From assembly GCA_022446905.1 (NCBI GenBank), contig JAKVBT010000005.1, positions 246,125 to 310,124 on the forward strand: a DNA stretch of 64,000 nt, in the 5' to 3' direction. This DNA is from Phycisphaerales bacterium (GTDB lineage Bacteria; Planctomycetota; Phycisphaerae; Phycisphaerales; SM1A02). This document shows positions 1-64,000 of this stretch, piece by piece. Within the stretch, counting starts at the first letter, position 1; each line of letters opens with the position of its first letter. The notes below the pieces were generated by a model. That model worked only from the letters and a program-made list of their open reading frames with translations. It had not been told where the DNA came from and did not search any database. A program made the translations under genes and the position numbers.

Positions 1-582
1 ATGCAGGCCATTACGTCGATTCGCGCTGTGGAGATTAATGTCTCCTGTCCCAATACCGAAGGTGGTCGCACATTTGCAGAATCGCCTGATGCCCTGCGTG
101 ATCTGCTGGTCGATCTGCGGCGAGTACTCAAGAGCACTGTGATGATTGTGAAGTTGCCGCTGGACTTTGAACAGCCTTCGATTGCTGCTGAGGCGGCCAT
201 CGACGCAGGTGCAGATGCATTGACCTTGATCAACACAGTCCCTGCGATGGCGATTGATGTGCGATCGCGCCGCAGTGTGATTGGTCGCTGGTCCGGTGGG
301 AGCAGTGGTCGCGGGGTGCATCCATTGGCTGTGCGCATGGTGGCAGACGTGTATCGAGATCTTGCTGGGCCAGCAGGCGTGCCGGTGATCGGCCTCGGTG
401 GCGTTATGCGTTGGCAAGATGCAGCAGAGTTCATGCTTGCCGGGGCATCGGCAGTCGGCATGGGTACGGCGCTCTTTGTAGATCCACGGAGACCAGCCAA
501 GATCTTGCGAGGACTTCGCCGTTGGGCTGCATCGCAGGGGGTTGATCAGATCGCAGATCTCATCGGACAAGTCAAAGACTGA
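1..582 (+). CDS. pyrD: Dihydroorotate dehydrogenase, C-terminal part (cut by window start)
   Basis: Oxidises dihydroorotate to orotate in pyrimidine synthesis. The visible 193 residues cover the second half of the TIM barrel. An NVSCPN motif holds the probable catalytic Cys16. An NTVPAMAID segment follows, then the FMN-phosphate-binding end of the barrel with GVPVIGLGG and MLAGASAVGMGTA. The pattern is closest to the soluble class 1B enzyme that works with an electron-transfer partner. The first base of the window happens to be an ATG, but family length (about 300 residues) says this Met is internal and the real start lies upstream. No pyrK-like partner is visible, because only the 3' side is in view. 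Family assignment is secure; subclass is inferred. Confidence 0.9.
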   Translation: MQAITSIRAVEINVSCPNTEGGRTFAESPDALRDLLVDLRRVLKSTVMIVKLPLDFEQPSIAAEAAIDAGADALTLINTVPAMAIDVRSRRSVIGRWSGGSSGRGVHPLAVRMVADVYRDLAGPAGVPVIGLGGVMRWQDAAEFMLAGASAVGMGTALFVDPRRPAKILRGLRRWAASQGVDQIADLIGQVKD

Positions 583-622
583 CTGGGTGCAATGCCGTGG
601 TGCTGGCGATTCACCCTTTTGA

Positions 623-1876
623 TCAGATTGTCAGATGACGAACTAGATCAGAAAAACGCTCGCCACGCTCGCGGTAATCACTGAACTGATCCCAACTGGC
701 ACAGCCAGGGCTCAGCAGGAGGATGTCATTTGTTTGCATGCGCGCCAGTGCGGTCTGAACGGCCTGCTCGAGTGTGCCACAGTGCTCGGAGTCGGTTGGC
801 ATTTGAGCTGCCAATGTTGATGCCGTCTGTCCAATTAAATAGCACCCCGCCAGTGTGGGCGCCAAAGACGCAATTGCAGCCAGAGAGACGCCCTTGTCGT
901 AGCCGCCAGCAATCAAGTGGATCCGCTTTGGACACTTGAATGACTCTACGGCCAGCACTGTGGCCTCCGGAGTCGTCGACTTGGAATCGTTGAAGAAGCG
1001 TGGGTTGGGCCCACGATCAATAGCGCAAAGTCGATGTGGGAGCCCGGGGAAGAACTGCAGTGTGTTCGCCAGTGCCGTGGGCTCAGTGTCTGTCACCTTC
1101 TGGGCAATGGCAAGCGCTAAAGCCGCATTGCGTTGGTTGTGCGCTCCTGGCACAGCGAGGTCCAGAGGTGTGCGGGGCATTGCCTCTCCGCGAAGCAGCA
1201 CGTCTCCATCCTGCTGATAGCGAAAGATGGTCTCCTTGCTGTGGATGTAGTGGTCTACCGAGCCGTGCCAATCGAGGTGGTTGTCTGCAATGTTGGTGAT
1301 GGCTGCGATTGCAGGTGACCATCCAGGCCAACCATGGGCATCTGCATCAAGCCAGTGCAGCTGCGCGCTGGAGAGCTCCAGCACAATCCATGACTCGGTG
1401 GTGATGTCATCGAGTTGTCCAAGCAGACTTCCACCGATGTTGCCGCCGATCAGGGTGTGCAATCCGGCATGCTCAAGGAGGTGGTGGGTCATGGCAGCTG
1501 TTGTTGACTTGCCCGCTGTGCCTGTCAGGCCAATGCAACGCGTTCGATCGACTTGCTCAATCAGAATTCTGATTTCGGTTGTGAGCGTGCCTCCAGCAGC
1601 GAGGGTAGTCAGGAGATAGGGGTTATCCCATGGGCAGGGGACCGCTGGATTGACCACGACTGTTTCGGCCTGCTCAAAGTCGTTGTGGTGGTGCTGGCCA
1701 AATACAAACCGACAGTCGACCGCCCCGAGCGCCTCGATTGCATCCTGCAATTCATCCGCGGGGCGAAGATCCGTCACGGTGACATCGGCACCTTGTTCGC
1801 ACAGCCAGCGCGTGACACCGACGCCGCCACCAAAGGCACCCAGCCCCATGATCAACACGCGTCGGTCGGTCCACAT
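623..1876 (-). CDS. murD: UDP-N-acetylmuramoyl-L-alanine--D-glutamate ligase
   Basis: Cytoplasmic Mur ligase that adds D-glutamate to UDP-MurNAc-L-Ala in peptidoglycan synthesis. The N-terminal Rossmann part starts with VLIMGLGAFGG. The ATP P-loop GLTGTAGKSTT lies near residues 117-127. The central domain has the HNQRNAALA segment, and the C-terminal domain has NDSKSTTPEAT, AGGYDKG and SPGCASWDQF, all typical of MurD. An upstream in-frame ATG at 1909 would add 11 residues but would lie 2 bases from the divergent start at 1912. The start at 1876 (MWTDRRVL) fits the family better. The gene stands alone and not in a division-cell-wall cluster. Length (417 residues) is slightly short but complete. 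Confidence 0.95.
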   Translation of the reverse strand: MWTDRRVLIMGLGAFGGGVGVTRWLCEQGADVTVTDLRPADELQDAIEALGAVDCRFVFGQHHHNDFEQAETVVVNPAVPCPWDNPYLLTTLAAGGTLTTEIRILIEQVDRTRCIGLTGTAGKSTTAAMTHHLLEHAGLHTLIGGNIGGSLLGQLDDITTESWIVLELSSAQLHWLDADAHGWPGWSPAIAAITNIADNHLDWHGSVDHYIHSKETIFRYQQDGDVLLRGEAMPRTPLDLAVPGAHNQRNAALALAIAQKVTDTEPTALANTLQFFPGLPHRLCAIDRGPNPRFFNDSKSTTPEATVLAVESFKCPKRIHLIAGGYDKGVSLAAIASLAPTLAGCYLIGQTASTLAAQMPTDSEHCGTLEQAVQTALARMQTNDILLLSPGCASWDQFSDYRERGERFSDLVRHLTI

Positions 1877-1911
1877 CGTCACGGACCGATGGTACGTACC
1901 ATGGCGCATCG

Positions 1912-2607
1912 ATGAGTAATCCGATACACGATGACCCTGTTGTTCAGACGCCTCCTGCCCGGGGCCGGCTCTCGCCGCTGGCTGTGGTGGCGGTGGTCCT
2001 CGCGGCGGTCCCGATGTGCGTACCGGTGAATTTCCTAGGCTTCATCTTCGGCGTGGTCGCCTTTCGCCGTATCCGTCTGGCTGGGGGCACGATGCGGGGT
2101 GCTGGTGCAGCGCGGGCTGCGATGGTGCTTGGTGCTGTGACGACTCTCGGCGGAAGTTGGGGGTGGATGGCGCTTCAAGAGTGGCAGGAGTCGATGACTA
2201 TGGAGGTGGCCGCGACCACCGCCAACGGGTTTGTGTTGGCTGCAGCATCGCATGATTCTTCCAAAGCCTTGACGTGGTGGTCTCCGCAGACCGATCTGCC
2301 CAGCCTTGAAGACATTTCAGCTTTTGGGAAGACCCTCACTGCAGCCGGTGCGGTATCTCATGTCACCGTCAATGCAGTGACACCAGCAATGGATGGTGAT
2401 TTCTTCCGTCCCACGATGTCACTTTGGTTGACAATTGCATGCAGTAATGGGCACAGTTGGCGCGGCTCAGCGAGGCTGGACCTGCTTGCCCAAAACGGTG
2501 AATTCACCCCGCGTGGTGGTTTGCGGTGGATTGAAATCGAATTGCCAGAAGGCACCATCTCTGTCGGTCAGCAGCCTGCGGAGACAGAGGCGAACGCAGG
2601 AACATGA
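1912..2607 (+). CDS. DUF4190-type membrane protein
   Basis: A 231-residue protein with two hydrophobic helices near residues 22-50 and 66-90, joined by a short basic loop (FRRIRLAGG). This resembles the DUF4190 module, a two-helix domain with no assigned activity. The rest is a soluble domain of about 140 residues that I do not recognise and that probably faces the periplasm. The stop overlaps the next start by 4 bases (ATGA), and the next gene has the same architecture, so the two look like diverged duplicates. Both sit directly in front of the mlaF-like gene in one transcriptional direction, which suggests a link to the lipid transporter, but nothing in the protein proves this. Confidence 0.7.
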   Translation: MSNPIHDDPVVQTPPARGRLSPLAVVAVVLAAVPMCVPVNFLGFIFGVVAFRRIRLAGGTMRGAGAARAAMVLGAVTTLGGSWGWMALQEWQESMTMEVAATTANGFVLAAASHDSSKALTWWSPQTDLPSLEDISAFGKTLTAAGAVSHVTVNAVTPAMDGDFFRPTMSLWLTIACSNGHSWRGSARLDLLAQNGEFTPRGGLRWIEIELPEGTISVGQQPAETEANAGT

Positions 2608-3266
2608 GCCATCTGCAAGAGCATGCTGCGACGCCGGCAAGACTGAGTGGTTGGTCCATTGTGTCGATCGTATTGGCCATCGGTTTGTGTCCGGTGGTCA
2701 CGATTGTGGCCATTCCGGCTGGACTGCTGGCGCTCCGTGATGTGCGGCTGCACGGTCGGCGCGGTCGTCGCCTTGCCATCGTCGCCATGGTGCTGGCTTG
2801 TCTGATGACGCCAGTCACGAGTCTGGCCATGTGGTGGTGGGACAGCCATGTACGGCAACCGCTGATGCAAGGTCCCCTAGAGCCATTGCAGGCTGGTCAG
2901 CACGGGGATATCGATGCCTTTCTAGCAGGCCTGGGCTACGCCGCTGATGCAGACCATCGCCGAACTGCTGGTGAGTTTCTGAACCAGCTGACGCGATCCA
3001 TGGGGGGCGTGCAATCGATGCGGATTGCGGAGGCCACCGATTCTGATGGTCAAAACGCCGCGAATCCTGAAGTATCAAGCGATGCTTGGGAAGTCTGGGT
3101 ACCGTACGACGCGATGTTCCAGAATGGCGCTGCCAGATTGCACGCACGATTTCTCCTGAGCACACCGACGCAGGGGTGGGTTACGCACTTCAATGCGTTG
3201 ACGGTCGAACGCACGGCTGAAGACAGTTTGATTTGGCCGCCGGATCAGGAGGGGGTCCATGAGTAG
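2604..3266 (+). CDS. DUF4190-type membrane protein, paralogue
   Basis: A 220-residue protein with the same plan as its upstream neighbour: a short polar N-terminus, two hydrophobic helices (about residues 14-38 and 52-75) separated by a basic loop (LHGRRGRRLA), then a soluble domain. Sequence identity outside the helices looks low by eye. The gene overlaps the previous one by 4 bases and the following mlaF-like gene by 8 bases, so all three are likely co-translated. The role is unknown. Context suggests an accessory part of the MCE lipid-transport machinery or a membrane-stress protein. Confidence 0.7.
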   Translation: MSHLQEHAATPARLSGWSIVSIVLAIGLCPVVTIVAIPAGLLALRDVRLHGRRGRRLAIVAMVLACLMTPVTSLAMWWWDSHVRQPLMQGPLEPLQAGQHGDIDAFLAGLGYAADADHRRTAGEFLNQLTRSMGGVQSMRIAEATDSDGQNAANPEVSSDAWEVWVPYDAMFQNGAARLHARFLLSTPTQGWVTHFNALTVERTAEDSLIWPPDQEGVHE

Positions 3267-4209
3267 CGATCAGGTGGTCATCCGTGTCCGTGATCTTGTC
3301 AAACGTTTCGGCACGCAGACTGTTCTTGACGGTGTCAATGTTGAAGTCCGCCGTGGAGAGATGCTTGTGATCATGGGTGGCAGTGGCTGTGGGAAGTCGA
3401 CCTTGCTTCGCCATATGGTTGGTAGTTTGCATCCATGCTCTGGGTCAGTTGAGGTGTTTGGCCAGACGCTCAACAACTTGGATGAGGCTGCGCTCAATGA
3501 TGTTCGCAAACGGTTTGGCATTTTGTTTCAGTCCGGTGCGCTGTTTAATTCGATGACCGTTGCAGAGAACGTCGGCCTGATTCTTGAGGAACACACAGAT
3601 CTCGATCATTCCATTATTGACATGATGGTGAAGATCAAATTAGAACTGGTATCACTGCGTGAAGCTGCTGAAAAGTACCCGGCGCAGATCAGTGGTGGCA
3701 TGAAGAAGCGTGCTGGGCTTGCCCGCGCATTGGCCCTTGACCCAGAAATTCTTTTCTACGATGAGCCAAGTGCTGGACTAGATCCGGTGACTTCTGCAGC
3801 CATCGACCAACTCATGATTGATCTGACGGCCAAACTCGGGGTGGCCAGTGTGGTGGTCACGCACGAAATGGACTCGGCATTTGCTATTGCCGATCGCATG
3901 GTGATGTTGCATCTCGGGCGTGTGTTGCTTGATGCTCCGCGTCAGAAGTTTGAGGAACTGCGAGACTGGCCGGAAGCGAGCACCGGCGAGTTGTCAGAAG
4001 ATGAACGTTTGATTCGACAGTTTCTAAGAGGGGATGCGCAGGGGCCATTGACTGATGTTGAGCATGGAACAGAGAATGCCTATGCGGTTGATCTGCTTGG
4101 GGTTGACAACAGTCGGTTGACTGGAGGCCGTAGTGTTCAGTCGACACGGAGCGCCAAGGGTAGTGGACTCAAGGGAATGTGGACCAGCCTGTTCGGCAAT
4201 CAGGGTTGA
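3259..4209 (+). CDS. mlaF: MlaF-like ABC transporter ATP-binding protein
   Basis: ATPase of an MCE-type phospholipid transporter acting at the inner membrane. Walker A is GGSGCGKST (about residues 35-43). The Q-loop region reads FQSGALFNSMTV, a signature of the MlaF/Mkl/Ttg2A branch. The ABC signature is ISGGMKKRAGLARAL, Walker B is EILFYDEPSAGLDP, and the switch His is in VVTHEM. The C-terminus runs about 50 residues past the usual end and is low in complexity. A strong ribosome site (AGGAGG) precedes the ATG, which overlaps the upstream gene. The MCE gene follows after 18 bases. No mlaE permease gene lies beside it, which is unusual. Confidence 0.92.
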   Translation: MSSDQVVIRVRDLVKRFGTQTVLDGVNVEVRRGEMLVIMGGSGCGKSTLLRHMVGSLHPCSGSVEVFGQTLNNLDEAALNDVRKRFGILFQSGALFNSMTVAENVGLILEEHTDLDHSIIDMMVKIKLELVSLREAAEKYPAQISGGMKKRAGLARALALDPEILFYDEPSAGLDPVTSAAIDQLMIDLTAKLGVASVVVTHEMDSAFAIADRMVMLHLGRVLLDAPRQKFEELRDWPEASTGELSEDERLIRQFLRGDAQGPLTDVEHGTENAYAVDLLGVDNSRLTGGRSVQSTRSAKGSGLKGMWTSLFGNQG

Positions 4210-4227
4210 CAGAGGAGCACAGCAAGA

Positions 4228-5532
4228 ATGACCACAGCAACACAGCGGGAAAACAACGTCAAGGCAGGGATCTTCGTCCTGATTGCGCTGGCGGTGGGGA
4301 TCACTGTCATCTTCATTCTGGGTGATCTCTGGAACAAGTTCTTCGGTCCACCGGCCAACACTTATCACGTGTCATTTACAGTAGTGGATGGTGTTGGCTA
4401 CCTTGGCACTGGAAGTGTTGTTCGAGTTGGGGGCATCGATGTCGGTTTTGTTGAGTCGGTGACCTTGGATACTGGCCAGAACCCCATTGAAGGTGTTGAT
4501 GTGGTGTTCACTGTGCCAAGTGATGTGGCGCTGTACTCCAATGCCTCCGTGTCCGTTGTCAGTGGCTTGATCAGTTCAGAGTCGGCCATTTCAATCTCAT
4601 CAGTCGGTTGGGATGAAGCGGTTCGGCCAACTGGTGCATCAGGGCAAGCGGGGACCCGTTTAGCCAATGGCGACTCCCTTATTGGCACATCTGCGGGGGG
4701 CATGCTCGGTTCTATGCTTGGCGTAGAAGCAAGTGCCAGATTGACTGAGATTCTTAATTCAGTCGCAGACATCTCCGGTCGGCTGAGGGTCGATGGCGCT
4801 CTACTGGATTGGGCGCTCGGACAGGGGCCAGCCGAGGACGTTACCACGTCAATTGCAGAACTTGAGGCTCTGTTTGGGCGCTTGCGGGTCGATTGGGAGG
4901 GCGAAGATGGTCATGGGGGCTGGTCCAAGGACATCTCGGAAGTCATGGACAAGGCTGAGGAGTTTGCTCGTATCGTTGAGACAGTCGACGCCTTTGTGGC
5001 CGAAAATGAGGCGGCGTTCAACTCAATTGTTGCCAATGCCAATGCAACGATGCACGTCATCCGATCGGAGTCGGTGCCTCAACTCAACACTATGCTTCAG
5101 CAGGGTGAGGAGGCCATCCTGGATGCTCGAAAGGCGCTTGGGGAAATCAATGCGCACTTGCCGCTCTGGTCGGATCGCATCGGAACGCTGCTGGCAGATC
5201 TCAATCTAGCTGGTCAGCAGTTGGATCTCTTATTGCAAGAGGTCCGCAATGCCCCATGGAGACTGCTGTATCAGCCAAGTGAGCAGGCCGTTTCCAATGA
5301 GTTGCTGTATGAGGCATCACGCAACTTCTTGTTTGGCGCGGCCGATTTGAAATCAGCATCAGCGAGTTTGGATCGTGTACTCAAGGCTGGTGGTGCCGAA
5401 CTTCCAGCAGATGATCGCGCTCTTCAGGTGGTCCGAGATAATCTCGCGGAAGCGGTTGCCCGCTATGAGCAGGCACAGCGTCAACTCGCAGACATTCTCC
5501 ACGGCAATACGACACCACCGACGACTCCGTGA
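4228..5532 (+). CDS. MCE domain (MlaD-like) protein
   Basis: Substrate-binding subunit of an MCE lipid transporter, anchored in the inner membrane by one N-terminal helix (about residues 12-33) with the rest in the periplasm. The MCE domain follows at about residues 45-125, with the typical run GVGYLGTGSVVRVGGIDVG. After it comes a long helical, coiled-coil-like tail of about 280 residues, making the 434-residue protein much longer than E. coli MlaD and more like the long-tailed MCE proteins that form tubes or needles. The ribosome site GAGGAG precedes the ATG. The stop overlaps the next gene's GTG start by 4 bases. Confidence 0.88.
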   Translation: MTTATQRENNVKAGIFVLIALAVGITVIFILGDLWNKFFGPPANTYHVSFTVVDGVGYLGTGSVVRVGGIDVGFVESVTLDTGQNPIEGVDVVFTVPSDVALYSNASVSVVSGLISSESAISISSVGWDEAVRPTGASGQAGTRLANGDSLIGTSAGGMLGSMLGVEASARLTEILNSVADISGRLRVDGALLDWALGQGPAEDVTTSIAELEALFGRLRVDWEGEDGHGGWSKDISEVMDKAEEFARIVETVDAFVAENEAAFNSIVANANATMHVIRSESVPQLNTMLQQGEEAILDARKALGEINAHLPLWSDRIGTLLADLNLAGQQLDLLLQEVRNAPWRLLYQPSEQAVSNELLYEASRNFLFGAADLKSASASLDRVLKAGGAELPADDRALQVVRDNLAEAVARYEQAQRQLADILHGNTTPPTTP

Positions 5533-6359
5533 CCCGTATCGAGGTCATCAATTGCGAGGACGACCCACGTGTTGAGGTCTTTCGCGATGTCCGCGACCGC
5601 GATCTTCGTGGTCGTGACGGCATCTTTATGGCGGAGTCGGAAATGGTGGTTCGACGCCTACTCCGTACGCCAGCGGCAGTGCACAGCCTGCTGCTCTGCC
5701 CGGAACGGCGGGCACGTATGCGTGATGTGCTCGATGGGCTTCCGCCTGAGATACCAATCTACGAAGCTCCAATTGAATTGATGGAGTCTATTGCCGGCTT
5801 TCATATTCACCGCGGTGTACTGGCGGCAGGGCGACGACCCTTGGAGTCGCACGTGGTCATTGACCGACTTTTCGATTGTTTGCCAACTGAAGGTAATGGC
5901 CGTGTGCTTGCAGCTTCTGGAATCAACAATGTCGACAACATGGGAGGTCTTTTCCGTACCGCGGCCGCATTGAGCGTATGTGGGGTGCTGCTTGGGGATC
6001 GCTGTTGTGATCCCCTGTATCGAAAGGCGATCCGCGTCTCGATGGGGCATGTCCTTTCAGTTCCCTGGGCAGTTCATGATCCGCTCATTGAGGGTTTGCA
6101 GGAATTCCGCTCGCGCGGGTGGACGCTGGTCGCTGCAGAGACCGGCGTCGATGCGCTCCCCGTTGCGCAATGGAACCCGCCGCCCCGCATGGTTCTGGTG
6201 GTCGGCGCAGAGGGGCCTGGGCTTACGCAGGATGTGTTGGACCTCTGCGACCAGAGGATTGAGATTCCGATGGCAAAGGGCGTTCCATCACTGAACGTCG
6301 TGGTGGCTGCAGGCATTCTGCTGGCGCATGGTCCAATTGGGTCGATCAATCCGCGTTGA
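5529..6359 (+). CDS. TrmH/SpoU family RNA 2'-O-methyltransferase
   Basis: SPOUT-fold enzyme that uses S-adenosylmethionine to methylate a ribose 2'-OH in rRNA or tRNA. The three family motifs are present: motif 1 NNVDNMGGLFRTAA, motif 2 VVGAEGPGL, and motif 3 IPMAKGVPSLNVVVAAGI in the knot. An N-terminal part of about 110 residues probably forms the substrate-binding L30-like domain. The start is a GTG overlapping the MCE gene stop (GTGA). The 3' end overlaps the end of convergent murA by 14 bases. The target nucleotide cannot be read from sequence. Confidence 0.88.
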   Translation: MTRIEVINCEDDPRVEVFRDVRDRDLRGRDGIFMAESEMVVRRLLRTPAAVHSLLLCPERRARMRDVLDGLPPEIPIYEAPIELMESIAGFHIHRGVLAAGRRPLESHVVIDRLFDCLPTEGNGRVLAASGINNVDNMGGLFRTAAALSVCGVLLGDRCCDPLYRKAIRVSMGHVLSVPWAVHDPLIEGLQEFRSRGWTLVAAETGVDALPVAQWNPPPRMVLVVGAEGPGLTQDVLDLCDQRIEIPMAKGVPSLNVVVAAGILLAHGPIGSINPR

Positions 6360-7632
6360 AACGCTCGATGCCTGCGCCGAGGGCATTGAGTTGTGCTTCC
6401 AGTCGAACATACCCGCGATCGAGGTGATAGACGCGATGCACGATGGTCTCGCCGCGGGCTGCCATGCCTGCAAGGATCAGAGCTGCAGAGCCCCTGAGAT
6501 CGCCAGCCATGACCGGAGCGCCGATGAGTTGACAGCCACCCTGCACGACGACGGTTGGACCGTTTCGGATCAGTTTGGCACCCATGCGTGTCAATTCAGA
6601 GACGTGAAGAAAACGATCCGGGTAGATTCGTTCAGTCACGATGCTGTTGCCTTCAGCCATGCAGAGCAAAGCCATCAGTTGAGCCTGCAAATCAGTTGGG
6701 TATCCCGGATAGGGTTGGGTGGTAAAGAGCACCGGCTGCAAGCGTCGCGCGCTGGTGACCCGGACGTCACATCGTGCGGGATGTTGGCTGTCATCGGTTC
6801 GTTCAACTTGGACTCCGGCCAGCGACAGGCGATCAAGAACAGCCAAAAGGTGGTCATGTGGGAAGTTGGTTAGTTGCACGTCGCCGTTGGTCATGGCCGC
6901 TGCCATGGCAAGTGTGCCTGCGACAATACGGTCTGGAATGATGGTCATATCTGCATCGCCAAGTTCACTGACACCGTGAATCTCGATGCGGGGGCTGCCA
7001 GCGCCCCGGATGTCACCACCCATGGCGTTAATGAGGTCAGCTACGCAAGCGACTTCAGGCTCGCAGGCGGCCGATTCAATGATGGTTGTTCCTTCGGCCA
7101 GGGCGGCAGCACACATGACATTGGCTGTGCCAAGCACAGTGGAGCCAAACGGCCCGCCGAGAAAGATCGTCGTGCCTCGAAGTCGGTCGGCACGAGCGAC
7201 GATGTCACCGCCGTCAAGTTCGATGGTCGCGCCAAGTGCTTCAAGGCCGCGCAGGTGCAGATCAACCGGGCGGTCACCAATCGCGCAGCCCCCGGGCATG
7301 GACACGCGGGCTTCGCCGCGAGCAGCCAGCAATGGCCCAAGAACGCAGATACTCGCGCGCATCGTCCGTACGATGTCATATCGAGCATGATTGCTGGTGG
7401 GATCAGTCGTTCGAATAGTGACGTCACGATCGTCTGTATCAACTGAACAGCCGATCTCCGCAAGTAGCCGCTGCATGTTGGAGATGTCCGAAAGTGGGGG
7501 GACATCACGAAGTCGAACAGTGCCCTGAGACAAAATGGCAGCCGCCATAGCTGGTAGCGATGCATTCTTAGATCCATCGACCGAGGTTGTTCCAGAGAGT
7601 CGAACGCCGCCCTGAACCCGAAGTGCATCCAT
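6346..7632 (-). CDS. murA: UDP-N-acetylglucosamine 1-carboxyvinyltransferase
   Basis: First committed step of peptidoglycan synthesis: transfers enolpyruvate from PEP to UDP-GlcNAc in the cytoplasm. The N-terminus has the SKNA motif (Lys21-region), and the catalytic Cys116 sits in MPGGCAIGDRPVDLH. Because Cys and not Asp is present, the enzyme is predicted to be fosfomycin-sensitive. Other family marks are YPGYPTDLQAQLMAL and the closing arrangement around RGSAALILAG. At 428 residues it is full length. A ribosome site GAGGAG precedes the ATG. It is not beside the other mur gene of the window, and its tail overlaps the convergent methyltransferase gene. Confidence 0.96.
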   Translation of the reverse strand: MDALRVQGGVRLSGTTSVDGSKNASLPAMAAAILSQGTVRLRDVPPLSDISNMQRLLAEIGCSVDTDDRDVTIRTTDPTSNHARYDIVRTMRASICVLGPLLAARGEARVSMPGGCAIGDRPVDLHLRGLEALGATIELDGGDIVARADRLRGTTIFLGGPFGSTVLGTANVMCAAALAEGTTIIESAACEPEVACVADLINAMGGDIRGAGSPRIEIHGVSELGDADMTIIPDRIVAGTLAMAAAMTNGDVQLTNFPHDHLLAVLDRLSLAGVQVERTDDSQHPARCDVRVTSARRLQPVLFTTQPYPGYPTDLQAQLMALLCMAEGNSIVTERIYPDRFLHVSELTRMGAKLIRNGPTVVVQGGCQLIGAPVMAGDLRGSAALILAGMAARGETIVHRVYHLDRGYVRLEAQLNALGAGIERFNAD

Positions 7633-7761
7633 GCCTGAGATCTCTCCTCACCGTCTGTTTCGGGGTATCCGTGCCAAACGGTACAGGCTGCGGCCGGTCG
7701 GCGTCTGATTTTCACATCGTCATTTCATGATGGCCCTCGAGAATCGTAGTGTCTATTGAAT

Positions 7762-7773
7762 GTCCATATGGAC
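7762..7773. promoter_or_regulatory. 12-bp perfect palindrome upstream of fibro-slime gene
   Basis: GTCCATATGGAC is a perfect 6+6 palindrome, 16 bases before the start of the fibro-slime gene and just upstream of its ribosome site (GGAG). It could be a protein-binding site or chance; no second copy was noticed in the window. Confidence 0.3.
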
Positions 7774-7789
7774 CTGATGGAGCCCTGTT

Positions 7790-8677
7790 ATGACCGCACG
7801 ATCAATCCCTATTCGCCTGCTGAGCCTCCTCGCCGCTGCTAGTCTTGGTCTGACCACGCCGCTGGCCGTCGGAGATTCTCCGGAAACCATTGAACTGACC
7901 GGGACCGTCCGGGACTTCAAGGAGCGACAGACCAACGGTGGGCACAAAGACTTTGAGAAAAGGCCAAGGCGAGGCTTCGCCCAGTATTGCGGAATGATTG
8001 ATCAGGTTCTGGGGGAGGACGGCCGGCCGGCCTGGGCTGGAAATGGACGCAAGGTGCATGCCCAGGCCAAGGACAGCAGCAACAACCCCATTTGCTGGAC
8101 CATGTATGACCCCGCTGTAGGCGACACGAACATCAGCTACGGCCCGTGGTGCAATGGTGGTATCCGTTCGCAGTGGTCCTTCTGGTCCTGGTATCGGGAT
8201 GTACCAGGGACCAACCTCTCTAAGCCGCTATCACTGACATTCCAAAGGCAGGGAGATGGAAGTTATGTCTTTGACGATTCCACAGACCCTGTGTACTCGT
8301 CACGCAATGGCTTCTTCCCGATTGACAACGAACTGTTTGGCAACAGTGGGGGTCAGCCAGACCACAACTTCCACTTCACTTTTGAACTGCATACAGAATT
8401 TACGTACGACGCTGCTGGCGGCAACTACTTCCAATTTCTCGGAGACGATGACGTTTGGGTATTTGTCGACGGTCAATTGGTCATTGATCTCGGGGGCGTC
8501 CACGGAGCAACTGAGCAGTACATCGACCTCAATCGACTTGATCTCAATGATGGTGAGACCTATACCCTTGACTTCTTCTTCGCAGAGCGTCACCGCACTC
8601 AGTCGAATTTCCGTATTCAGACGAATCTGGAACTGCAGGTTGCAGGCATTCCGTCCATGACGGCCGCCTTTGACTGA
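7790..8677 (+). CDS. Secreted fibro-slime domain protein
   Basis: Exported protein with a Sec signal peptide (about residues 1-27, hydrophobic core LLSLLAAASLGL, ending at AVGDS). The rest matches the fibro-slime domain pattern known from slime-mould sheath proteins and bacterial surface proteins. It opens with ELTGTVRDFKE and has the core NYFQFLGDDDVWVFVDGQLVIDLGG followed by HGA, EQYIDL and a closing FFFAERH segment. That core is also the mark of PA14-like calcium- and sugar-binding beta domains. No C-terminal sorting tail is visible, so the product is probably released or loosely bound. It is flanked by murA (divergent) and the FNR gene (convergent, 5-base gap) and looks monocistronic. Confidence 0.82.
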   Translation: MTARSIPIRLLSLLAAASLGLTTPLAVGDSPETIELTGTVRDFKERQTNGGHKDFEKRPRRGFAQYCGMIDQVLGEDGRPAWAGNGRKVHAQAKDSSNNPICWTMYDPAVGDTNISYGPWCNGGIRSQWSFWSWYRDVPGTNLSKPLSLTFQRQGDGSYVFDDSTDPVYSSRNGFFPIDNELFGNSGGQPDHNFHFTFELHTEFTYDAAGGNYFQFLGDDDVWVFVDGQLVIDLGGVHGATEQYIDLNRLDLNDGETYTLDFFFAERHRTQSNFRIQTNLELQVAGIPSMTAAFD

Positions 8678-8682
8678 TTCAG

Positions 8683-9618
8683 TTAGTAGACCTCAACCAT
8701 GCAGCGATGGTCCGGCTTGAGCCTGCGGATCGTCGCTGCATCGGCAGTGGCAAGATCAAGGGGATTTTCGGGCATCTGGAGGTATGCATTGGCTACTCCG
8801 AGCTCTTGCAGGAGTTGATAGATGCCGATCTGCATCCCTTCAATGCCGCAGATGTACAACAAGGTGCGATCATCAGCGAGTACACGGTGGAAGGGGTCCT
8901 GGGTTTCCACGATGTACTGATCGACATATCTTCGTGGGCCTGATTCTGGGCGACTGATCACCGTGTGATAGTGGAACTTTTCATGGGCATCGGCCAGTTC
9001 AGAGAATAGGTCGTCGTACATCAGATCAGTGCCATATGGCACTCCGACTACCAAATGGATTTCGCTGTTGCAGGGTCCGTTCCGGTGTTCAAGCAGTTCT
9101 TTGACCATGCCTCGGAATGGGGCAATGCCAGTTCCGGTCGCAACAAAGACATAGTCATGCGCACCAGTGTCAATTGGCAAGAGAAAGCGTTTTCCGGCAG
9201 GGCCTGAGACAAGCACCTCATCACCAACATTGAGATCGCAGAGGTAATTACTGCACATGCCTGTGAACAGCGTGTGTTGATTTGCGTCATCGTCGCTGTA
9301 TTCATCAATAAGCCGTTTGCACGTGGTGGAGAGCACGGCGCCTTGGCCGTCTTCGCCCCAACTTGGGGCCGAAATTGAATACAAGCGTGGGGCATTGGGC
9401 TTGCCCTTCTCATTGACACCAGGAGGGATCACGCCAAACGCCTGCCCCACACGGAAGCCACCTTCTAATGGTGTGCCTGACACGTCAATGGCAATGTGTC
9501 TGACAAAGGATGCCGACCGTCCCTTGAGGCAGGGCGTGGATTCCACCACTCGAGCTACAACGGGCTCCTTGGGGCGAACCAGGTGCATCTGAACATCGCC
9601 AAACTCGGGGGCAGTCAT
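8683..9618 (-). CDS. Plant-type ferredoxin--NADP(+) reductase
   Basis: FAD flavoprotein that passes electrons between ferredoxin or flavodoxin and NADP(H). The FAD site RLYSISAP is near residues 78-85. The segment TGMCSNYLCDL corresponds to the conserved CSNFLCDL stretch of plant and cyanobacterial PetH. The NADP pyrophosphate site is GTGIAPFRGM (about 162-171). A CGIEGM motif and the terminal MVEVY give the aromatic C-terminus that stacks on the flavin. Length 311 residues matches the soluble family. It lies 47 bases downstream of the mscS-like gene, with no ribosome site seen. Its role is probably to supply NADPH or reduced ferredoxin in a heterotroph; no photosynthesis gene is near. Confidence 0.85.
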   Translation of the reverse strand: MTAPEFGDVQMHLVRPKEPVVARVVESTPCLKGRSASFVRHIAIDVSGTPLEGGFRVGQAFGVIPPGVNEKGKPNAPRLYSISAPSWGEDGQGAVLSTTCKRLIDEYSDDDANQHTLFTGMCSNYLCDLNVGDEVLVSGPAGKRFLLPIDTGAHDYVFVATGTGIAPFRGMVKELLEHRNGPCNSEIHLVVGVPYGTDLMYDDLFSELADAHEKFHYHTVISRPESGPRRYVDQYIVETQDPFHRVLADDRTLLYICGIEGMQIGIYQLLQELGVANAYLQMPENPLDLATADAATIRRLKPDHRCMVEVY

Positions 9619-9665
9619 GTGGGGAAGATAGCACCGGCCTCGGGGCCTGTCAGTGGGTGGTTGGT

Positions 9666-11006
9666 TCAGGAGCGTAGGGAGCGGATATCCGATCCCATTG
9701 GATCCTGATGGACCTCAAGGTCAAACTCCGGCACCGCTGCAAGCAGATGGTCAAAGATGTCTGCTTGGATCTCTTCATAGGCCACCCATGCGTTGTCATT
9801 GGTAAAGACGTAGATCTCGATTGGGAGCCCCTCCGGACCAGGGGGCAATTGTCGCACCAAGAAGGTGAATCCCTTTGTGTGGATTTTGGGATGGTCTCGT
9901 AGGTAGGCATTGATGTAAGCGCGGAAGATTCCAACATTGGTTTGTTGTCGACCATTGACGCAGGCGGTGGTATCAACCTCATGCTCTGAATTCCACGACT
10001 CGATCTCAGACTTACGGCTGTCGAGGTACTGATTCAGCAGTGAGAACTTGCGGTAGCGTGCGATATCGCTTTGCTCGACGAATCGGATTGAGCTGATGTC
10101 GATGGGAATGGCACGCTTGATCCGACGCCCACCAGAATCGGCCATGCCTCGCCAATTCTGAAATGGCGTGCTGATCAAGTCGTAGGCAGGCACGAGGAGC
10201 AAGGTCTGATCAAAGGCGCGGACGTTGACGGTAGTTAGTGTGATGGATTCAACGTCACCATCCACACCTTTGCTGGGGATGGTGATCCAGTCACCGACTC
10301 GTACCATCTGGTTTGCACTGATCTGGATACCAGCAACCAAGCCAAGGATGGAATCTTTGAAGATGAGCATCAAGACCGCAGCCATGGCGCCTAGGCCAGA
10401 GATGAACCAGAATGGTGACTTGGTAAAGAGCACGCTGAGAGACAAAAGCAAGGCAATGAGCAATGCCACCATCTTGATGGCTTGAGACATGCTCACGACT
10501 GGCATTCGATCGTCCAGTCCTTTGGCAATCAGCGTCTGTTCAAAGACTTCAGTCATGCCCCAGGCAATCAGGAGCAAGACCCAAATGGCCGCAACTTTCA
10601 GGAGTGGATGCAGCCACCAATCAACTCCATATGGGGCAAATGCAGGCAACGCGGCGGCCAACAACAAGATGGGGACGAAGTGGGACAGCCGAACCAGCAC
10701 TTGCTGGTCTATCAACTCGTTGGCCCAGATGGCCTGTCGGCGTTTGAGTATCTGGTGAACCAGCCGCCTGATAATGAACTTCCCGAGGACATCTGCAATG
10801 AGGCAGATCAGGAGAATGGCAGCAATGGTGATCAAGGCGGCTGTGAAGGTGGCTCCGGAGGCCGGCACTCCCCAGCCCGTTACGAGGGTATCGAGCCACT
10901 GCAAGATGGATTCGAGTTGATCGCTGGCAAAGTTGTCGCGAATCAGTCCTCGGGAACTTGTCTCAGCAGTTTCCAGGCTTGGAGTTGGGTCGGTCTGAGT
11001 GGACAT
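9666..11006 (-). CDS. MscS family mechanosensitive channel (YbdG-like)
   Basis: Inner-membrane channel that releases solutes on hypo-osmotic shock. Several hydrophobic helices fill about residues 45-240. The pore helix and the start of the beta domain follow as KDSILGLVAGIQISANQMVRVGDWI. The soluble domain contains NWRGMADSGGRRIKRAIPID, the stretch that marks the YbdG/YjeP-like branch. The in-frame GTG at 11015 would add 3 residues; the ATG at 11006 (MSTQTDP) is taken as start. It is 18 bases after the small membrane-peptide gene, so the two and the tricorn-like gene probably share a transcript. Confidence 0.87.
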   Translation of the reverse strand: MSTQTDPTPSLETAETSSRGLIRDNFASDQLESILQWLDTLVTGWGVPASGATFTAALITIAAILLICLIADVLGKFIIRRLVHQILKRRQAIWANELIDQQVLVRLSHFVPILLLAAALPAFAPYGVDWWLHPLLKVAAIWVLLLIAWGMTEVFEQTLIAKGLDDRMPVVSMSQAIKMVALLIALLLSLSVLFTKSPFWFISGLGAMAAVLMLIFKDSILGLVAGIQISANQMVRVGDWITIPSKGVDGDVESITLTTVNVRAFDQTLLLVPAYDLISTPFQNWRGMADSGGRRIKRAIPIDISSIRFVEQSDIARYRKFSLLNQYLDSRKSEIESWNSEHEVDTTACVNGRQQTNVGIFRAYINAYLRDHPKIHTKGFTFLVRQLPPGPEGLPIEIYVFTNDNAWVAYEEIQADIFDHLLAAVPEFDLEVHQDPMGSDIRSLRS

Positions 11007-11024
11007 AAAGCGCACCGTAACGGG

Positions 11025-11126
11025 TCAGTCATCATCCGGTGGTGTGGCGTGGCCCTGTGAAGCCAACAGGCGCCAGACGAGCAGGCCAACGGCAACCATG
11101 CCAATGGACACGATCAGAGCTGTCAT
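11025..11126 (-). CDS. 33-residue single-pass membrane peptide
   Basis: A short reading frame whose ATG overlaps the tricorn-like gene stop (ATGA, bases 11123-11126), the same coupling seen at many junctions here. It reads MTALIVSIGMVAVGLLVWRL, then a short polar tail ending in acidic PPDDD. The first 21 residues form one hydrophobic helix, so it should insert in the inner membrane with the acidic tail exposed. The mscS-like gene starts 18 bases on. I do not recognise the family. Evidence is position, overlap and composition only; a chance frame of this length is possible. Confidence 0.5.
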   Translation of the reverse strand: MTALIVSIGMVAVGLLVWRLLASQGHATPPDDD

Positions 11127-14100
11127 GACGCTGGCCGCGGATGAACATCAGGTGGACGCTCGGAAGTGGAGTCCAACAAGACACGGATCGCCTGATCGAG
11201 TTGGCGGTCAACATTCGCGGCCTCATCAGCAGGTGTGCGTTCAACACGAATGTCGGGGATCGCGCCGCGACTTTCCATATCAGTGCCGTCTTGCAGATAC
11301 CACCCGCGGAAGGGCTGACGTACCCGCGCGCCATCAATCAAGGAAAAAGCGCCAGTGGAAATCACGCCTCCAAAAGTCTCTTCGCCAATCAGGGTGCCAC
11401 GATCGGTGTTCTGAATGGCGTGGCTGAAGATCTCAGCGTTGCTGAAAGAATTCTCATTGCACAGTACGACGATCGGACGGCTATAGGCGTAGATCAGTCG
11501 ACGATCTCGGGGGTAGGAGTCAGGCCGCACATCAGCGATGTCTGCACCTCGAGGGATGGTGTAGGCGTGTGTCGGGGCCGTCAGACTTGCGAGCAAGATA
11601 TCGGTGGTGAAGCCGCCGCCGTTGTCACGCACATCGATGATCAGGCCATCCTTGCCATGGGCCGCGGCATACAAGTCTTGCTCAAACTGGTGGACGCTGG
11701 GCATGTTCATGCCCCGAATGTGCAAGTAGCCGAGTTGATCATTACTTGTTTGAGAGACATGGTCTCGTCGGCGCTGAATTTCATCAGCACGCATGATCGA
11801 GGACCAGCCGCCCCATGAGATTGGTGTGGTCAGGATCTGGCGTTTATCTCCATCTTCTGTCAGCACCGTGACAAGTGTTTCCTGCGCAGATGTTCCTTCC
11901 ATTGCAGAGCGGAGGTCTACGGCGCGCACATCATTACCGTTGATATGAGTGACCACTTCGCCAACTGCAAGGCCGTGCTCAACATCGGCTGGTCCTTCAT
12001 CAATAACGCGCGTGATTCGATGTCCTTCTGGGTCAACAGTCGTTTCAACGCCGAGGTATCCGATCGACTGGCGGGGACCATCATGGGCAAACCCGCCGTA
12101 GATGCCCGTATGCGAGCCGTTCACTTCGCCAAAGAGGTGGTCAACGACTCGGTTGAACGCTTGGCTGGTCCGCGTTGCGGTGGCTAGATCGCGGTACTGG
12201 TCAGACAGCTGATCCCAATCCAGATCCTTCATGGTGGGGTGGTAAAAGGACTGGCCGAAGGTGCGTGCGGTCTCGTCGAACTTCTGTCGCTGTTCAGCGG
12301 CGACTTCAATGCGTGCGTCGGCATCGATTGCCCAGGTCTCTTCCTTGCCGCCAGTAGTGGAGCCGTGTTTGGCGCGGCCGCTGGCGACATAACTCAGTCG
12401 CTTCCCGGTGGTGTCGGCATGCACATTGGAAACACTGCCAGATGTGATCTTCTTGCGATCTTCGCCTTGGTGGTCCACACTCCAAAGCCCAGAACTGCCA
12501 TCAATCTCGCCGCTGTAGATGATGCGATCGCCACCGGCGGTCAGTTCGAGGTCAGATTCAGCGCCTTCGTGGCTGGTTACTCGCCGAGCGCGAGTCCATG
12601 CGGTGTCGAGATTGTCAAAGACCAGAGAGGCGTGGGACTCTGCGTCCTTCTCCTGCTCCTCTGAAAAATCAACGAGCGGAAGAATCTTCTTCTTGCCAGC
12701 CTTCTTTTTGGCCTCATCGATTCGTTCGGTTAGGTCGTATTCAGTCATCTTGGTCAGTGACTTGTCGAGGGGAATTGTCCAGACATCCCACTCCCAGTTG
12801 TCACCAATTCGACTGCGATCACTGAGGAACACCAGTCGCGAGCCATCATCACTGAGTCGCGGGGCGCGATCAATGTCGGGGTGGCGAGTGAGATTGATCG
12901 CTTCGTCTGGGCGCTCGACATCCATGAGCCAGACGTCAGTATTGAAATCCAAATCTGCGACCGAGTACACGATGTGCTGGGAATCGCTTGCCCAGCGGAT
13001 CTCTGGCTCGTCCCAGCTTTCCAGCAAGAGCTGATCGTCGCCTGTTGCGAGATCGCGCAGCACAAGGTCGCCACGGTCGCGCTGATACAGCATTCGACGA
13101 CCATCTGGGGAGGGCATTGGACGGGATGTGTGTGGTCCTTCGACTACTCGCTTCACATCAAAGGTCAGAGCACCAGCCCACGCTTCACCAGTTTTGTTTT
13201 TTACATCCTTCTCGTCTTCATCCTTTTCTTTCGCGTCTTTGTCATCTGCTGGGGCATCTTTGTCAGTATTTTCTGCATCGGTTACTTCGGTTTCAGGTTC
13301 TGTCTTTGGATCTTCGGGCGTGTCTGGGTCTTGGTCCTTTTCTTGCGAAACCTCGCCTCCTTCAGAGTCACTTCCCTTGTTTTCCTCTGGCTCTGGTGCG
13401 TCCGCTTCCTCTTGCTCGTCTGGTTCCAAGTCAGCACGAGTCAAGGCGACGGTGGCTTCCCAGATGGCATCGTGTCCATCATCATCACTGGTAAACCACA
13501 GGCGGGAACCATCTGGTGACCAAGCGATGTGTCGCTGTCGCGCGTGATCATTGGTCACGCGTCTGGTGGGATGGTCGTCCTCAGTACTGCGTACCAACAC
13601 TTCGCCGCGGGCGACGACCGCCACTGCTTCGCCGGAGGGATGTCGTGCAACTTCGCTCACCTTTTTATCAAGGGTGATAAGCCTGCGGTCCAAGGTTGAG
13701 ACATCGCCGGTCGCGGTGGGGCGGACATCGGTTTGAGTGGGTGTGTACTTAGTCAGGTCAAGAATTTGAATGCGATCCCAAAGTCCGTAGGCGGCCGTCG
13801 AGCCGTCCGCAGAGACTGTGAGATCGCGAACCCCATGACCAATGGTGGTATTGGGTGCTGGTGTGAGTTTGGTGAGATTGCGTGCTGAGGACAGGTCGCC
13901 ACGCGCGGACATCAGCATGACATCGTTTTGCCCATCGCGTGAGGACACCAGCACGATGGAGCCGTCGGGCCGCATGTGCGCTTGGCCGTCATTGCTGCGC
14001 GCATCGGTCACGCGTTCAAATGCGCCGGTGTCCTGGGTGTATGACCAAATCTCCCGGTTGGCCGAGCCGCGGTAGGCCGGGCGTTCCCATGGGGCACTGC

Positions 14101-14644
14101 CTCGGGTGAACAAGACACGACCATCTGTACCACTCATTCGTGGTTCACGGCCATGGGCTGTTGTCAAAGCTGTTACTGGCCCACCATCGAGCGGCGCACG
14201 GTACATCATCGGCATGCGATAGATCGTGGGATCGCCGTAGGCGTGAAAGAGCAAGGCTTGGCCATCTGGGGTGAAGCCTGAGAGTATCTGGGCACGATCA
14301 GAAGTGGTGACCCGCCGAATCGGACCATCGCTGGAGAGGCGATCGCCTTCACTGCGCATCGGCATCACGTACAGATTGGTGACGCCATCACGGTCTGATG
14401 AGAAGGCCAGCATCGAACCATCTGGAGAAATCGCACTGCGTAACTCAAGTGCGGGGTGGGATGTCAGTTGGGTTGCGGGACCTCCAGTACGCGGTGTCGT
14501 CCAGAGATCACCACGGTCCGAGTAAATCAAGTGCGCTCCATCAGGGGTGAGCGAGGGGTACTGGGGAAAGCTGGATGGTGCATACCAAGCGGTTTCGGCA
14601 GTGGTCAGTACACATAGGGCAATAGCGATCGATGGTGCGAACAT
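11123..14644 (-). CDS. Tricorn-like protease (beta-propeller, PDZ, S41 peptidase)
   Basis: Large 1173-residue protease related to archaeal tricorn. A signal peptide covers about residues 1-19. Two PD40/WD40-type propellers fill about 25-400 and 490-790 with repeated SPDG...F.SDRDG blades. A very acidic low-complexity insert (about 408-485, Glu/Asp/Lys/Pro) separates them. The C-terminal core has the Ser-His pair in NGSHTG (844-845), a PDZ domain near 862-935, and the S41 domain with nucleophile Ser1068 in ENSFSNAEIF. The CTP-type catalytic Lys is absent (FGGV replaces FGKG), as expected for a tricorn Ser-His-Glu triad. Probably degrades peptides in the periplasm or outside. The ribosome site AGGAG precedes the start. 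Confidence 0.88.
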   Translation of the reverse strand: MFAPSIAIALCVLTTAETAWYAPSSFPQYPSLTPDGAHLIYSDRGDLWTTPRTGGPATQLTSHPALELRSAISPDGSMLAFSSDRDGVTNLYVMPMRSEGDRLSSDGPIRRVTTSDRAQILSGFTPDGQALLFHAYGDPTIYRMPMMYRAPLDGGPVTALTTAHGREPRMSGTDGRVLFTRGSAPWERPAYRGSANREIWSYTQDTGAFERVTDARSNDGQAHMRPDGSIVLVSSRDGQNDVMLMSARGDLSSARNLTKLTPAPNTTIGHGVRDLTVSADGSTAAYGLWDRIQILDLTKYTPTQTDVRPTATGDVSTLDRRLITLDKKVSEVARHPSGEAVAVVARGEVLVRSTEDDHPTRRVTNDHARQRHIAWSPDGSRLWFTSDDDGHDAIWEATVALTRADLEPDEQEEADAPEPEENKGSDSEGGEVSQEKDQDPDTPEDPKTEPETEVTDAENTDKDAPADDKDAKEKDEDEKDVKNKTGEAWAGALTFDVKRVVEGPHTSRPMPSPDGRRMLYQRDRGDLVLRDLATGDDQLLLESWDEPEIRWASDSQHIVYSVADLDFNTDVWLMDVERPDEAINLTRHPDIDRAPRLSDDGSRLVFLSDRSRIGDNWEWDVWTIPLDKSLTKMTEYDLTERIDEAKKKAGKKKILPLVDFSEEQEKDAESHASLVFDNLDTAWTRARRVTSHEGAESDLELTAGGDRIIYSGEIDGSSGLWSVDHQGEDRKKITSGSVSNVHADTTGKRLSYVASGRAKHGSTTGGKEETWAIDADARIEVAAEQRQKFDETARTFGQSFYHPTMKDLDWDQLSDQYRDLATATRTSQAFNRVVDHLFGEVNGSHTGIYGGFAHDGPRQSIGYLGVETTVDPEGHRITRVIDEGPADVEHGLAVGEVVTHINGNDVRAVDLRSAMEGTSAQETLVTVLTEDGDKRQILTTPISWGGWSSIMRADEIQRRRDHVSQTSNDQLGYLHIRGMNMPSVHQFEQDLYAAAHGKDGLIIDVRDNGGGFTTDILLASLTAPTHAYTIPRGADIADVRPDSYPRDRRLIYAYSRPIVVLCNENSFSNAEIFSHAIQNTDRGTLIGEETFGGVISTGAFSLIDGARVRQPFRGWYLQDGTDMESRGAIPDIRVERTPADEAANVDRQLDQAIRVLLDSTSERPPDVHPRPAS

Positions 14645-14717
14645 GAGTGACTCCTAGGCTAGATGCGTGGCCGCACGTTGTAACAGGTCAAGCGGCTTTG
14701 TGGGCACCCCCAAAGAG

Positions 14718-14749
14718 ACACCGCCGAGCCAGAAGGGGCTCGGCGGTGT
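14718..14749 (-). terminator. Rho-independent terminator of the ribosomal operon
   Basis: Two perfectly complementary 13-base arms (14718-14730 and 14737-14749) enclose a 6-base loop. Read leftward, the hairpin is followed by TCTCTTTG. It lies 25 bases beyond the rplL stop and closes the rplKAJL operon before the tricorn-like gene. Confidence 0.85.
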
Positions 14750-14773
14750 GCAAGATCATGGAAAGGGCGTCGA

Positions 14774-15187
14774 TTACTTGACGTTGACCGTCGCTCCAGC
14801 CTCTTCGAGTGCTGCCTTGAGCGTATTGGCTTCGTCTTCGGAGACTTTCTCCTTGATGGCCTTGGGGGCGCTATCGACGAGTTCCTTGGCTTCCTTCAGG
14901 CCCAAGCCCGTCGCTTCGCGGACGGCCTTGATTACGGCGATCTTCTTGTCGCCAGCGGCTTCGAGAATGACATCAAACTCAGTCTGAGCACTGCCACCAT
15001 CGTCATCACCACCGCCGCCGCCACCGGCGACCATCACAGCGCCGCCTGCAGCCGGCTCGATGCCGTAGGTGTCCTTCATGTAGTCCGCGAGGTCGACCGC
15101 TTCCTTGAGCGTGAGCTCGGCAATGTCATCGCCGAGCTTCGAGACTTTCGCATCGAATTCCTTGGTTGCAACTGCTTCTTCGGACAT
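14774..15187 (-). CDS. rplL: 50S ribosomal protein L7/L12
   Basis: Stalk protein that recruits translation GTPases to the ribosome, present as dimers bound to L10. The N-terminal dimerisation helix region has [19 protein letters not shown] flexible Ala/Gly/Asp hinge with a [11 protein letters not shown] run follows, then the C-terminal globular domain with KTEFDVIL-like [23 protein letters not shown] and [16 protein letters not shown]. At 137 residues it is a little longer than the usual 120-130 because of the glycine-rich hinge. The ribosome site AGGAG precedes the ATG. It is the last gene of the operon: a strong terminator follows instead of rpoB. Confidence 0.98.
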
Positions 15188-15242
15188 GTGTCCAACTCCT
15201 GTGAACAGAACTGCGATCGAGAGGAGCCACTCGTGTAGCTTT

Positions 15243-15258
15243 TAACCCCGAAGGGCCA
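15243..15258 (-). promoter_or_regulatory. UUCG-capped hairpin in the rplJ-rplL spacer
   Basis: In the leftward transcript UGGCCC, loop UUCG and GGGUUA form a 6-pair stem (with G-U pairs) under a stable UUCG tetraloop, 55 bases before rplL. No U-run follows, so it is not a plain terminator. It may be a processing or partial attenuation site that adjusts the excess of L7/L12 over L10. Confidence 0.5.
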
Positions 15259-15292
15259 GTCCATCGCGGATGTATGGGTATAGGTAACGAGG

Positions 15293-15838
15293 TCAGCTGA
15301 CCTTGGAGATCTCCTGACCTTTCTCAAGACGCTCCTGAATTTCCTTGACGATGCCAAGGATGGCGCTCCCAGGGCCTTTGGCTGCACCAACGACGTTGCC
15401 GCCGGGTGAGAGCAGCAATTGGACGGCCTTGGCTTGTGCCTCTTCGCGTGTGGGGAAGTCGCCAAGCCGTTGCACGCCATCATGGCCGTCGAAGTACTCG
15501 CCATCAAGACAAGCACCTTTGAGGTCGAGGTTCTTGACCTTCTTGGCCCAGTCAATGAGCGTGCGGGCGACATTTACTACGGACTCGCCGCCATAGCACA
15601 TGGCCGAGGGACCTTCGAGTCCTTCGGTCAGGGTTTCCAGCGATGTGTCTTTGAATGCATCCCGAGCCAGCGTGTTGCGGACAACGGTGATTCGGATTCC
15701 TTCAGCGTGCAGACCCTGGCGCAATGCGTTGTTGTCGTTGGCTTCGATGCCGCGGATATCAACTAGCAATGCGTCCTGGATGCCTTCGAATCGCCGCTTG
15801 TAGTCGGCGACCATCATGTTCTTGATTGGCTTACTCAT
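15293..15838 (-). CDS. rplJ: 50S ribosomal protein L10
   Basis: Base of the ribosomal stalk; binds 23S rRNA and carries L7/L12 dimers on its C-terminal helix. The N-terminal rRNA-binding domain has LVDIRGIEANDNNALRQGLHAEGI and VVRNTLARDAF. The C-terminal helix ends GQEISKVS. An upstream in-frame ATG at 15886 adds 16 residues unlike L10 and lies inside rplA. The start at 15838 (MSKPIKN) overlaps the rplA stop by 4 bases (ATGA) and gives the expected length (181 residues). The overlap leaves no untranslated leader before rplJ, where many bacteria place the L10 autoregulatory site. Confidence 0.97.
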   Translation of the reverse strand: MSKPIKNMMVADYKRRFEGIQDALLVDIRGIEANDNNALRQGLHAEGIRITVVRNTLARDAFKDTSLETLTEGLEGPSAMCYGGESVVNVARTLIDWAKKVKNLDLKGACLDGEYFDGHDGVQRLGDFPTREEAQAKAVQLLLSPGGNVVGAAKGPGSAILGIVKEIQERLEKGQEISKVS

Positions 15839-16644
15839 GACAGGACGACCTCCACAGCCGGGGTCATCGTTCCAGAGATGACACACTTCTTCATGTAGTG
15901 ACCCTTAACCGAAGCTGGTCGAAGGTTCTCAATGGTGGTCATGAAGAACTTCAGGTTCTCGACCAAGTCAGCCTCAGAGAAGCTCATCCGGCCAATGATG
16001 GCGTGGATATTGCCACCATCATCATTGCGATATTCACTCTTGCCAGCGGCGAATTCTTTGACCGCCGTAATTGGATCTGGTGTGACGGTTCCGGCTTTGG
16101 GGGAGGGCATCAGGCCCTTGGGGCCAAGCACTTTGCCCAGCATGCCAACCACCCGCATCATGTCAGGCGATGCGATAGCGACATCAAATTCAAACCAGCC
16201 GCCTTTGATCTTCTCGGCCAAGGCGTCGTTACCGGCTTCGATCGCGCCTGCAGCCTTGGCTTCTTCAACCTTGTCATCACCACAGAAGCAAATGACGCGG
16301 GCAGACTTGCCGGTGCCTTTGGGCATGCTGACAGCGCCGCGTAGTTGCTGATCAGCCTGTCGTGGGTCAATCCCCAGGTGAATAGAACATTCCACAGCCT
16401 GATCAAACTTCGGGGCCTTGAACTTCTTGAGCACATTGACTGCATCATCGATGCTGTGCGTGCCGGCGTTGTCCAGTGCAATTTGCTTGTTGTCGGCATT
16501 GCGGCTAGATCGTGTTCGGCGGCGACGGCGACGCAGTCGAGACTTCCAAGCGGTCGATTCTTCCGTCGCAGTGGCGGCGGGCTGATCAGCCTGCGCTTCG
16601 ACCGGTGCGGTCTCGTCGGTCTTTGGGGTCGTTTCTTCGCTCAC
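15835..16644 (-). CDS. rplA: 50S ribosomal protein L1 with N-terminal extension
   Basis: rRNA-binding protein of the L1 stalk that helps tRNA leave the E site and, in many bacteria, represses its own operon. The core from about residue 50 has SIDDAVNVLKKF, a MPKGTGK motif, the LGKVLGPKGLMPSPKAGTV loop and the closing VKGHYMKKCVISGTM. The protein is 269 residues against the usual 230 or so. The extra part is an acidic Ala/Glu/Pro-rich leader of about 35 residues before a basic run (RLRRRRRRTR). The ATG overlaps the rplK stop by 4 bases, which supports this start. The function of the extension is unknown. Confidence 0.97.
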   Translation of the reverse strand: MSEETTPKTDETAPVEAQADQPAATATEESTAWKSRLRRRRRRTRSSRNADNKQIALDNAGTHSIDDAVNVLKKFKAPKFDQAVECSIHLGIDPRQADQQLRGAVSMPKGTGKSARVICFCGDDKVEEAKAAGAIEAGNDALAEKIKGGWFEFDVAIASPDMMRVVGMLGKVLGPKGLMPSPKAGTVTPDPITAVKEFAAGKSEYRNDDGGNIHAIIGRMSFSEADLVENLKFFMTTIENLRPASVKGHYMKKCVISGTMTPAVEVVLS

Positions 16645-17072
16645 GAAGCACCTCCCTCAACGGTGATGCCCATGGACCGTGCGCTTCCTTCGATCATCCG
16701 CATGGCAGACTCGACGGTGGGGGCATTGAGGTCTTCGAGCTTCTCTTCCGCAATGGCGCGAACTTGATCAATCGTGACCGAGCCGATGGGCGTTTGCGGT
16801 GTTCCTGCACCCTTCTCAAGACCTGCTGCGTCCTTGAGCAAGGCCGAGGCGGGTGAACTCTTCAGTTCGAACTCAAAGGAGCGATCCTGATAGACAGTGA
16901 TCAGGCACGTTACGGCTTTGCCGTTGAGTTCCTTTGTCCGCTCGTTGAAACTTTGAATGAACTGGCCCGGATTGATGCCATTGGCACCCAGGGCCGGTCC
17001 AAGCGGTGGGGCGGGGGTGGCTTGGCCACCAGGCGCCACGACCTTGAATTGCTTCTCAATCTTCTTGGCCAT
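16641..17072 (-). CDS. rplK: 50S ribosomal protein L11
   Basis: Binds the GTPase-associated centre of 23S rRNA and is needed for RelA activation and thiostrepton action. The N-terminal domain has KVVAPGGQATPAPPLGPALG and NPGQFIQSFNERT. The C-terminal domain has SSPASALLKDAAGLEKGAG. Length 143 is standard. A strong ribosome site (GTAGGAGG) precedes the ATG. It is the first gene of the rplK-rplA-rplJ-rplL operon, about 95 bases after a good promoter. The usual upstream genes secE and nusG are not next to it. Confidence 0.98.
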   Translation of the reverse strand: MAKKIEKQFKVVAPGGQATPAPPLGPALGANGINPGQFIQSFNERTKELNGKAVTCLITVYQDRSFEFELKSSPASALLKDAAGLEKGAGTPQTPIGSVTIDQVRAIAEEKLEDLNAPTVESAMRMIEGSARSMGITVEGGAS

Positions 17073-17168
17073 GAAATCCTCCTACCTCCCACCCGGCGGT
17101 GTGTGGCGGCATCTGGCCTGATGTCCGCCTTGCCAAGTGGTATACGGCGTATGAGTTGCGAGCCGGGC

Positions 17169-17196
17169 ATCATACCCGAAGCCCTTGTCCCTGCAA
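17169..17196 (-). promoter_or_regulatory. Promoter of the rplKAJL operon
   Basis: On the minus strand, TTGCAG (17196-17191) and TATGAT (17174-17169) are separated by 16 bases, a close match to the housekeeping sigma consensus. The predicted leader before rplK is about 90 bases, long enough for an L1-binding site. It is the only good match in the spacer. Confidence 0.65.
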
Positions 17197-17243
17197 AGGC
17201 TGCGTGGATGACCTGAGTGGGCTCAGGGGGGGTTGGCTGGGCT

Positions 17244-18596
17244 TTAGCCACTCATGGCGGAGAGCACGATCAGCAGATCGTCCACCCCGATGTGACCATC
17301 GGCGTCCAAATCGCCCAAGCATGGCACGCCGCATGAACCCCACTGTGCAATTGTCTCAAGCAGATCATCCACGGTGATCGTTCCGTCTCCATTGGCATCA
17401 CCTGGGGCGATGGCGATCGCAGCCCAAGCATCAGGATATCGGTTGATGGCCAGTGAGCCATCAATCGCCGCGCCGATCACACTGCCTGTGCCAAGCCCCT
17501 CAATGGGGTCTGAGTCAAAAGCGCGGCTGGCAACCGTGGCAAAACCGGTTTCTGCATGCCATGTGCCACTGCGTGTGGCATAGGTCGTGAGATCAAAGAT
17601 GTCGAGCAACACACTGCCATCGGGCAGCCACGCTACGACAGAGATGTCTGCAGAAGAAAGTCCGAGTATTGCTGCATCGAGCGTGAAGATGGTGCCGTCT
17701 GTTTCCCGAACCCAGACAGCTTGGCGGCCGGCGATGGTCACCGTGCCCGCAGTGCGACCGTCGGTTGTGCCGCAAGTGGCTGCTTTCCAGGTGCGATCCG
17801 CTTGGGCATCTGCAAGTGGTGTCCATGTCTCCCACGGGGCGGTCCACCGGACAGGAATCTTTGAGCCCTCAATTGAGGCCAGTCCAAGAATGCTCCCGTC
17901 GGTCAAGACAGCGTGGGCTTCGCCATTGCTCTCAGGTGTTGGCAGCAGCATTGATGTCACCTCTCCTGTGGGCTCTACGGTCCAGACCATGGGTTGGCGG
18001 TTGGGAGTCATCCAGACGTAACCAGCAATGACGAGTGCTTGATTGAGTTCATCAACCACTTTGGGAGCAGCGAGGTTGAGGCTCCATGCAGTCGCAGGTA
18101 GTGGTAACTCAATGGTTGTGCCATTGGGCATAACAACCCAGCCGCCACGGTCTGATGAACTCTCGTATCGCTGCGTAAAGACCACATGCCCTGATTCGGT
18201 GATGCCTGCGGTCATGCTGACTTGTGGAATCAATGGTCCAAGCAGCGTTGCTTGCCCATCTAATGAAAGCATGGCCGGAGCAGAATCACATGCGCCATCC
18301 TGTGGGGGACATTGAGAGACGCGTCCAGCCACGGTGTGTGCTGTATTGATGGCATCGCCCTGACTTAATGACCAGTTGGTGTCAAGGCATGGTTGCGTGC
18401 CGCCATCGGGTGTCCAGACAAACGCATGCCAGCCAACATCACTCAGGGTTGAGCCGCTTCGGCCAGTGAGCGCACCATCTGGGGCGATGGCTTGGACCAC
18501 GAGGTGCGAAGTAAATGGAACATCGACTCTTGGCACTTCCATCACCTGCCAGCGCAGTCGCTCTGCGCCGCCAAGCGTCGTGATCGTGATGAGCAT
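17244..18596 (-). CDS. HAF-repeat-like protein with C-terminal dockerin-type repeats
   Basis: A 450-residue protein with weak repeats of the HAF extracellular type (LGG, A.DG.L.G.SG and HAFVWTPDGG-like stretches), followed near the end by two Asp/Gly calcium-loop repeats, DANGDGTITVDD and DLDADGHIGVDD, spaced as in a dockerin domain. This tail is common on planctomycete secreted proteins. Four cysteines lie between and before the repeats. No signal peptide is visible: the ATG at 18596 is the first start after an in-frame stop and opens directly in an HAF-like LGG segment. The N-terminus may therefore be lost, or the start may be wrong. Function unknown, presumably surface or extracellular. 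Confidence 0.6.
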   Translation of the reverse strand: MLITITTLGGAERLRWQVMEVPRVDVPFTSHLVVQAIAPDGALTGRSGSTLSDVGWHAFVWTPDGGTQPCLDTNWSLSQGDAINTAHTVAGRVSQCPPQDGACDSAPAMLSLDGQATLLGPLIPQVSMTAGITESGHVVFTQRYESSSDRGGWVVMPNGTTIELPLPATAWSLNLAAPKVVDELNQALVIAGYVWMTPNRQPMVWTVEPTGEVTSMLLPTPESNGEAHAVLTDGSILGLASIEGSKIPVRWTAPWETWTPLADAQADRTWKAATCGTTDGRTAGTVTIAGRQAVWVRETDGTIFTLDAAILGLSSADISVVAWLPDGSVLLDIFDLTTYATRSGTWHAETGFATVASRAFDSDPIEGLGTGSVIGAAIDGSLAINRYPDAWAAIAIAPGDANGDGTITVDDLLETIAQWGSCGVPCLGDLDADGHIGVDDLLIVLSAMSG

Positions 18597-18712
18597 GCTC
18601 GTGCACCAGATAGCTCAATCTCCTGCCCGTTGAACCAACTGACTCTATCACGGTTCTGGGCACAGACCAATGCCAATTCAGCGTCTTGACATGCAGGCCT
18701 GATTTGCAGCCT

Positions 18713-19903
18713 TTACGACGCAGTTGCAAGCGCTGTGAAGACTTCAATGCCAGTTGGGATTGCAGCGTCATTGAAGTCAAAGCAAGGATGATGCAGGCTG
18801 GGCATGAACTCTTGGTCGTGCGCAAGCAGTCCCAAGGCGAAGAAGCAGGCGGGGATTTTTTGCCCATAGAAGGAGAAGTCTTCGCCGCCCATCACAGGCG
18901 CCATATCTTCGACATGGTTCGCCCCCAGTGTCTCGCTCGCTACTTGCTTCCAGCGTCCATACGCTTCGTCATGATTGACGGTGACCGGATAGCCATCATG
19001 CCAGGTGATTTCAGCATCACAGCCATGGGCTGCGGATACCTGCTTGAGGATGGCTTCGAAGCCCGCATGAACGCGCTGGCCGGATTCGGGATGGAGGAAG
19101 CGTGTCGTGCCTTGGAGAAAGACAGATTCAGGGATGATGTTGTGCGTTGTGCCGCCTTCTACACGGGTAATGGACACAACGCCGCCTTGGACCGGGTCAA
19201 CCTGTCGCGAGACGACATGTTGTGCTGATTGAATCACGGCTGCTGCTGCCGCAATGGGATCGACGCATAGATGCGGCATCGCGGCATGACCGCCACGGCC
19301 AGTGATGGTAATTTCAAAGCCATCTGCGGAAGCAAGTATTGGGCCGCTGCGTGATGCCACCTGACCGAGACGCAGTGATGTCCAGCCATGCAGACCGTAG
19401 ATGTGCGAAACCGGAGGTCCAAGAACCGAACCATCCAAGCATCCGTCACGCACCATCGCCGCGCCACCGGCGCCACCTTCCTCAGCCGGTTGAAAGACAA
19501 GTGTGACATCACGCGGCAGGTCACCTTGATCAGAGAGGGCCTTGAGAACTGCAGCGGTACCTAGCAAGATGGCGGTATGGCCATCATGCCCGCACGCGTG
19601 CATTTTTCCTGGATTGGTTGACGACCATGGCACGCCAGACTTTTCGGCGATGGGCAGTGCATCCATGTCGGCGCGCAGCGCAATAGGCGCGTGATCTCCG
19701 CCACTTCCAGGAATATGTGCCAGCACACCTGTGCCGCCGGCGAGGCCACCTTTCCAAGTCAATCCGAGTTCGTCCAAGAAGGATGAGATGACACCCGATG
19801 TCCTGACTTCCTCATATCCCAGTTCAGGGTGGGCATGCAGGTCGTGCCGGATGTCGATGACTCGATTGTGCCAGTGGTCGATGTGTGAGGTAATGTCCGC
19901 CAT
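18713..19903 (-). CDS. M20 family amidohydrolase (hippurate hydrolase / N-acyl-amino-acid type)
   Basis: Zinc or manganese peptidase-like enzyme that removes acyl groups from amino acids (M20D). Family marks are in order: HAHPELGYEE near the N-terminus, the metal-site segment HACGHDGHTAILLGTA, the Glu pair in FQPAEEGGAGG, the dimerisation-domain GRGGHAAMPH, GGTTHNIIPE, and the closing metal site MGGEDFSFY. No signal peptide, so cytoplasmic. The length of 396 residues is typical. It is the last gene of a leftward chain and starts 34 bases after the release-factor-like gene. The precise substrate cannot be told. Confidence 0.9.
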   Translation of the reverse strand: MADITSHIDHWHNRVIDIRHDLHAHPELGYEEVRTSGVISSFLDELGLTWKGGLAGGTGVLAHIPGSGGDHAPIALRADMDALPIAEKSGVPWSSTNPGKMHACGHDGHTAILLGTAAVLKALSDQGDLPRDVTLVFQPAEEGGAGGAAMVRDGCLDGSVLGPPVSHIYGLHGWTSLRLGQVASRSGPILASADGFEITITGRGGHAAMPHLCVDPIAAAAAVIQSAQHVVSRQVDPVQGGVVSITRVEGGTTHNIIPESVFLQGTTRFLHPESGQRVHAGFEAILKQVSAAHGCDAEITWHDGYPVTVNHDEAYGRWKQVASETLGANHVEDMAPVMGGEDFSFYGQKIPACFFALGLLAHDQEFMPSLHHPCFDFNDAAIPTGIEVFTALATAS

Positions 19904-19937
19904 GGGTCAGATGGTAGAGCGGGCTGCATTCTGCCGC

Positions 19938-20477
19938 TTAGTCCTTGAGTGCAGGCCAGCCGCGATTGGTGCGTCCTTTATTGACACGTTCAAATGCGCC
20001 GCGGTCGTGACGAACAAGGCGGACCAATTGCGACATCGTCACCTCGAGCGTGCCGGCAGCCCCGCCAACGTCCCAGGCGCGTGCTTCAATCACATCCATA
20101 GCCTCGGCCAGCAAGGCGGGGTAGTCAGCGCTTTTGGGGCTGACGGAAATCTTGTTGCCTTGGCGCCTTTGCTGCCAGAGATCGGTGGGTTGGTATTGGT
20201 TGGTATTGATACGTCTGCGGACCCGCCGGGCAAGTTTCAGACGCAGCCGCCGCCACGCCACTCGTCGGTTGTCCAGTTGGCTTCGTCGCTCCGTAGCGGA
20301 AATTTCCACACCAGTTGGGACATGTCGAAGCGTGACTGCCGAATCCCGGCGATTGCGATGTTGCCCGCCGGGTCCACGTTGTCGTCCGAAGGTTTCTTCA
20401 CATTCAGTGCGGAGGGCATCGTCATCCAACATGGACGGATGTGTGCCCTGAACCATGATGGGTGGTGGGATTGACAT
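19938..20477 (-). CDS. Peptide chain release factor-like protein (GGQ domain)
   Basis: A 179-residue protein with a class-I release factor catalytic domain: GRQRGPGGQHRNRRDSAVTLRH holds the GGQ tripeptide that hydrolyses peptidyl-tRNA, and SQLDNRRVAWRRL follows as in RF1/RF2. The codon-reading domains of RF1/RF2 are absent. The tail is not the short Lys/Arg tail of ArfB but a folded-looking segment of about 90 residues. This suggests a ribosome-rescue hydrolase with a different means of recognising stalled ribosomes. A longer frame from 20552 exists, but the ATG at 20477 sits in a TGATG overlap with the tsaD stop and is preferred. Confidence 0.78.
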   Translation of the reverse strand: MSIPPPIMVQGTHPSMLDDDALRTECEETFGRQRGPGGQHRNRRDSAVTLRHVPTGVEISATERRSQLDNRRVAWRRLRLKLARRVRRRINTNQYQPTDLWQQRRQGNKISVSPKSADYPALLAEAMDVIEARAWDVGGAAGTLEVTMSQLVRLVRHDRGAFERVNKGRTNRGWPALKD

Positions 20478-21532
20478 CAGCAGCCCTGCGCGTCCAGGTT
20501 CAATCTGGCGCGCGCTTGTAGTGTCAGATCGCTGTGATGACCTTGAGCGCATGCGATGTGTCCCAGTCCAGCGATCATGGCGGCGTTGTCAACACAGTAC
20601 TTTGGGGCCGCGATACGAAGATCAACTTGATGGCGCTGTGCAAGTTGCTCCAATTCCTGACGTAGTCGTGTATTGCATAAGACACCGCCACCACCAATCA
20701 GTGATTGTGCCTCGTGTTGCTCCATCGCGGCATCGACTTGGCGAATCAGTGACTGAACAGCAGTCCACTGAAAGCTTGCTGCGAGGTCAGCTCGCATGTC
20801 ATCAGAGAGTGAATCCACATCACGTGGGAAGCGTGCCTCGCGTCCGCGGCCAACCGGAGTGCCGCGAGCGGCATAGAGCAGTGCTGTCTTCAGGCCAGCA
20901 AATGAGAAGTCCAGAGAGTCGCCTCGAATGCGCGCAATCGGAAGACGAATGGCATCTTCTCGACCGCGCTGGGCCAGGCGTTCAATGGCTGGCCCGCCTG
21001 GATATCCAGCGCCGAGCAGGGTGCCAGCCTTGTCAAATGCCTCGCCGACTGCATCGTCGATCGTTTGCCCCAGCACGGTGGCATGCATCGGTTCGTGTTG
21101 CAGGGTTAGCGTCGTGTGTCCACCTGAGGCAAGCAGGCCGATGGCGGGGTATTGAATTGGCTCGTTGTCTAGTGCCGGAGCGTGCAGGTGTGCGAGCAAG
21201 TGATGAACGCCCATAAGCGGCACATCAAGACTCCACGCCAATGCCTTGGCAGCACTCACACCAATTAAGAGCGAGCCGATGAGACCTGGCGCGTGCCCGA
21301 CAGCAATGGCATTGAGATCATCAAAGGTCACGCCGGCAGTGCGTAGCGCTTCATCGATCACGGGGGTGATGCATTCAAGATGGCGACGGCTGGCGATCTC
21401 TGGCACCACTCCAGCGTATGGAACATGTAGTTCATGCTGTGTCGCCACAATGCTTGAACGGACGTCACGATCCCCATGGACGACTGCTGCTGCCGTCTCA
21501 TCACAACTGGATTCGATGCCGAGGGTCAGCAT
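20477..21532 (-). CDS. tsaD: tRNA N6-adenosine threonylcarbamoyltransferase
   Basis: Adds threonylcarbamoyl to A37 of tRNAs that read ANN codons, together with TsaB and TsaE; cytoplasmic. The start MLTLGIESSCDETAAAVV is the family N-terminus. The metal His pair is in GVHHLLAHLHA, with GHAPGLIGSLLIG just before it, and GGHTTL and AGTLLGAGYPGGP mark the ASKHA ATPase core. Length of 351 residues is standard. Its ATG shares a base with the upstream protease stop (TGATG), and its own stop does the same with the next gene, so three genes are translationally coupled. Confidence 0.97.
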   Translation of the reverse strand: MLTLGIESSCDETAAAVVHGDRDVRSSIVATQHELHVPYAGVVPEIASRRHLECITPVIDEALRTAGVTFDDLNAIAVGHAPGLIGSLLIGVSAAKALAWSLDVPLMGVHHLLAHLHAPALDNEPIQYPAIGLLASGGHTTLTLQHEPMHATVLGQTIDDAVGEAFDKAGTLLGAGYPGGPAIERLAQRGREDAIRLPIARIRGDSLDFSFAGLKTALLYAARGTPVGRGREARFPRDVDSLSDDMRADLAASFQWTAVQSLIRQVDAAMEQHEAQSLIGGGGVLCNTRLRQELEQLAQRHQVDLRIAAPKYCVDNAAMIAGLGHIACAQGHHSDLTLQARARLNLDAQGC

Positions 21533-23208
21533 CAGTCTGCGTTGGGGTCTTCTGACTCAGTGGTCGTCTCAATGGAAACGGGAATCAACTCCACAGCCTC
21601 AAGGCTGGCACGAATGTTCTCGCCTTCAGCGATGTCCCAATGGCCAATGGTGGACCCGTCAGGGTTCTGCAGGATCAGACGAGCACCACTGATTAAGAAA
21701 TCCTCAGGGAGGCCAACGAGACCACGGGCGGTTGTTTCCTCACTGCCTTCGAGTTCCGCAATGCGACCTTCCAGTTCGATGAGATGGCGATACATCGCCT
21801 CACGCTGATCCATGGCGATATCGAGTTCAGCCTGCATCGGTGGGAATGCCGCATCTTGATCTTCGGCCAGTTCTGGCCATGTCTGGGTGTCGATGCGATG
21901 TTGGAGTAGATCGAGGGCTTCTGCCATCGCTGGATCCTGATAGGCCTCACGGAGCCACTGCTGGTCGATAGTTCCTTCGATGACTGGTTCTTCATCAGTG
22001 ATGATTTCGAAACTTCGTTGGGCTTCCAATCGCAGTCGTCGAGCTTCCGGTGTCTCAGGAACGACACAGCCGGTGGAGGGGTCGACGCCCCATGGGGCTT
22101 CCGGTTGATCTTGTCGTCGATGCAGGTTGCGGCCGCTAGGCAAGTAGTAGTAGGCGGTCGTGAATTTGAGCAGGCCCATCTCATCATCGAGCGGGCGCAC
22201 TTCCTGAACCGAGCCCTTGCCAAAGGAGCGTTTGCCGATGATGCGGCCACGGTCATTGTCTTTGATCGCACCGGCGACAATTTCACTGGCTGACGCGGAG
22301 TTCTGATCGATCAGCACCACTACCTCGATGTCTTCGAGCAACTGTCCAGGGCGTGCAGATCTGGTCCGGCGTTCTGCGGAGCGTCCAGGGCGTTCGGTGC
22401 CGACTGAAACAATGTCACCTTCAGCAAGAAAGAGATCGGACATGGCGACTGCTGCCTGCAGTGCCCCCCCGGGGTTGTTGCGCAGGTCAAGCACCAAAGC
22501 CTGCACTGGCCCCTCATTGGTCGCACGCTGCATGGCCTCAATCACTTGATTGACGGTCTGGTCAGTAAATTGAGCGAGGCGCAGATAAGCGATGCCACGT
22601 TCGGGATCCACCATGTAACGCCACTGTCCATCTCGTCGCATGAATCCGTAGGTGGTAGGGGCATTGATGGGTCGTCGTGTGACGACAATTTCTTCTTCAC
22701 TGCCGTCGCGGTGTCTCACCAGCAATGTGACTTGCGTTCCGGGTTCGCCAAGCAGTTGGTCAATGATTTTGTCTGTGGGTTGATCAAGGGTGTCAAAGTC
22801 ATCCACCTTGAGCACGAGATCCCCAGCCTTGATGCCAGCTTCCAGTGCCGGAGAACCATCCATCGGCGACACAATGGTGAGTCGACGTTCGGCCGGTCGG
22901 ACATGTGCTCCAATGCCCACATAGTGGCCCATGAGGTCCTTGGTGAAGTCGGACTCCTCCACGGGTGGCACGTACACCGTGTGTGGGTCATCGAGCGCTT
23001 CGACCATGGCAGTGAGAATGGCCTCTTGCATCGCTGCATCATCCGGGTCATCGACATATCGATCCATGAGGATCGCGCGTGTGTCGATGATCGGCCCGAA
23101 CCAGTCATAGTTCGTGGCTCGTCCAGCAATGGCCGATGGGATCTGCACCGCGAGGATGGCGGTCAGGGCGATCAGGAGGATTGGGGGCAGGATTTGTCGA
23201 ATATTCAT
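21532..23208 (-). CDS. C-terminal processing peptidase (S41A, CtpA/Prc family)
   Basis: Periplasmic serine protease that trims or degrades proteins from their C-termini. One N-terminal helix (ILPPILLIALTAILAV) acts as signal or anchor. A PDZ domain lies near residues 90-170. The S41 catalytic Ser is in DQNSASASEIV and the partner Lys 25 residues later in RSFGKGSVQE. The last 130 residues are an extra helical segment rich in Glu and Gln. The longer frame from 23256 adds 16 unlikely residues; the ATG at 23208 (MNIRQIL) gives a proper signal sequence. It heads the ctp-tsaD-RF-like-M20 chain and diverges from hflX with a 107-base spacer. Confidence 0.92.
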   Translation of the reverse strand: MNIRQILPPILLIALTAILAVQIPSAIAGRATNYDWFGPIIDTRAILMDRYVDDPDDAAMQEAILTAMVEALDDPHTVYVPPVEESDFTKDLMGHYVGIGAHVRPAERRLTIVSPMDGSPALEAGIKAGDLVLKVDDFDTLDQPTDKIIDQLLGEPGTQVTLLVRHRDGSEEEIVVTRRPINAPTTYGFMRRDGQWRYMVDPERGIAYLRLAQFTDQTVNQVIEAMQRATNEGPVQALVLDLRNNPGGALQAAVAMSDLFLAEGDIVSVGTERPGRSAERRTRSARPGQLLEDIEVVVLIDQNSASASEIVAGAIKDNDRGRIIGKRSFGKGSVQEVRPLDDEMGLLKFTTAYYYLPSGRNLHRRQDQPEAPWGVDPSTGCVVPETPEARRLRLEAQRSFEIITDEEPVIEGTIDQQWLREAYQDPAMAEALDLLQHRIDTQTWPELAEDQDAAFPPMQAELDIAMDQREAMYRHLIELEGRIAELEGSEETTARGLVGLPEDFLISGARLILQNPDGSTIGHWDIAEGENIRASLEAVELIPVSIETTTESEDPNAD

Positions 23209-23315
23209 GGGAGGGACTCGTGGGGCTGTGGGACCTTGCCATACGATTCGAACCAATCCAGGTTCGATGGTCGCAGGCGGCCATCCTATCCACGAAGGAG
23301 TGCCCGAGTCTCCGC

Positions 23316-24731
23316 ATGTCGCAGAGCCACCGAGATCAGCTCAAGGTCGCCAAGGAACACGCCGTGCTCGTGGCGGTGCAACTTCCTGGTCATCGGATCG
23401 ATCTCAATGATCGACTCGAAGAACTCAGGGCGCTGGCAGATACCGCCGGCGCTCAGGTGGTGGGCATGCTCTCGCAGAAGCGGTCGCGGCCGGTCGGTAG
23501 GACCTTTCTTGGCAAGGGCAAGGTGGAGGAACTTGGTCGCTTGGCTGAGATGACCGGGGCATCGCTGGTCATCTTTGATCATGACCTCACGCCCGCACAG
23601 ATTCGCAATCTAGAGAAAGCGACCTCAGTCAAAATTATTGATCGCAGCGAGTTGATACTCGACATCTTTGCCCGTCGTGCGACGACCCACGCGGCACGAC
23701 TGCAGGTTGAGATTGCCCAACTGGAATACACCTACCCACGCCTGCGAGCGATGTGGGATCACCTTGGGCAGGTCACTGGCGGCGCTCCAGTTGGCATCGG
23801 TACCCGTGGTCCTGGTGAACAGCAGTTGGAGATTGACCGCCGTCTCGTGCAGCGACGGCTTGCACAACTGCGTCGTGAACTTGAGCGGATCCATGCTCGT
23901 AAGACTCGGGAAGTGACGCAACGCAATGAGGACTTTGTGACTGTTGGCTTGGTGGGTTACACCAATGCCGGCAAGTCAAGTCTTTTCAATCGACTCACTG
24001 CTGGTGGGGCCTACGCCCACGACAAATTGTTCGCCACCTTGTCAACTCGAGTCGAGCAGTGGACGCTCGGTGATGGCAATTCTGTGATGCTCAGTGATAC
24101 TGTCGGCTTCATTCGGGAATTGCCGCACCATCTCGTGGCCTCCTTTCAGTCCACGCTTGAAGAGACAGTGCACTGCGCCTTGTTGTTGGTCGTAGTTGAC
24201 GTCTCAGATCCGAATGCTCGAGAGGAACTCCGCACCGTTTTGGAGACACTTGATGCCATTGGCGCTATCGATCAGCCCCGGCAATTGGTACTGAACAAGA
24301 TTGATCGATTAGACCACGCGGACGAAGTGCTCTTGTGGCTGCGGGATCATCCAGACGCCATTCCGGTGAGCGCCGTGCAGGGGACTGGATTGGACCGTCT
24401 GGCAGAGCTAGTGCGTGGTGTGGCTGTTGGCATGGAGCGGGATGTGGCCATCACCTTGCCTACCAGTGATGGTCAGGGTGTGGCTTTCGTGGAGCGGACA
24501 ACTCCAGTACGTGAGCGCCGATATGACGGAGGCATGGTGACCATGGAGACAACGATGGGTCGGCGCCAAGCAGCGCAGCTGCTGTCGCGCAGTCCACACG
24601 CTCAGATTGGATCGGAGCCATTGGCTGATTGTGTCGATGCCATCTGGCCACCGGTGCTTCGAGAGGGCGACACGTGCCGCATTCCGCCGCATCGTTGGCA
24701 GGCGCCAGACAAGGGGTGGTCGAACTCGTGA
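23316..24731 (+). CDS. hflX: Ribosome-associated GTPase HflX
   Basis: GTPase that splits stalled or heat-stressed 70S ribosomes. The N-terminal HflX domain has RPVGRTFLGKGKVEEL and FDHDLTPAQIRNLE. A helical linker with GPGEQQLEIDRRLV follows. The G domain carries G1 GYTNAGKSSLFN, G3 DTVGFI and G4 NKID. The longer frame from 23136 has no support; the ATG at 23316 (MSQSHRDQLK) gives 471 residues. An AAGGAG lies 16 bases upstream, farther than ideal. The stop overlaps the following GTG start by 4 bases. Confidence 0.93.
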   Translation: MSQSHRDQLKVAKEHAVLVAVQLPGHRIDLNDRLEELRALADTAGAQVVGMLSQKRSRPVGRTFLGKGKVEELGRLAEMTGASLVIFDHDLTPAQIRNLEKATSVKIIDRSELILDIFARRATTHAARLQVEIAQLEYTYPRLRAMWDHLGQVTGGAPVGIGTRGPGEQQLEIDRRLVQRRLAQLRRELERIHARKTREVTQRNEDFVTVGLVGYTNAGKSSLFNRLTAGGAYAHDKLFATLSTRVEQWTLGDGNSVMLSDTVGFIRELPHHLVASFQSTLEETVHCALLLVVVDVSDPNAREELRTVLETLDAIGAIDQPRQLVLNKIDRLDHADEVLLWLRDHPDAIPVSAVQGTGLDRLAELVRGVAVGMERDVAITLPTSDGQGVAFVERTTPVRERRYDGGMVTMETTMGRRQAAQLLSRSPHAQIGSEPLADCVDAIWPPVLREGDTCRIPPHRWQAPDKGWSNS

Positions 24732-25681
24732 AGGGCCTGGACAGGTGGGCAAAGGAACTTGACCCAGAACTGGTAGCGCGCGTTCTTGCGTGGAAGCGAG
24801 TTCCCGGTTTGTCTTCTCTGTTGGAGTCACTGCAATCGCAAAAGCAGCGGGTGCGGTTTCTTGATTTATGGACTGAAGCCATCATTGCGGATCGGCTGGT
24901 TGAGCAGGGCTGCCAACTGGAAGCAGAGGTTCAAACGCCATTGGGTCGGACCTGTGACTTTCAGGTCCGTTTCGAGGGCTTAGAGTGGTATCTCCACGTC
25001 AAGCGTGTCGATGACGAAAAGGCGGAGGCCCAGCGGCTTGCCATATCGCCACGACTTCGGGTGCTTGAGCAGATTGAGCGGCCATTTATCGTGCGCATCC
25101 GGTGGCGACACCAGCTTGCTGATAAGGAGATGCAGCAGTTGGTGGTGCGTGCCAGCGAGTTTCTGCAACTCGCTCGGCTTGGTGATGAATTAACAGTCCG
25201 TGATGAGTCTGGACTGGAAGTCGGCGCTGTACGCGTCGTAGGCCCTTGGGATGGTCCGACGGTGTCATTGGTCATCGGATTGCCAGACGGTTTCATTGAT
25301 CAGTCCCAACGCATCCGCCGATTGCTAGACAAGGCCTACCGGCAATTCATGCCGCGTGCTCACAACATCGTTCTGGTCGCAGGGAGTCGGCTCGATGTGT
25401 CTACCGATTTTGAGGCGGCTCTGCTTGGTTCTACGGAAGAGCGATGGGATGCCCATCCACCACGAGGTGCTCGTGTGGCCTGGGGCCGGGCAGCTGACGG
25501 ATTTTGGACCGGGCCCAGTCGTCCAGAATCACGCATCTGTGGCTGGTGTCGGGTAGATCCATTGGGGCAACGTGCTGACAACTTGCATACTGACCTGCAT
25601 TTCCGCGAAGATCCCTGCCCCGATGACACGTTGCGCTCACAGGTGGCCCGGTTGTTGGTCAAACCCATGAAGGAAGAGTGA
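24728..25681 (+). CDS. Unknown protein with a possible PD-(D/E)XK-like core
   Basis: Not recognised with certainty. The GTG start at 24728 overlaps the hflX stop (GTGA) and gives 317 residues. Near residues 55-100 the order is a Glu-rich strand (QLEAEVQTPLGRTCDFQV), then a strand ending YLHVKRV. This imitates the E...D...(E/Q)xK layout of the PD-(D/E)XK nuclease fold, but with His in place of the acidic residue before the Lys. The rest is mixed helix and strand, with a Cys pair (CGWC) near the C-terminus. The tight coupling to hflX suggests a role with stalled ribosomes or RNA, but this is context only. A 12-base gap leads to the aminopeptidase gene. Confidence 0.6.
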   Translation: MKGLDRWAKELDPELVARVLAWKRVPGLSSLLESLQSQKQRVRFLDLWTEAIIADRLVEQGCQLEAEVQTPLGRTCDFQVRFEGLEWYLHVKRVDDEKAEAQRLAISPRLRVLEQIERPFIVRIRWRHQLADKEMQQLVVRASEFLQLARLGDELTVRDESGLEVGAVRVVGPWDGPTVSLVIGLPDGFIDQSQRIRRLLDKAYRQFMPRAHNIVLVAGSRLDVSTDFEAALLGSTEERWDAHPPRGARVAWGRAADGFWTGPSRPESRICGWCRVDPLGQRADNLHTDLHFREDPCPDDTLRSQVARLLVKPMKEE

Positions 25682-25693
25682 GGTATCACTTCA

Positions 25694-26830
25694 ATGCACG
25701 ATCCACGTATGACCGATCTGGCGCGTTTGCTTGTTGGCCATTCCACCGCAATTAAGCCCGGCGAGCACCTGCTTATCGAGGCCATTGATCTTCCTGAAGC
25801 CATGGTGATTGAGGTCATTCGCGCCTGCCGTGATGCTGGAGGACATCCGCATGTGGCGATTCGCAATAACCGCATCACGCGAGCCTTGGTCGAAGGTGGC
25901 GATGACGCGCAGTATTCCACGATGGCAGCCAGTGATCTGGACCGGATGAAACGAATGGATGCGTACCTCGGTTTGCGTGGTGGTTTCAACATCAATGAGA
26001 TGTCTGACGTGCCAGCGGATCGACTCAAGGCTTGGGGCGCTGGATACATGAAGCCGGTGCATATGCAACAACGTGTGAATCACACTCGCTGGTGTGTGCT
26101 TCGGTGGCCTACCCCATCGATGGCGCAACTGGCCGGCACGTCAACGGAAGCATTTGAAGACTTTTATTTCAATGTTTGCACTCTGGATTATGTGGCGATG
26201 ACAGAGGCAGCAGTCAAACTTAGAGATCGCATGAACAAGACCGACCAAGTACATCTGCGTGGTCCAGGCGACACCGATTTGACCTTCTCGATCAAGGATA
26301 TTCCCGCCGTAGCATGTACTGGCACACACAATATCCCTGATGGAGAGTGCTTTACGGCACCTGTGCGTGATTCAGTGAATGGCGTGATTCACTTCAATAC
26401 GCCCACGGTGTATCAGGGGACGACCTTCCGCAACGTCCGACTCACGTTTGAGCAGGGCCGCGTGGTTGATCATGATGCCGAAGTGGGGGCGGAGTCCTTG
26501 GAGGCCATCTTCAACACCGACGATGGAGCTCGTTATGTCGGTGAGTTCGCCATTGGGTTCAATCCCTGCATTCGTGAGCCCATGATGGACATCCTCTTTG
26601 ACGAGAAGATTGCCGGCAGTCTGCACTTCACGCCTGGTCAGGCCTATGAAGATGCCGATAACGGCAACCGCAGCGATATTCACTGGGATCTGGTCCTCAT
26701 TCAGCGTGAGGAATACGGTGGTGGCGAAATCGTCTTTGATGATGAGGTCATCCGACGTGATGGCGTATTCCAGTGTGATGATTTGAAGGGCCTGGAACCA
26801 GAGGCCCTCATGGGTGGGCAATCCACCTGA
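25694..26830 (+). CDS. M29 family aminopeptidase (aminopeptidase T)
   Basis: Cytoplasmic metallo-aminopeptidase of the M29 (thermophilic aminopeptidase) family. The N-terminal half opens with LARLLVGHSTAIKPGEHLLIEA, a family hallmark. The metal-binding C-terminal half has GDTDLTF, NIPDGECFTAPVRDSVNG, and the cluster EKIAGSLHFTPGQAY followed by RSDIHWDLV, which supply the Glu, His, Tyr and Asp ligands. The length of 378 residues is complete. The protein has no signal peptide. The gene is third in the hflX cluster, and 102 bases without a gene follow before the MshEN gene. Confidence 0.9.
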   Translation: MHDPRMTDLARLLVGHSTAIKPGEHLLIEAIDLPEAMVIEVIRACRDAGGHPHVAIRNNRITRALVEGGDDAQYSTMAASDLDRMKRMDAYLGLRGGFNINEMSDVPADRLKAWGAGYMKPVHMQQRVNHTRWCVLRWPTPSMAQLAGTSTEAFEDFYFNVCTLDYVAMTEAAVKLRDRMNKTDQVHLRGPGDTDLTFSIKDIPAVACTGTHNIPDGECFTAPVRDSVNGVIHFNTPTVYQGTTFRNVRLTFEQGRVVDHDAEVGAESLEAIFNTDDGARYVGEFAIGFNPCIREPMMDILFDEKIAGSLHFTPGQAYEDADNGNRSDIHWDLVLIQREEYGGGEIVFDDEVIRRDGVFQCDDLKGLEPEALMGGQST

Positions 26831-26932
26831 CGGGTTCAACCCGCACGAACGGAACACACCGGCAAGACAAACTGTGTCCATGGCTCAATCCTGTGATGCT
26901 CATCGCCGAAGGAGTGGGTGGGAGAACACCAC

Positions 26933-27409
26933 ATGGACGTACGTCTTGGACACATTCTCGTTGCGCAGGGCTCAATCACCAAGGTGCAACTGCATCAGGC
27001 CCTCGAAATCCAGGAACGAACGGGCATGCCGCTAGGTGCAATCTGTGAGCAGCAGTTTGGTCTGTCCGGGGCGGTAGTCGAAGCGGCCTGGGCGACCCAG
27101 TATGCAAAACAGGCGCAGCATGTGGACGCTGGAGCCCTAGCGCCATCCTCGGATGTGCGGGAGTTGGTCTCCAACCGCCGCGCATGGCAGTTTGGTGTCT
27201 TGCCACTGGGCTGGGATGACGGGGCGCTCCGTGTGGCGACCACGCCGGATTTGCTTCTGCGTGCACACCGGTTTGTCGCCGGTCAATTGCCTGGTCCGGC
27301 CTTCTTTGTCATGGCTACCCGGACTGACTTGGAATCGGCGTTGCAATGCTGGTATTCGCTTCCAGGTGCTCAACTGCCAGCACCGCCAGATCAGCGTCAA
27401 GCCGCTTGA
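26933..27409 (+). CDS. Stand-alone MshEN (GspE/PilB N-terminal) domain protein
   Basis: A 158-residue protein consisting of little more than an MshEN domain, normally found at the N-terminus of type II secretion and type IV pilus ATPases. The first motif RLGHILVAQGSITKVQLHQALEIQ follows the c-di-GMP-binding pattern RLGxxLVxxG(F/L)IxxxxLxxxLxxQ except for Ser at the (F/L) place. A second, weaker copy begins PLGAICEQQFGLS and ends ATQ. No Walker motif follows, so this is not an ATPase. A GTG at 26918 is in frame, but the ATG at 26933 has GGGAG at good spacing. A c-di-GMP sensor or secretion adaptor role is inferred. Confidence 0.72.
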   Translation: MDVRLGHILVAQGSITKVQLHQALEIQERTGMPLGAICEQQFGLSGAVVEAAWATQYAKQAQHVDAGALAPSSDVRELVSNRRAWQFGVLPLGWDDGALRVATTPDLLLRAHRFVAGQLPGPAFFVMATRTDLESALQCWYSLPGAQLPAPPDQRQAA

Positions 27410-27464
27410 TTTGCTGGAGCCTCTTGCTTCAGAGCCTTGTTGGACGTACCGTGCCACGCTTAAC

Positions 27465-27537
27465 GGCGAGGTAGCTCAGTTGGTAGAGCACGGCATTGAA
27501 AATGCCGGTGTCCCCGGTTCAAGTCCGGGTCTCGCCA
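27465..27537 (+). tRNA. tRNA-Phe (anticodon GAA)
   Basis: A 73-base cloverleaf: acceptor arms GGCGAGG and TCTCGCC, D arm GCTC/GAGC, anticodon stem CGGCA/TGCCG closing the loop TTGAAAA with anticodon GAA, variable loop GTGTC, and T arm CCCGG/CCGGG with loop TTCAAGT. The discriminator is A. The 3' CCA is not encoded (ATTT follows), so it must be added by tRNA nucleotidyltransferase. A terminator follows 22 bases later. Confidence 0.97.
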
Positions 27538-27559
27538 TTTCCAACTCATGGTCTTATTG

Positions 27560-27596
27560 CCCCTCGCCACACCTGTATGCGGGGGGTCTTGTTTTT
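27560..27596 (+). terminator. Rho-independent terminator after tRNA-Phe
   Basis: CCCCTCGC (27560-27567) pairs with GCGGGGGG (27579-27586), including one T-G pair, over an 11-base loop. It is followed by TCTTGTTTTT. It ends the tRNA transcript. The bases from here to 27739 hold no gene and no clear promoter. Confidence 0.85.
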
Positions 27597-27739
27597 GGGC
27601 CATTTGCTGCGCCACTGTGCAATGTGATTCCACATCCTGCTGAGGTGTCTCCCCGTCGACAGCAGTTCTTTAGGCATGCCTGGTGCTGAGAGGGCTCCTC
27701 GGATCCTCGAAGTTGATGAGGCGGGAGTAGGATTTGGTC

Positions 27740-29182
27740 ATGGCGATCAAGACCCATCTCAGTGCAAGTCGGCTTGGGGGAATCGTCGCTCTGGTGCTGG
27801 TGTCGTTTGGTGTCTGGTGGTGGCTGCCATCACGTACGCCTGGCCCACCTGCAGTTCGTCCAGAAGTGGGGGTGTTGACTGATCCACTCTTAGCGCCGCA
27901 ACTCGCAGGACTCGCTGATGCCGTAGATGCCCGATCGTGGGACCATGAGAGCCGTGCTGTACTTGGAATGACCTACGAAGCCAACGAGTTGTACGGTCCG
28001 GCACAGAAGACTTGGCAACAACTGCACCAACTTGATGCTGGCAATTGGATTTGGCTGTATCGACTAGCCATGACGACCGAGCGGCTTGGTGATCTAGAAA
28101 CAGCCGTGGGCTTGATGCGCGCAGCAGCGCAGGCCGCTCCGGCGACGCAGCCAGATCCCTGGTGGCGCCTCGCTCTGTGGTCAACGGATATGGGCGATCT
28201 TGTTACAGCAGAAGCGGCGCTGTCCAAGGCACAGGCTGTAGATGCGCAGGCACTGCCTGTTCGACTGGCAGAAGTGCGTTTGCAGTTGGCAGCAGGGAAT
28301 GGAGCCGATGCAGAAGCATTGATCAAGCAGCACGGTCTCTTCAATGAGTTGTCCAGTGGATATGTCTGGCATCTCAAAGCTGACGCACTGCGAAGGCAGG
28401 GACGTATTGAAGAAGCTCGATCAGCCATGAACCAGGGCGATTCACGCCGTCCACCACTGGCTGATGGATTCAGCGCGCAGATGGGATCAGCCATTGGAGG
28501 CCTGCGCGCAATCAAACAGGCTGCAGCATCGCAGGCTGCTGCGGGGCAATGGGGAGATGTTCTGCGTCTGGCGAAACAAGTACTTCAATATGAGCCAGAT
28601 GACATTGTCCATCAACGACTCTATGCGCTCGCGCTGCTGCGGACGGGGGATCCAGTGGCGGCCGAGGAGGCGCTTGAATCCCTGTTCAGCGTGACGCAGG
28701 ATCCAATGACCTGTTCCGCACTCGCGTCTGCTCGGCTGGCGTTGTATCAAGAGCAGAAGAATCAAGCTCATCTTCATGCTGCCTTAGAGGCAGCATTTGC
28801 TGGCTTGGCTGCCCACCCCGATCACCGCCCCCTGCTGATGGCATGTGGACGGGCGGAAGCCATGTTGGGTCGATACCACGACGCATTTGACACTTTTCGC
28901 GCGGCGTGGGACCTGAACCGTGCCCACCCAACCACGCTGGAGTTGGCAGTACGAGCCGCTCACCAAGCAGATGTGTGGGAAGATGCCAGAGAGATGAGTC
29001 GTGCGTTGTACCAGGCGAATCCCTCGCATCCGCTGGCAGGTCCTGGATATGCATTGGGTTTGATTCGTTTTGGTGACTATGAAACCGCAATGCAGATACT
29101 TGATGAGGTCGATCCTCGTCGAGTCAATCCCAGTCTCTTGAGTAAGGCGCGAAGGGAGTACGCAACCTATGACACGCCGTAG
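27740..29182 (+). CDS. TPR-repeat protein with N-terminal membrane anchor
   Basis: A 480-residue protein. One hydrophobic helix (about residues 14-31, GIVALVLVSFGVWWWL) after a short basic start anchors it, with the rest most likely in the periplasm. The remainder is an array of TPR-like helix pairs marked by W..LA, A..AL.KA and P.H.PLL patterns. TPR arrays bind partner proteins; no catalytic motif is seen. A TTG at 27734 is in frame, but the ATG at 27740 with AGGA before it is preferred. It overlaps the next gene, a CRTAC1 protein, by 14 bases. Such TPR/CRTAC1 pairs recur in planctomycetes, so the two probably work together. Confidence 0.82.
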   Translation: MAIKTHLSASRLGGIVALVLVSFGVWWWLPSRTPGPPAVRPEVGVLTDPLLAPQLAGLADAVDARSWDHESRAVLGMTYEANELYGPAQKTWQQLHQLDAGNWIWLYRLAMTTERLGDLETAVGLMRAAAQAAPATQPDPWWRLALWSTDMGDLVTAEAALSKAQAVDAQALPVRLAEVRLQLAAGNGADAEALIKQHGLFNELSSGYVWHLKADALRRQGRIEEARSAMNQGDSRRPPLADGFSAQMGSAIGGLRAIKQAAASQAAAGQWGDVLRLAKQVLQYEPDDIVHQRLYALALLRTGDPVAAEEALESLFSVTQDPMTCSALASARLALYQEQKNQAHLHAALEAAFAGLAAHPDHRPLLMACGRAEAMLGRYHDAFDTFRAAWDLNRAHPTTLELAVRAAHQADVWEDAREMSRALYQANPSHPLAGPGYALGLIRFGDYETAMQILDEVDPRRVNPSLLSKARREYATYDTP

Positions 29183-30890
29183 TTGCCTGTATTGCAGCCT
29201 GCTTATGTCTGTGATGTGGTCTGCTAGTTGCAGTGATCCAGATCCTGCTGCGCCGAGCACTTCGACGCTGGACTTGCCCTCATCCTCGGCTGTTGAGATG
29301 CCATGGTTCGTCGAGGCTGCAAGTGATCGGGGCCTTCAATTCGATCATCACAGTGGTCATGATGGCACGCCTCAGTTTCCAGAAATTATTGGCGGTGGTG
29401 TGGCGCTTTTTGATCTCGAGGGTGATGGTGATCTTGACGTGTATCTCGTTCAGAGCGGTGCCCTTGGGACCATTGGCGAGCCGGCGAATGCCAATGCGCT
29501 CTTTCGCAATGATGGCAACGGGCGGTTTGAAGATGTGACTGCGGAGGCCGGGGATGCTGGTGATCGTGGTTATGGCATGGGTGTGGCCGCTGGGGATGTT
29601 GATCGAGATGGATATGTCGACCTGTACATCACCAATTATGGACCCGATGTGCTTCTTCGCAATAACGGCGATGGCACATTTGTCGATGTGACGAAAGTGG
29701 CGGGGCTCGGGCATCCCGGCTGGGGGGCCAGTGCGGCGTTCATTGACTACGACCTAGATGGATTACTTGATCTCGCAGTGACCAACTATGTGCAGTGGAC
29801 TCCTGACAAGGCCATGTCATGCCCTGGTCCAGGCGGCCGTCCAGATTACTGTGCGCCCAATGCGTATGACGCGCCATCGCCTGATCTGATCTATCGCAAT
29901 GAAGGCAATATGCGGTTTCGAGATGTCAGTGTGGAGACTGGTTGGCGCACTGCCTTTGGTAATGGTCTGGGGATTGTGCCGCTGGACTATGACGATGATG
30001 GTCTGCCAGATCTCTTTGTGGCTAATGATCAACGTCCAAATCAACTCTGGCGGAATCTAGGCGATGGCACTTTCAAGGATGAAGCAGATGTAGTTGGTGT
30101 AGCCATCGACATGCATGGTGAGGCCAAAGCGGGCATGGGTGTTGATGCCGCGGATGTTGACGATGATGGCGATTTGGATCTTCTAGTGGTGAATCTGGCA
30201 GCACAGTCTGATTCATTTTTTCGGAACGAAGGTGACTGGTTTGTCGACGGCACGGCTGCCGCTGGTCTTGCATCAGCATCCCGTCCCTACACTCGGTTTG
30301 GGATGGGCTTCCATGACTTTGACAATGACAGCTACCCCGACCTCTACATGGCCAATGGCCGAGTGCTCCGTCGAGATGTTGTCAGTGGCGACCCATACGC
30401 CGAATCAAATCTCTTGTTGAAGGGTTTGCCTGGCGGGCGTTTTGAAGCAGTAGAACCCATTGGAGGTGTGCAGCCGGCGATTGCCTTGACCAGTCGCGGC
30501 GCAGCCTTTGGTGATCTAGATGGTGACGGAGGTCTTGACCTTGTGGTAGTCAATCGCGACGCGCCTGCTTCGCTCTTGATGAATGTGGTTCCTGAACGTG
30601 GCCACTGGGCATCCGTTGACCTCATTGATGTCGATGGTGGCCCAGCAGAACTAGCCACATTATGGGGTGTCCTCGGAACTCGTGAGATTCGGCGTGAATG
30701 TCGAACCGCGTCGTCTTATCTCTCGGCGAATCCGCACCGCGTGCATGTGGGTTTCGGTGATGAGCCAGTGTTGACTCAAGTGCGTATCGAATGGCCAGGG
30801 GGGGTCGTGGAGCACTTTGGCGACATTCTCGCAGGTCAATCAATCCGTTTACGTCAAGGTGCTGGGACACAATCACAGCAAGAACACTGA
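29169..30890 (+). CDS. CRTAC1/ASPIC-UnbV family protein with FG-GAP repeats
   Basis: Exported 573-residue protein. The N-terminus is a signal sequence ending in WSASC (Cys21), a loose lipobox, so it may be a lipoprotein. The body consists of FG-GAP/VCBS propeller blades, each with a calcium loop such as DLEGDGDLDVYL, DVDRDGYVDLYI, DYDDDGLPDLFV and DVDDDGDLDLLV. The last about 70 residues match the ASPIC/UnbV domain (GTREIRRECRTASSYLSANPHRVHVGFG, then IEWPGGVVE). Such proteins are secreted or surface-bound and probably act in adhesion. The gene overlaps the TPR gene by 14 bases and ends 7 bases from the convergent trigger-factor-like gene. Confidence 0.9.
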   Translation: MTRRSCLYCSLLMSVMWSASCSDPDPAAPSTSTLDLPSSSAVEMPWFVEAASDRGLQFDHHSGHDGTPQFPEIIGGGVALFDLEGDGDLDVYLVQSGALGTIGEPANANALFRNDGNGRFEDVTAEAGDAGDRGYGMGVAAGDVDRDGYVDLYITNYGPDVLLRNNGDGTFVDVTKVAGLGHPGWGASAAFIDYDLDGLLDLAVTNYVQWTPDKAMSCPGPGGRPDYCAPNAYDAPSPDLIYRNEGNMRFRDVSVETGWRTAFGNGLGIVPLDYDDDGLPDLFVANDQRPNQLWRNLGDGTFKDEADVVGVAIDMHGEAKAGMGVDAADVDDDGDLDLLVVNLAAQSDSFFRNEGDWFVDGTAAAGLASASRPYTRFGMGFHDFDNDSYPDLYMANGRVLRRDVVSGDPYAESNLLLKGLPGGRFEAVEPIGGVQPAIALTSRGAAFGDLDGDGGLDLVVVNRDAPASLLMNVVPERGHWASVDLIDVDGGPAELATLWGVLGTREIRRECRTASSYLSANPHRVHVGFGDEPVLTQVRIEWPGGVVEHFGDILAGQSIRLRQGAGTQSQQEH

Positions 30891-30897
30891 GATTGGT

Positions 30898-32202
30898 TCA
30901 GATGGGAATGCTCCGGGCCTCTTTCTCAAACACATCCGTTGGTACGGTGCGAGTTGTGCTTTGGCTGATGATCCAGTCTGCAACCGCGATGACCATAATG
31001 CGTCCTCTTATGCCATCCATGGCTTGGTTCTGAAGCAGTTCCTCGCGAATCTCTACTGGTCTCCTGCCCTGCACTTGCGCCATTCGGTTGATTTCAGCTG
31101 CAAGGAGATCTTGGTCAAGGCCAATATTGTGACGATCACGAAGGGCAGCAGTCAATAATCGAGTGCGAAGTTGTCTTGCGGCTTGATCCTCGACCTGTTG
31201 TCGAATGTCATTTAGCGCCGCACGTTGCGCCTCTTCAGTCTGATATCCACGTTCGAGAAGTGCTTTTTGGAGAGATCCAACAAGTTCTAAGAGGTTCTTC
31301 TGGAAAAGAAATTTTGGAAGTTTGAATGGCAAGAGCTCGGCTACCGCAGCAAGGGCTTGTGTCCGAACAACCGCTTGCTGCTGGTCAAGTTTGACCTGCT
31401 GCAATGCGCTCCGGACCTGCATACGAAAGTTGGCTTCGCTTGGGGCCTCGTACTCTGTGATGACTGCATCAAGACTTGCAGGTTCCACCTGCTCGACTTT
31501 CTCAATGCAGATCGTGGCCTGGACGGTTTTGCCTACAAGATCAACTCGAGGACTATTTGAGGGTACTGCGAAAGACAGTTCGATAGTTAATCCAGCGGGC
31601 TTTCCAATTAGGTCCGAGGGGTTGATGTCCACCTGCACGCCTTGAACCGTGACTCGCATCGAGTGTTCAATCAGTGTCAGTTGGTGGGTCTCGTTTTGGG
31701 CAATGAGTCCAGGGTCACCAGCACATTGCAGTGAAACCAAAAGGGTCGCACTGTCACCAATGGCCATGTTGCCAGATTGCTGGCTGCGTGTTCCAATGAG
31801 ACGTCTTTGTTCGAGTAGTTCTGCTTCTACTTCTGCATCAGTAACCTCACTGTTTGGCATGAGGATTTCAACTTCAGACATGTCAGGCAGTTCAATTTCT
31901 GGCCAGACATCAATCTCGAGCACGAGTGATAGATCTGATTGGAAGTCAAATTCTGCCTTCTGCCCAATCAAACGTGGCTGATTGAAAATGTTTGGAAGTT
32001 CCTCAGGAACTGTCTGAGTGCTCAGGGTGTGCATCAGGGCATGGCTAATGTGCTCCTCCGATGCAATGTTCTGCTTCTTGCAACGCTTGTGGAATCGCTT
32101 GAGCTCCTTCCCTGAAATTTCGATGTGCATTCTGCGGACGCAGTCATCAATGTGTTCAGTGGTACAGCGAACAACAGGGGGTTGAATTTTAGGTTGGCTC
32201 AT
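30898..32202 (-). CDS. Divergent trigger factor-like chaperone
   Basis: Related to trigger factor, the ribosome-bound chaperone with peptidyl-prolyl isomerase. The stretch VWPEIELPDMSEVEI followed by VTDAEVEAELLEQRRL matches the trigger factor link between the N-terminal and PPIase domains, and IGDSATLL begins a PPIase-like domain. The C-terminal 180 residues are helical like the substrate-binding arms. The 434-residue length is normal. The N-terminal ribosome-docking loop GFRxGxxP is missing: CKKQNIASEEH stands in its place. The PPIase part also looks worn. Either a trigger factor that no longer docks in the standard way or a specialised paralogue. Its promoter should lie in the 197-base divergent spacer before the sulfotransferase gene. 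Confidence 0.75.
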   Translation of the reverse strand: MSQPKIQPPVVRCTTEHIDDCVRRMHIEISGKELKRFHKRCKKQNIASEEHISHALMHTLSTQTVPEELPNIFNQPRLIGQKAEFDFQSDLSLVLEIDVWPEIELPDMSEVEILMPNSEVTDAEVEAELLEQRRLIGTRSQQSGNMAIGDSATLLVSLQCAGDPGLIAQNETHQLTLIEHSMRVTVQGVQVDINPSDLIGKPAGLTIELSFAVPSNSPRVDLVGKTVQATICIEKVEQVEPASLDAVITEYEAPSEANFRMQVRSALQQVKLDQQQAVVRTQALAAVAELLPFKLPKFLFQKNLLELVGSLQKALLERGYQTEEAQRAALNDIRQQVEDQAARQLRTRLLTAALRDRHNIGLDQDLLAAEINRMAQVQGRRPVEIREELLQNQAMDGIRGRIMVIAVADWIISQSTTRTVPTDVFEKEARSIPI

Positions 32203-32399
32203 GGGTTCATACCGGCATCGGGTTTGGGGGGTGATCGGCAGTGATAATGAATCTGGAGGATGTCAACATTTCACGTTGCTATTGTTGGGTAGACTATGGC
32301 CTAGTACGTGTCTGAGTGTCAAGCGGCGGAGTGGCCTTTCGCAGCAATGAAATCCTGCAATAGCTTCGTAGATTGGAACGAATTGGAGCGTTCAGAATC

Positions 32400-33872
32400 A
32401 TGGTTATGTCTGATCTAGAGCGGCAAGCCGAGCAGATTCGCAAGCTCTTGGTGTCCAATGACCACGATCTGGCCATGATGCAATGCGAATCGCTTCTTGC
32501 TGATTATCCACAGGAAAAGTTGGCGTGGATGGTGATGGGCCATGTGTACAGGGCATCATCTGACATGTATCGCGCTGGAAAAGCCTACGATCGTGCGGTG
32601 GCACTTGGTGAAACACGCGCAGAGACGTTCATTCATGCTGCCTACGCTTGGAGAATGACTGGCAATGCCGATGCTTCTTTTGATCGACTTGATCATTGCG
32701 TTCGGCTTCACGGCAGAAGTGATCAGGTGAGCTTTGCAAAAGCTGAAGCGATGGAACGCCTTGGTGACTTCGACGGTGCAGAGGCGGCGCTGGATGAGGT
32801 TGGGGCTCATGCCAAGGAACAGAAACAAGTGCCCTATGTCCGCGGAATGGTAGCGATTGGTCGGAGGGATTTTGGTTGTGCTGTGGACCACTTGCGAGCG
32901 GTTGTAGATGACCCCAAGGCTGATCCGATGCTCCATATGGCATGCTATTTTCAACTCGCCAAACTCCATGACAAACAAGGCGAGTACGACTTGGCATGGC
33001 AATGTGCTGTCAAAGCCAATCATGCCCCGGGGCCGCCTGCTGAGGTCAGCCTGAATGCTGTCAAAACAGAGGAATTGTTGCGCGGCCTGTCTCCGGATAT
33101 TTTTGATGTTGCTGCCAAGGCAAGCAGTCCGGGAGAGGAGGGGGTGTTTATTGTGGGGATGCCTCGATCAGGAACGAGTTTAATTGAGCAGATTTTCAGC
33201 ATGCACTCTGAAGTTGCCTGCGCTGGGGAGGCTGCAGCAGCACATCTGATCTACACCCGACTGAGTCGCGAAATTGACACGTTCAATCCCTACCCACTTA
33301 ATCTGATCGACATGCGTGTGGCCGATGCAGATCGGTTACAAGCCCAATATCTAGAAGCCACTTCTTGGATTGATCCAACTGCGAAGAGGATGTCGAACAA
33401 AAGTTTGACCCTTCCATTGAATCTGCCCTTGCTCAGTGTAGTGATGCCAGGCTCAAGGGCCATACTTCTACGGCGTCACCCGCTTGACAATGCGGTCTCT
33501 TGCTTCACTACGCCGTTGCGGGCAGGTGGTGGCCATCAGTGGGCCGGATCTCTGAAGACTATTGGGGATACGCAGTTGGCGTTTCACAGGCTCATGACGT
33601 GGTACCAAGAGCACCTTCCGATGAAGTTGCTGCCATTGGTCTATGAAGAGTTAGTTTCAGATCAAGAATCTCAGACACGTCGGTTGATTGACTTCCTTGG
33701 TGTGGATTGGGAGCCAGCATGTCTGGAGTTTCACACGTCTCGTCGGGTAGCCCAGACCATCAGTTATGACCAAGTGAATCGCAAAATGTATACCTCATCA
33801 GACGGGCGATGGAAGAACTACGAGAAACATCTCGGGCCACTGATTGATCAAATCGAGTCAATTCTTCCATAG
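32400..33872 (+). CDS. TPR-sulfotransferase with intact PAPS site
   Basis: Cytoplasmic protein (no signal peptide) of 490 residues. The first about 220 residues form TPR-like helix pairs. The rest is a Sulfotransfer_3-type domain that moves sulfate from PAPS to a hydroxyl. The 5'-phosphosulfate loop is VGMPRSGTSLIEQ (near residues 252-264), and the 3'-phosphate site is LLRRHPLDNAVSCF with the conserved Arg and Ser. The acceptor is unknown: sugars, peptides or tyrosines are all possible, and the TPR part may hold the acceptor protein. The ATG at 32400 is taken; an ATG at 32406 and an upstream one at 32373 are also in frame. A degenerate paralogue lies at 36.2-37.7 kb. Confidence 0.85.
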   Translation: MVMSDLERQAEQIRKLLVSNDHDLAMMQCESLLADYPQEKLAWMVMGHVYRASSDMYRAGKAYDRAVALGETRAETFIHAAYAWRMTGNADASFDRLDHCVRLHGRSDQVSFAKAEAMERLGDFDGAEAALDEVGAHAKEQKQVPYVRGMVAIGRRDFGCAVDHLRAVVDDPKADPMLHMACYFQLAKLHDKQGEYDLAWQCAVKANHAPGPPAEVSLNAVKTEELLRGLSPDIFDVAAKASSPGEEGVFIVGMPRSGTSLIEQIFSMHSEVACAGEAAAAHLIYTRLSREIDTFNPYPLNLIDMRVADADRLQAQYLEATSWIDPTAKRMSNKSLTLPLNLPLLSVVMPGSRAILLRRHPLDNAVSCFTTPLRAGGGHQWAGSLKTIGDTQLAFHRLMTWYQEHLPMKLLPLVYEELVSDQESQTRRLIDFLGVDWEPACLEFHTSRRVAQTISYDQVNRKMYTSSDGRWKNYEKHLGPLIDQIESILP

Positions 33873-34055
33873 GGAGGTTTGGCTGGCCTGGTTTTTGTGG
33901 TTTGGGTTGCTGGGGCTCAATCGGGACAAAGAAGTAGGATTACCACGTTTTTGGCCCTTCTAGGTCCTTCTAGGGACTGTGGTTCCGTGAAAAACCCACA
34001 AAAAACAGATATCTGTCCTAGGCATCATCTGGGGTCCTTGTATTGTGCTGTGTGG

Positions 34056-34085
34056 CAGTCTTTGGAGACTGTCATAGGATCCTAT
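34056..34085 (+). promoter_or_regulatory. Two adjacent inverted repeats before the PEP-CTERM-like gene
   Basis: CAGTCT-TTGG-AGACTG (34056-34071) forms a 6-pair hairpin. The perfect palindrome ATAGGATCCTAT (34074-34085) follows directly, 31 bases before the start codon. A tandem copy of CCTTCTAGG lies farther up (33956-33974). Together they look like a controlled or structured leader; the 244-base spacer holds no gene. Confidence 0.4.
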
Positions 34086-34116
34086 GGAACGGAAGTGAAG
34101 AAGGAGAAGACTCACT

Positions 34117-34704
34117 ATGAAACGTTTCGCTTTATCAGCTACGGGCGTAGCCGTAGTAGCAGTGTCGGCATCGAATGCTGCACTCGTCACCTATAGCGGT
34201 GACATCTCAGGTAACGGTTACAACGCAACAGAATTCACCGCAATGGTGACTGGCGCGGCTGCACCTGGTGCCTTGATCGTGTCTTGGGGATTCAGCAATG
34301 TATCCGCAGACGTCTACTTCAACGAAGGTGCAGGCTATTCCAACTGGGCCAGCGAATGCCGTATTGGCATTTATGACTTCAGCGTTGGTGATACCAACGG
34401 CGATGTTTACTGGACATATGCCAACCCATTCAGCGCTAACAGTGGCGCGAGCACACCAGGGACATATACCAACTTCACAGGTGGTAATCATTCCTCTGGT
34501 GATATCTCTAGCTACGGCTGGACTATTGGCTCAGAGGGTGACATTGCAGTTGTCGCTACCAGTTCGTGGAATGATGGTTCAGGCTTGAACGCTGGTGTCT
34601 TCACCAGTGGTACAGCTTGGGTCACCATCGACACCATCCCGGCTCCAGGTGCCTTGGCACTGCTGGGCCTTGCTGGTCTCGCAGGACGACGTCGTCGTCG
34701 CTGA
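34117..34704 (+). CDS. Secreted protein with PEP-CTERM-like sorting tail
   Basis: A 195-residue exported protein. The signal peptide is about residues 1-21 (MKRFALSATGVAVVAVSASNAA). The mature part is rich in Ser, Gly, Thr, Asn and aromatics and nearly free of Lys, as in extracellular beta proteins. The C-terminus has the three-part sorting signal: PAPG, a hydrophobic helix ALALLGLAGLAG and a terminal RRRRR. This PAPG form is the usual planctomycete variant of PEP-CTERM and implies an exosortase elsewhere that cuts the tail. The ribosome site GAAGGAG precedes the start, and a strong terminator follows, so it is monocistronic. The domain itself is not recognised. Confidence 0.85.
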   Translation: MKRFALSATGVAVVAVSASNAALVTYSGDISGNGYNATEFTAMVTGAAAPGALIVSWGFSNVSADVYFNEGAGYSNWASECRIGIYDFSVGDTNGDVYWTYANPFSANSGASTPGTYTNFTGGNHSSGDISSYGWTIGSEGDIAVVATSSWNDGSGLNAGVFTSGTAWVTIDTIPAPGALALLGLAGLAGRRRRR

Positions 34705-34761
34705 ACTGTGACTTGATCCGGTTGCCCTTCTCGCTTCCAGGCAGCCAGATACCGAATTTCG

Positions 34762-34800
34762 ACTCCCGTCAGGTGTGAGCCTGGCGGGAGTTGCTTTTTT
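34762..34800 (+). terminator. Rho-independent terminator after the PEP-CTERM-like gene
   Basis: ACTCCCGTCAGG (34762-34773) and CCTGGCGGGAGT (34780-34791) pair over 12 bases with one T-G pair and a 6-base loop, followed by TGCTTTTTT. A TATGAT at 34808-34813 just after it could be a -10 box for the next gene, but no -35 box is at the right distance. Confidence 0.9.
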
Positions 34801-34837
34801 GCTTTGCTATGATCACTAGTCGGGTTTTGAGGTACGA

Positions 34838-36232
34838 ATGAAGCAAATGGCACAACTCGGACTTCTATGCTCACTCTTGGTGGCAGGATGTGCCGAGGTT
34901 GAGCCTTCACCTGCGACGCTTATGCCGCATTACGAACCCGCCCTTTCTGCTGTGGCCCAAGCTGCGCTGGAGGCTCGGCAAGCAGGTGTTCGCAATGCGC
35001 CAACTGATCCTGAGTCTTGGCGACAACTTGGCTCGACCTATCTCGCTGATCGTCACTACGACGCTGCAATCAGTTGCTTTCAGGAACTGGTTCGTCTTGA
35101 TCCGGCCGAAGGATCCTCATGGTTGCTGCTTGGCGTTGCTTGGGAGCAGATAGGAGATGATGGGCAGGCTATGGAAGCCTATGTGCGAGGTCATGAAGCG
35201 ACTCGGCCATGCACTGCGGCAGCGTGGCGCGCGGCCCTCTTGAATCTTGATGCAGGGCAAGCCAAGACTGCGCTTGCACTTGCTGAATCGGCCGTTCGTG
35301 CTGATGAGCGTGATGTCATGGCTCGACTTGTACTTGGGCGGGCGCTGATGGAGGTGGACATGGCGCCTCAGGCCCAGCAAGTTCTGAAATCTGTGGTTGC
35401 GCAACGGCCAGCCATGCCCTATGCCAGACTGCTGCTGGGTAAAGCCCAGCAGCGGACAGGGGATGAGGCTGCTCGGGCCAACTTGAGACTTGGATCTGGC
35501 TCCACCATGGTATGGGCCGATCAGTGGTCGTCTCAGGCGTTGATGCGCGGCGTGAGTGGCAGCGGGCGCTTTCGCGTCGCAACGGCATTGTTTGATCAGG
35601 GCAAATTCGATCGCGCGATTCATATCTTGCGCGCATTGGTTGCTGAGTATCCATCTCGAGTGGACTATCGCGTCATGCTTGCACAGTCACTTCGGGCGGT
35701 AGATACGTTGGATGAGGCATTGTCGCTCTTGGAATCTGTGCTTCAGGATGATCCGAAGTCGCATGCAGCGCTGAGTCAGGCGGCAGGAGTTCTTTTCCGG
35801 CAATGGCAGCAGGATGCGCGTGCGAGTGATTTGCAGGTGTCATTGGCCTATCTCGATCGTGCAGTTGATTTGACTCAGACAGATGGACGGAATTGGGTCT
35901 TGCGTGCAGAAGTCCGTCGGGCCAGTGGTGATCTTGAAGGGGCTGCCGCGGATCTCGAGCGGGCTGCAGATTTATGGCCACATCGCCCTTCGCTTGCCCT
36001 GCAGGCAGCGCAACTCCGATTGCTTCTGGGCGAACACGAGGCATCTTTGCAATTACTTGACGACCTGAAGGCTGACTTTCCACGTGATGTCAAAGTGCTA
36101 GCCTTGCAAGGCCAGGTGTACTTGGCTTTGGGGCGAACAGTCGAAGCAGAAAGCGTGGCGAGCGACGCGGCTATGGTGAATCCGGATCACCCGGCAGTCC
36201 AGTCACTGATCCAGAAGTTGCAGCGTCCCTAA
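34838..36232 (+). CDS. TPR-repeat lipoprotein
   Basis: A 464-residue protein with a clear lipoprotein signal: a short start, hydrophobic core LGLLCSLLV and lipobox LVAGC (Cys18). After cleavage it would be tethered to a membrane and face the periplasm. The mature part is a TPR array. The first repeat pair is very regular (DPESWRQLGSTYLADRHYDAAISCFQEL), and others follow to the end, closing with PDHPAVQSLIQKL. It is a scaffold or partner-binding protein without enzyme motifs. Its stop overlaps the end of the convergent sulfotransferase-like gene by 4 bases. Confidence 0.88.
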   Translation: MKQMAQLGLLCSLLVAGCAEVEPSPATLMPHYEPALSAVAQAALEARQAGVRNAPTDPESWRQLGSTYLADRHYDAAISCFQELVRLDPAEGSSWLLLGVAWEQIGDDGQAMEAYVRGHEATRPCTAAAWRAALLNLDAGQAKTALALAESAVRADERDVMARLVLGRALMEVDMAPQAQQVLKSVVAQRPAMPYARLLLGKAQQRTGDEAARANLRLGSGSTMVWADQWSSQALMRGVSGSGRFRVATALFDQGKFDRAIHILRALVAEYPSRVDYRVMLAQSLRAVDTLDEALSLLESVLQDDPKSHAALSQAAGVLFRQWQQDARASDLQVSLAYLDRAVDLTQTDGRNWVLRAEVRRASGDLEGAAADLERAADLWPHRPSLALQAAQLRLLLGEHEASLQLLDDLKADFPRDVKVLALQGQVYLALGRTVEAESVASDAAMVNPDHPAVQSLIQKLQRP

Positions 36233-37713
36233 GGTCCTACTTCAGGTGCCTCGCCGGATTCAAGTGCATTAATGGCATGCTTCAATGACTCAAGATGCGC
36301 CGCGTAGTGCTTCCAATGGTCAACCTTCCACGCAGCATCAGACAAGGGTGCTGACGCTCTTTCCTGATGATTTTTAGCAGTTGGCATGGAATACTCGACA
36401 ACGCAGGCAGGATCGAATGGTAAATCGAGGAATCGGAATAGTTCTTGGCGCGCGTCAAGGTCATTGAAGACCAATGATTCGTAGTGAACAGTGTGCATGG
36501 GTGCAGGTAGCACCCGCTCCCAGTGCGACATCAGTTGTCGATGAGATTTGTATGCCGCTAAGAGGTCGATCAGATTGGTGGAATACGGGTTGGTCGAGAG
36601 TTTAAGGTGTTCAAAGTAGATCGCCAGCAGGGTGTCCAGTGGGTTTCTTCTCAGGCACAACAACATTGCTTCAGGTAGACACAGGGGGATAACGCCGGCA
36701 ACACGATCGAGCAGTGGGGCTCGAAACACAATCCTTGAAGCGTCTGGATCTGCTTTCGACATCGCAGCGCGGAGTTCATTGCCGGCCTCAGTAAAAAGCT
36801 CTGGACACGCCGATAGGCCATCTTTGAGGCACTGCGCATGCACGTGTTGCAGGATCTTGAGTATTGCCCGAGGCATTTGGTGGATACCTACACGCGGATG
36901 GTCCCCAAGCATCCGCTCAAGCTGTAGTTGTCCGCTCAAGGGAAGGCCAACGAGGAAGATTGCGCGGGGGTCTTGTTGCGATGGCATTCCTAGATAGGCG
37001 TTCTGGCCATAGGTTGCCATCGTGCCCTCAGTTTTTGACTGCCAGTTTTCGGGGTCAAATGTCCGAGGGGTTGCGGCATTGCTCTTGCTTGCAGCTACGA
37101 ATGCAGCCTCATAGTCACCAAGGCGATCGCAAACTGCCGCGAGGTTAAAACCAGCGCGTCGCATGACTTGATTCTTGATCGGGCCGTCACCAAGCGCCTG
37201 GTCCAGACGTGATCGGGCTGAGGTGTCTTGCCCAAGATGTGCTTCAATGGCGGCAGCGAAAATTGCTTGTTGAACTGTGGCAGGCTCAAGGGCATCTACT
37301 ACTGCAAGCGCATCCTTGGGGTGCCCAAGGGCGTTGATTGCTCGAGCTTTCCACAACTGGCCGTCTCGCCAGACCCCCACATCCATTGGGATTCGATCGG
37401 CTGTAACTCGGGCCTCATCCCAGTCGCCACTATGGAAGGCCAGCCTCGCCAATGTGGTTAAACAAAGGGGATCCTCTGGAGCACGCGCTAAGGCGGCTTG
37501 AATCTCTGTCTTCGCAGCAGCAAGATCCCGTTTTTGTTCATGGATCATGCTGCGGAGTATGTGACCAATTGGGAGTTCGGGATACCCATTGATCAGTGAC
37601 TCAGCAGCCCACGCAGCCTCCGTGGCTTTGCCGGCTTTCAGCAGTTCCAAGGCGGCAACAAACTGGTCTTGCGGTGGCTGAGGCTCTTGCTGGGGTGCCG
37701 GAGGGGGCTCCAT
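36229..37713 (-). CDS. TPR-sulfotransferase paralogue with degenerate PAPS motifs
   Basis: A 494-residue protein with the same plan as the gene at 32.4 kb: TPR-like N-terminal half, sulfotransferase-like C-terminal half, no signal peptide. The 5'-phosphosulfate loop reads FLVGLPLSGQLQLE (near residues 253-266), where a working loop has GxPRSGTS. The Arg is Leu and the Thr/Ser are Gln/Leu. The 3'-phosphate site LRRNPLDTLLAIYF keeps the Arg but has no Ser at the usual place. It therefore probably cannot bind PAPS normally and may be a pseudoenzyme or regulator. A longer frame reaches 37947, but the ATG at 37713 (MEPPPAPQQ) fits the paralogue length. Confidence 0.75.
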   Translation of the reverse strand: MEPPPAPQQEPQPPQDQFVAALELLKAGKATEAAWAAESLINGYPELPIGHILRSMIHEQKRDLAAAKTEIQAALARAPEDPLCLTTLARLAFHSGDWDEARVTADRIPMDVGVWRDGQLWKARAINALGHPKDALAVVDALEPATVQQAIFAAAIEAHLGQDTSARSRLDQALGDGPIKNQVMRRAGFNLAAVCDRLGDYEAAFVAASKSNAATPRTFDPENWQSKTEGTMATYGQNAYLGMPSQQDPRAIFLVGLPLSGQLQLERMLGDHPRVGIHQMPRAILKILQHVHAQCLKDGLSACPELFTEAGNELRAAMSKADPDASRIVFRAPLLDRVAGVIPLCLPEAMLLCLRRNPLDTLLAIYFEHLKLSTNPYSTNLIDLLAAYKSHRQLMSHWERVLPAPMHTVHYESLVFNDLDARQELFRFLDLPFDPACVVEYSMPTAKNHQERASAPLSDAAWKVDHWKHYAAHLESLKHAINALESGEAPEVGP

Positions 37714-38093
37714 GAGGCCATCGTATCCGAGCAGGGAAGGGGTCACATCTTCTAGGTGCAAGGAGCCTACGTATGTCAGGCCCTGCCATGCTCCTTGCCT
37801 GGGTGTGTCTTTGCATGGAGGGGAGCTGGCATTTGCTCTTGAAATAGAAAGTTGCCGGTCTATGCGGATGAGGCCTCGAGACACCTTGCTGAGCTCATTT
37901 GACTCTATCCCCTTGGCAATGCGTATGTTGCAAGGTGGAGTTGCCAACTTTTCAATGTGGTAACTGATGTGTGAGGTGTGGTATTCTGACCGATCTGGCG
38001 CTTGCTACTCATTTTCGCTGCTGAGGGAGCCGATCTGAGTAGCCTGCACTGGTGCTCACTTGACCCCTCCTTACATACTCAGGAACCGTTTCC
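37714..38093. other. 380-base divergent spacer
   Basis: Lies between the start of the degenerate sulfotransferase gene (leftward) and the epimerase gene (rightward). The leftward frame stays open to 37947, but that extension reads as unstructured and is not supported. A TATTCT at 37982-37987 is a possible -10 box for the epimerase, without a convincing -35 box. No RNA gene or long repeat is seen. The spacer must carry promoters for both sides. Confidence 0.4.
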
Positions 38094-39086
38094 ATGTCCA
38101 AGAAGACCATCCTCGTCGCCGGTGGTGGCGGCTTCATCGGCGGCCATCTCGTCAAAGAGTTTCTCGAGCAAGGCCATGATGTTCGCTGTGTTGACATCAA
38201 GCCTCATGACCAGTGGTATCAGGTGCATGACGCTGCGGACAACGTCATAGCGGATCTGCAGGAGAAAGATGCCTGCTACGCCGCCTGTGATGGCATGCAA
38301 GAGATCTACCAGCTGGCCGCTGACATGGGCGGCATGGGTTTCATTGAGAACAACAAGGCGTTGTGCATGCTCTCGGTGCTCATCAATGTCCACATGACTC
38401 TGGCAGCTCGTGACTGCGGGAGTGAAAAGTACTTTTATAGCTCCTCAGCCTGCGTCTACAACGCAGACAAGCAGAAGAGTGAAGATGTCATTCCGCTGAA
38501 GGAAGAGGATGCCTATCCAGCCATGCCCGAAGATGGATATGGATGGGAGAAACTCTTTTCAGAGCGCATGTGTCGGCACTTCCGCGAGGATTTTGGCATG
38601 TACTGCCGAGTAGCTCGCTTCCACAACGTGTACGGACCAGAAGGCACTTGGGAAGGCGGTCGTGAAAAGGCGCCCGCAGCCATTTGCCGTAAGGTCATCC
38701 ACGCCAAGCACACAGGCGATCATACGATCGAAATCTGGGGTGATGGACATCAAACACGATCGTTCATGTACATCGATGACTGTGTCAAAGGCATCCAGGA
38801 CATCACCAACAGCGACATTCTGGAACCGATCAATCTCGGTAGTGATGAACTGACAACGATTAATGGCCTTGTAGATATGGTCGAAGAGATTGCTGGCATC
38901 CAACTCGAGCGCACACACAAACTCGATGCGCCCAAGGGTGTCAACGGACGCAATAGCGACAACACGATGATTCAGGAGCAGCTCGGTTGGGCGCCTGGCA
39001 TCAAATTGCGTGATGGCATGGAAAAGACTTACAACTGGATCGAGGCTGAGTACCTCGCCAAGTACGGATCCAAGACGCAGGCGTGA
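38094..39086 (+). CDS. GDP-mannose 3,5-epimerase-like SDR enzyme
   Basis: Extended short-chain dehydrogenase that turns GDP-D-mannose into GDP-L-galactose (and GDP-L-gulose). The NAD site is VAGGGGFIGGHL (8-19). The stretch LAADMGGMGFI, the catalytic Cys120 in YSSSACVY, the Tyr149/Lys153 pair in YGWEK, and Lys192 in GGREKAPAA all agree with the plant GME active site, including both acid/base residues. ARFHNVYGPEGTWEGGR, WGDGHQTRSF and a closing GRNSDN also match. Length of 330 residues is standard. It opens a three-gene polysaccharide cassette; the glycosyltransferase starts 31 bases on. The start is supported by family alignment. Confidence 0.87.
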   Translation: MSKKTILVAGGGGFIGGHLVKEFLEQGHDVRCVDIKPHDQWYQVHDAADNVIADLQEKDACYAACDGMQEIYQLAADMGGMGFIENNKALCMLSVLINVHMTLAARDCGSEKYFYSSSACVYNADKQKSEDVIPLKEEDAYPAMPEDGYGWEKLFSERMCRHFREDFGMYCRVARFHNVYGPEGTWEGGREKAPAAICRKVIHAKHTGDHTIEIWGDGHQTRSFMYIDDCVKGIQDITNSDILEPINLGSDELTTINGLVDMVEEIAGIQLERTHKLDAPKGVNGRNSDNTMIQEQLGWAPGIKLRDGMEKTYNWIEAEYLAKYGSKTQA

Positions 39087-39117
39087 ACGCTGGTTCCTCC
39101 CTTGCGTTGTTGATGCC

Positions 39118-40356
39118 ATGAGCACCACCAAATCCCCCAAGCGTGGCACCATTCTGCTGCTGACGCAGGTGTACGTACCGGACCCGGCCAGTGTGGGTCA
39201 GCATCTTCATGATGCTGCTGCAGAATTGGTCCGGCGTGGGCATCGGGTGATTGTGTATGCCGCCAGTCGCGGGTATGACGATCCGAGCCGTCGCTATCCA
39301 CTGCGTGAGACTCGTGATGGCGTCGAGATACGACGCCTGCCACTGTCTAGCTTTGGTAAGAAGTCAATCCCACTGCGGGTACTGGGTGGACTGCTGCTGA
39401 TGATCCAGCAGATTGGGCGTGGTCTTTTGGTTGCAAAGGTGGATCGCATTCTCGTCAGTACGTCGCCACCAATGTGTCCAATTGCAGCGCTGGTGATTTC
39501 TTGGTTGCGGCGTAAGCCAATCATCTATTGGGTGATGGACCTCAATCCGGATCAGGTGATTGAACTGGGCAAAATCAAGGAAGGGTCGATGCCGGCGCGG
39601 GCGATGAATTGGCTCAACCGGCGCGTTCTTGGTCGCGCACGCCGTGTTGTTGCATTGGATCGTTTCATGGCAGATCGCTTACAGAAGAAGCGTGATGTTG
39701 CTGCCAAGACAGCGGTGATGCCCCCTTGGCCTCATGATGATCACATGGAAATGATCGGCCACTCAGAAAACCCGTGGCGATCGGAGCATGTTGATAAAGG
39801 CAGCTTTGTCATCATGTACAGCGGCAATCACGGATTCTCTACTCCAGTCAAAACGGTTTTGGATGCGGCCCTGCGCATGCAGGATGATGAATGCATGGAG
39901 TTCCTCTTTATTGGTGGCGGTGTAGGCAAAAAGGTCGTTGACGACACCATTGCATCGGAGCAGCCAAGCAACATCCGTTCATTGCCGTACCAGCCCTTTG
40001 AAACACTTCGATATTCGCTCAGTGCGGCAGATGTGCATCTGGTCTCGGTTGGCGACGATGTGGTGGGTGTGGTGCACCCGTGCAAGATTTATGGGGCAAT
40101 GGCAGTGGGGCGGCCCATTTTGCTCTTGGCTCCAGATCCCTGTCACGCATCTGATATTGTCAAGGACAACCGAATTGGTTGGCATATCCCGCACGGCGAT
40201 GTGGATGGTGCCGAGCGTGTGCTGCGAGAAATTCGGCAGACCACAGCGGAAGAACTGAAAGCTATGGGCCAACGTGCTCAGGAAGCGATCCGTCGCGACT
40301 ATTCCAAGGCCGGATTGTGCGGTCAATTCTGTGACGTGGTCGAAGAAAAGACGTGA
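39118..40356 (+). CDS. Glycosyltransferase family 4 (WbuB-like)
   Basis: GT-B sugar transferase that probably moves a sugar from a nucleotide donor in exopolysaccharide or O-antigen synthesis on the cytoplasmic side of the membrane. The N-terminus has LLLTQVYVPDPASVGQHL, the acceptor-domain pattern of WbuB/WcaI proteins, then STSPPMCPIAALV and YWVMDLNPDQVIELG. The C-terminal donor domain has VIMYSGNHGFSTPV, FIGGGVGKK and a late VHPCKIYGAMAVGRPIL region, where the conserved Glu of the EX7E motif is replaced or shifted. The frame extends upstream to 39010 inside the epimerase, but the ATG at 39118 gives the right length (412). The stop overlaps the next GTG start. Confidence 0.83.
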   Translation: MSTTKSPKRGTILLLTQVYVPDPASVGQHLHDAAAELVRRGHRVIVYAASRGYDDPSRRYPLRETRDGVEIRRLPLSSFGKKSIPLRVLGGLLLMIQQIGRGLLVAKVDRILVSTSPPMCPIAALVISWLRRKPIIYWVMDLNPDQVIELGKIKEGSMPARAMNWLNRRVLGRARRVVALDRFMADRLQKKRDVAAKTAVMPPWPHDDHMEMIGHSENPWRSEHVDKGSFVIMYSGNHGFSTPVKTVLDAALRMQDDECMEFLFIGGGVGKKVVDDTIASEQPSNIRSLPYQPFETLRYSLSAADVHLVSVGDDVVGVVHPCKIYGAMAVGRPILLLAPDPCHASDIVKDNRIGWHIPHGDVDGAERVLREIRQTTAEELKAMGQRAQEAIRRDYSKAGLCGQFCDVVEEKT

Positions 40357-41141
40357 AGAAGTACGTCTTCATCCAGAATGAGCCTTTTTACCTGCCAAAG
40401 GTGCTCGACAAGTATCTGCGGGAGTTTGCCGACTCGACTGCTGGTATCAATATCCAATCAGTCGCCCAGGGCAAACGTAGTGTGGTGGGCACGGCACTAG
40501 ATCTCTACAAGTTATACGGCTTGGGTTACTTCCAGTGGAAACTTCGGAAGTACATCTGCAAGAAGATTGCTGCCAAGGTCGTCAATGACTGGATGGGACA
40601 GTTATCGAACTGCCACAGTGTCAAGGCAGTTGCGCGCAAATATGGTGTGCCCGTGACTGAGGCAGTCAATGTCAATAGTGAGGGGTTTCGCTCGCATCTT
40701 CGTGAGGAGCATGTTGAATTCATTATGTCGATTAGCGGCACGCAGTTTTATGGAAAGCAACTGCGTGATCAGACACCGAAGGGCATTGTGAATTGTCATG
40801 GGGCATTGCTCCCGAAGTACCGTGGATTGATGCCGAGCTTTTGGACACTTGCCAACGGAGAGTCTGAGGGCGGTGTGAGTGTTCACTTTGTCAATGAGAA
40901 ACTCGATGATGGTCCGATCGTTGTGCAGAAGCGATACCGCATCTGGCCCCATGACACACTTGAGGGTGTCATGGCTCGGTCTAAGGACCTCGCGGCTGAG
41001 GCCATCATCGAATGTGTTCGTTTGGTCGAATCAGGTGACTATGACACCATGCCAAATGATGAGGCGGAGGCAACTGACTTCACGATGCCGAGTCGAGAAG
41101 ATCTGAAGCGTCTTCAGGCCAGCGGCCATCGTCTTCGCTAG
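40353..41141 (+). CDS. Formyltransferase-family protein
   Basis: Related to methionyl-tRNA and sugar formyltransferases, which move a formyl group from 10-formyl-tetrahydrofolate to an amine. The catalytic Asn-x-His is in GIVNCHGALLPKYRG, and the matching Asp is in NEKLDDGPIV. At 262 residues it lacks the C-terminal tRNA-binding domain of Fmt. The GTG start overlaps the glycosyltransferase stop (GTGA). Next to the epimerase and glycosyltransferase, the likely job is N-formylation of an amino sugar in a surface polysaccharide, though no aminotransferase for such a sugar is in view. Family is firm; substrate is inferred. Confidence 0.78.
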   Translation: MKKYVFIQNEPFYLPKVLDKYLREFADSTAGINIQSVAQGKRSVVGTALDLYKLYGLGYFQWKLRKYICKKIAAKVVNDWMGQLSNCHSVKAVARKYGVPVTEAVNVNSEGFRSHLREEHVEFIMSISGTQFYGKQLRDQTPKGIVNCHGALLPKYRGLMPSFWTLANGESEGGVSVHFVNEKLDDGPIVVQKRYRIWPHDTLEGVMARSKDLAAEAIIECVRLVESGDYDTMPNDEAEATDFTMPSREDLKRLQASGHRLR

Positions 41142-41185
41142 TCGCCCACGACGAATGCTGACATCCTGCGATATGCTTGCCGCGC

Positions 41186-41995
41186 ATGTGTCGATGGCTT
41201 GCATATCACGGTCCTGAAGTGCGAATGAGCACGCTTCTGCACGATCCGGAGCACTCGCTGCTTGATCAATCCAAACACGCGACTCAGAGTTCATGGGTGG
41301 TCAACGGCGATGGTGTTGGAATGGGCTGGTATGCATCAGATCCCGACCCGGGGCAGTATCGCGAAACTCGTGCGGCATGGAATGATGAGAACGTCAAGAG
41401 TTTGTCGCGTCAGGTGCGTAGTGGTCTCTTTTTAGCCCATGTTCGAGCAGTGACTCGCGGCACGGTGTCACGCACCAATACGCATCCATTTCTGATGGGT
41501 GATTGGTTGTTTCAGCACAATGGGGATATCGGGGGATTTGATCGCATGCGGCGTCGTCTTGATGAACGGATTACAGACCCGTGGTATCAGTGCCGTCAGG
41601 GGCAGACGGATTCAGAAACCATGTTTGCCCTTGCGCTGTCACTTGGCCTTCAGGATGATCCACCAGGCGCGATTCGTGGCATGATCCAGACCATTCTCGA
41701 ATTGCGATTGGATCTGAACATTGCAGACCCCTTTCTGATGACCATCATGACAACAGGCGGCGATGCTTTGTGGGGGGCTCGGTTCGCAGCTGGGGGTGAT
41801 GCTCCAAGCATGTATTACGCGCGTGGGTTGGCGATTCGAAATAGTGATGGCTCTACAGCAGCACTCGCTGAAAATGCGACAGTCGTTGTTTCAGAACCAC
41901 TCGATCAGGGAGGACACGATTGGGCGGAGGTGCCAGTCGGGTCTTTGTTGCATGTGGGGGATGCTGGAGTGCAAATCGAGTCATTGGGGATCTGA
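41186..41995 (+). CDS. Class II glutamine amidotransferase (YafJ/EgtC-like)
   Basis: N-terminal nucleophile (Ntn) hydrolase of 269 residues. The ATG at 41186 is followed directly by Cys2 (MCRWLAYHGP), which becomes the nucleophile after Met removal, so this start is required; the TTG at 41177 would bury it. Family marks follow: GDGVGMGWY, LAHVRAVTRGTVSRTNTHPF, the WLFQHNGDI segment and SDSE-like TDSETMFAL. It should release ammonia from glutamine or cleave a gamma-glutamyl bond, as EgtC does, but no ergothioneine gene is nearby. It is 5 bases from the phosphatase-cytochrome gene, so the two are likely co-expressed. Confidence 0.88.
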   Translation: MCRWLAYHGPEVRMSTLLHDPEHSLLDQSKHATQSSWVVNGDGVGMGWYASDPDPGQYRETRAAWNDENVKSLSRQVRSGLFLAHVRAVTRGTVSRTNTHPFLMGDWLFQHNGDIGGFDRMRRRLDERITDPWYQCRQGQTDSETMFALALSLGLQDDPPGAIRGMIQTILELRLDLNIADPFLMTIMTTGGDALWGARFAAGGDAPSMYYARGLAIRNSDGSTAALAENATVVVSEPLDQGGHDWAEVPVGSLLHVGDAGVQIESLGI

Positions 41996-42000
41996 TCACA

Positions 42001-43026
42001 GTGCGTTCGAAGCCTCGTTGTTTGCAGCATTTTCGGCCTCAGCAATGCGGTGGAGTGTGCCGACGTGTCTTGTTGCTGCTCATGGCAGGATGCGGTGTCA
42101 TCTTTGCTGCAGCAACTCAGCGGCCGGTGGTTTGTCCATGGTCCGCTGTTGATGTGCACGTGGATACAGAGAGCCCCGTCACGCTTGAAGGTCTTTCAAA
42201 TGTAGTCATGTACCACCCGGATCTTGTATCTGGGGGTTCTCCTGGGGGGGCACTTGGTTTCAAAGCCCTGAGCGATCTCGGTGTGCGCACCGTGATCAGT
42301 GTTGATGGCGCTATTCCTGATGTTGAGGCAGCAGCGCAGGCAGGATTGCGCTATGTCCACCTGCCAGTTCACTACGGTGGCTTGAGTGCCGATCGGCATC
42401 TCCAGTTGGCGCGTTCATGCCGTGATGCGCTCCGAGTTGGCGGGGTGTATGTGCATTGCCATCATGGACAGCATCGCAGTGCTGCAGCCGCTGCGGTGGC
42501 AGTGCTTTCTCTGGGCTGGGCGCGCACCGAAGACATGCTGGCACGCATGCGTGTGTCGGGGACGTCGCGACACTATGCAGGTCTCTTTGAATCAGTCGAA
42601 TGCGCGCAACCGATTCCGAAACATCAACTTGATGCCATCAACGCTGATTTTCCAGCAGTCTCTAGGCCAGCGCATATGACAGAACTCATGGTTGAGATGA
42701 ACCATGTATTGGGTCATCTTGAATTGATTGCAGCTGCCCAATGGCAGGTTCCAGTCAAGCATCCAGACCTCGTTCCGGCTGCAGAGGCGGCTCGCCTCTT
42801 TGACCTGTATCGACGCATGCGGGATGTAGCAACGCGAAGGAGTGGAGACGAGCACTGGCGGTCTGCCGAGCAGGGTGGGGTTCAGGCTGCGGCTGCTTTG
42901 GAGCGCCTCTTGACCTCAGGCAGGGTCGAAGTTGCAACCTGTGGGGCTCGCCTTGCGGAGATTCAGGCCAGTTGTCAGTCCTGCCACAGTCGATTTCGGG
43001 ACGAACGCAGAGGCGAGTCCAGATAA
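42001..43026 (+). CDS. Lipoprotein fusing a Cys-phosphatase domain and a cytochrome c'-like domain
   Basis: A 341-residue exported protein (GTG start at 42001; a second GTG at 42055 would give a tighter signal peptide). The lipobox is LMAGC (Cys31). Next comes a dual-specificity/tyrosine phosphatase-like domain whose P-loop VHCHHGQHRS matches HCX5R(S/T), with nucleophile Cys153 and Arg159. From about residue 190 the protein is helical and ends in SCQSCHSRFRD. This CxxCH heme site (Cys325, Cys328, His329) lies close to the C-terminus and is followed by a basic/aromatic residue, as in cytochrome c' and its four-helix relatives. Thus a periplasm-facing phosphatase joined to a covalent heme domain. 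Both motifs are complete. Function is not known. Confidence 0.78.
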   Translation: MRSKPRCLQHFRPQQCGGVCRRVLLLLMAGCGVIFAAATQRPVVCPWSAVDVHVDTESPVTLEGLSNVVMYHPDLVSGGSPGGALGFKALSDLGVRTVISVDGAIPDVEAAAQAGLRYVHLPVHYGGLSADRHLQLARSCRDALRVGGVYVHCHHGQHRSAAAAAVAVLSLGWARTEDMLARMRVSGTSRHYAGLFESVECAQPIPKHQLDAINADFPAVSRPAHMTELMVEMNHVLGHLELIAAAQWQVPVKHPDLVPAAEAARLFDLYRRMRDVATRRSGDEHWRSAEQGGVQAAAALERLLTSGRVEVATCGARLAEIQASCQSCHSRFRDERRGESR

Positions 43027-43066
43027 CTGCCTCTACAGCAATGTGTTGTGAAATCGAACAGAGTGC

Positions 43067-43095
43067 TTGATTGGGGCTTTGTCAGACAGTATTGT
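43067..43095 (+). promoter_or_regulatory. Promoter of the tetR-RND efflux operon
   Basis: TTGATT (43067-43072) and TATTGT (43090-43095) are 17 bases apart, a reasonable housekeeping-type promoter 60 bases before the tetR start. Transcription would begin within the inverted repeats just downstream, as expected for a repressed promoter. Confidence 0.55.
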
Positions 43096-43098
43096 ATT

Positions 43099-43124
43099 CA
43101 AACAACTGTTTGAAACACGTGTTT
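43099..43124. promoter_or_regulatory. Likely TetR operator: two abutting palindromes
   Basis: CAAACA-AC-TGTTTG (43099-43112) is a perfect inverted repeat, and AAACACGTGTTT (43113-43124) is a second, perfect 12-base palindrome sharing the AAACA/TGTTT half-site. They lie between the promoter and the tetR start, so a bound dimer or pair of dimers would block the whole operon. Confidence 0.72.
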
Positions 43125-43155
43125 GGATTCGGTCAGCGTCTTACTGAGAGGCTTC

Positions 43156-43773
43156 ATGAGTACCAAAGAGGACATTCTGAATGCGGCCCTGGGTGTCTTT
43201 GCTCAGCATGGCTATGACGGGGGGACGGTGCGTGAGATTTGTGATCGCGCCCGAGCCAATGTGGCTGCAGTCAACTACCACTTTGGGGACAAGGCCTCGC
43301 TGTACGCGGAAGTGTTGCAACATGCCTACCGATCCGCGGGCAATCGTGAACCAATGCCAACACTGGGGGCGCGACCTGATGACCCCAAAGGGCAACTTCA
43401 GGCGTGGATTCACTGGTATGTCCGCAGGATTCTGCAGGCAAGTGATACAGACATCGGCCGTTTGATGGCTGCCGAGATGGCTAAGCCGACGCCAGCATTG
43501 GATGCGTTGGCCACCCGCGCAGTTCAGCCGGTCTCTGATGCGTTGAGTCAACTGGTACAGGCGGTCGCTGGTGGTACGTTGTCTGAACGCAGCTTACGTC
43601 TTCACACCGTCTCGGTCATCGGGCAGTGTTTGGTCTATCGCTTTGGTGCGGCCATGCTTGAGCGTCTCAATCCGCCGCACTTTGGGCAGGACGATGCGGC
43701 TCTGATTGCTGAGCACATATTTCATGTGACCACGATCGCAGTAGCTCAAGCGACCAAGGTAGAAGCATCATGA
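43156..43773 (+). CDS. TetR family repressor (CecR-like)
   Basis: DNA-binding regulator of 205 residues. The helix-turn-helix is in the N-terminal 50 residues: ILNAALGVFAQHGYDGGTVREIC, then NVAAVNYHFGDKASLYAEVL. The ligand domain contains RLMAAEMAKPTPALD, close to the CecR/DUF1956 group that controls efflux pumps. The longer frame from 43123 overlaps the operator; the ATG at 43156 (MSTKEDIL) is preferred. Its stop overlaps the outer-membrane-factor ATG by 4 bases, so repressor and pump form one operon, autoregulated through the palindromes at 43099-43124. The inducer is unknown. Confidence 0.9.
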   Translation: MSTKEDILNAALGVFAQHGYDGGTVREICDRARANVAAVNYHFGDKASLYAEVLQHAYRSAGNREPMPTLGARPDDPKGQLQAWIHWYVRRILQASDTDIGRLMAAEMAKPTPALDALATRAVQPVSDALSQLVQAVAGGTLSERSLRLHTVSVIGQCLVYRFGAAMLERLNPPHFGQDDAALIAEHIFHVTTIAVAQATKVEAS

Positions 43774-45203
43774 GGCAGTTGGCATGGATATTGCCATTGC
43801 TGGCTATCGGGTGCAATCCGGTACAGATTCCCAAGAGAACCATGCCGGCGATCACGCCGCCTGAAAGTTATGCATCCACAGGTGGCGTACAAAGGCCGCC
43901 GACTGAATGGTGGACCGCTTTCGGTGACGAGATGTTGGATCGCCATGTTGATCTGGCATTGGAATCCAATTTGGATCTTCGTCAGGCCTGGTCTAGGTTG
44001 GCACAAGCAGCAGCGACGGCGCGCATCGCCGGGGCGCCGATACTGCCGGAGATCAATCTGACAAGTACTGCAGCGAGGTCACGTGGTGATGCTGGCGGAA
44101 TCACCTACACAAGCAGTTGGGTGGTTGGATTTGGGCTGGGATGGGAGGTGGATTTATGGCGTCGCATTGCCAATCGTGCGGAAGCCGCAGTTCTCGCTGC
44201 GGCTGCAAGCCGTCAGGATGTAGAACATACGGCGTTGATGCTCAGCGGTACGGTGACGGATACTTGGTTCACCATCCGTGAGCAGGCAGAGTTGATTGAG
44301 GTCATCGAGGCGCAAATCGAACTCAGTGACAAACTTCTGCAGATTGTTGAGTACCGCTATACAAATGGTCTCGCCAATGCATTGCAGGTGTATCAACAGC
44401 GTCAGCAGTTAGAGGGTGTTGAAGCTCAAATGCCAGGCGTGCGTTCGGCATTTGAAACCAGTCTGAATGCCTTGGCTGTGCTTCAGGGGGCGCCACCCGA
44501 GGACAGCGCTCAATTTCTCGTGTCCGCCTCCTTGCCGGTACTGCCGCCACTGCCGTCCATTGGGTCACCAGCAGACCTCGTAGAGGCTCGGCCTGATCTG
44601 CGCGCGGCACGTGATCGGTTGGCTGGGGCTGATCGAGAAGTGGCAGCTGCTGTCGCCGACATGTTGCCCACTATTTCACTCTCCATCGGCTACGACTTCA
44701 ACTCCAACTCATTTGCAGACCCATTTACCAGTGGAGTGAGCAGCATTGGGGGGTCTTTGTTGCAGCCGCTGTTTGACAATGACCGTCGTGGCGCTGAAGT
44801 GGCGCGTCGTCGTGCCATCGTGCAGGAACGACTTGATGCTTTTTCGCAGGCCTTTCTGACAGCGCTTCGTGAGGTCGAAGATGCACTGGTTCGGGAACGC
44901 AATCAGATCGATCTACTTGAGGAAATTGCCCAGCAACTAGTGCTGTCAGAACGTCAGTTGGAGGCTGCCCGTACAAGTTATGGAGATGGGGTCGCTGAGT
45001 ATCTCGACGTCATCAGCGCAGTGCAGACCCAGCAGTCGTTGCAGCGACAACAGGTCAGTGCCCACAAGCAGTTGCTCGTCTATCGCGCATCGCTTTATCG
45101 ATCGCTGGGTGGTTCGTGGATGTCCGATCTCACTGCACCGCGACAAGTAGAGGCTGCTAGTGGTGACAAACGGATAGATAGTTCATTGGAGAAAAACTCA
45201 TGA
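43770..45203 (+). CDS. RND efflux outer membrane factor (TolC/OprM, NodT type)
   Basis: Outer-membrane lipoprotein channel of the tripartite pump. The signal ends in lipobox LAIGC (Cys15). The mature protein has two OEP repeats with long helices (LALESNLDLRQAWSRLAQA, and RPDLRAARDRLAGADREVAAA in the second) and beta strands that cross the outer membrane. A VDLWRRI segment and a late YGDGVAEYLDVISA segment are typical of NodT/OprM proteins. At 477 residues it is complete. It sits between tetR and the adaptor gene with ATGA overlaps on both sides. Confidence 0.93.
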   Translation: MRQLAWILPLLAIGCNPVQIPKRTMPAITPPESYASTGGVQRPPTEWWTAFGDEMLDRHVDLALESNLDLRQAWSRLAQAAATARIAGAPILPEINLTSTAARSRGDAGGITYTSSWVVGFGLGWEVDLWRRIANRAEAAVLAAAASRQDVEHTALMLSGTVTDTWFTIREQAELIEVIEAQIELSDKLLQIVEYRYTNGLANALQVYQQRQQLEGVEAQMPGVRSAFETSLNALAVLQGAPPEDSAQFLVSASLPVLPPLPSIGSPADLVEARPDLRAARDRLAGADREVAAAVADMLPTISLSIGYDFNSNSFADPFTSGVSSIGGSLLQPLFDNDRRGAEVARRRAIVQERLDAFSQAFLTALREVEDALVRERNQIDLLEEIAQQLVLSERQLEAARTSYGDGVAEYLDVISAVQTQQSLQRQQVSAHKQLLVYRASLYRSLGGSWMSDLTAPRQVEAASGDKRIDSSLEKNS

Positions 45204-46438
45204 CTCCTGTGTTGCGCACACTCCGTCCTGTGGCGGATTTGATTCGGCTCATCATTCCACCGCTGATTCTGGCAGTTGGATTGTGGACCGGCTGGATGCT
45301 CTTCAAGAGCAAGCCGGTGCCGAAGGTAGAGAAGTTGGAGGAAGTTGCGACTGTGGTACAGACGGTGGTGCCGCCGATGATGGACACGTCGCTTGATGTC
45401 ACGGCGTGGGGGACTGTGAAGCCGTCGCAGGAACTCTCATTGCGGCCAGAGGTCGCGGGGCGACTGGACGAGGTATCGGATCGATTCGTTCCTGGTGGTG
45501 TCTTTGGTCAGGGAGATGTGCTGGCTCGTATTGATCAGCGTGACTACCACTATGCCCTCCAGCAGGCACTCGCTGGTCTGGAAACTGCGCGTTTTAATCT
45601 CGAAGTCGAGGAAGGGCGGGGACGTGTTGCGCAGCGCGACTGGGAACTTCTTGGAGAGGTTATGGATGCGGATGCCCAAGGCAGTCGCATGGCTTTGCGG
45701 GCGCCACATCTTGCAGAGAAGAAGGCGGCGTTGGCATCAGCAGAGAGCCGTGTTGAGCAGGCACAACTAGCGCTCGAGCGGACCATCATCAAAGCACCGT
45801 TCAATGCCATCGTTCAGATGGAGAGTGCCGAGGTTGGCCAGATTGTTTCTAGTGCGACCACACTTGGAACACTGGTCGGTACCGACGCCTATTGGGTAGA
45901 GATTGGTGTTCCACTTGCAGATGTTGCGTTACTCAACATTATTGAGGGAGATGATCGCCCGGCAAAGATCTCGTTATCCACCGGCGGTGGTGATGATGTT
46001 ATGTATGCCGGCCATATTGCAGGCCTGACTGGCAGTGTGGATGCAGTTGGACGGCTTGTCCGGGTTCTTATTGCTGTGCCAAATCCATTGGAGCAGTCCT
46101 CAGAACGCACACTGCCACTGCTGCTCGGATCCTATGTCGCTGTGACGCTTGAAGGGCCAGCAGTCCATGGCGTGCGTGCCTTGCCCCGCGCGGTGATCCG
46201 CGAAGGAGATGTGGTTTGGATTGCCGGTCGTGACAACCGTCTTGCCATTCGTCCCGTCGAGATTCTTGGCGGTGATGCTCGTTCCGTGCTTGGGCGGGTG
46301 GAGTTGGCTGATGACGAAGCAATTATCAACAGTCCACTTCCAGCAGCAGCGCCTGGGATGTTGCTACAGCGAGCACTCTCAAATATGCCTATGGGGAACA
46401 TCTCGTCAGTCGATGGTGTATCTGAGGTAGCGCGGTGA
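45200..46438 (+). CDS. RND efflux periplasmic adaptor (membrane fusion protein)
   Basis: Adaptor that links the inner-membrane pump to the outer-membrane channel. One N-terminal helix (about residues 17-35, ILAVGLWTGWMLF) anchors it. A lipoyl half-motif LRPEVAGRLDEVSDRFVPGG, a coiled-coil hairpin and the second lipoyl half with RTIIKAPFNAIVQ follow, then beta-barrel and membrane-proximal domains. The length of 412 residues fits. Start ATG and stop each overlap the neighbours by 4 bases. Confidence 0.93.
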   Translation: MTPVLRTLRPVADLIRLIIPPLILAVGLWTGWMLFKSKPVPKVEKLEEVATVVQTVVPPMMDTSLDVTAWGTVKPSQELSLRPEVAGRLDEVSDRFVPGGVFGQGDVLARIDQRDYHYALQQALAGLETARFNLEVEEGRGRVAQRDWELLGEVMDADAQGSRMALRAPHLAEKKAALASAESRVEQAQLALERTIIKAPFNAIVQMESAEVGQIVSSATTLGTLVGTDAYWVEIGVPLADVALLNIIEGDDRPAKISLSTGGGDDVMYAGHIAGLTGSVDAVGRLVRVLIAVPNPLEQSSERTLPLLLGSYVAVTLEGPAVHGVRALPRAVIREGDVVWIAGRDNRLAIRPVEILGGDARSVLGRVELADDEAIINSPLPAAAPGMLLQRALSNMPMGNISSVDGVSEVAR

Positions 46439-49400
46439 CCGAACCACGTTTACTGCCCAGTCAGAGATCAGGTGCGATCGGTTGGATGGCCCGCAATCCT
46501 GTGGCTGCCAATTTGCTCATGATCTTTCTGATCGCCGGAGGTCTCATCCTCGGCAGTCGGGTTAAGCAGGAAGTCTTCCCAGAATTCACCATCGACATGG
46601 TCGTGGTCACGGTGCCCTATCCCGGGGCAAGCCCTGAGGAAGTTGAGCAGGGCATTGTGCTGGCCATTGAAGATGCTGTGAGTGGGCTTGATGGTGTCAA
46701 GCGCGTGAGGAGTTCATCTGCGGAGGGGTATGGCTCTGTGCAGGTCGAGTTGTTGCTTGGCGCTGATCTGGGTCGTACTCAGCAGGATGTGCAGACAGCG
46801 GTGGATGCCATCGTGTCCTTTCCAGAAGAAGCAGAGCGTCCGCGTGTGCAACTCATCTCAACGCGAAATCGGGTGCTTTCATTGGCGTTGTCGGGCGACT
46901 TTGATGAGCGGGTGCTCCGCGATCGGGCGGAGCAGATCAGAACGGCACTCATTGCAGAACCAGGAATCACGCAGGTCGATCTCAAATTTGTTCGGCCAAT
47001 GGAAATTGCCGTCGAGATTCCTGATGCGCAACTTCGTTCTTATGGTCTGACCCTTGAAGCGATCGCCCGCGCCATCCGGCAAGCAGCTACTGAACTGCCA
47101 GCGGGATCGATTCGAGCTGAAGGCGGAGAAGTTCTACTTCGCACGACAGAGCGTCGCGATTTTGCCAGCGAGTTTGCTTCACTTCCGCTGATCACTCGTG
47201 CTGATGGGACCACAGTGATGCTTGGTGATGTCGCTGAAGTGCGTGAGCAATTCAGTGATGTCGATCTTGGCGCTTGGGTTGATGGAAAACCTGCGGCGCT
47301 GATCGAGGTTTTCCGAGTTGGTAGCGAAACGCCCATCTCTGTGTCCGAGGCCACCAGAGAATGGCTTGGTCAGTACACCAGTCAATTGCCGCCAAACATG
47401 AACATTGGTATCTGGAATGATGACTCGGAGATCTACCGGGAACGCATTGACCTTTTGCTGCGCAATGCCTTTGTCGGCCTTGCTCTGGTACTGCTTCTGC
47501 TAGGCCTTTTCCTAGAGCCGCGGCTGGCATTCTGGGTGATGCTTGGTATTCCCATCTCTATTCTGGGCTCGTTTGTGATTCTGCCGCTCACCGGGGCCTC
47601 GATCAACATGATTTCGTTGTTCGCCTTTCTGGTGACACTTGGCATCATTGTCGATGACGCCGTGGTGGTTGGGGAGAATATTTACGAGAAGCGACAAGAA
47701 GGCCTTGGGGCACTTGATGCAGCGATCTTGGGCGCCAAGGAGATCGCTGGCCCGGTGTTCTTCGCAGTCACAACCAACATGGTGGCTTTTCTGCCAATGT
47801 TCTTTGTGCCAGGCGGCGAAGGTAAGTTGTTCATGCAGATTCCCGCGGTCACAATCGCGGTGTTCTTGGTATCGCTGATCGAATCGCTCTTTGTACTGCC
47901 AGCGCACCTCTCGCATCAGGGTGCAGACACCATGTTCTGGCGGATTGTGTCCGCGCCATCTCGTATATTCGGACGCGGTCTGCAATGGACTATTCATCGT
48001 TTGTACAAACCCACGGTCTACGCAGCTGCCAGGCATCGATTGCTGACAATTGCCATCGGCATTGCCATGCTGGCGATTTCGGGTGGGTATATCGCCGGCG
48101 GGCATATTCCTTTCACGTTTCTACCAGACATCGATGCAGGTGTAGTGAGCGCTCGAGTTCGGCTGCCCATTGGTGTCCCGCTGGAGAATGCTGAACGTGT
48201 CCGTGCCGCGCTCACCGACGGGGCCGATGAGGTTATTGCCGGTCTTGGCGATGGTTCTTATGTCGATGGGCATATATCGACCATTGGAGCAGCGCTGAGC
48301 GTTTTCGGCCCACAGGGCGGTGGCGGCGGAAGTGGTGGCACTTCGGTTGTTTCGGCCATGCTAGAAGTCAAGCCGGGCAGTGAGATCAGCGGGACAGAGT
48401 TTGCTCGTCGTTGGCGTGAGGCGGTTGGGGATCTGCCTGGGGTGGAATCCTTTGTCCTTGACGCGCGCATTGGGCCAGGTGATTCCGCTATCGAAGTGCA
48501 ACTTTCCCACGCTGATCGTTTGCAGTTGGATCAGGCTGCGCAGGCAACTGCGGGCCTACTGTCTACGTACGAAGCAGCTCGCAATATTGACAGTGGGGTT
48601 GCATCCGGAAAGGAACAACTTGATTTCACTTTGACTCCAGAGGCGCAGGCATATGGTCTTACGGCCGCGGGTGTGGCTCGACAGGTTCGCCACGCTTTCT
48701 ATGGTGCTGAAGCACTTCGTCAACAGCGGGGGCGTAATGAAGTCCGAGTCATGGTTCGTCTGCCCGAGGATGAGCGACGCACGCGCAACACCATTGAAGA
48801 ATTAATCCTGCGGACCCCAACCGGCGGGGAAATTCCATTTACTGAAGCAGTCGATATCAAAACTGGAAGGGCCTATACGACCATCACGCGACGTGAAGGA
48901 AAACGTGTCGTCACTGTGACCGGTGATGTTGAGGAAGCAGTTGGCAATGCCAATGAGATTGTGAGTCAATTGGAAGAGCGGATTGTCGCCGAGGTCGCCC
49001 CGCAGTACCCCGGTCTGACTTGGTCCTTCGAGGGCGAGCAACGTGACCAGGCCGATACGTTTTCACAACTCGGAGTTGGGTATCTCCTTGCCATGCTGGG
49101 GATTTTTGCATTACTGGCCATCCCCTTCAAGAGCTACGCTCAGCCCTTGGTAGTCATGGCAGCAATCCCATTTGGTGTCATTGGTGCAGTGATCGGACAC
49201 ATTTTGCTTGGCTACGGACTGAGCATCATCAGCATGTTTGGGATCATTGCACTCAGTGGAGTTGTAGTAAACGACTCCTTGGTGCTTCTGGTGACGGCCA
49301 ACATGCATCGGGATGCCGATCCTGACAAGCCGGTCATCGATGCTGTGTGCCGGGCAGGGATGCGTCGGTTCAGGCCAATTCTCCTGACTAGTGTGACCAC

Positions 49401-49584
49401 CTTCTTCGGTTTAGCCCCGATGATTTTTGAAACCAGTATGCAGGCCCGCTTTTTGATTCCAATGGCGATTTCCATCGGGTTTGGAGTGCTCTTTGCGACC
49501 TTCATCATTCTGCTGCTCGTGCCGGCCCTTTATCTGCTGGTGGAAGACTGTCGCCGATGCATGCGGTATTTATTCGAACACTGA
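46435..49584 (+). CDS. RND efflux pump permease (AcrB/HAE family)
   Basis: Proton-driven inner-membrane pump of 1049 residues with 12 transmembrane helices and two large periplasmic loops. The first helix is preceded by RNPVAANLLMIFLIAGG. The proton-relay Asp pair in helix 4 is present in GIIVDDAVVVGENIYEKR. The second half has SMFGIIALSGVVVNDSLVLL and a closing PMAISIGFGVLFATFIILLLVPALYL. A Gly-rich loop (GPQGGGGGSGGTS) lies in the second periplasmic domain. The GTG start overlaps the adaptor stop. Drug or lipid-like substrates are likely; the heavy-metal subtype is not supported. Confidence 0.95.
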   Translation: MTEPRLLPSQRSGAIGWMARNPVAANLLMIFLIAGGLILGSRVKQEVFPEFTIDMVVVTVPYPGASPEEVEQGIVLAIEDAVSGLDGVKRVRSSSAEGYGSVQVELLLGADLGRTQQDVQTAVDAIVSFPEEAERPRVQLISTRNRVLSLALSGDFDERVLRDRAEQIRTALIAEPGITQVDLKFVRPMEIAVEIPDAQLRSYGLTLEAIARAIRQAATELPAGSIRAEGGEVLLRTTERRDFASEFASLPLITRADGTTVMLGDVAEVREQFSDVDLGAWVDGKPAALIEVFRVGSETPISVSEATREWLGQYTSQLPPNMNIGIWNDDSEIYRERIDLLLRNAFVGLALVLLLLGLFLEPRLAFWVMLGIPISILGSFVILPLTGASINMISLFAFLVTLGIIVDDAVVVGENIYEKRQEGLGALDAAILGAKEIAGPVFFAVTTNMVAFLPMFFVPGGEGKLFMQIPAVTIAVFLVSLIESLFVLPAHLSHQGADTMFWRIVSAPSRIFGRGLQWTIHRLYKPTVYAAARHRLLTIAIGIAMLAISGGYIAGGHIPFTFLPDIDAGVVSARVRLPIGVPLENAERVRAALTDGADEVIAGLGDGSYVDGHISTIGAALSVFGPQGGGGGSGGTSVVSAMLEVKPGSEISGTEFARRWREAVGDLPGVESFVLDARIGPGDSAIEVQLSHADRLQLDQAAQATAGLLSTYEAARNIDSGVASGKEQLDFTLTPEAQAYGLTAAGVARQVRHAFYGAEALRQQRGRNEVRVMVRLPEDERRTRNTIEELILRTPTGGEIPFTEAVDIKTGRAYTTITRREGKRVVTVTGDVEEAVGNANEIVSQLEERIVAEVAPQYPGLTWSFEGEQRDQADTFSQLGVGYLLAMLGIFALLAIPFKSYAQPLVVMAAIPFGVIGAVIGHILLGYGLSIISMFGIIALSGVVVNDSLVLLVTANMHRDADPDKPVIDAVCRAGMRRFRPILLTSVTTFFGLAPMIFETSMQARFLIPMAISIGFGVLFATFIILLLVPALYLLVEDCRRCMRYLFEH

Positions 49585-49680
49585 ATCTTCTGATTCCATG
49601 CTCGACTTGGTCGGCCCTAGCAAATGAGGTAATGGGGTGCTGATGGTCAGCTGTGTGGCACTGATGCCCTAAACCTCAGT

Positions 49681-50964
49681 ATGGTGCATGGTGTCATGGC
49701 TGATCAGACTGCACGGCGAACTGCCAATCTCTACCAGTGGTATGCCACGTTTGCGGAGGCATCCTTTTGGGTGCCAGTTTTCTTCCTCTATCTGGCAGCC
49801 TATTTCCCTTTGGACGCTGTGCTGCTGCTTGAAGCGTTTTACTTCTTTGGCGTGGTCATCATTGAGGTCCCCAGTGGTTGGTTGAGCGATCGACTGGGGC
49901 GGCGGCCCACCATGCTCATTGGTGGGGTGTTGATGGCGGTGAGCCATGCACTGATGTTTAGCGGTCCTTGGCTTGCCAGTGGTGGCAGTGTGGGTTCGGG
50001 GTTGTTCTATCTCTTTGCTGGTGCGTTGCTACTCCGCGCTGGAGGTATGGCATTCCGAAGTGGTACGGATACGGCGCTGCACTATGACGCGCTGCTGGCG
50101 TGCGGGGCGGAGTCGGAGTTTGCGGATCGGGAAGCGCGTGCGGCGAGGCGCCGTTTCTATGGTGCTGCCATTGCGGCGCTCGTTGGTGGTCTCGTTGCGC
50201 TGATCGATCTTCGTGCTCCATACTTGCTCTCATTTGGCGCTGCCATCGGCATCATCATTGTCGTGTGGCGCATGCAGGAGCCATCCACGCATGCAGAAGA
50301 TCGTTCACAGGCCAATTTGCTACGGCAGCTCGGGGCCTGTTTCAGCCAATGGCGACAGGGATTGTTGTTGCTGCTCTTTGTATATGCGGCGATGATGATC
50401 GTGTTGAATCACATTCCCTATGAGTACTTCCAGCCATACATCGAAACCGTACTCGGTGCTGACGGGAAAGCTGTAGCGGCCACGCCTGCCATCGCGGGTG
50501 TGCATGTAGCGGTGACTTTCTGGATTGCTGGCTGGGTGGGTGCACGCAGCATTCGCTTCCGAGATCGTATTGGACTGTGGGGGGTGCTGCTTGCGGCTAT
50601 GCTGCTGCAGACTGCGCTCATCGGACTCATGTGGATGTGGGTGAGCATTCCGGTCATGATTCTTCTACTGCTTCGGTCCTGTCCAAGGGCATTGATGACG
50701 CCGCCACTCAATGCAGCCATTACTGGAGCGGTGCCAACGCGGGTGCGGGCAACCTATCTCTCGATGCAAAGTCTGGCTGGGCGGCTTTCATTCAGTGGCA
50801 CTTTGGTACTCCTCACGCTTGCGGTGCCGCTGGCATCCAAGGCGGAGTGGCCATCGATTCAGATTCAGATTGGTCTTGCAGCGCTGGCCGCCATTGGCTG
50901 TTGCATTCTGATTGGCTCGGTCTGGGCGATTGATCAGCTACGACGACGCGGCGAGCAGTGCTGA
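49681..50964 (+). CDS. MFS transporter
   Basis: Major facilitator of 427 residues with about 12 hydrophobic helices. The loop between helices 2 and 3 carries the family signature GWLSDRLGRRPTMLIGG. The first half continues with RSGTDTALHYDALL, seen in a group of uncharacterised bacterial MFS proteins near multidrug exporters. A second ATG five codons on (49696) is also possible. The 96 bases after the RND gene hold no clear terminator or promoter. The 3' end overlaps the convergent DUF167 gene by 27 bases. Substrate unknown. Confidence 0.87.
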   Translation: MVHGVMADQTARRTANLYQWYATFAEASFWVPVFFLYLAAYFPLDAVLLLEAFYFFGVVIIEVPSGWLSDRLGRRPTMLIGGVLMAVSHALMFSGPWLASGGSVGSGLFYLFAGALLLRAGGMAFRSGTDTALHYDALLACGAESEFADREARAARRRFYGAAIAALVGGLVALIDLRAPYLLSFGAAIGIIIVVWRMQEPSTHAEDRSQANLLRQLGACFSQWRQGLLLLLFVYAAMMIVLNHIPYEYFQPYIETVLGADGKAVAATPAIAGVHVAVTFWIAGWVGARSIRFRDRIGLWGVLLAAMLLQTALIGLMWMWVSIPVMILLLLRSCPRALMTPPLNAAITGAVPTRVRATYLSMQSLAGRLSFSGTLVLLTLAVPLASKAEWPSIQIQIGLAALAAIGCCILIGSVWAIDQLRRRGEQC

Positions 50965-51228
50965 AGCCACGGCGGCAGGTCTCGATCCATGCACCCGGCA
51001 TCGCTTCATGGCCGTGGCGTGCCCGGATTCGAGGGTGACTCGGTGGCCTGTTGCTTCAGATAGCAGTTGACAGATTGCCTTGTTTGCCTTTCCGCCCTCG
51101 GGCGGGGCAACCACATGAATCTTCAGGCGATCGCCGAGAAGCCCGCTGATCTGATCGCGGCTGGCACCAGGTACTGCCTTGATACGGAGCAGGGTGTCGT
51201 CATTGTCAGAAGTCAGCGCAATCAGCAC
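50938..51228 (-). CDS. DUF167 (YggU) family protein
   Basis: A 96-residue protein of the widespread DUF167/YggU family, whose role is unknown. The marks are RIKAVPGASRDQI, GDRLKIHVVAPPEGGKANKA and a following VTLESGHATAMKRCRV. The start is a GTG; the ATG just upstream runs into a stop. It overlaps the MFS gene end by 27 bases and diverges from the mannosidase gene with 32 bases between starts. Confidence 0.88.
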   Translation of the reverse strand: MLIALTSDNDDTLLRIKAVPGASRDQISGLLGDRLKIHVVAPPEGGKANKAICQLLSEATGHRVTLESGHATAMKRCRVHGSRPAAVASALLAASS

Positions 51229-51260
51229 GGGGACATGCTAGGAGACGCTACCTTGACGGT

Positions 51261-54236
51261 GTGCACCGCCATCAGTACGACGATGTCTGTTTCAAGAACT
51301 TCCAGCACGAGGTGCTTGAGCCCGCGATATATCGGGCTCGATCGCCGCTTCAGGTCTCGGTCTGGCAAACTGCAGAACGCGTGACCGTCGAGCATGCACG
51401 GCAGGCCGACTACGCCGGGGTATCCATGGGATGGCGATGGGGACCGGCCTGGTCGACCAGTTGGTTTCGACTGAAGGGCGATACGCCCATTGGAGCGGGT
51501 GATCTTGGATTGCGATTCTCCAGTGGGACCGAGGCTTTGCTGCTGCACCAAGGAATGGCATTTCATGGTCTTGATGCCAACCACCAACTCGCGCTGCTGC
51601 CTGAGGGCACCACTGATACAGATCTTCTGATTGAAGCAGCCTGCAATCTCCCACTTGGCGTTAGCACGTTCTGGTGGGACGAACAAGAGATACAAGCCCG
51701 TTGGCGTGAGGCCAATCCAGGTCGGTTGGAGTGTGCCGAATTTGTACGGGTCAACTCCGCCGTTCAGAATCTGGTGTTCCGATGGGATTTTGCCAGACGA
51801 TTACTGCAGGCGCTGCCGGACGATTCGGGCCGAGCGCAGTCTGTGGCCTCGGCGCTGCATGAGGCCATGGCACTGTTGATCGGCCAGGATGTCGCTGATG
51901 CTGCGTCCGCAGCGCAGTCCGTGCTCGACGCAGCTGTCGGTAGTTCGCACCCGACAGAGACACAGTGTGTCGCAACGGGGCACGCCCACATTGATACGGC
52001 TTGGCTCTGGACATTGGGTGAAACTCGACGAAAGTGCACACGCACCTTTGCCACCATGCTGCGTCTGCTTGAGTCCTATCCGCAGTTTCACTTTTTGTGC
52101 AGTCAGGCCCAGCAATATGCATGGATGGAAGCAGAGCAGCCCGACCTTTTTCGGAAAATCACACAAGCCATCGACTCAGGCCGCTGGGAGGCAGGTGGTG
52201 GCATGTGGGTCGAGCCTGACTGTTTGATCCCCTCTGGGGAGTCACTTATCCGGCAAGTGCTCAAAGGTGTGTCTTGGTGGTCCACTCGATTTGGTAATGC
52301 GGCGACACAGCGCTTCCTTTATCTGCCCGACACCTTTGGATTCCCAGCATCATTGCCACAGATTGCGCGATTAACTGGTTTGGACACATTCATCACCAAC
52401 AAGATTGCATGGAACGAAGTCAATGACTTCCCGCATGTGACCTTTTGTTGGCGTGGCATTGATGGCACCGATCTGGTTTCCCACATGACACCCGGACACA
52501 ATTACAACTCCGAGATTGCTCCAAGTGATCTGCTTGCTGCTCAACGCAATGTGATTGAGAAGGACCATGGGCATCCATTGACCTGGTTGCAGCCATTTGG
52601 ATATGGCGATGGTGGAGGTGGCCCGACGGCCATGCAAATTGATCGTGTGCTTGCATCATCAGCAGCAGGTGGACTCCCCGCAGTGCGCTTCGGTCGTGTG
52701 GATGACTTCTGTGATGAACTACATCAGGCAGGAGACTTGCCCGTATGGGACGGGGAGCTCTACATGGAAGGGCACCGCGGCATCTACACATCCCAGGCTT
52801 GGCTCAAACGTGCCAATCTAGATCTAGAAGAGTCGCTTCGGATTGCTGAATTGGTTGTTGGAGATTCGCCAGAGCACACTGCTGTACTCAATGAGTGTTG
52901 GACAACGGTTTTATTGCATCAGTTCCATGACATCCTCCCTGGCTCCTCGATTGCGGAGGTGTACCAGCAGGCGCTGGTAGCCAATGACGAAGCAGCGGAA
53001 GCAGCGAATCATCTCGTCAAAGCCGGTTTAGGAACCGGAGATGCCATCTTTAACCCATCTTCGACGCATCGAAGTGGGGTTGTGGAGGTCGATGGTGCCT
53101 TGTGTTGGGCTGATGGCATTCCGCCGTTGGCTTCAGGTATCACCATGTCAGAACTGCCAACGTCGATGTCGCCAGTGTCGTGTGATGGAACAACTGTCGA
53201 CAACGGTCTCATTTCATTCCGTGTTGGGGGATGTGGCTGCATTAAGGCGCTTCGGTCTGTGGACACGCAGCTTCATGTGACAACGGATCAGCGCAGTGGG
53301 AACATGCGTCTCAGTGAACTCCGTCTCTATGAAGACAGGCCCAGACAGTGGGACGCTTGGAATCTAGATCACGACTATCGGCAGCATGAAGTGGAACTGC
53401 CACGCCCTGGGCGTGTTGAGGTTGTGGAAGCGGGCCCCATGCGGGTGGTCATCGAAGTGCATCGCCAGATTGGCGAGTCAAGCAGCGGGGTGATTCGCTA
53501 CACACTTGATGCCGGGTCGAGGCGTGTCGATGTAACTGCTGACATCGATTGGCAGGAAGATCGACGTGTGTTGCGTGTGGACTTCCCAACGAGTATTCGT
53601 TCGCGAACCGCAACGTGCGGCATTCAGTTTGGATGTATTGAGCGCCCAACCCATCGAAACACGTCTTGGGAACAAGCACAATTTGAAGTGCCCGGACATC
53701 GCTGGTTTGATCTTTCAGAACCTGGGCGGGGGCTGGCGGTGCTTGATCGTGCAATCTATGGACGGAGCATTGAACATGATCTCCTCGGCCTAACCTTACT
53801 GCGAGCGAGTGTCTTCCCCGATCCCACAGCTGATCGGGGTCAACATCGTCTGCAGTGGTCACTCATGCCACACGGTGGTGACTGGCGGGCTGCAGGTGTA
53901 GATGCTGAGGCTGAAGCACTGGTTCGACCACTCCATTCAGGTACACAGACGCGTGTGGCGCCGTACGCGATTAGTACGATCGGTGCGGTCGCGGTTGAGA
54001 TCGCAGCGATCAAGCCGTCAGAAGATGGGCATGCCAGAATTATTCGTTTGGTTGAGAAACATGGTGGCCATGGGACAGCTGTGCTGCGAATGACTGATGC
54101 ATTTCATGGCGTGCAGATCTGCGACTGCTTGGAACGACCAATTGGCACTGATCAACTGGTGATGGATGGGCAGACGGTGCGTGTTGGACTCAAGCCATTC
54201 CAAATTGTCACTCTGCGTGTTGAGCCGATCGCTTGA
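51261..54236 (+). CDS. GH38 alpha-mannosidase
   Basis: Retaining glycosidase that removes alpha-linked mannose from oligosaccharides or glycoproteins. The catalytic domain begins near residue 235 with GHAHIDTAWLW (zinc ligands). It continues with WVEPDCLIPSGESLIRQ, the nucleophile Asp in LYLPDTFGF, and LLHQFHDILPGSSI. The middle and C-terminal beta domains of GH38 follow. The first 230 residues form the bacterial N-terminal beta domain. There is no signal peptide, so the enzyme acts in the cytoplasm on imported mannosides. The GTG start is the first in frame. Its stop overlaps the TTG start of the symporter gene, pointing to a joint uptake-and-cleavage unit. Confidence 0.92.
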   Translation: MHRHQYDDVCFKNFQHEVLEPAIYRARSPLQVSVWQTAERVTVEHARQADYAGVSMGWRWGPAWSTSWFRLKGDTPIGAGDLGLRFSSGTEALLLHQGMAFHGLDANHQLALLPEGTTDTDLLIEAACNLPLGVSTFWWDEQEIQARWREANPGRLECAEFVRVNSAVQNLVFRWDFARRLLQALPDDSGRAQSVASALHEAMALLIGQDVADAASAAQSVLDAAVGSSHPTETQCVATGHAHIDTAWLWTLGETRRKCTRTFATMLRLLESYPQFHFLCSQAQQYAWMEAEQPDLFRKITQAIDSGRWEAGGGMWVEPDCLIPSGESLIRQVLKGVSWWSTRFGNAATQRFLYLPDTFGFPASLPQIARLTGLDTFITNKIAWNEVNDFPHVTFCWRGIDGTDLVSHMTPGHNYNSEIAPSDLLAAQRNVIEKDHGHPLTWLQPFGYGDGGGGPTAMQIDRVLASSAAGGLPAVRFGRVDDFCDELHQAGDLPVWDGELYMEGHRGIYTSQAWLKRANLDLEESLRIAELVVGDSPEHTAVLNECWTTVLLHQFHDILPGSSIAEVYQQALVANDEAAEAANHLVKAGLGTGDAIFNPSSTHRSGVVEVDGALCWADGIPPLASGITMSELPTSMSPVSCDGTTVDNGLISFRVGGCGCIKALRSVDTQLHVTTDQRSGNMRLSELRLYEDRPRQWDAWNLDHDYRQHEVELPRPGRVEVVEAGPMRVVIEVHRQIGESSSGVIRYTLDAGSRRVDVTADIDWQEDRRVLRVDFPTSIRSRTATCGIQFGCIERPTHRNTSWEQAQFEVPGHRWFDLSEPGRGLAVLDRAIYGRSIEHDLLGLTLLRASVFPDPTADRGQHRLQWSLMPHGGDWRAAGVDAEAEALVRPLHSGTQTRVAPYAISTIGAVAVEIAAIKPSEDGHARIIRLVEKHGGHGTAVLRMTDAFHGVQICDCLERPIGTDQLVMDGQTVRVGLKPFQIVTLRVEPIA

Positions 54237-56227
54237 TCTGGCTTGACTGGCTCTTTCTGATGGTGTTGCCTGCGGTGCTCGTCGGCGCTGCTTTGAGGAC
54301 GCGCCACTATGCCAGCAGTGTGTCCGGATTTCTGGCAGCCAATCGCTGCGCTGGACGGTATCTGATCACCGTCGCTTATGGCATGGCGCAGGTGGGTGTG
54401 ATTTCATTGGTGTGGTTTTGGCAGCAGTACTACGACGTCGGCTTTACATCAGTTTTTTGGGGCTGGATGGAAGGCCCCGCAATGATCATCCTGGCCCTTT
54501 CGGGATGGGTGGTCTATCGCTATCGGCAAACACGGGCCATGACGATGGCGCAGTTTTTTGAAATCAGGTACAGCCGCAGCTTTCGTGTTTTTGCAGGCTT
54601 GGTCGCGTTTGTTTCGGGGTTGATCAACTATGGCATCTTCCCTGCAGTGGCTTCGCGTTTCTTCATTGTCCTCCTTGGTTTGCCCGAGGTTTGGGTGATT
54701 GGCGGAGTTGAGGTGAGCGTGTTTGCTTCTCTCATGGTGATGCTCTTGGGCTCTGCACTGTTCTTTGTCTTCACTGGTGGGCAAATTGCTGTGATTGTGA
54801 CTGACTGGATCCAGGGGACATTCGCCAATTGGGTATTCCTCGCAGTCATGGCTTATCTGCTCTGGTTGATCCCCTGGAGCAGCATCGAGTTGGCCTTTAG
54901 CGCGATGCCAGAAGGGACGTCACTGACAAATCCTTTTGATCTTGGTGAAGAAAAGAGATTTGATGCGTGGTACTGGGTGATTGCCGTCATTGTGCTCTTC
55001 TACGGGATGCTCAGTTGGCAGGGGACTAGTGGCTACAACGCGTCGGCGGTGACACCCCATGAAGCGAAGATGGCTAACATTCTTGCTGGCTGGCGCTTTC
55101 GTGTGCTCATGCTCGTAACTTTGATCCTCCCGATCTGCATTCGGGCGGTACAAGTCGATCCGCAATTTGCTGGCATGGCAGAGGGCATCGCCGCTGTGAC
55201 TGTTGGTCAGCCAACTGAAGCGTTGCAAGCTGAAGTGCGAGCGCCGGCTGCGGCTTCTTTGATGCTTCCAAGTGGATTGCTGGGGCTGTTTGCTGCAGCG
55301 TTGCTTGGTGCGTTCATCTCGACCAATGACACGTATCTGCACTCGTGGGGCTCCATCTTCATTCAAGATGTGGTGTTGCCGTTCCGAAAGAAGCCTTTGT
55401 CCCAGCGGGCACACCTCTGGCTTCTGCGCGGAAGCATCTTTGGCGTTGCAGTCTTTGCCTTCTTCTTTTCACTGTTCTATACGCCAACACAATACATAGC
55501 GATGTTTTTGGCACTGACAGGAGCGATCTTTGTGGGCGGGGCAGGCAGTGCAATCATCGGCGGTTTGTATTGGTCACGGGGAACAACAGCAGGGGCGTGG
55601 GCAGCCATGATCGCTGGTATGACGCTGTCCTCAACCGGCATCATTGTCAAACAACTTCCTGACACCATCGTGACAGGTGACGGGGCCATGTTCGACTTCT
55701 TTAGATGGATGAGAGAGGGTGTGACTGGTCAGGAACTCACATTCTGGTCGATTGCGGTCGCAGTCGGTCTGTATGTGCTGGTGTCATTGGCGACATCGCG
55801 TGATCGGTTCAATATGGATCGCATGTTGCATCGGGGTCGCTATGCCCGCGAGGATGAACGTGTCGATGATGCCCCAACAGCCAGGGGTTTGGCGCTGATG
55901 CTTGAGCGGCTTGGATTCGATTGTGAAATGACGCGGCGTGATCGTTGGGTCACGGCTTTGACGCTCGCTTGGCCAATCGTGTTCACGGGCATCTTTTTTG
56001 CCGCCTTGATTGCCCATGGTCTGGGCTGGTCACCCGGAGCGGCCTTCTGGGCAAGTGCCTGGGGCTGGTACACCGCTCTGGCACTCGGTGTGGCCACAGT
56101 GGTGGTCTTGTGGTTCACCATCGGTGGGGTTATGGATCTCCGGGCGATGTTTCGCAGGCTACGTGCCTATCGTGCTGATGCGCGTGATGATGGCATGGTG
56201 GTTGAGCATCACAATGCTGATGAGTGA
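54233..56227 (+). CDS. Sodium:solute symporter family transporter
   Basis: Inner-membrane symporter of 664 residues with about 13-14 hydrophobic helices. SSS-family features include an N-terminal SGFLAANRCAGRYLITVAYG segment, a YRQTRAMTMAQFFEIRY loop and GGLYWSRGTTAGAWAAMI late in the protein. The start is a TTG (MIWLDWL) overlapping the mannosidase stop (TTGA). Coupling to GH38 suggests it imports mannose-containing glycans or a related solute with sodium; SSS proteins also carry amino acids and other compounds, so this is inferred. The C-terminal 60 residues are soluble and charged. Confidence 0.85.
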   Translation: MIWLDWLFLMVLPAVLVGAALRTRHYASSVSGFLAANRCAGRYLITVAYGMAQVGVISLVWFWQQYYDVGFTSVFWGWMEGPAMIILALSGWVVYRYRQTRAMTMAQFFEIRYSRSFRVFAGLVAFVSGLINYGIFPAVASRFFIVLLGLPEVWVIGGVEVSVFASLMVMLLGSALFFVFTGGQIAVIVTDWIQGTFANWVFLAVMAYLLWLIPWSSIELAFSAMPEGTSLTNPFDLGEEKRFDAWYWVIAVIVLFYGMLSWQGTSGYNASAVTPHEAKMANILAGWRFRVLMLVTLILPICIRAVQVDPQFAGMAEGIAAVTVGQPTEALQAEVRAPAAASLMLPSGLLGLFAAALLGAFISTNDTYLHSWGSIFIQDVVLPFRKKPLSQRAHLWLLRGSIFGVAVFAFFFSLFYTPTQYIAMFLALTGAIFVGGAGSAIIGGLYWSRGTTAGAWAAMIAGMTLSSTGIIVKQLPDTIVTGDGAMFDFFRWMREGVTGQELTFWSIAVAVGLYVLVSLATSRDRFNMDRMLHRGRYAREDERVDDAPTARGLALMLERLGFDCEMTRRDRWVTALTLAWPIVFTGIFFAALIAHGLGWSPGAAFWASAWGWYTALALGVATVVVLWFTIGGVMDLRAMFRRLRAYRADARDDGMVVEHHNADE

Positions 56228-56228
56228 G

Positions 56229-56247
56229 CCGCCAGGGCCATTGGCGG
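56229..56247 (+). terminator. Weak hairpin after the symporter gene
   Basis: CCGCCA and TGGCGG pair over a 7-base loop directly after the symporter stop. No T-run follows, so it may slow but not fully stop transcription into the next gene. Confidence 0.3.
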
Positions 56248-56283
56248 GTAGAATTCGGCTCACGCTTGTAAGGAGAACGATTC

Positions 56284-57012
56284 ATGTCCATTGAGTCACG
56301 CAACTGGATGAACCGCGATGCCCGACCTGTCCGTGAGGGCGGTCGATACATGGATGCGGCTCGTGCCACCTTTCTCAAGAAGACCTATGTGCATCTTGGC
56401 CTGGCGATCGTGTTGTTCATCATTGTTGAGGCCCTCTTACTTCGTGCACCGTTTATCAGTTCACTGGTTCAGGCCATGGCTGGGGGCGGAATGTCGTGGC
56501 TGATCGTGCTCGCACTTTTCATGGGCGTGGCCTATGGCGCTGACAAATTGGCGCGTAGTCAAGCTGGGGCTGGGGTTCAGTATCTCGGACTTGGTCTATA
56601 TGTCCTCGCTCAGGCCTTGATCTTTGCCCCGCTGCTGCTTTATGCGACGCAGGCTCCAGGCGGTGACGGCATCCTGACCACTGCGGCGATGGTGACGCTC
56701 GGTGTCAGTGGCGGTTTGACTGGGTACGTCCTGATTTCAGGTGTGAATTTCTCATGGCTTCGTGGCGTGGTGATGGTCGGCGGTATTGCCGCGATGCTCA
56801 CCATTGTTGGATCAATCATCTTCGGATTTCATCTCGGCATCTTCTTCGCCGGATTGATGGTGCTGCTTGCAGCGACCATGCTGCTCTACCAAACTTCTGC
56901 AGCGATGCATGATTGGCGTACAGACCAATACGTGGCTGCATCACTTGGTTTGTTTGCATCCGTCATGATGATGTTCTACTACGTCGTCGTGTTTCTGATG
57001 AATCGCGACTGA
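56284..57012 (+). CDS. Bax inhibitor-1 / YccA family membrane protein
   Basis: A 242-residue membrane protein with seven hydrophobic helices, a calcium-leak or stress-related family. The N-terminal cytoplasmic part FLKKTYVHLGLA leads into helix 1. The later helices have GLYVLAQALIFAPLL, GVSGGLTGYVLIS and the closing LYQTSAAMHDWRTDQYVAASLGLF, where the Asp residues of the putative pH-sensing site sit. A strong ribosome site (AAGGAG) precedes the ATG. It probably has its own transcript. Its precise bacterial role is unknown. Confidence 0.9.
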   Translation: MSIESRNWMNRDARPVREGGRYMDAARATFLKKTYVHLGLAIVLFIIVEALLLRAPFISSLVQAMAGGGMSWLIVLALFMGVAYGADKLARSQAGAGVQYLGLGLYVLAQALIFAPLLLYATQAPGGDGILTTAAMVTLGVSGGLTGYVLISGVNFSWLRGVVMVGGIAAMLTIVGSIIFGFHLGIFFAGLMVLLAATMLLYQTSAAMHDWRTDQYVAASLGLFASVMMMFYYVVVFLMNRD

Positions 57013-57041
57013 GGAAGTTTCATTCGTATATTGAGTTGTTG

Positions 57042-57572
57042 TCAACCTTTGGTGTTTGAGAAAACGCTACAGGGTTCGACCTCTATGCGGACGGTGTGTG
57101 AATCACGATACTTCTGCCCTTGTTCCTCTAATTCAATTGAGGCGATGGCCTTGATGCGTGCATATGGAACAAAGGCACGGATCTTGTGTGCTGGCAGGCT
57201 GATCTCAAAGTGATCCTCGCAGCACAACAGCAATTCAGCTTCGTCAAAACTCGTTGACTCCACCAAATTGATCGATACCGGACAATGAAGAAAGTTGGCC
57301 AGTAGATCTCGCATGGTCTTGAACCGTGGATGGGTTTCCATCTGTTCTTTGGTGGCTGCTTCGTCGTTCTCTGATTGTTGTTGAGTGGGGAACTCCAATC
57401 CCTTGATGTTGGCGGCCTCATGCCACTCGGCTTGTCCGGCCTGTTGGACCATGGCTTGCGGAGGCACTTGGCCAATCAACGCCGCTTGTCGAAGTTGCTC
57501 GGCAGTCATCCAGGGAGAGATTTGATCATCGTGGCGGATGCGGTATCTGGCGGACTCGACGGGCTGGGACAT
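57042..57572 (-). CDS. GYF_2 (DUF4339) domain protein
   Basis: A 176-residue cytoplasmic protein. The first 60 residues match the GYF_2 domain (YRIRHDDQISPWMTAEQLRQAALIG, then AEWHEAANI), a small protein-binding fold common in planctomycetes. A Gln/Glu-rich linker follows, then an unknown domain of about 85 residues with LLCCEDHFEISLPAHKIRAFVPYARIKAI. The latter looks like a small beta domain that could bind a ligand or partner. It converges with the Bax inhibitor-1 gene (29 bases). The spacer of 116 bases to the next gene holds only a short GGTGGC/GCCACC hairpin. Confidence 0.72.
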   Translation of the reverse strand: MSQPVESARYRIRHDDQISPWMTAEQLRQAALIGQVPPQAMVQQAGQAEWHEAANIKGLEFPTQQQSENDEAATKEQMETHPRFKTMRDLLANFLHCPVSINLVESTSFDEAELLLCCEDHFEISLPAHKIRAFVPYARIKAIASIELEEQGQKYRDSHTVRIEVEPCSVFSNTKG

Positions 57573-57688
57573 GACCGGCTCCTTGCATCGGGGTGGCTGG
57601 CAGGGCCACCACCTGATGTTGTCGCGCGCCTTGGCCCAATTTGCAAGTGATCAATGCCGTATTTCAGCCAAAGAACTGCTCGATCGAG

Positions 57689-58981
57689 TCAGTGTGGGCG
57701 AATCAGGATGTTTGAGAAGCGAATATCGCTGCCATGGCTCTGTAACGCAATCGGGCCGCGTTCAGGAACACCCGGAAGATCAGCGTCCTCAATGACAGTC
57801 ACACCGTTGAGGGCGACAGAGATTTTACTGCCGCGCATGCGAATGAAAAACCGATTCCACTGTCCGACTGGCTTGTCTGCATTGGCTTTCGGAGTGCATG
57901 CTGCGCGGACTGATGGTGGCATGGCGCCATCAGTGCGATAGCCCCAAATCTCTCCACTACCGACGTTCCAGCACCAGATGTTGACTTGGCTCTTCCAAGA
58001 GCCACGCAGATAGATGCCGCTATCGCGCTCCTCCACAGTGATGGTTTGAATTGAGCCATCCTCATTGACCGCCTCCACGCCAGAAGGCAGGATGACAGGG
58101 CGATCCATGGGACCCTGTGAAGGGCCTTGCCATTTCCAGTCGACGATGAGATCAAAGTCCCCGAAGGATGCTTCTGACCACAGATCTCCACCTTGACCGT
58201 TGTGGGCAATGGTGGTGCCTTCAGTTGTCCAGTTGTCTTCATTCCCTTCCGGAAGTTTCCAGCCGTCAAGATTCAGGCCATTGAACAGCGGCACAAATCC
58301 AGTTGCTTCATTGGCATCGATTGCCCATGGGGAAGGGGCGCTTGGGAGTTCTTGGATGCGAATATTGCGGAAGTCAATCGGCGATCCTTCCGCCTCCAAG
58401 CAGATATATCCCTTGCGTGGATTGCAGTCGTAGCCTCCGCTGACCACTTCGCCATTGACCGCAAGCGTGATACGCCCGTCAATGCAATGGACGCGATAGT
58501 GGTTCCATTCTCCAGCACCCTTGGTGCGTGCCTCACTGGGAAGACACCTCGCCCATCCGTTGGGATGCGGTCGATCTGGGGTCATGGTGGCGCCCCAGAT
58601 TGAAAAGATGTCACCTTCGCTTGTGTAATTCTCAGTTTCGGTGCCGAGCATCACCTGTACTTCAATGGCCTTGCTGAATGGCACGCCCGGAGCGGGCAGG
58701 GCATCTGACCATACAAAGAGGCCAGCATTGCCACGCTCTTGGTGATGCATCCACTCGAATTCGAGAACGAAATTCTCATATGCCGTGTCTGTGCGGAGCA
58801 GGCATACAGGCTGTCCGGTACAGCGAATCATGCCATCCTCTGCACGCCATGTAGAGTTGGCGCCGTTGACATTCACCCAGCCATCTAGGTTGCGACCATT
58901 GAAGAGCATCTTCCACTCGGTGGTCGATTCGGGGCTTGAGACCAGCAGAGCGGACAATAGAATTGAAATGGGGATCGACAT
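57689..58981 (-). CDS. Secreted protein with two DUF1080 (3-keto-disaccharide hydrolase) domains
   Basis: Exported 430-residue protein. A signal peptide covers about residues 1-16 (MSIPISILLSALLVSS). Two copies of the concanavalin-like DUF1080 fold follow. The first opens with FNGRNLDGWVNVNG and the second, near residue 225, with FNGLNLDGWKLPEG; each ends in a strand like IDFRNIRIQEL or RFSNILIRPH. DUF1080 proteins cleave 3-keto-sugars or act in glycan breakdown and are abundant in planctomycetes. The copies have diverged, so they may not both be active. No partner oxidoreductase is nearby. Confidence 0.88.
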   Translation of the reverse strand: MSIPISILLSALLVSSPESTTEWKMLFNGRNLDGWVNVNGANSTWRAEDGMIRCTGQPVCLLRTDTAYENFVLEFEWMHHQERGNAGLFVWSDALPAPGVPFSKAIEVQVMLGTETENYTSEGDIFSIWGATMTPDRPHPNGWARCLPSEARTKGAGEWNHYRVHCIDGRITLAVNGEVVSGGYDCNPRKGYICLEAEGSPIDFRNIRIQELPSAPSPWAIDANEATGFVPLFNGLNLDGWKLPEGNEDNWTTEGTTIAHNGQGGDLWSEASFGDFDLIVDWKWQGPSQGPMDRPVILPSGVEAVNEDGSIQTITVEERDSGIYLRGSWKSQVNIWCWNVGSGEIWGYRTDGAMPPSVRAACTPKANADKPVGQWNRFFIRMRGSKISVALNGVTVIEDADLPGVPERGPIALQSHGSDIRFSNILIRPH

Positions 58982-59246
58982 GCAGGCAGAATATCTGCCA
59001 TACGGCTTGACTGCCTGCGTGCAGGGTTCTTGCGAATCTATTCTGGCGTGGGTGGATGTAACGATCAGAAGTCAGCCGATACCATCGCACCATGGTTGTG
59101 CCAGACCTCAATTGCTTGCATCTGCCCACACTTCGCTCTATGCAACGGAATCGCCGCGGCCTGGTGCTTGGTGTCTTTCTTGAGGTAGGGTCGGATCCCT
59201 TGCTCTGGGGTAATTCCATGATCCATCGATTGCTGAGCGGAGACTG

Positions 59247-61604
59247 ATGGGGCAGGGGTCAAAGGGGTCTGGGGAACGAGAACTTCCGGTGGTGGCACCT
59301 GGCGTGGCCGAACCATGTGGGCATTCGGAAGGCACTGACACTTGTGAGGCATGTGTGATCCGCTGGATCGAACATCGCTCAGCATCCACAGGTGTACGTC
59401 CTACGGCAGAAGACAGAGTTGTCGAATTGTCCGTGCCGGTGCAGGGCATTGATTCACGGCACGACATTCGTCGACTACACCGAAGATTGAGCGGCTTGTC
59501 ATACGCATGGTCCTTTGCTGCTGATGAACGTCTGCTGCGGCTCGTCTTTGATCGTGGCACATGTCCGCTTCACGAAGTTGCCGAGCGATTGGCAACGACG
59601 GGTTGGTCGCTCAACCTTTCCGAGACCGACATTCGATATGACGTGGACGTGTCAAGTGGTGTTGAGGCGCAGGGCCGCTTACGTTTTGGTCATTGGTGCT
59701 GGGTGGTGGTGGGAACGATCTTGCACAACATTGAACTGCTGCTGATGTTGCTTTCAGGGGTGGCGCTCCTGTCCGGATTTCTGACGCACGTTTGGGGTGG
59801 ACCGCCATGGGTCCGCTGGACTTTGCTTGGAGTCAGTGCCGTCTTGTCTAGTACATCGACAATTCGCAGTGCATGGTCCGTCCTGCGGACCTTCAAGGTT
59901 GACGTTGATGTGCTGATGTTTGTTGGGGCCGCAGGCGCTGCTCTTTTGGGGCATCCAGAAGAAGGTGCTTTTCTCCTGTTCCTTTTCGGCCTTGGAACTG
60001 CTGGCGAGCATTTGGCGCTCGCCCGTGCGAAGCATGCAGTGGATTCTTTGTCCAGATTGGCACCTGAGACTGCGACTCGAATTGGGCAAGATGGTCTGCC
60101 TACAGTGGTACCGATTGATGCAATAGAAGTGGGTGATCATGTGGCGATCAGCCCATTTGATCGAGTACCTGTGGATGGAAGCGTTGTGCATGGGGACAGT
60201 GCCATCGATCAGGCTGCGGTCACAGGTGAATCAGTTCCGGTCGATAAGTCAAAAGGGGACGAGGTTTATGCTGGGACCGTCAATGGCGAAGGGGAACTCG
60301 TCGTGGTGGTATTACGGCCGGCTGGTGAAAGCACCATGGCACGCATCATGCGCATGGTGGAAGAGGCGCAAGCAGCCAAGTCGCCCGCTGAGCGATTCAC
60401 GGAGCGGATTGAACAGATCTATGTGCCCATTGTCTTTGTGCTTACTGCCGTGGTCATTCTGCTTCCGCCGCTGGTGCAGTTGGAAACCTGGAATGTCTCG
60501 ATCTATCGTGGCATTGCTTTCTTAGTTGCGGCATCACCATGCGCAATTGCGATTGGGACACCTGCAGCTGTCTTGTGTGGTCTGGCACGTAGCGCGCGAA
60601 TGGGTGTTTTGATGAAAGGCGGGGCTGCGCTAGAGTCCTTTGGCAGGGTCTCTTCCATGGCCTTTGATAAGACAGGGACTTTGACGCAGGGTCAATTGGT
60701 GGTCACGGACATCACGGTATTGGCAGAGGGCTTGGATCAGGACGAGGTTCTTTCAATCGCAGCGGCTGTTGAAGGGTCAGTTCGTCATCCGCTGGCGGAG
60801 GCCATCGTCATGGCGGCGGCCTCCCGTGCGCTGGATCTACCAGACGTGGATGGTGTCCGGCAACATCCTGGGCAGGGCGCGACGGCCGCCCTCGGGGCTG
60901 TTCCTCTGGCCGTTGGGCGGGAATCGCTTGGCGATCCTGGTTCAGAAGGACGATCTGCTGCAACGGCATTGGCCGAGGCGGGCCGAAGCATTGTGTGGGT
61001 GTTCCGTTCTGGTCAGGCAATTGGCCTGATTGGGCTGGCAGACACGGTGCGTCCGGAGGCCAAGGCTGCAATTGCCTCGCTGCGTACCCATGGTCTGTCT
61101 GCCGTGGCGATGCTCACTGGTGACCATGCAGGGACTGCATCGGCCGTTGCGCGAACACTTGGCATCGATGATGTGCATGCCGATCTGATGCCGGATGAAA
61201 AATTGGATGTGATTCAGTCGCTGCAAAGCAAGCGTGGCAGTGTGGCCATGGTGGGTGATGGGGTCAATGATGCGCCGGCACTTGCTGCTGCTGATGTAGG
61301 CATTGCCATGGGTGCTGCTGGTACGAATGTTGCAATGGAAACGGCGGATATTGTTTTGATGGGTAATGACCTTTGCCTTGTGGCAGATGCCTACGAGTTG
61401 TCACAGGCGAGCCGGCGCATGATTCTGCAGAATCTACTGCTGGCCTTGAGCGTGATTTGCATTGTCGCGCCTATGGCCGCGATTGGCGTAGCTCATTTGG
61501 GCCTAGCGGTCATCCTCCATGAGGGCTCAACCATTGTGGTGGTGCTCAATTCCCTGCGGCTCCTGCGTTGGTCTGGCAAGGCGACAACTGCCAGGTCTGC
61601 TTGA
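59247..61604 (+). CDS. P1B-4-type metal-transporting ATPase
   Basis: Heavy-metal P-type ATPase of 785 residues in the inner membrane. The transport helix has SPC (AASPCAIAIGTPAA), not CPC, and a later helix carries HEGST, together the mark of the P1B-4 group that exports Co, Zn, Fe or Ni. The phosphorylation site is DKTGTLTQG, the phosphatase motif VTGESVP, and the hinge GDGVNDAPAL. The N-terminus holds Cys24, His26, Cys33 and Cys36 (CGH, then CEAC), a possible metal site, followed by an HMA-like fold that lacks the usual CxxC. The ribosome site GGAG precedes the ATG. No metal regulator gene lies beside it. Confidence 0.9.
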   Translation: MGQGSKGSGERELPVVAPGVAEPCGHSEGTDTCEACVIRWIEHRSASTGVRPTAEDRVVELSVPVQGIDSRHDIRRLHRRLSGLSYAWSFAADERLLRLVFDRGTCPLHEVAERLATTGWSLNLSETDIRYDVDVSSGVEAQGRLRFGHWCWVVVGTILHNIELLLMLLSGVALLSGFLTHVWGGPPWVRWTLLGVSAVLSSTSTIRSAWSVLRTFKVDVDVLMFVGAAGAALLGHPEEGAFLLFLFGLGTAGEHLALARAKHAVDSLSRLAPETATRIGQDGLPTVVPIDAIEVGDHVAISPFDRVPVDGSVVHGDSAIDQAAVTGESVPVDKSKGDEVYAGTVNGEGELVVVVLRPAGESTMARIMRMVEEAQAAKSPAERFTERIEQIYVPIVFVLTAVVILLPPLVQLETWNVSIYRGIAFLVAASPCAIAIGTPAAVLCGLARSARMGVLMKGGAALESFGRVSSMAFDKTGTLTQGQLVVTDITVLAEGLDQDEVLSIAAAVEGSVRHPLAEAIVMAAASRALDLPDVDGVRQHPGQGATAALGAVPLAVGRESLGDPGSEGRSAATALAEAGRSIVWVFRSGQAIGLIGLADTVRPEAKAAIASLRTHGLSAVAMLTGDHAGTASAVARTLGIDDVHADLMPDEKLDVIQSLQSKRGSVAMVGDGVNDAPALAAADVGIAMGAAGTNVAMETADIVLMGNDLCLVADAYELSQASRRMILQNLLLALSVICIVAPMAAIGVAHLGLAVILHEGSTIVVVLNSLRLLRWSGKATTARSA

Positions 61605-61729
61605 TCCAACACCTCCGTCTTCGCTGAGGCGGGGTTGATTGGCAGAAGTGGGGCAGAATCCATCGTTCCGACCACTCATACAGCTCTCGCCATCGAGCGA
61701 GATCGACAGGTTCGTTACAGTGCCATGCT

Positions 61730-62791
61730 ATGAACAAGAAACTGTTTCAGCGATTGTGTGAGACACCAGGTGTGCCGGGACGCGAAGAGCGCGTTCGAGA
61801 GGTCGTTCGTGGGTCAATCCGCGGTCTGTTCGACGACGTGCGCGAGGATGCTATGGGCTCATTGATTTGTACGCGCAAATCGACCTCCGGGAGTCGCAAG
61901 AAACCTACGCGGGTTTTGCTTTGCGCTCATATGGATGAGATTGGCTTCTATGTACGGCATGTAGATGAGCAGGGCTATGCGTGGGTCAACCCCGCTGGTG
62001 GCTTTGATCCGCGAAACCTGTTCCATCGTCGTGTACTGGTGTGTACAGAGAAGGGGGATCATGTGGGAATTCTCACAGCCGGCGGTAAGCCGGTGCATAT
62101 CTCCTCGCCGGAAGAGCGTAAGCAGATCCCGGAGCCTCTGGGCTTCTATGTAGATTTAGGTATGACTGCTGCGAAGGCGAAGAAGGCAGTGCAGGTCGGC
62201 GACTTCGTGGTGATGCATGAGCCGTTTGAAGAGCAGCCCGAGGCATTTGTCTCCAAAGCCATCGATAACCGCTTTGCCGTTTTCTGCGCTATTGAAGCTC
62301 TTCGTGCTATTGCCAAGAAACGTGGTAAGGCTGGCCAGCATGCATGTGAAATCGTTGTTGCGTTTACCACTCAAGAAGAGGTTGGCCTGCGTGGTGCTTT
62401 CACTGCAGCTGAAGCCGTGGGGGCAGATCTAGGAATCGGGCTTGACGTTACTCTCTGCGCCGATACGCCAGGTGTCCCCGAGGCAGACCGGGTGACCAAG
62501 CGGGGCGATGGTGCTGGAGTGATGTTCATGGACAGTTCCATGATCGCAGATCGGGGACTCGCCGAGGACATCTGCGCACTTGCGAAGCGGCGGAAGATTC
62601 CATTTCAGCGTTGCATTCTGCCACGAGGTGGGCAGGATGGGGCGGCCATTCAGCGGAGTGGGCACGGGGTAAAATGTGCTGCACTTGTGTGTGGTACGCG
62701 CTATGTGCACACTATTACTGAATCAATTCACAAAGGTGACCTGCAGGCCACGATTGATCTTCTGGCTGCATGGTTGTTGAGCGTCAAATAA
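61730..62791 (+). CDS. M42 family metallo-aminopeptidase
   Basis: Cytoplasmic, probably dodecameric TET-type aminopeptidase (glutamyl aminopeptidase / former endoglucanase M group) of 353 residues. The metal ligands are visible in order: His in LCAHMDEIG, Asp in KAIDNRFAV, the catalytic Glu pair in TTQEEVGLRG, Asp in IGLDVTL, and His near the end in RYVHTITE. The N-terminus LCETPGVPGREERVREVV is typical. The gene starts 125 bases after the ATPase gene, and the YceI gene follows after 16 bases, possibly in one transcript. Confidence 0.92.
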   Translation: MNKKLFQRLCETPGVPGREERVREVVRGSIRGLFDDVREDAMGSLICTRKSTSGSRKKPTRVLLCAHMDEIGFYVRHVDEQGYAWVNPAGGFDPRNLFHRRVLVCTEKGDHVGILTAGGKPVHISSPEERKQIPEPLGFYVDLGMTAAKAKKAVQVGDFVVMHEPFEEQPEAFVSKAIDNRFAVFCAIEALRAIAKKRGKAGQHACEIVVAFTTQEEVGLRGAFTAAEAVGADLGIGLDVTLCADTPGVPEADRVTKRGDGAGVMFMDSSMIADRGLAEDICALAKRRKIPFQRCILPRGGQDGAAIQRSGHGVKCAALVCGTRYVHTITESIHKGDLQATIDLLAAWLLSVK

Positions 62792-62807
62792 GAAGGAGCG
62801 CATGGTC

Positions 62808-63410
62808 ATGTTCAAGTTCTTGGTTGCAGGTGTGCTTGTCGTGTCGTCGTTTGTAGCTGTTGAGGATGCCGCAGACACGCCGGTTGCTCCGGTTGAAACA
62901 TGGGAACTGGATACCGTGCACAGCATGGCGCTGTTTCGAGTGCAGCATGTCGGTGCCGGCCAATTCTGGGGCCGATTCAATGACGTTACTGGTAGCGTGG
63001 ATTGGCCAAGGGATGACTCGGTAGCCCCGGAACTCGATGTATCCATCGCCATCGAAAGCGTGGATACCGGCAATGAAAAACTTGATCGACATCTCAAGAG
63101 CCCGGATTTTTTCAATGGGCGTGAGTTTGAGACAGCTACCTTTCGCAGCACCGGCGCCGAACGGGTCGGTGATCGTCAGTGGCGTGTGCGTGGTGACATG
63201 ACGATGCTCGGGCAAACTCGTCCGGTGACCGCAGAATTGGAAGTGACTGGTGTGCGAGGTAATCCCGTACAGGCCAAGGCCGGCTGGGAGGCGATTTTCA
63301 CTATCAAGCGATCTGAATTCGGTATGAACTGGGGGGTCGAGAACGGTGCGCTTGGCGATGAAGTCAAGATCATCGTTGGCCTTGAAGGCAACATCGAACC
63401 GGGACGCTGA
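62808..63410 (+). CDS. YceI family periplasmic protein
   Basis: Exported 200-residue protein with a lipocalin-like fold that binds isoprenoid or other long lipids. The signal peptide is about residues 1-22 (MFKFLVAGVLVVSSFVAVEDA). YceI marks are WELDTVHSMALFRVQHVG, FNDVTGSVDWP, LDRHLKSPDFFNGREFETATF and FGMNWGVENGALGDEVKIIV. Of two ATGs, the second (62808) stands 9 bases after the ribosome site AAGGAG and is preferred over 62802 (3 bases). No cytochrome b561 partner is next to it. Confidence 0.92.
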   Translation: MFKFLVAGVLVVSSFVAVEDAADTPVAPVETWELDTVHSMALFRVQHVGAGQFWGRFNDVTGSVDWPRDDSVAPELDVSIAIESVDTGNEKLDRHLKSPDFFNGREFETATFRSTGAERVGDRQWRVRGDMTMLGQTRPVTAELEVTGVRGNPVQAKAGWEAIFTIKRSEFGMNWGVENGALGDEVKIIVGLEGNIEPGR

Positions 63411-63414
63411 TTTC

Positions 63415-64000
63415 GTGCTTGAGCCAATTTTCTGGAGTGTCCTGCTGCCGGGCTTGTGCGCCGGCGTTCTTGTGGCGTGTGGACTTTTGCCACGTGGGCT
63501 TTCCGGGCTCAGGGTTTGGCGTCGGAGTGTGATTGCATTGGCATTGGGTGGCGCCGCAGCAGGGTCCTTTCTTGGAAGCGTGGGCATGCCCAGTTGGCCG
63601 CCAGCACAAAAATGGCATGCTGTTTTTGCTCTTGTCTTGGCGTTCATTGCAATTGGGATTCTTGATGCATGGCCCAAGCGGGGTGATTGGGCGAGCAGGG
63701 CGTTGTTGGGTCTCGGAGCAGGAGCATTGACGTGGTGGCTGCTTGCGTTGCCAGGTCAGACACCCATGGCCGCTGCAAGTGGTGTGGTGGTGTGTGTTTG
63801 GCTAATCAGCATGCTGGATGGGCAGCGTGCTAGCGTGGCGATGCCGATTGGTGGGTGGGCGGCCGCAACTGCCGTGTCTTTATTGACACTGGTGACGGGC
63901 TCAACGTCGTTGGCACTCATGGCTGGAGCAATCGCTGTGGTGTGCGGCGTACTGATCGTGATTGGCGCAGTGCCAGGCCGAGTCGTTTCTGGTGGTGGGG
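63415..64000 (+). CDS. Multi-pass membrane protein, 5' part (cut by window end)
   Basis: An open frame from a GTG at 63415, 4 bases after the YceI stop, to the end of the window without a stop (195 codons). It begins VLEPIFWSVLLPGLCAGVLV and is almost wholly hydrophobic, with about six helices separated by short basic loops (RGLSGLRVWRRS, then AWPKRGDWASRA). No family is recognised. It may be a transporter or an integral membrane protein with a later soluble domain; the rest lies outside the window. The GTG start is the first plausible one, but no ribosome site is clear. Confidence 0.6.
   Translation, partial: MLEPIFWSVLLPGLCAGVLVACGLLPRGLSGLRVWRRSVIALALGGAAAGSFLGSVGMPSWPPAQKWHAVFALVLAFIAIGILDAWPKRGDWASRALLGLGAGALTWWLLALPGQTPMAAASGVVVCVWLISMLDGQRASVAMPIGGWAAATAVSLLTLVTGSTSLALMAGAIAVVCGVLIVIGAVPGRVVSGGG

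Follow-up and report, generated by a model that had tools for sequence, protein, structure and literature searches.

Cys-based phosphatases are switched off by oxidation, and to our knowledge no such enzyme carries a built-in redox cofactor. TpbA (PA3885), a periplasmic dual-specificity phosphatase (DSP) of Pseudomonas aeruginosa, has the loop HCKHGNNR; Asp105 has been proposed as its general acid, and mutating this residue lowered efficiency by only 53% (PMC4409338). Cytochrome b562, a four-helix bundle, is low-spin and six-coordinate, with His102 and Met7 as heme ligands (PMC7864044). Both kinds of domain are known singly; their joining in one protein is apparently undescribed, and no protein combining them was found in the open-access literature, in keeping with an earlier note on the DNA analysed here, which knew of no described system with this pairing. 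Two plasmid-borne members of the family are annotated 'hypothetical protein' and 'dual specificity protein phosphatase', with the heme domain unmentioned.

The fused protein considered here is encoded in a Phycisphaerales bacterium (contig JAKVBT010000005.1), within the stretch of 64,000 nucleotides that we analysed and refer to as the window. Its gene (42001–43026 of the window, + strand, as are its parts and the upstream gene given below) is an open frame with a GTG start that encodes 341 amino acids, comprising a predicted lipoprotein signal, a DSP-fold domain with an HCX5R loop and a class II heme-c domain. The predicted signal peptide (42001–42093) ends in the lipobox-like sequence LMAGC, which is non-standard in having Met at −3, with Cys31 as the predicted lipidation site; a crude pattern finds lipobox-like sites in 52 of the 80 named homologues. 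The protein is predicted to be extracytoplasmic, as the earlier note had proposed. Both motifs which that note had placed in one frame were confirmed, namely the HCX5R P-loop VHCHHGQHRS (residues 151–160, 42451–42480), with the nucleophile Cys153 and Arg159, and the C-terminal heme-c attachment site CQSCH (residues 325–329, 42973–42987), which contains the proximal ligand His329 and is directly followed by SRFRD. Their spacing, given earlier as 165 residues, is corrected to 172 residues, counted from Cys153 to the first Cys of CxxCH.

Occurrence, conservation and genomic context

A whole-protein similarity search matched the fusion protein in 45 of 101 related genomes, and the fusion gene occurs in 3 of the 9 genomes of the source genus. 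Thirty homologues from related genomes, picked by whole-protein similarity and independently of the motif, all retain the P-loop Cys and Arg (30/30), and CxxCH is found in 29/29, the one sequence that lacks it (L013) being cut at a contig end. Scanning GTDB genome contigs with a search seeded on the loop motif yielded at least 482 relatives; the best 80 of these were retained, bear mostly planctomycete names and have a C-terminal CxxCH in 79 cases, the exception (L072) being a truncated sequence. When 392 Planctomycetota genomes were searched with a profile, 211 gave matches, of which, among the matches listed, about 130 run to the profile end; the fusion that the earlier note had suggested seeking in other planctomycetes is present there at full length. 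From this motif-independent search, 40 further regions were chosen.

Across 140 full-length homologues, a set that includes near-identical copies (the same genome under two loci) and has a somewhat lower independent number, the residues C153, G156, R159, M230, C325, C328 and H329 are each found in 140/140, as are P122 and Y125. Conservation of both sites at this level rules out a chance motif, and the loss of CxxCH or of the P-loop Cys among homologues, to which the earlier note had pointed as evidence that would count against its reading, was not seen. The pairing of a phosphatase-type Cys site with a heme-c domain is real and conserved in many planctomycetes.

Two variations within the family were also observed. 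The fused homologue L158 has a degenerate loop (TCETGRDR) with Glu102 and Asp158, and keeps Cys, Arg, Met230 and CxxCH intact, possibly reflecting a drift of loop chemistry. At position 198, Cys is common (69/140) and might act as a second redox Cys in some members; the window protein has Ser at this position (42592–42594).

The fusion gene starts 5 bases past the stop of an upstream class II amidotransferase gene (41177–41995), whose EgtC-like product scores 173 bits against TIGR03442, below the cut-off of 218.65. The two genes are probably co-transcribed here, as the short gap had suggested, but the proposed partnership did not extend beyond this locus: the amidotransferase lies beside 0 of the 80 fetched homologues, and two genomes of the same genus (G003 and G005) carry it on another contig than the fusion gene. 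The EgtC-like amidotransferase is a genus-level gene, and elsewhere the source genome carries another copy with about 50% identity. Downstream, positions 43123–49584 encode a CecR/TetR-type regulator (Pfam), followed by frames that by eye resemble an outer-membrane factor, a membrane-fusion protein and an RND pump, and look like an ordinary efflux operon. The RND efflux genes were also rejected as partners, similar genes lying near only few homologues. When neighbouring frames were clustered, the fusion gene and its own antisense frames aside, each family was found next to a handful of homologues at most.

The Cys-loop domain and the ancestry of the fusion

AlphaFold2 prediction of the whole mature protein from a 72-row family alignment gave a mean pLDDT of 92.3 and a pTM of 0.81; in the model, four helices follow a DSP-like domain. 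The first domain (about residues 55–214, 42163–42642) aligns in VIA with DUSP23 (2img; Z 17.0, rmsd 2.4, 142 aligned residues) and with TpbA (4r0s; Z 16.0, rmsd 3.0, 155 aligned residues). Foldseek likewise matched it to TpbA (E = 1.4e-6), which is the best sequence relative of known structure by PDB profile match (6e-9). Structures of the DUF442 and Siw14/PFA-DSP families also match this domain, the DUF442/BLH_phosphatase entry 3gxg weakly so by profile (1.5e-5), and Pfam family PF04273 (BLH_phosphatase/DUF442) scores 24.2 bits, below its curated cut-off of 26.1.

The anion-binding loop is intact and has the HCX5R pattern that marks Cys-based phosphatases, including the invariant C153, G156 and R159. 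Position 126, which aligns with TpbA Asp105, is occupied by D in 64, N in 50, S in 13 and H in 5 of the 140 homologues and by Gly in the window protein; acidic residues near it could substitute as the general acid. The fused clade has Asp at position 102 (42304–42306) in 139/140 members and Glu in one, a clade-specific His158 in 137/140, and Ser, Gly or Ala at position 160.

Planctomycetota also encode heme-less, single-domain, lipoprotein-like DSP paralogues (L112–L121), which have HC-x-HG-x-DRTG loops and Arg102. In all ten, the three positions are occupied by Arg102, Asp158 and Thr160. Relative to these paralogues, the phosphatase-fold site of the fused proteins is retooled, and phosphatase activity is putative, because the general-acid position varies and the loop differs from that of the heme-less proteins.

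In a FastTree phylogeny of the DSP domain, all fused proteins form one clade and the truly heme-less paralogues fall outside it with moderate support (0.78); two seemingly unfused members inside the clade (L124 and L125) are truncated at contig ends. The tree points to a single-fusion ancestry of the fused proteins. Three single-domain proteins (L111, L122 and L123) branch just outside this clade, and because they share the acidic residue at 102 and His158 without a heme domain, the loop change would have occurred before or around the fusion.

In one genus, the family shows a redox association: the proteins begin with a glutathione peroxidase domain (GSHPx, 8e-41; copies 65–100% identical). 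This triple fusion of glutathione peroxidase, DSP-fold Cys-loop and heme-c domains in one frame was observed at L039 (5278–6813), L044, L058, L006, L007, L009 and L010. A further homologue, L002 (639–2177, − strand), has an extra N-terminal region without a family assignment, which is found in no other fetched locus.

The heme domain and its probable axial ligands

The reading put forward in the earlier note depended on the C-terminal half folding as a four-helix bundle, and the AlphaFold2 model does give such a bundle (residues 220–341, 42658–43023), with a pLDDT of 88.6 for the heme domain modelled alone. Its closest folds by VIA are Kuenenia NaxL (6r6o, Z 12.9), cytochrome c′ (8h28, Z 12.6) and cytochrome cb562 (3nmi, Z 12.1), values that are common for helical bundles from their arrangement alone, and Foldseek E values for this domain were never below 0.001. 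Profile searches matched the C-terminal half to b562 and, as the best hit, to cytochrome c′ (5b3i, 6.5e-6); taken together with CxxCH, these cytochrome c′/b562 matches provide the independent, sequence-level indication of a heme domain. A single-sequence PDB search with the heme domain gave no significant match, and the window protein scores 18.5 bits against Pfam Cytochrom_C_2, below the cut-off of 26.5, with the homologues L031, L059 and L002 scoring above it. A search with this Pfam family across the source genome and the controls gave no hit in any of them and carries no information. Among the proteins of the source genome is one for cytochrome c assembly (PF01578, 4.6e-28); ResB was looked for in this genome and was not found.

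With registers taken from the first and last aligned residues only, the structural alignment to cb562 (model 5–114 on 1–106) places Met230 (model 11; 42688–42690), the candidate sixth, distal heme ligand, on Met7 and His329 (model 110) on His102, the two heme Cys corresponding to positions 98 and 101; the alignment to NaxL (model 4–118 on 25–132) places Met230 on Cys32, which is altered in 6r6n/6r6o, and that to S. frigidimarina cytochrome c′ (model 4–116 on 9–128) places it on residue 16. The sequence-profile alignment instead puts b562 Met7 on residue 233, one helical turn later. Because Met230 is invariant at the distal-ligand position, a six-coordinate, electron-transferring His329/Met230 heme of the b562/c556 type is, according to the model, likelier than the open, gas-binding heme of a cytochrome c′. 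The cytochrome c′ of R. molischianum has Met16 and its heme is still five-coordinate; a Met at the distal position is not proof of ligation, and we consider His/Met ligation of the fusion-protein heme likely.

Possible functions and comparison with known systems

Our preferred reading, held tentatively and at a little short of even confidence, is that of an extracytoplasmic lipoprotein whose two parts, a retooled DSP-fold Cys-loop enzyme and a b562/c556-type monoheme class II cytochrome c, are permanently tethered and redox-linked. The heme would be attached in the periplasm, would have His329 and Met230 as axial ligands, and would, being six-coordinate, swap electrons with the periplasmic electron-carrier pool and bind no gas. 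The subsequent steps are the least certain: the heme may set or sense how oxidised the Cys-loop site is, it may protect or re-reduce the catalytic Cys153, and phosphate-ester hydrolysis might thereby track redox conditions in the periplasm and the respiratory chain. The two-domain anatomy is well supported; coupling between heme and loop is something we infer because both sites are strictly co-retained. The fused protein is probably redox-linked and not gas-sensing. As a broader proposal, plausible but clearly tentative, the family could be an enzyme class found across the planctomycete phylum, its Cys-loop phosphatase fold rebuilt around a covalent heme, with Asp102/His158 replacing Arg/Asp. 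Its members would be either phosphatases gated by respiration or catalysts of a new, heme-linked oxidoreductase chemistry in that fold.

The same residues can be read as those of an oxidoreductase in a phosphatase fold, with a small oxyanion or a sulfur compound as the substrate bound in the loop, chemistry performed by Asp102, His158 and Cys153, and the heme as electron acceptor or donor. The variable general acid at 126, the loss of the paralogue Thr160 and the Asp-His pair in place of Arg-Asp are all consistent with such an enzyme, as is the weak similarity to the DUF442/Blh families, which have sulfur transferases among them; an acceptor cytochrome tethered to an oxidoreductase is, moreover, a common design. 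We nevertheless regard this alternative as rather unlikely, since the loop keeps the CX5R spacing of phosphatases with Cys, Gly and Arg invariant, the enzyme would have no known substrate, and no conserved neighbour indicates a pathway. The phosphatase and an electron-carrier cytochrome might also be merely co-localised in one polypeptide and functionally uncoupled, an arrangement with which the completeness of each domain on its own and the existence of heme-less single-domain paralogues would agree. Uncoupled modules, however, would not need both sites to be kept, and neither has been lost in any of the 140 full-length members; the loop is, in addition, unlike that of the heme-less paralogues, and simple tethering appears improbable.

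The gas control envisaged in the earlier note, in which the phosphatase is switched by a five-coordinate cytochrome c′ heme that binds NO, CO or O2, draws on the C-terminal half matching cytochrome c′ entries best by sequence (5b3i at 6.5e-6) and on the presence of cytochrome c′ and of NaxL, a gas-binding relative, among the closest folds; NO binding is also not strictly barred by Met ligation. The Met found in 140/140 members at the distal position, in register with the axial Met of b562, speaks against this assignment, and we consider gas control improbable. A single conserved extracytoplasmic chain with both sites would make heme-to-Cys redox control directly testable, and would hint at a function for a family present in about a third of the sampled Planctomycetota genomes.

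Among described systems, cytochrome b562 and the class II cytochromes c556 share with the fusion heme domain a four-helix bundle, a C-terminal heme site and a helix-1 Met in the axial position, whereas the domain described here is part of a larger lipoprotein, and its helices 1 and 2 are joined by a long, conserved W-x-x-P-x-x-HPDL loop. The cytochromes c′ of Shewanella and Alcaligenes have the bundle and the C-terminal CxxCH in common with it and provide the best sequence matches for the last helices; the fused family differs in its invariant distal Met and is predicted to be six-coordinate. NaxL, the closest fold, likewise comes from a planctomycete (Kuenenia NaxL/NaxS, Kusta0087/0088), but has Cys32 where the fused family has Met230, and NaxL and NaxS are separate small cytochromes without a Cys-loop domain. 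On the side of the first domain, DUF442/BLH_phosphatase 3gxg has a related fold with a weak sequence match and is without a heme domain. The heme-less paralogues L112–L121 come from the same phylum, have similar export signals and belong by profile match to the same fold family, but, unlike the fused clade, carry Arg102/Asp158/Thr160 and lack the cytochrome domain. TpbA shares with the fusion its fold, its extracytoplasmic site and the HC-x-HG-xx-R loop; it is without a heme domain, the position equivalent to its Asp105 is variable in the fused family (Gly126 in the window protein), and it is the fused clade that bears Asp102 and His158.
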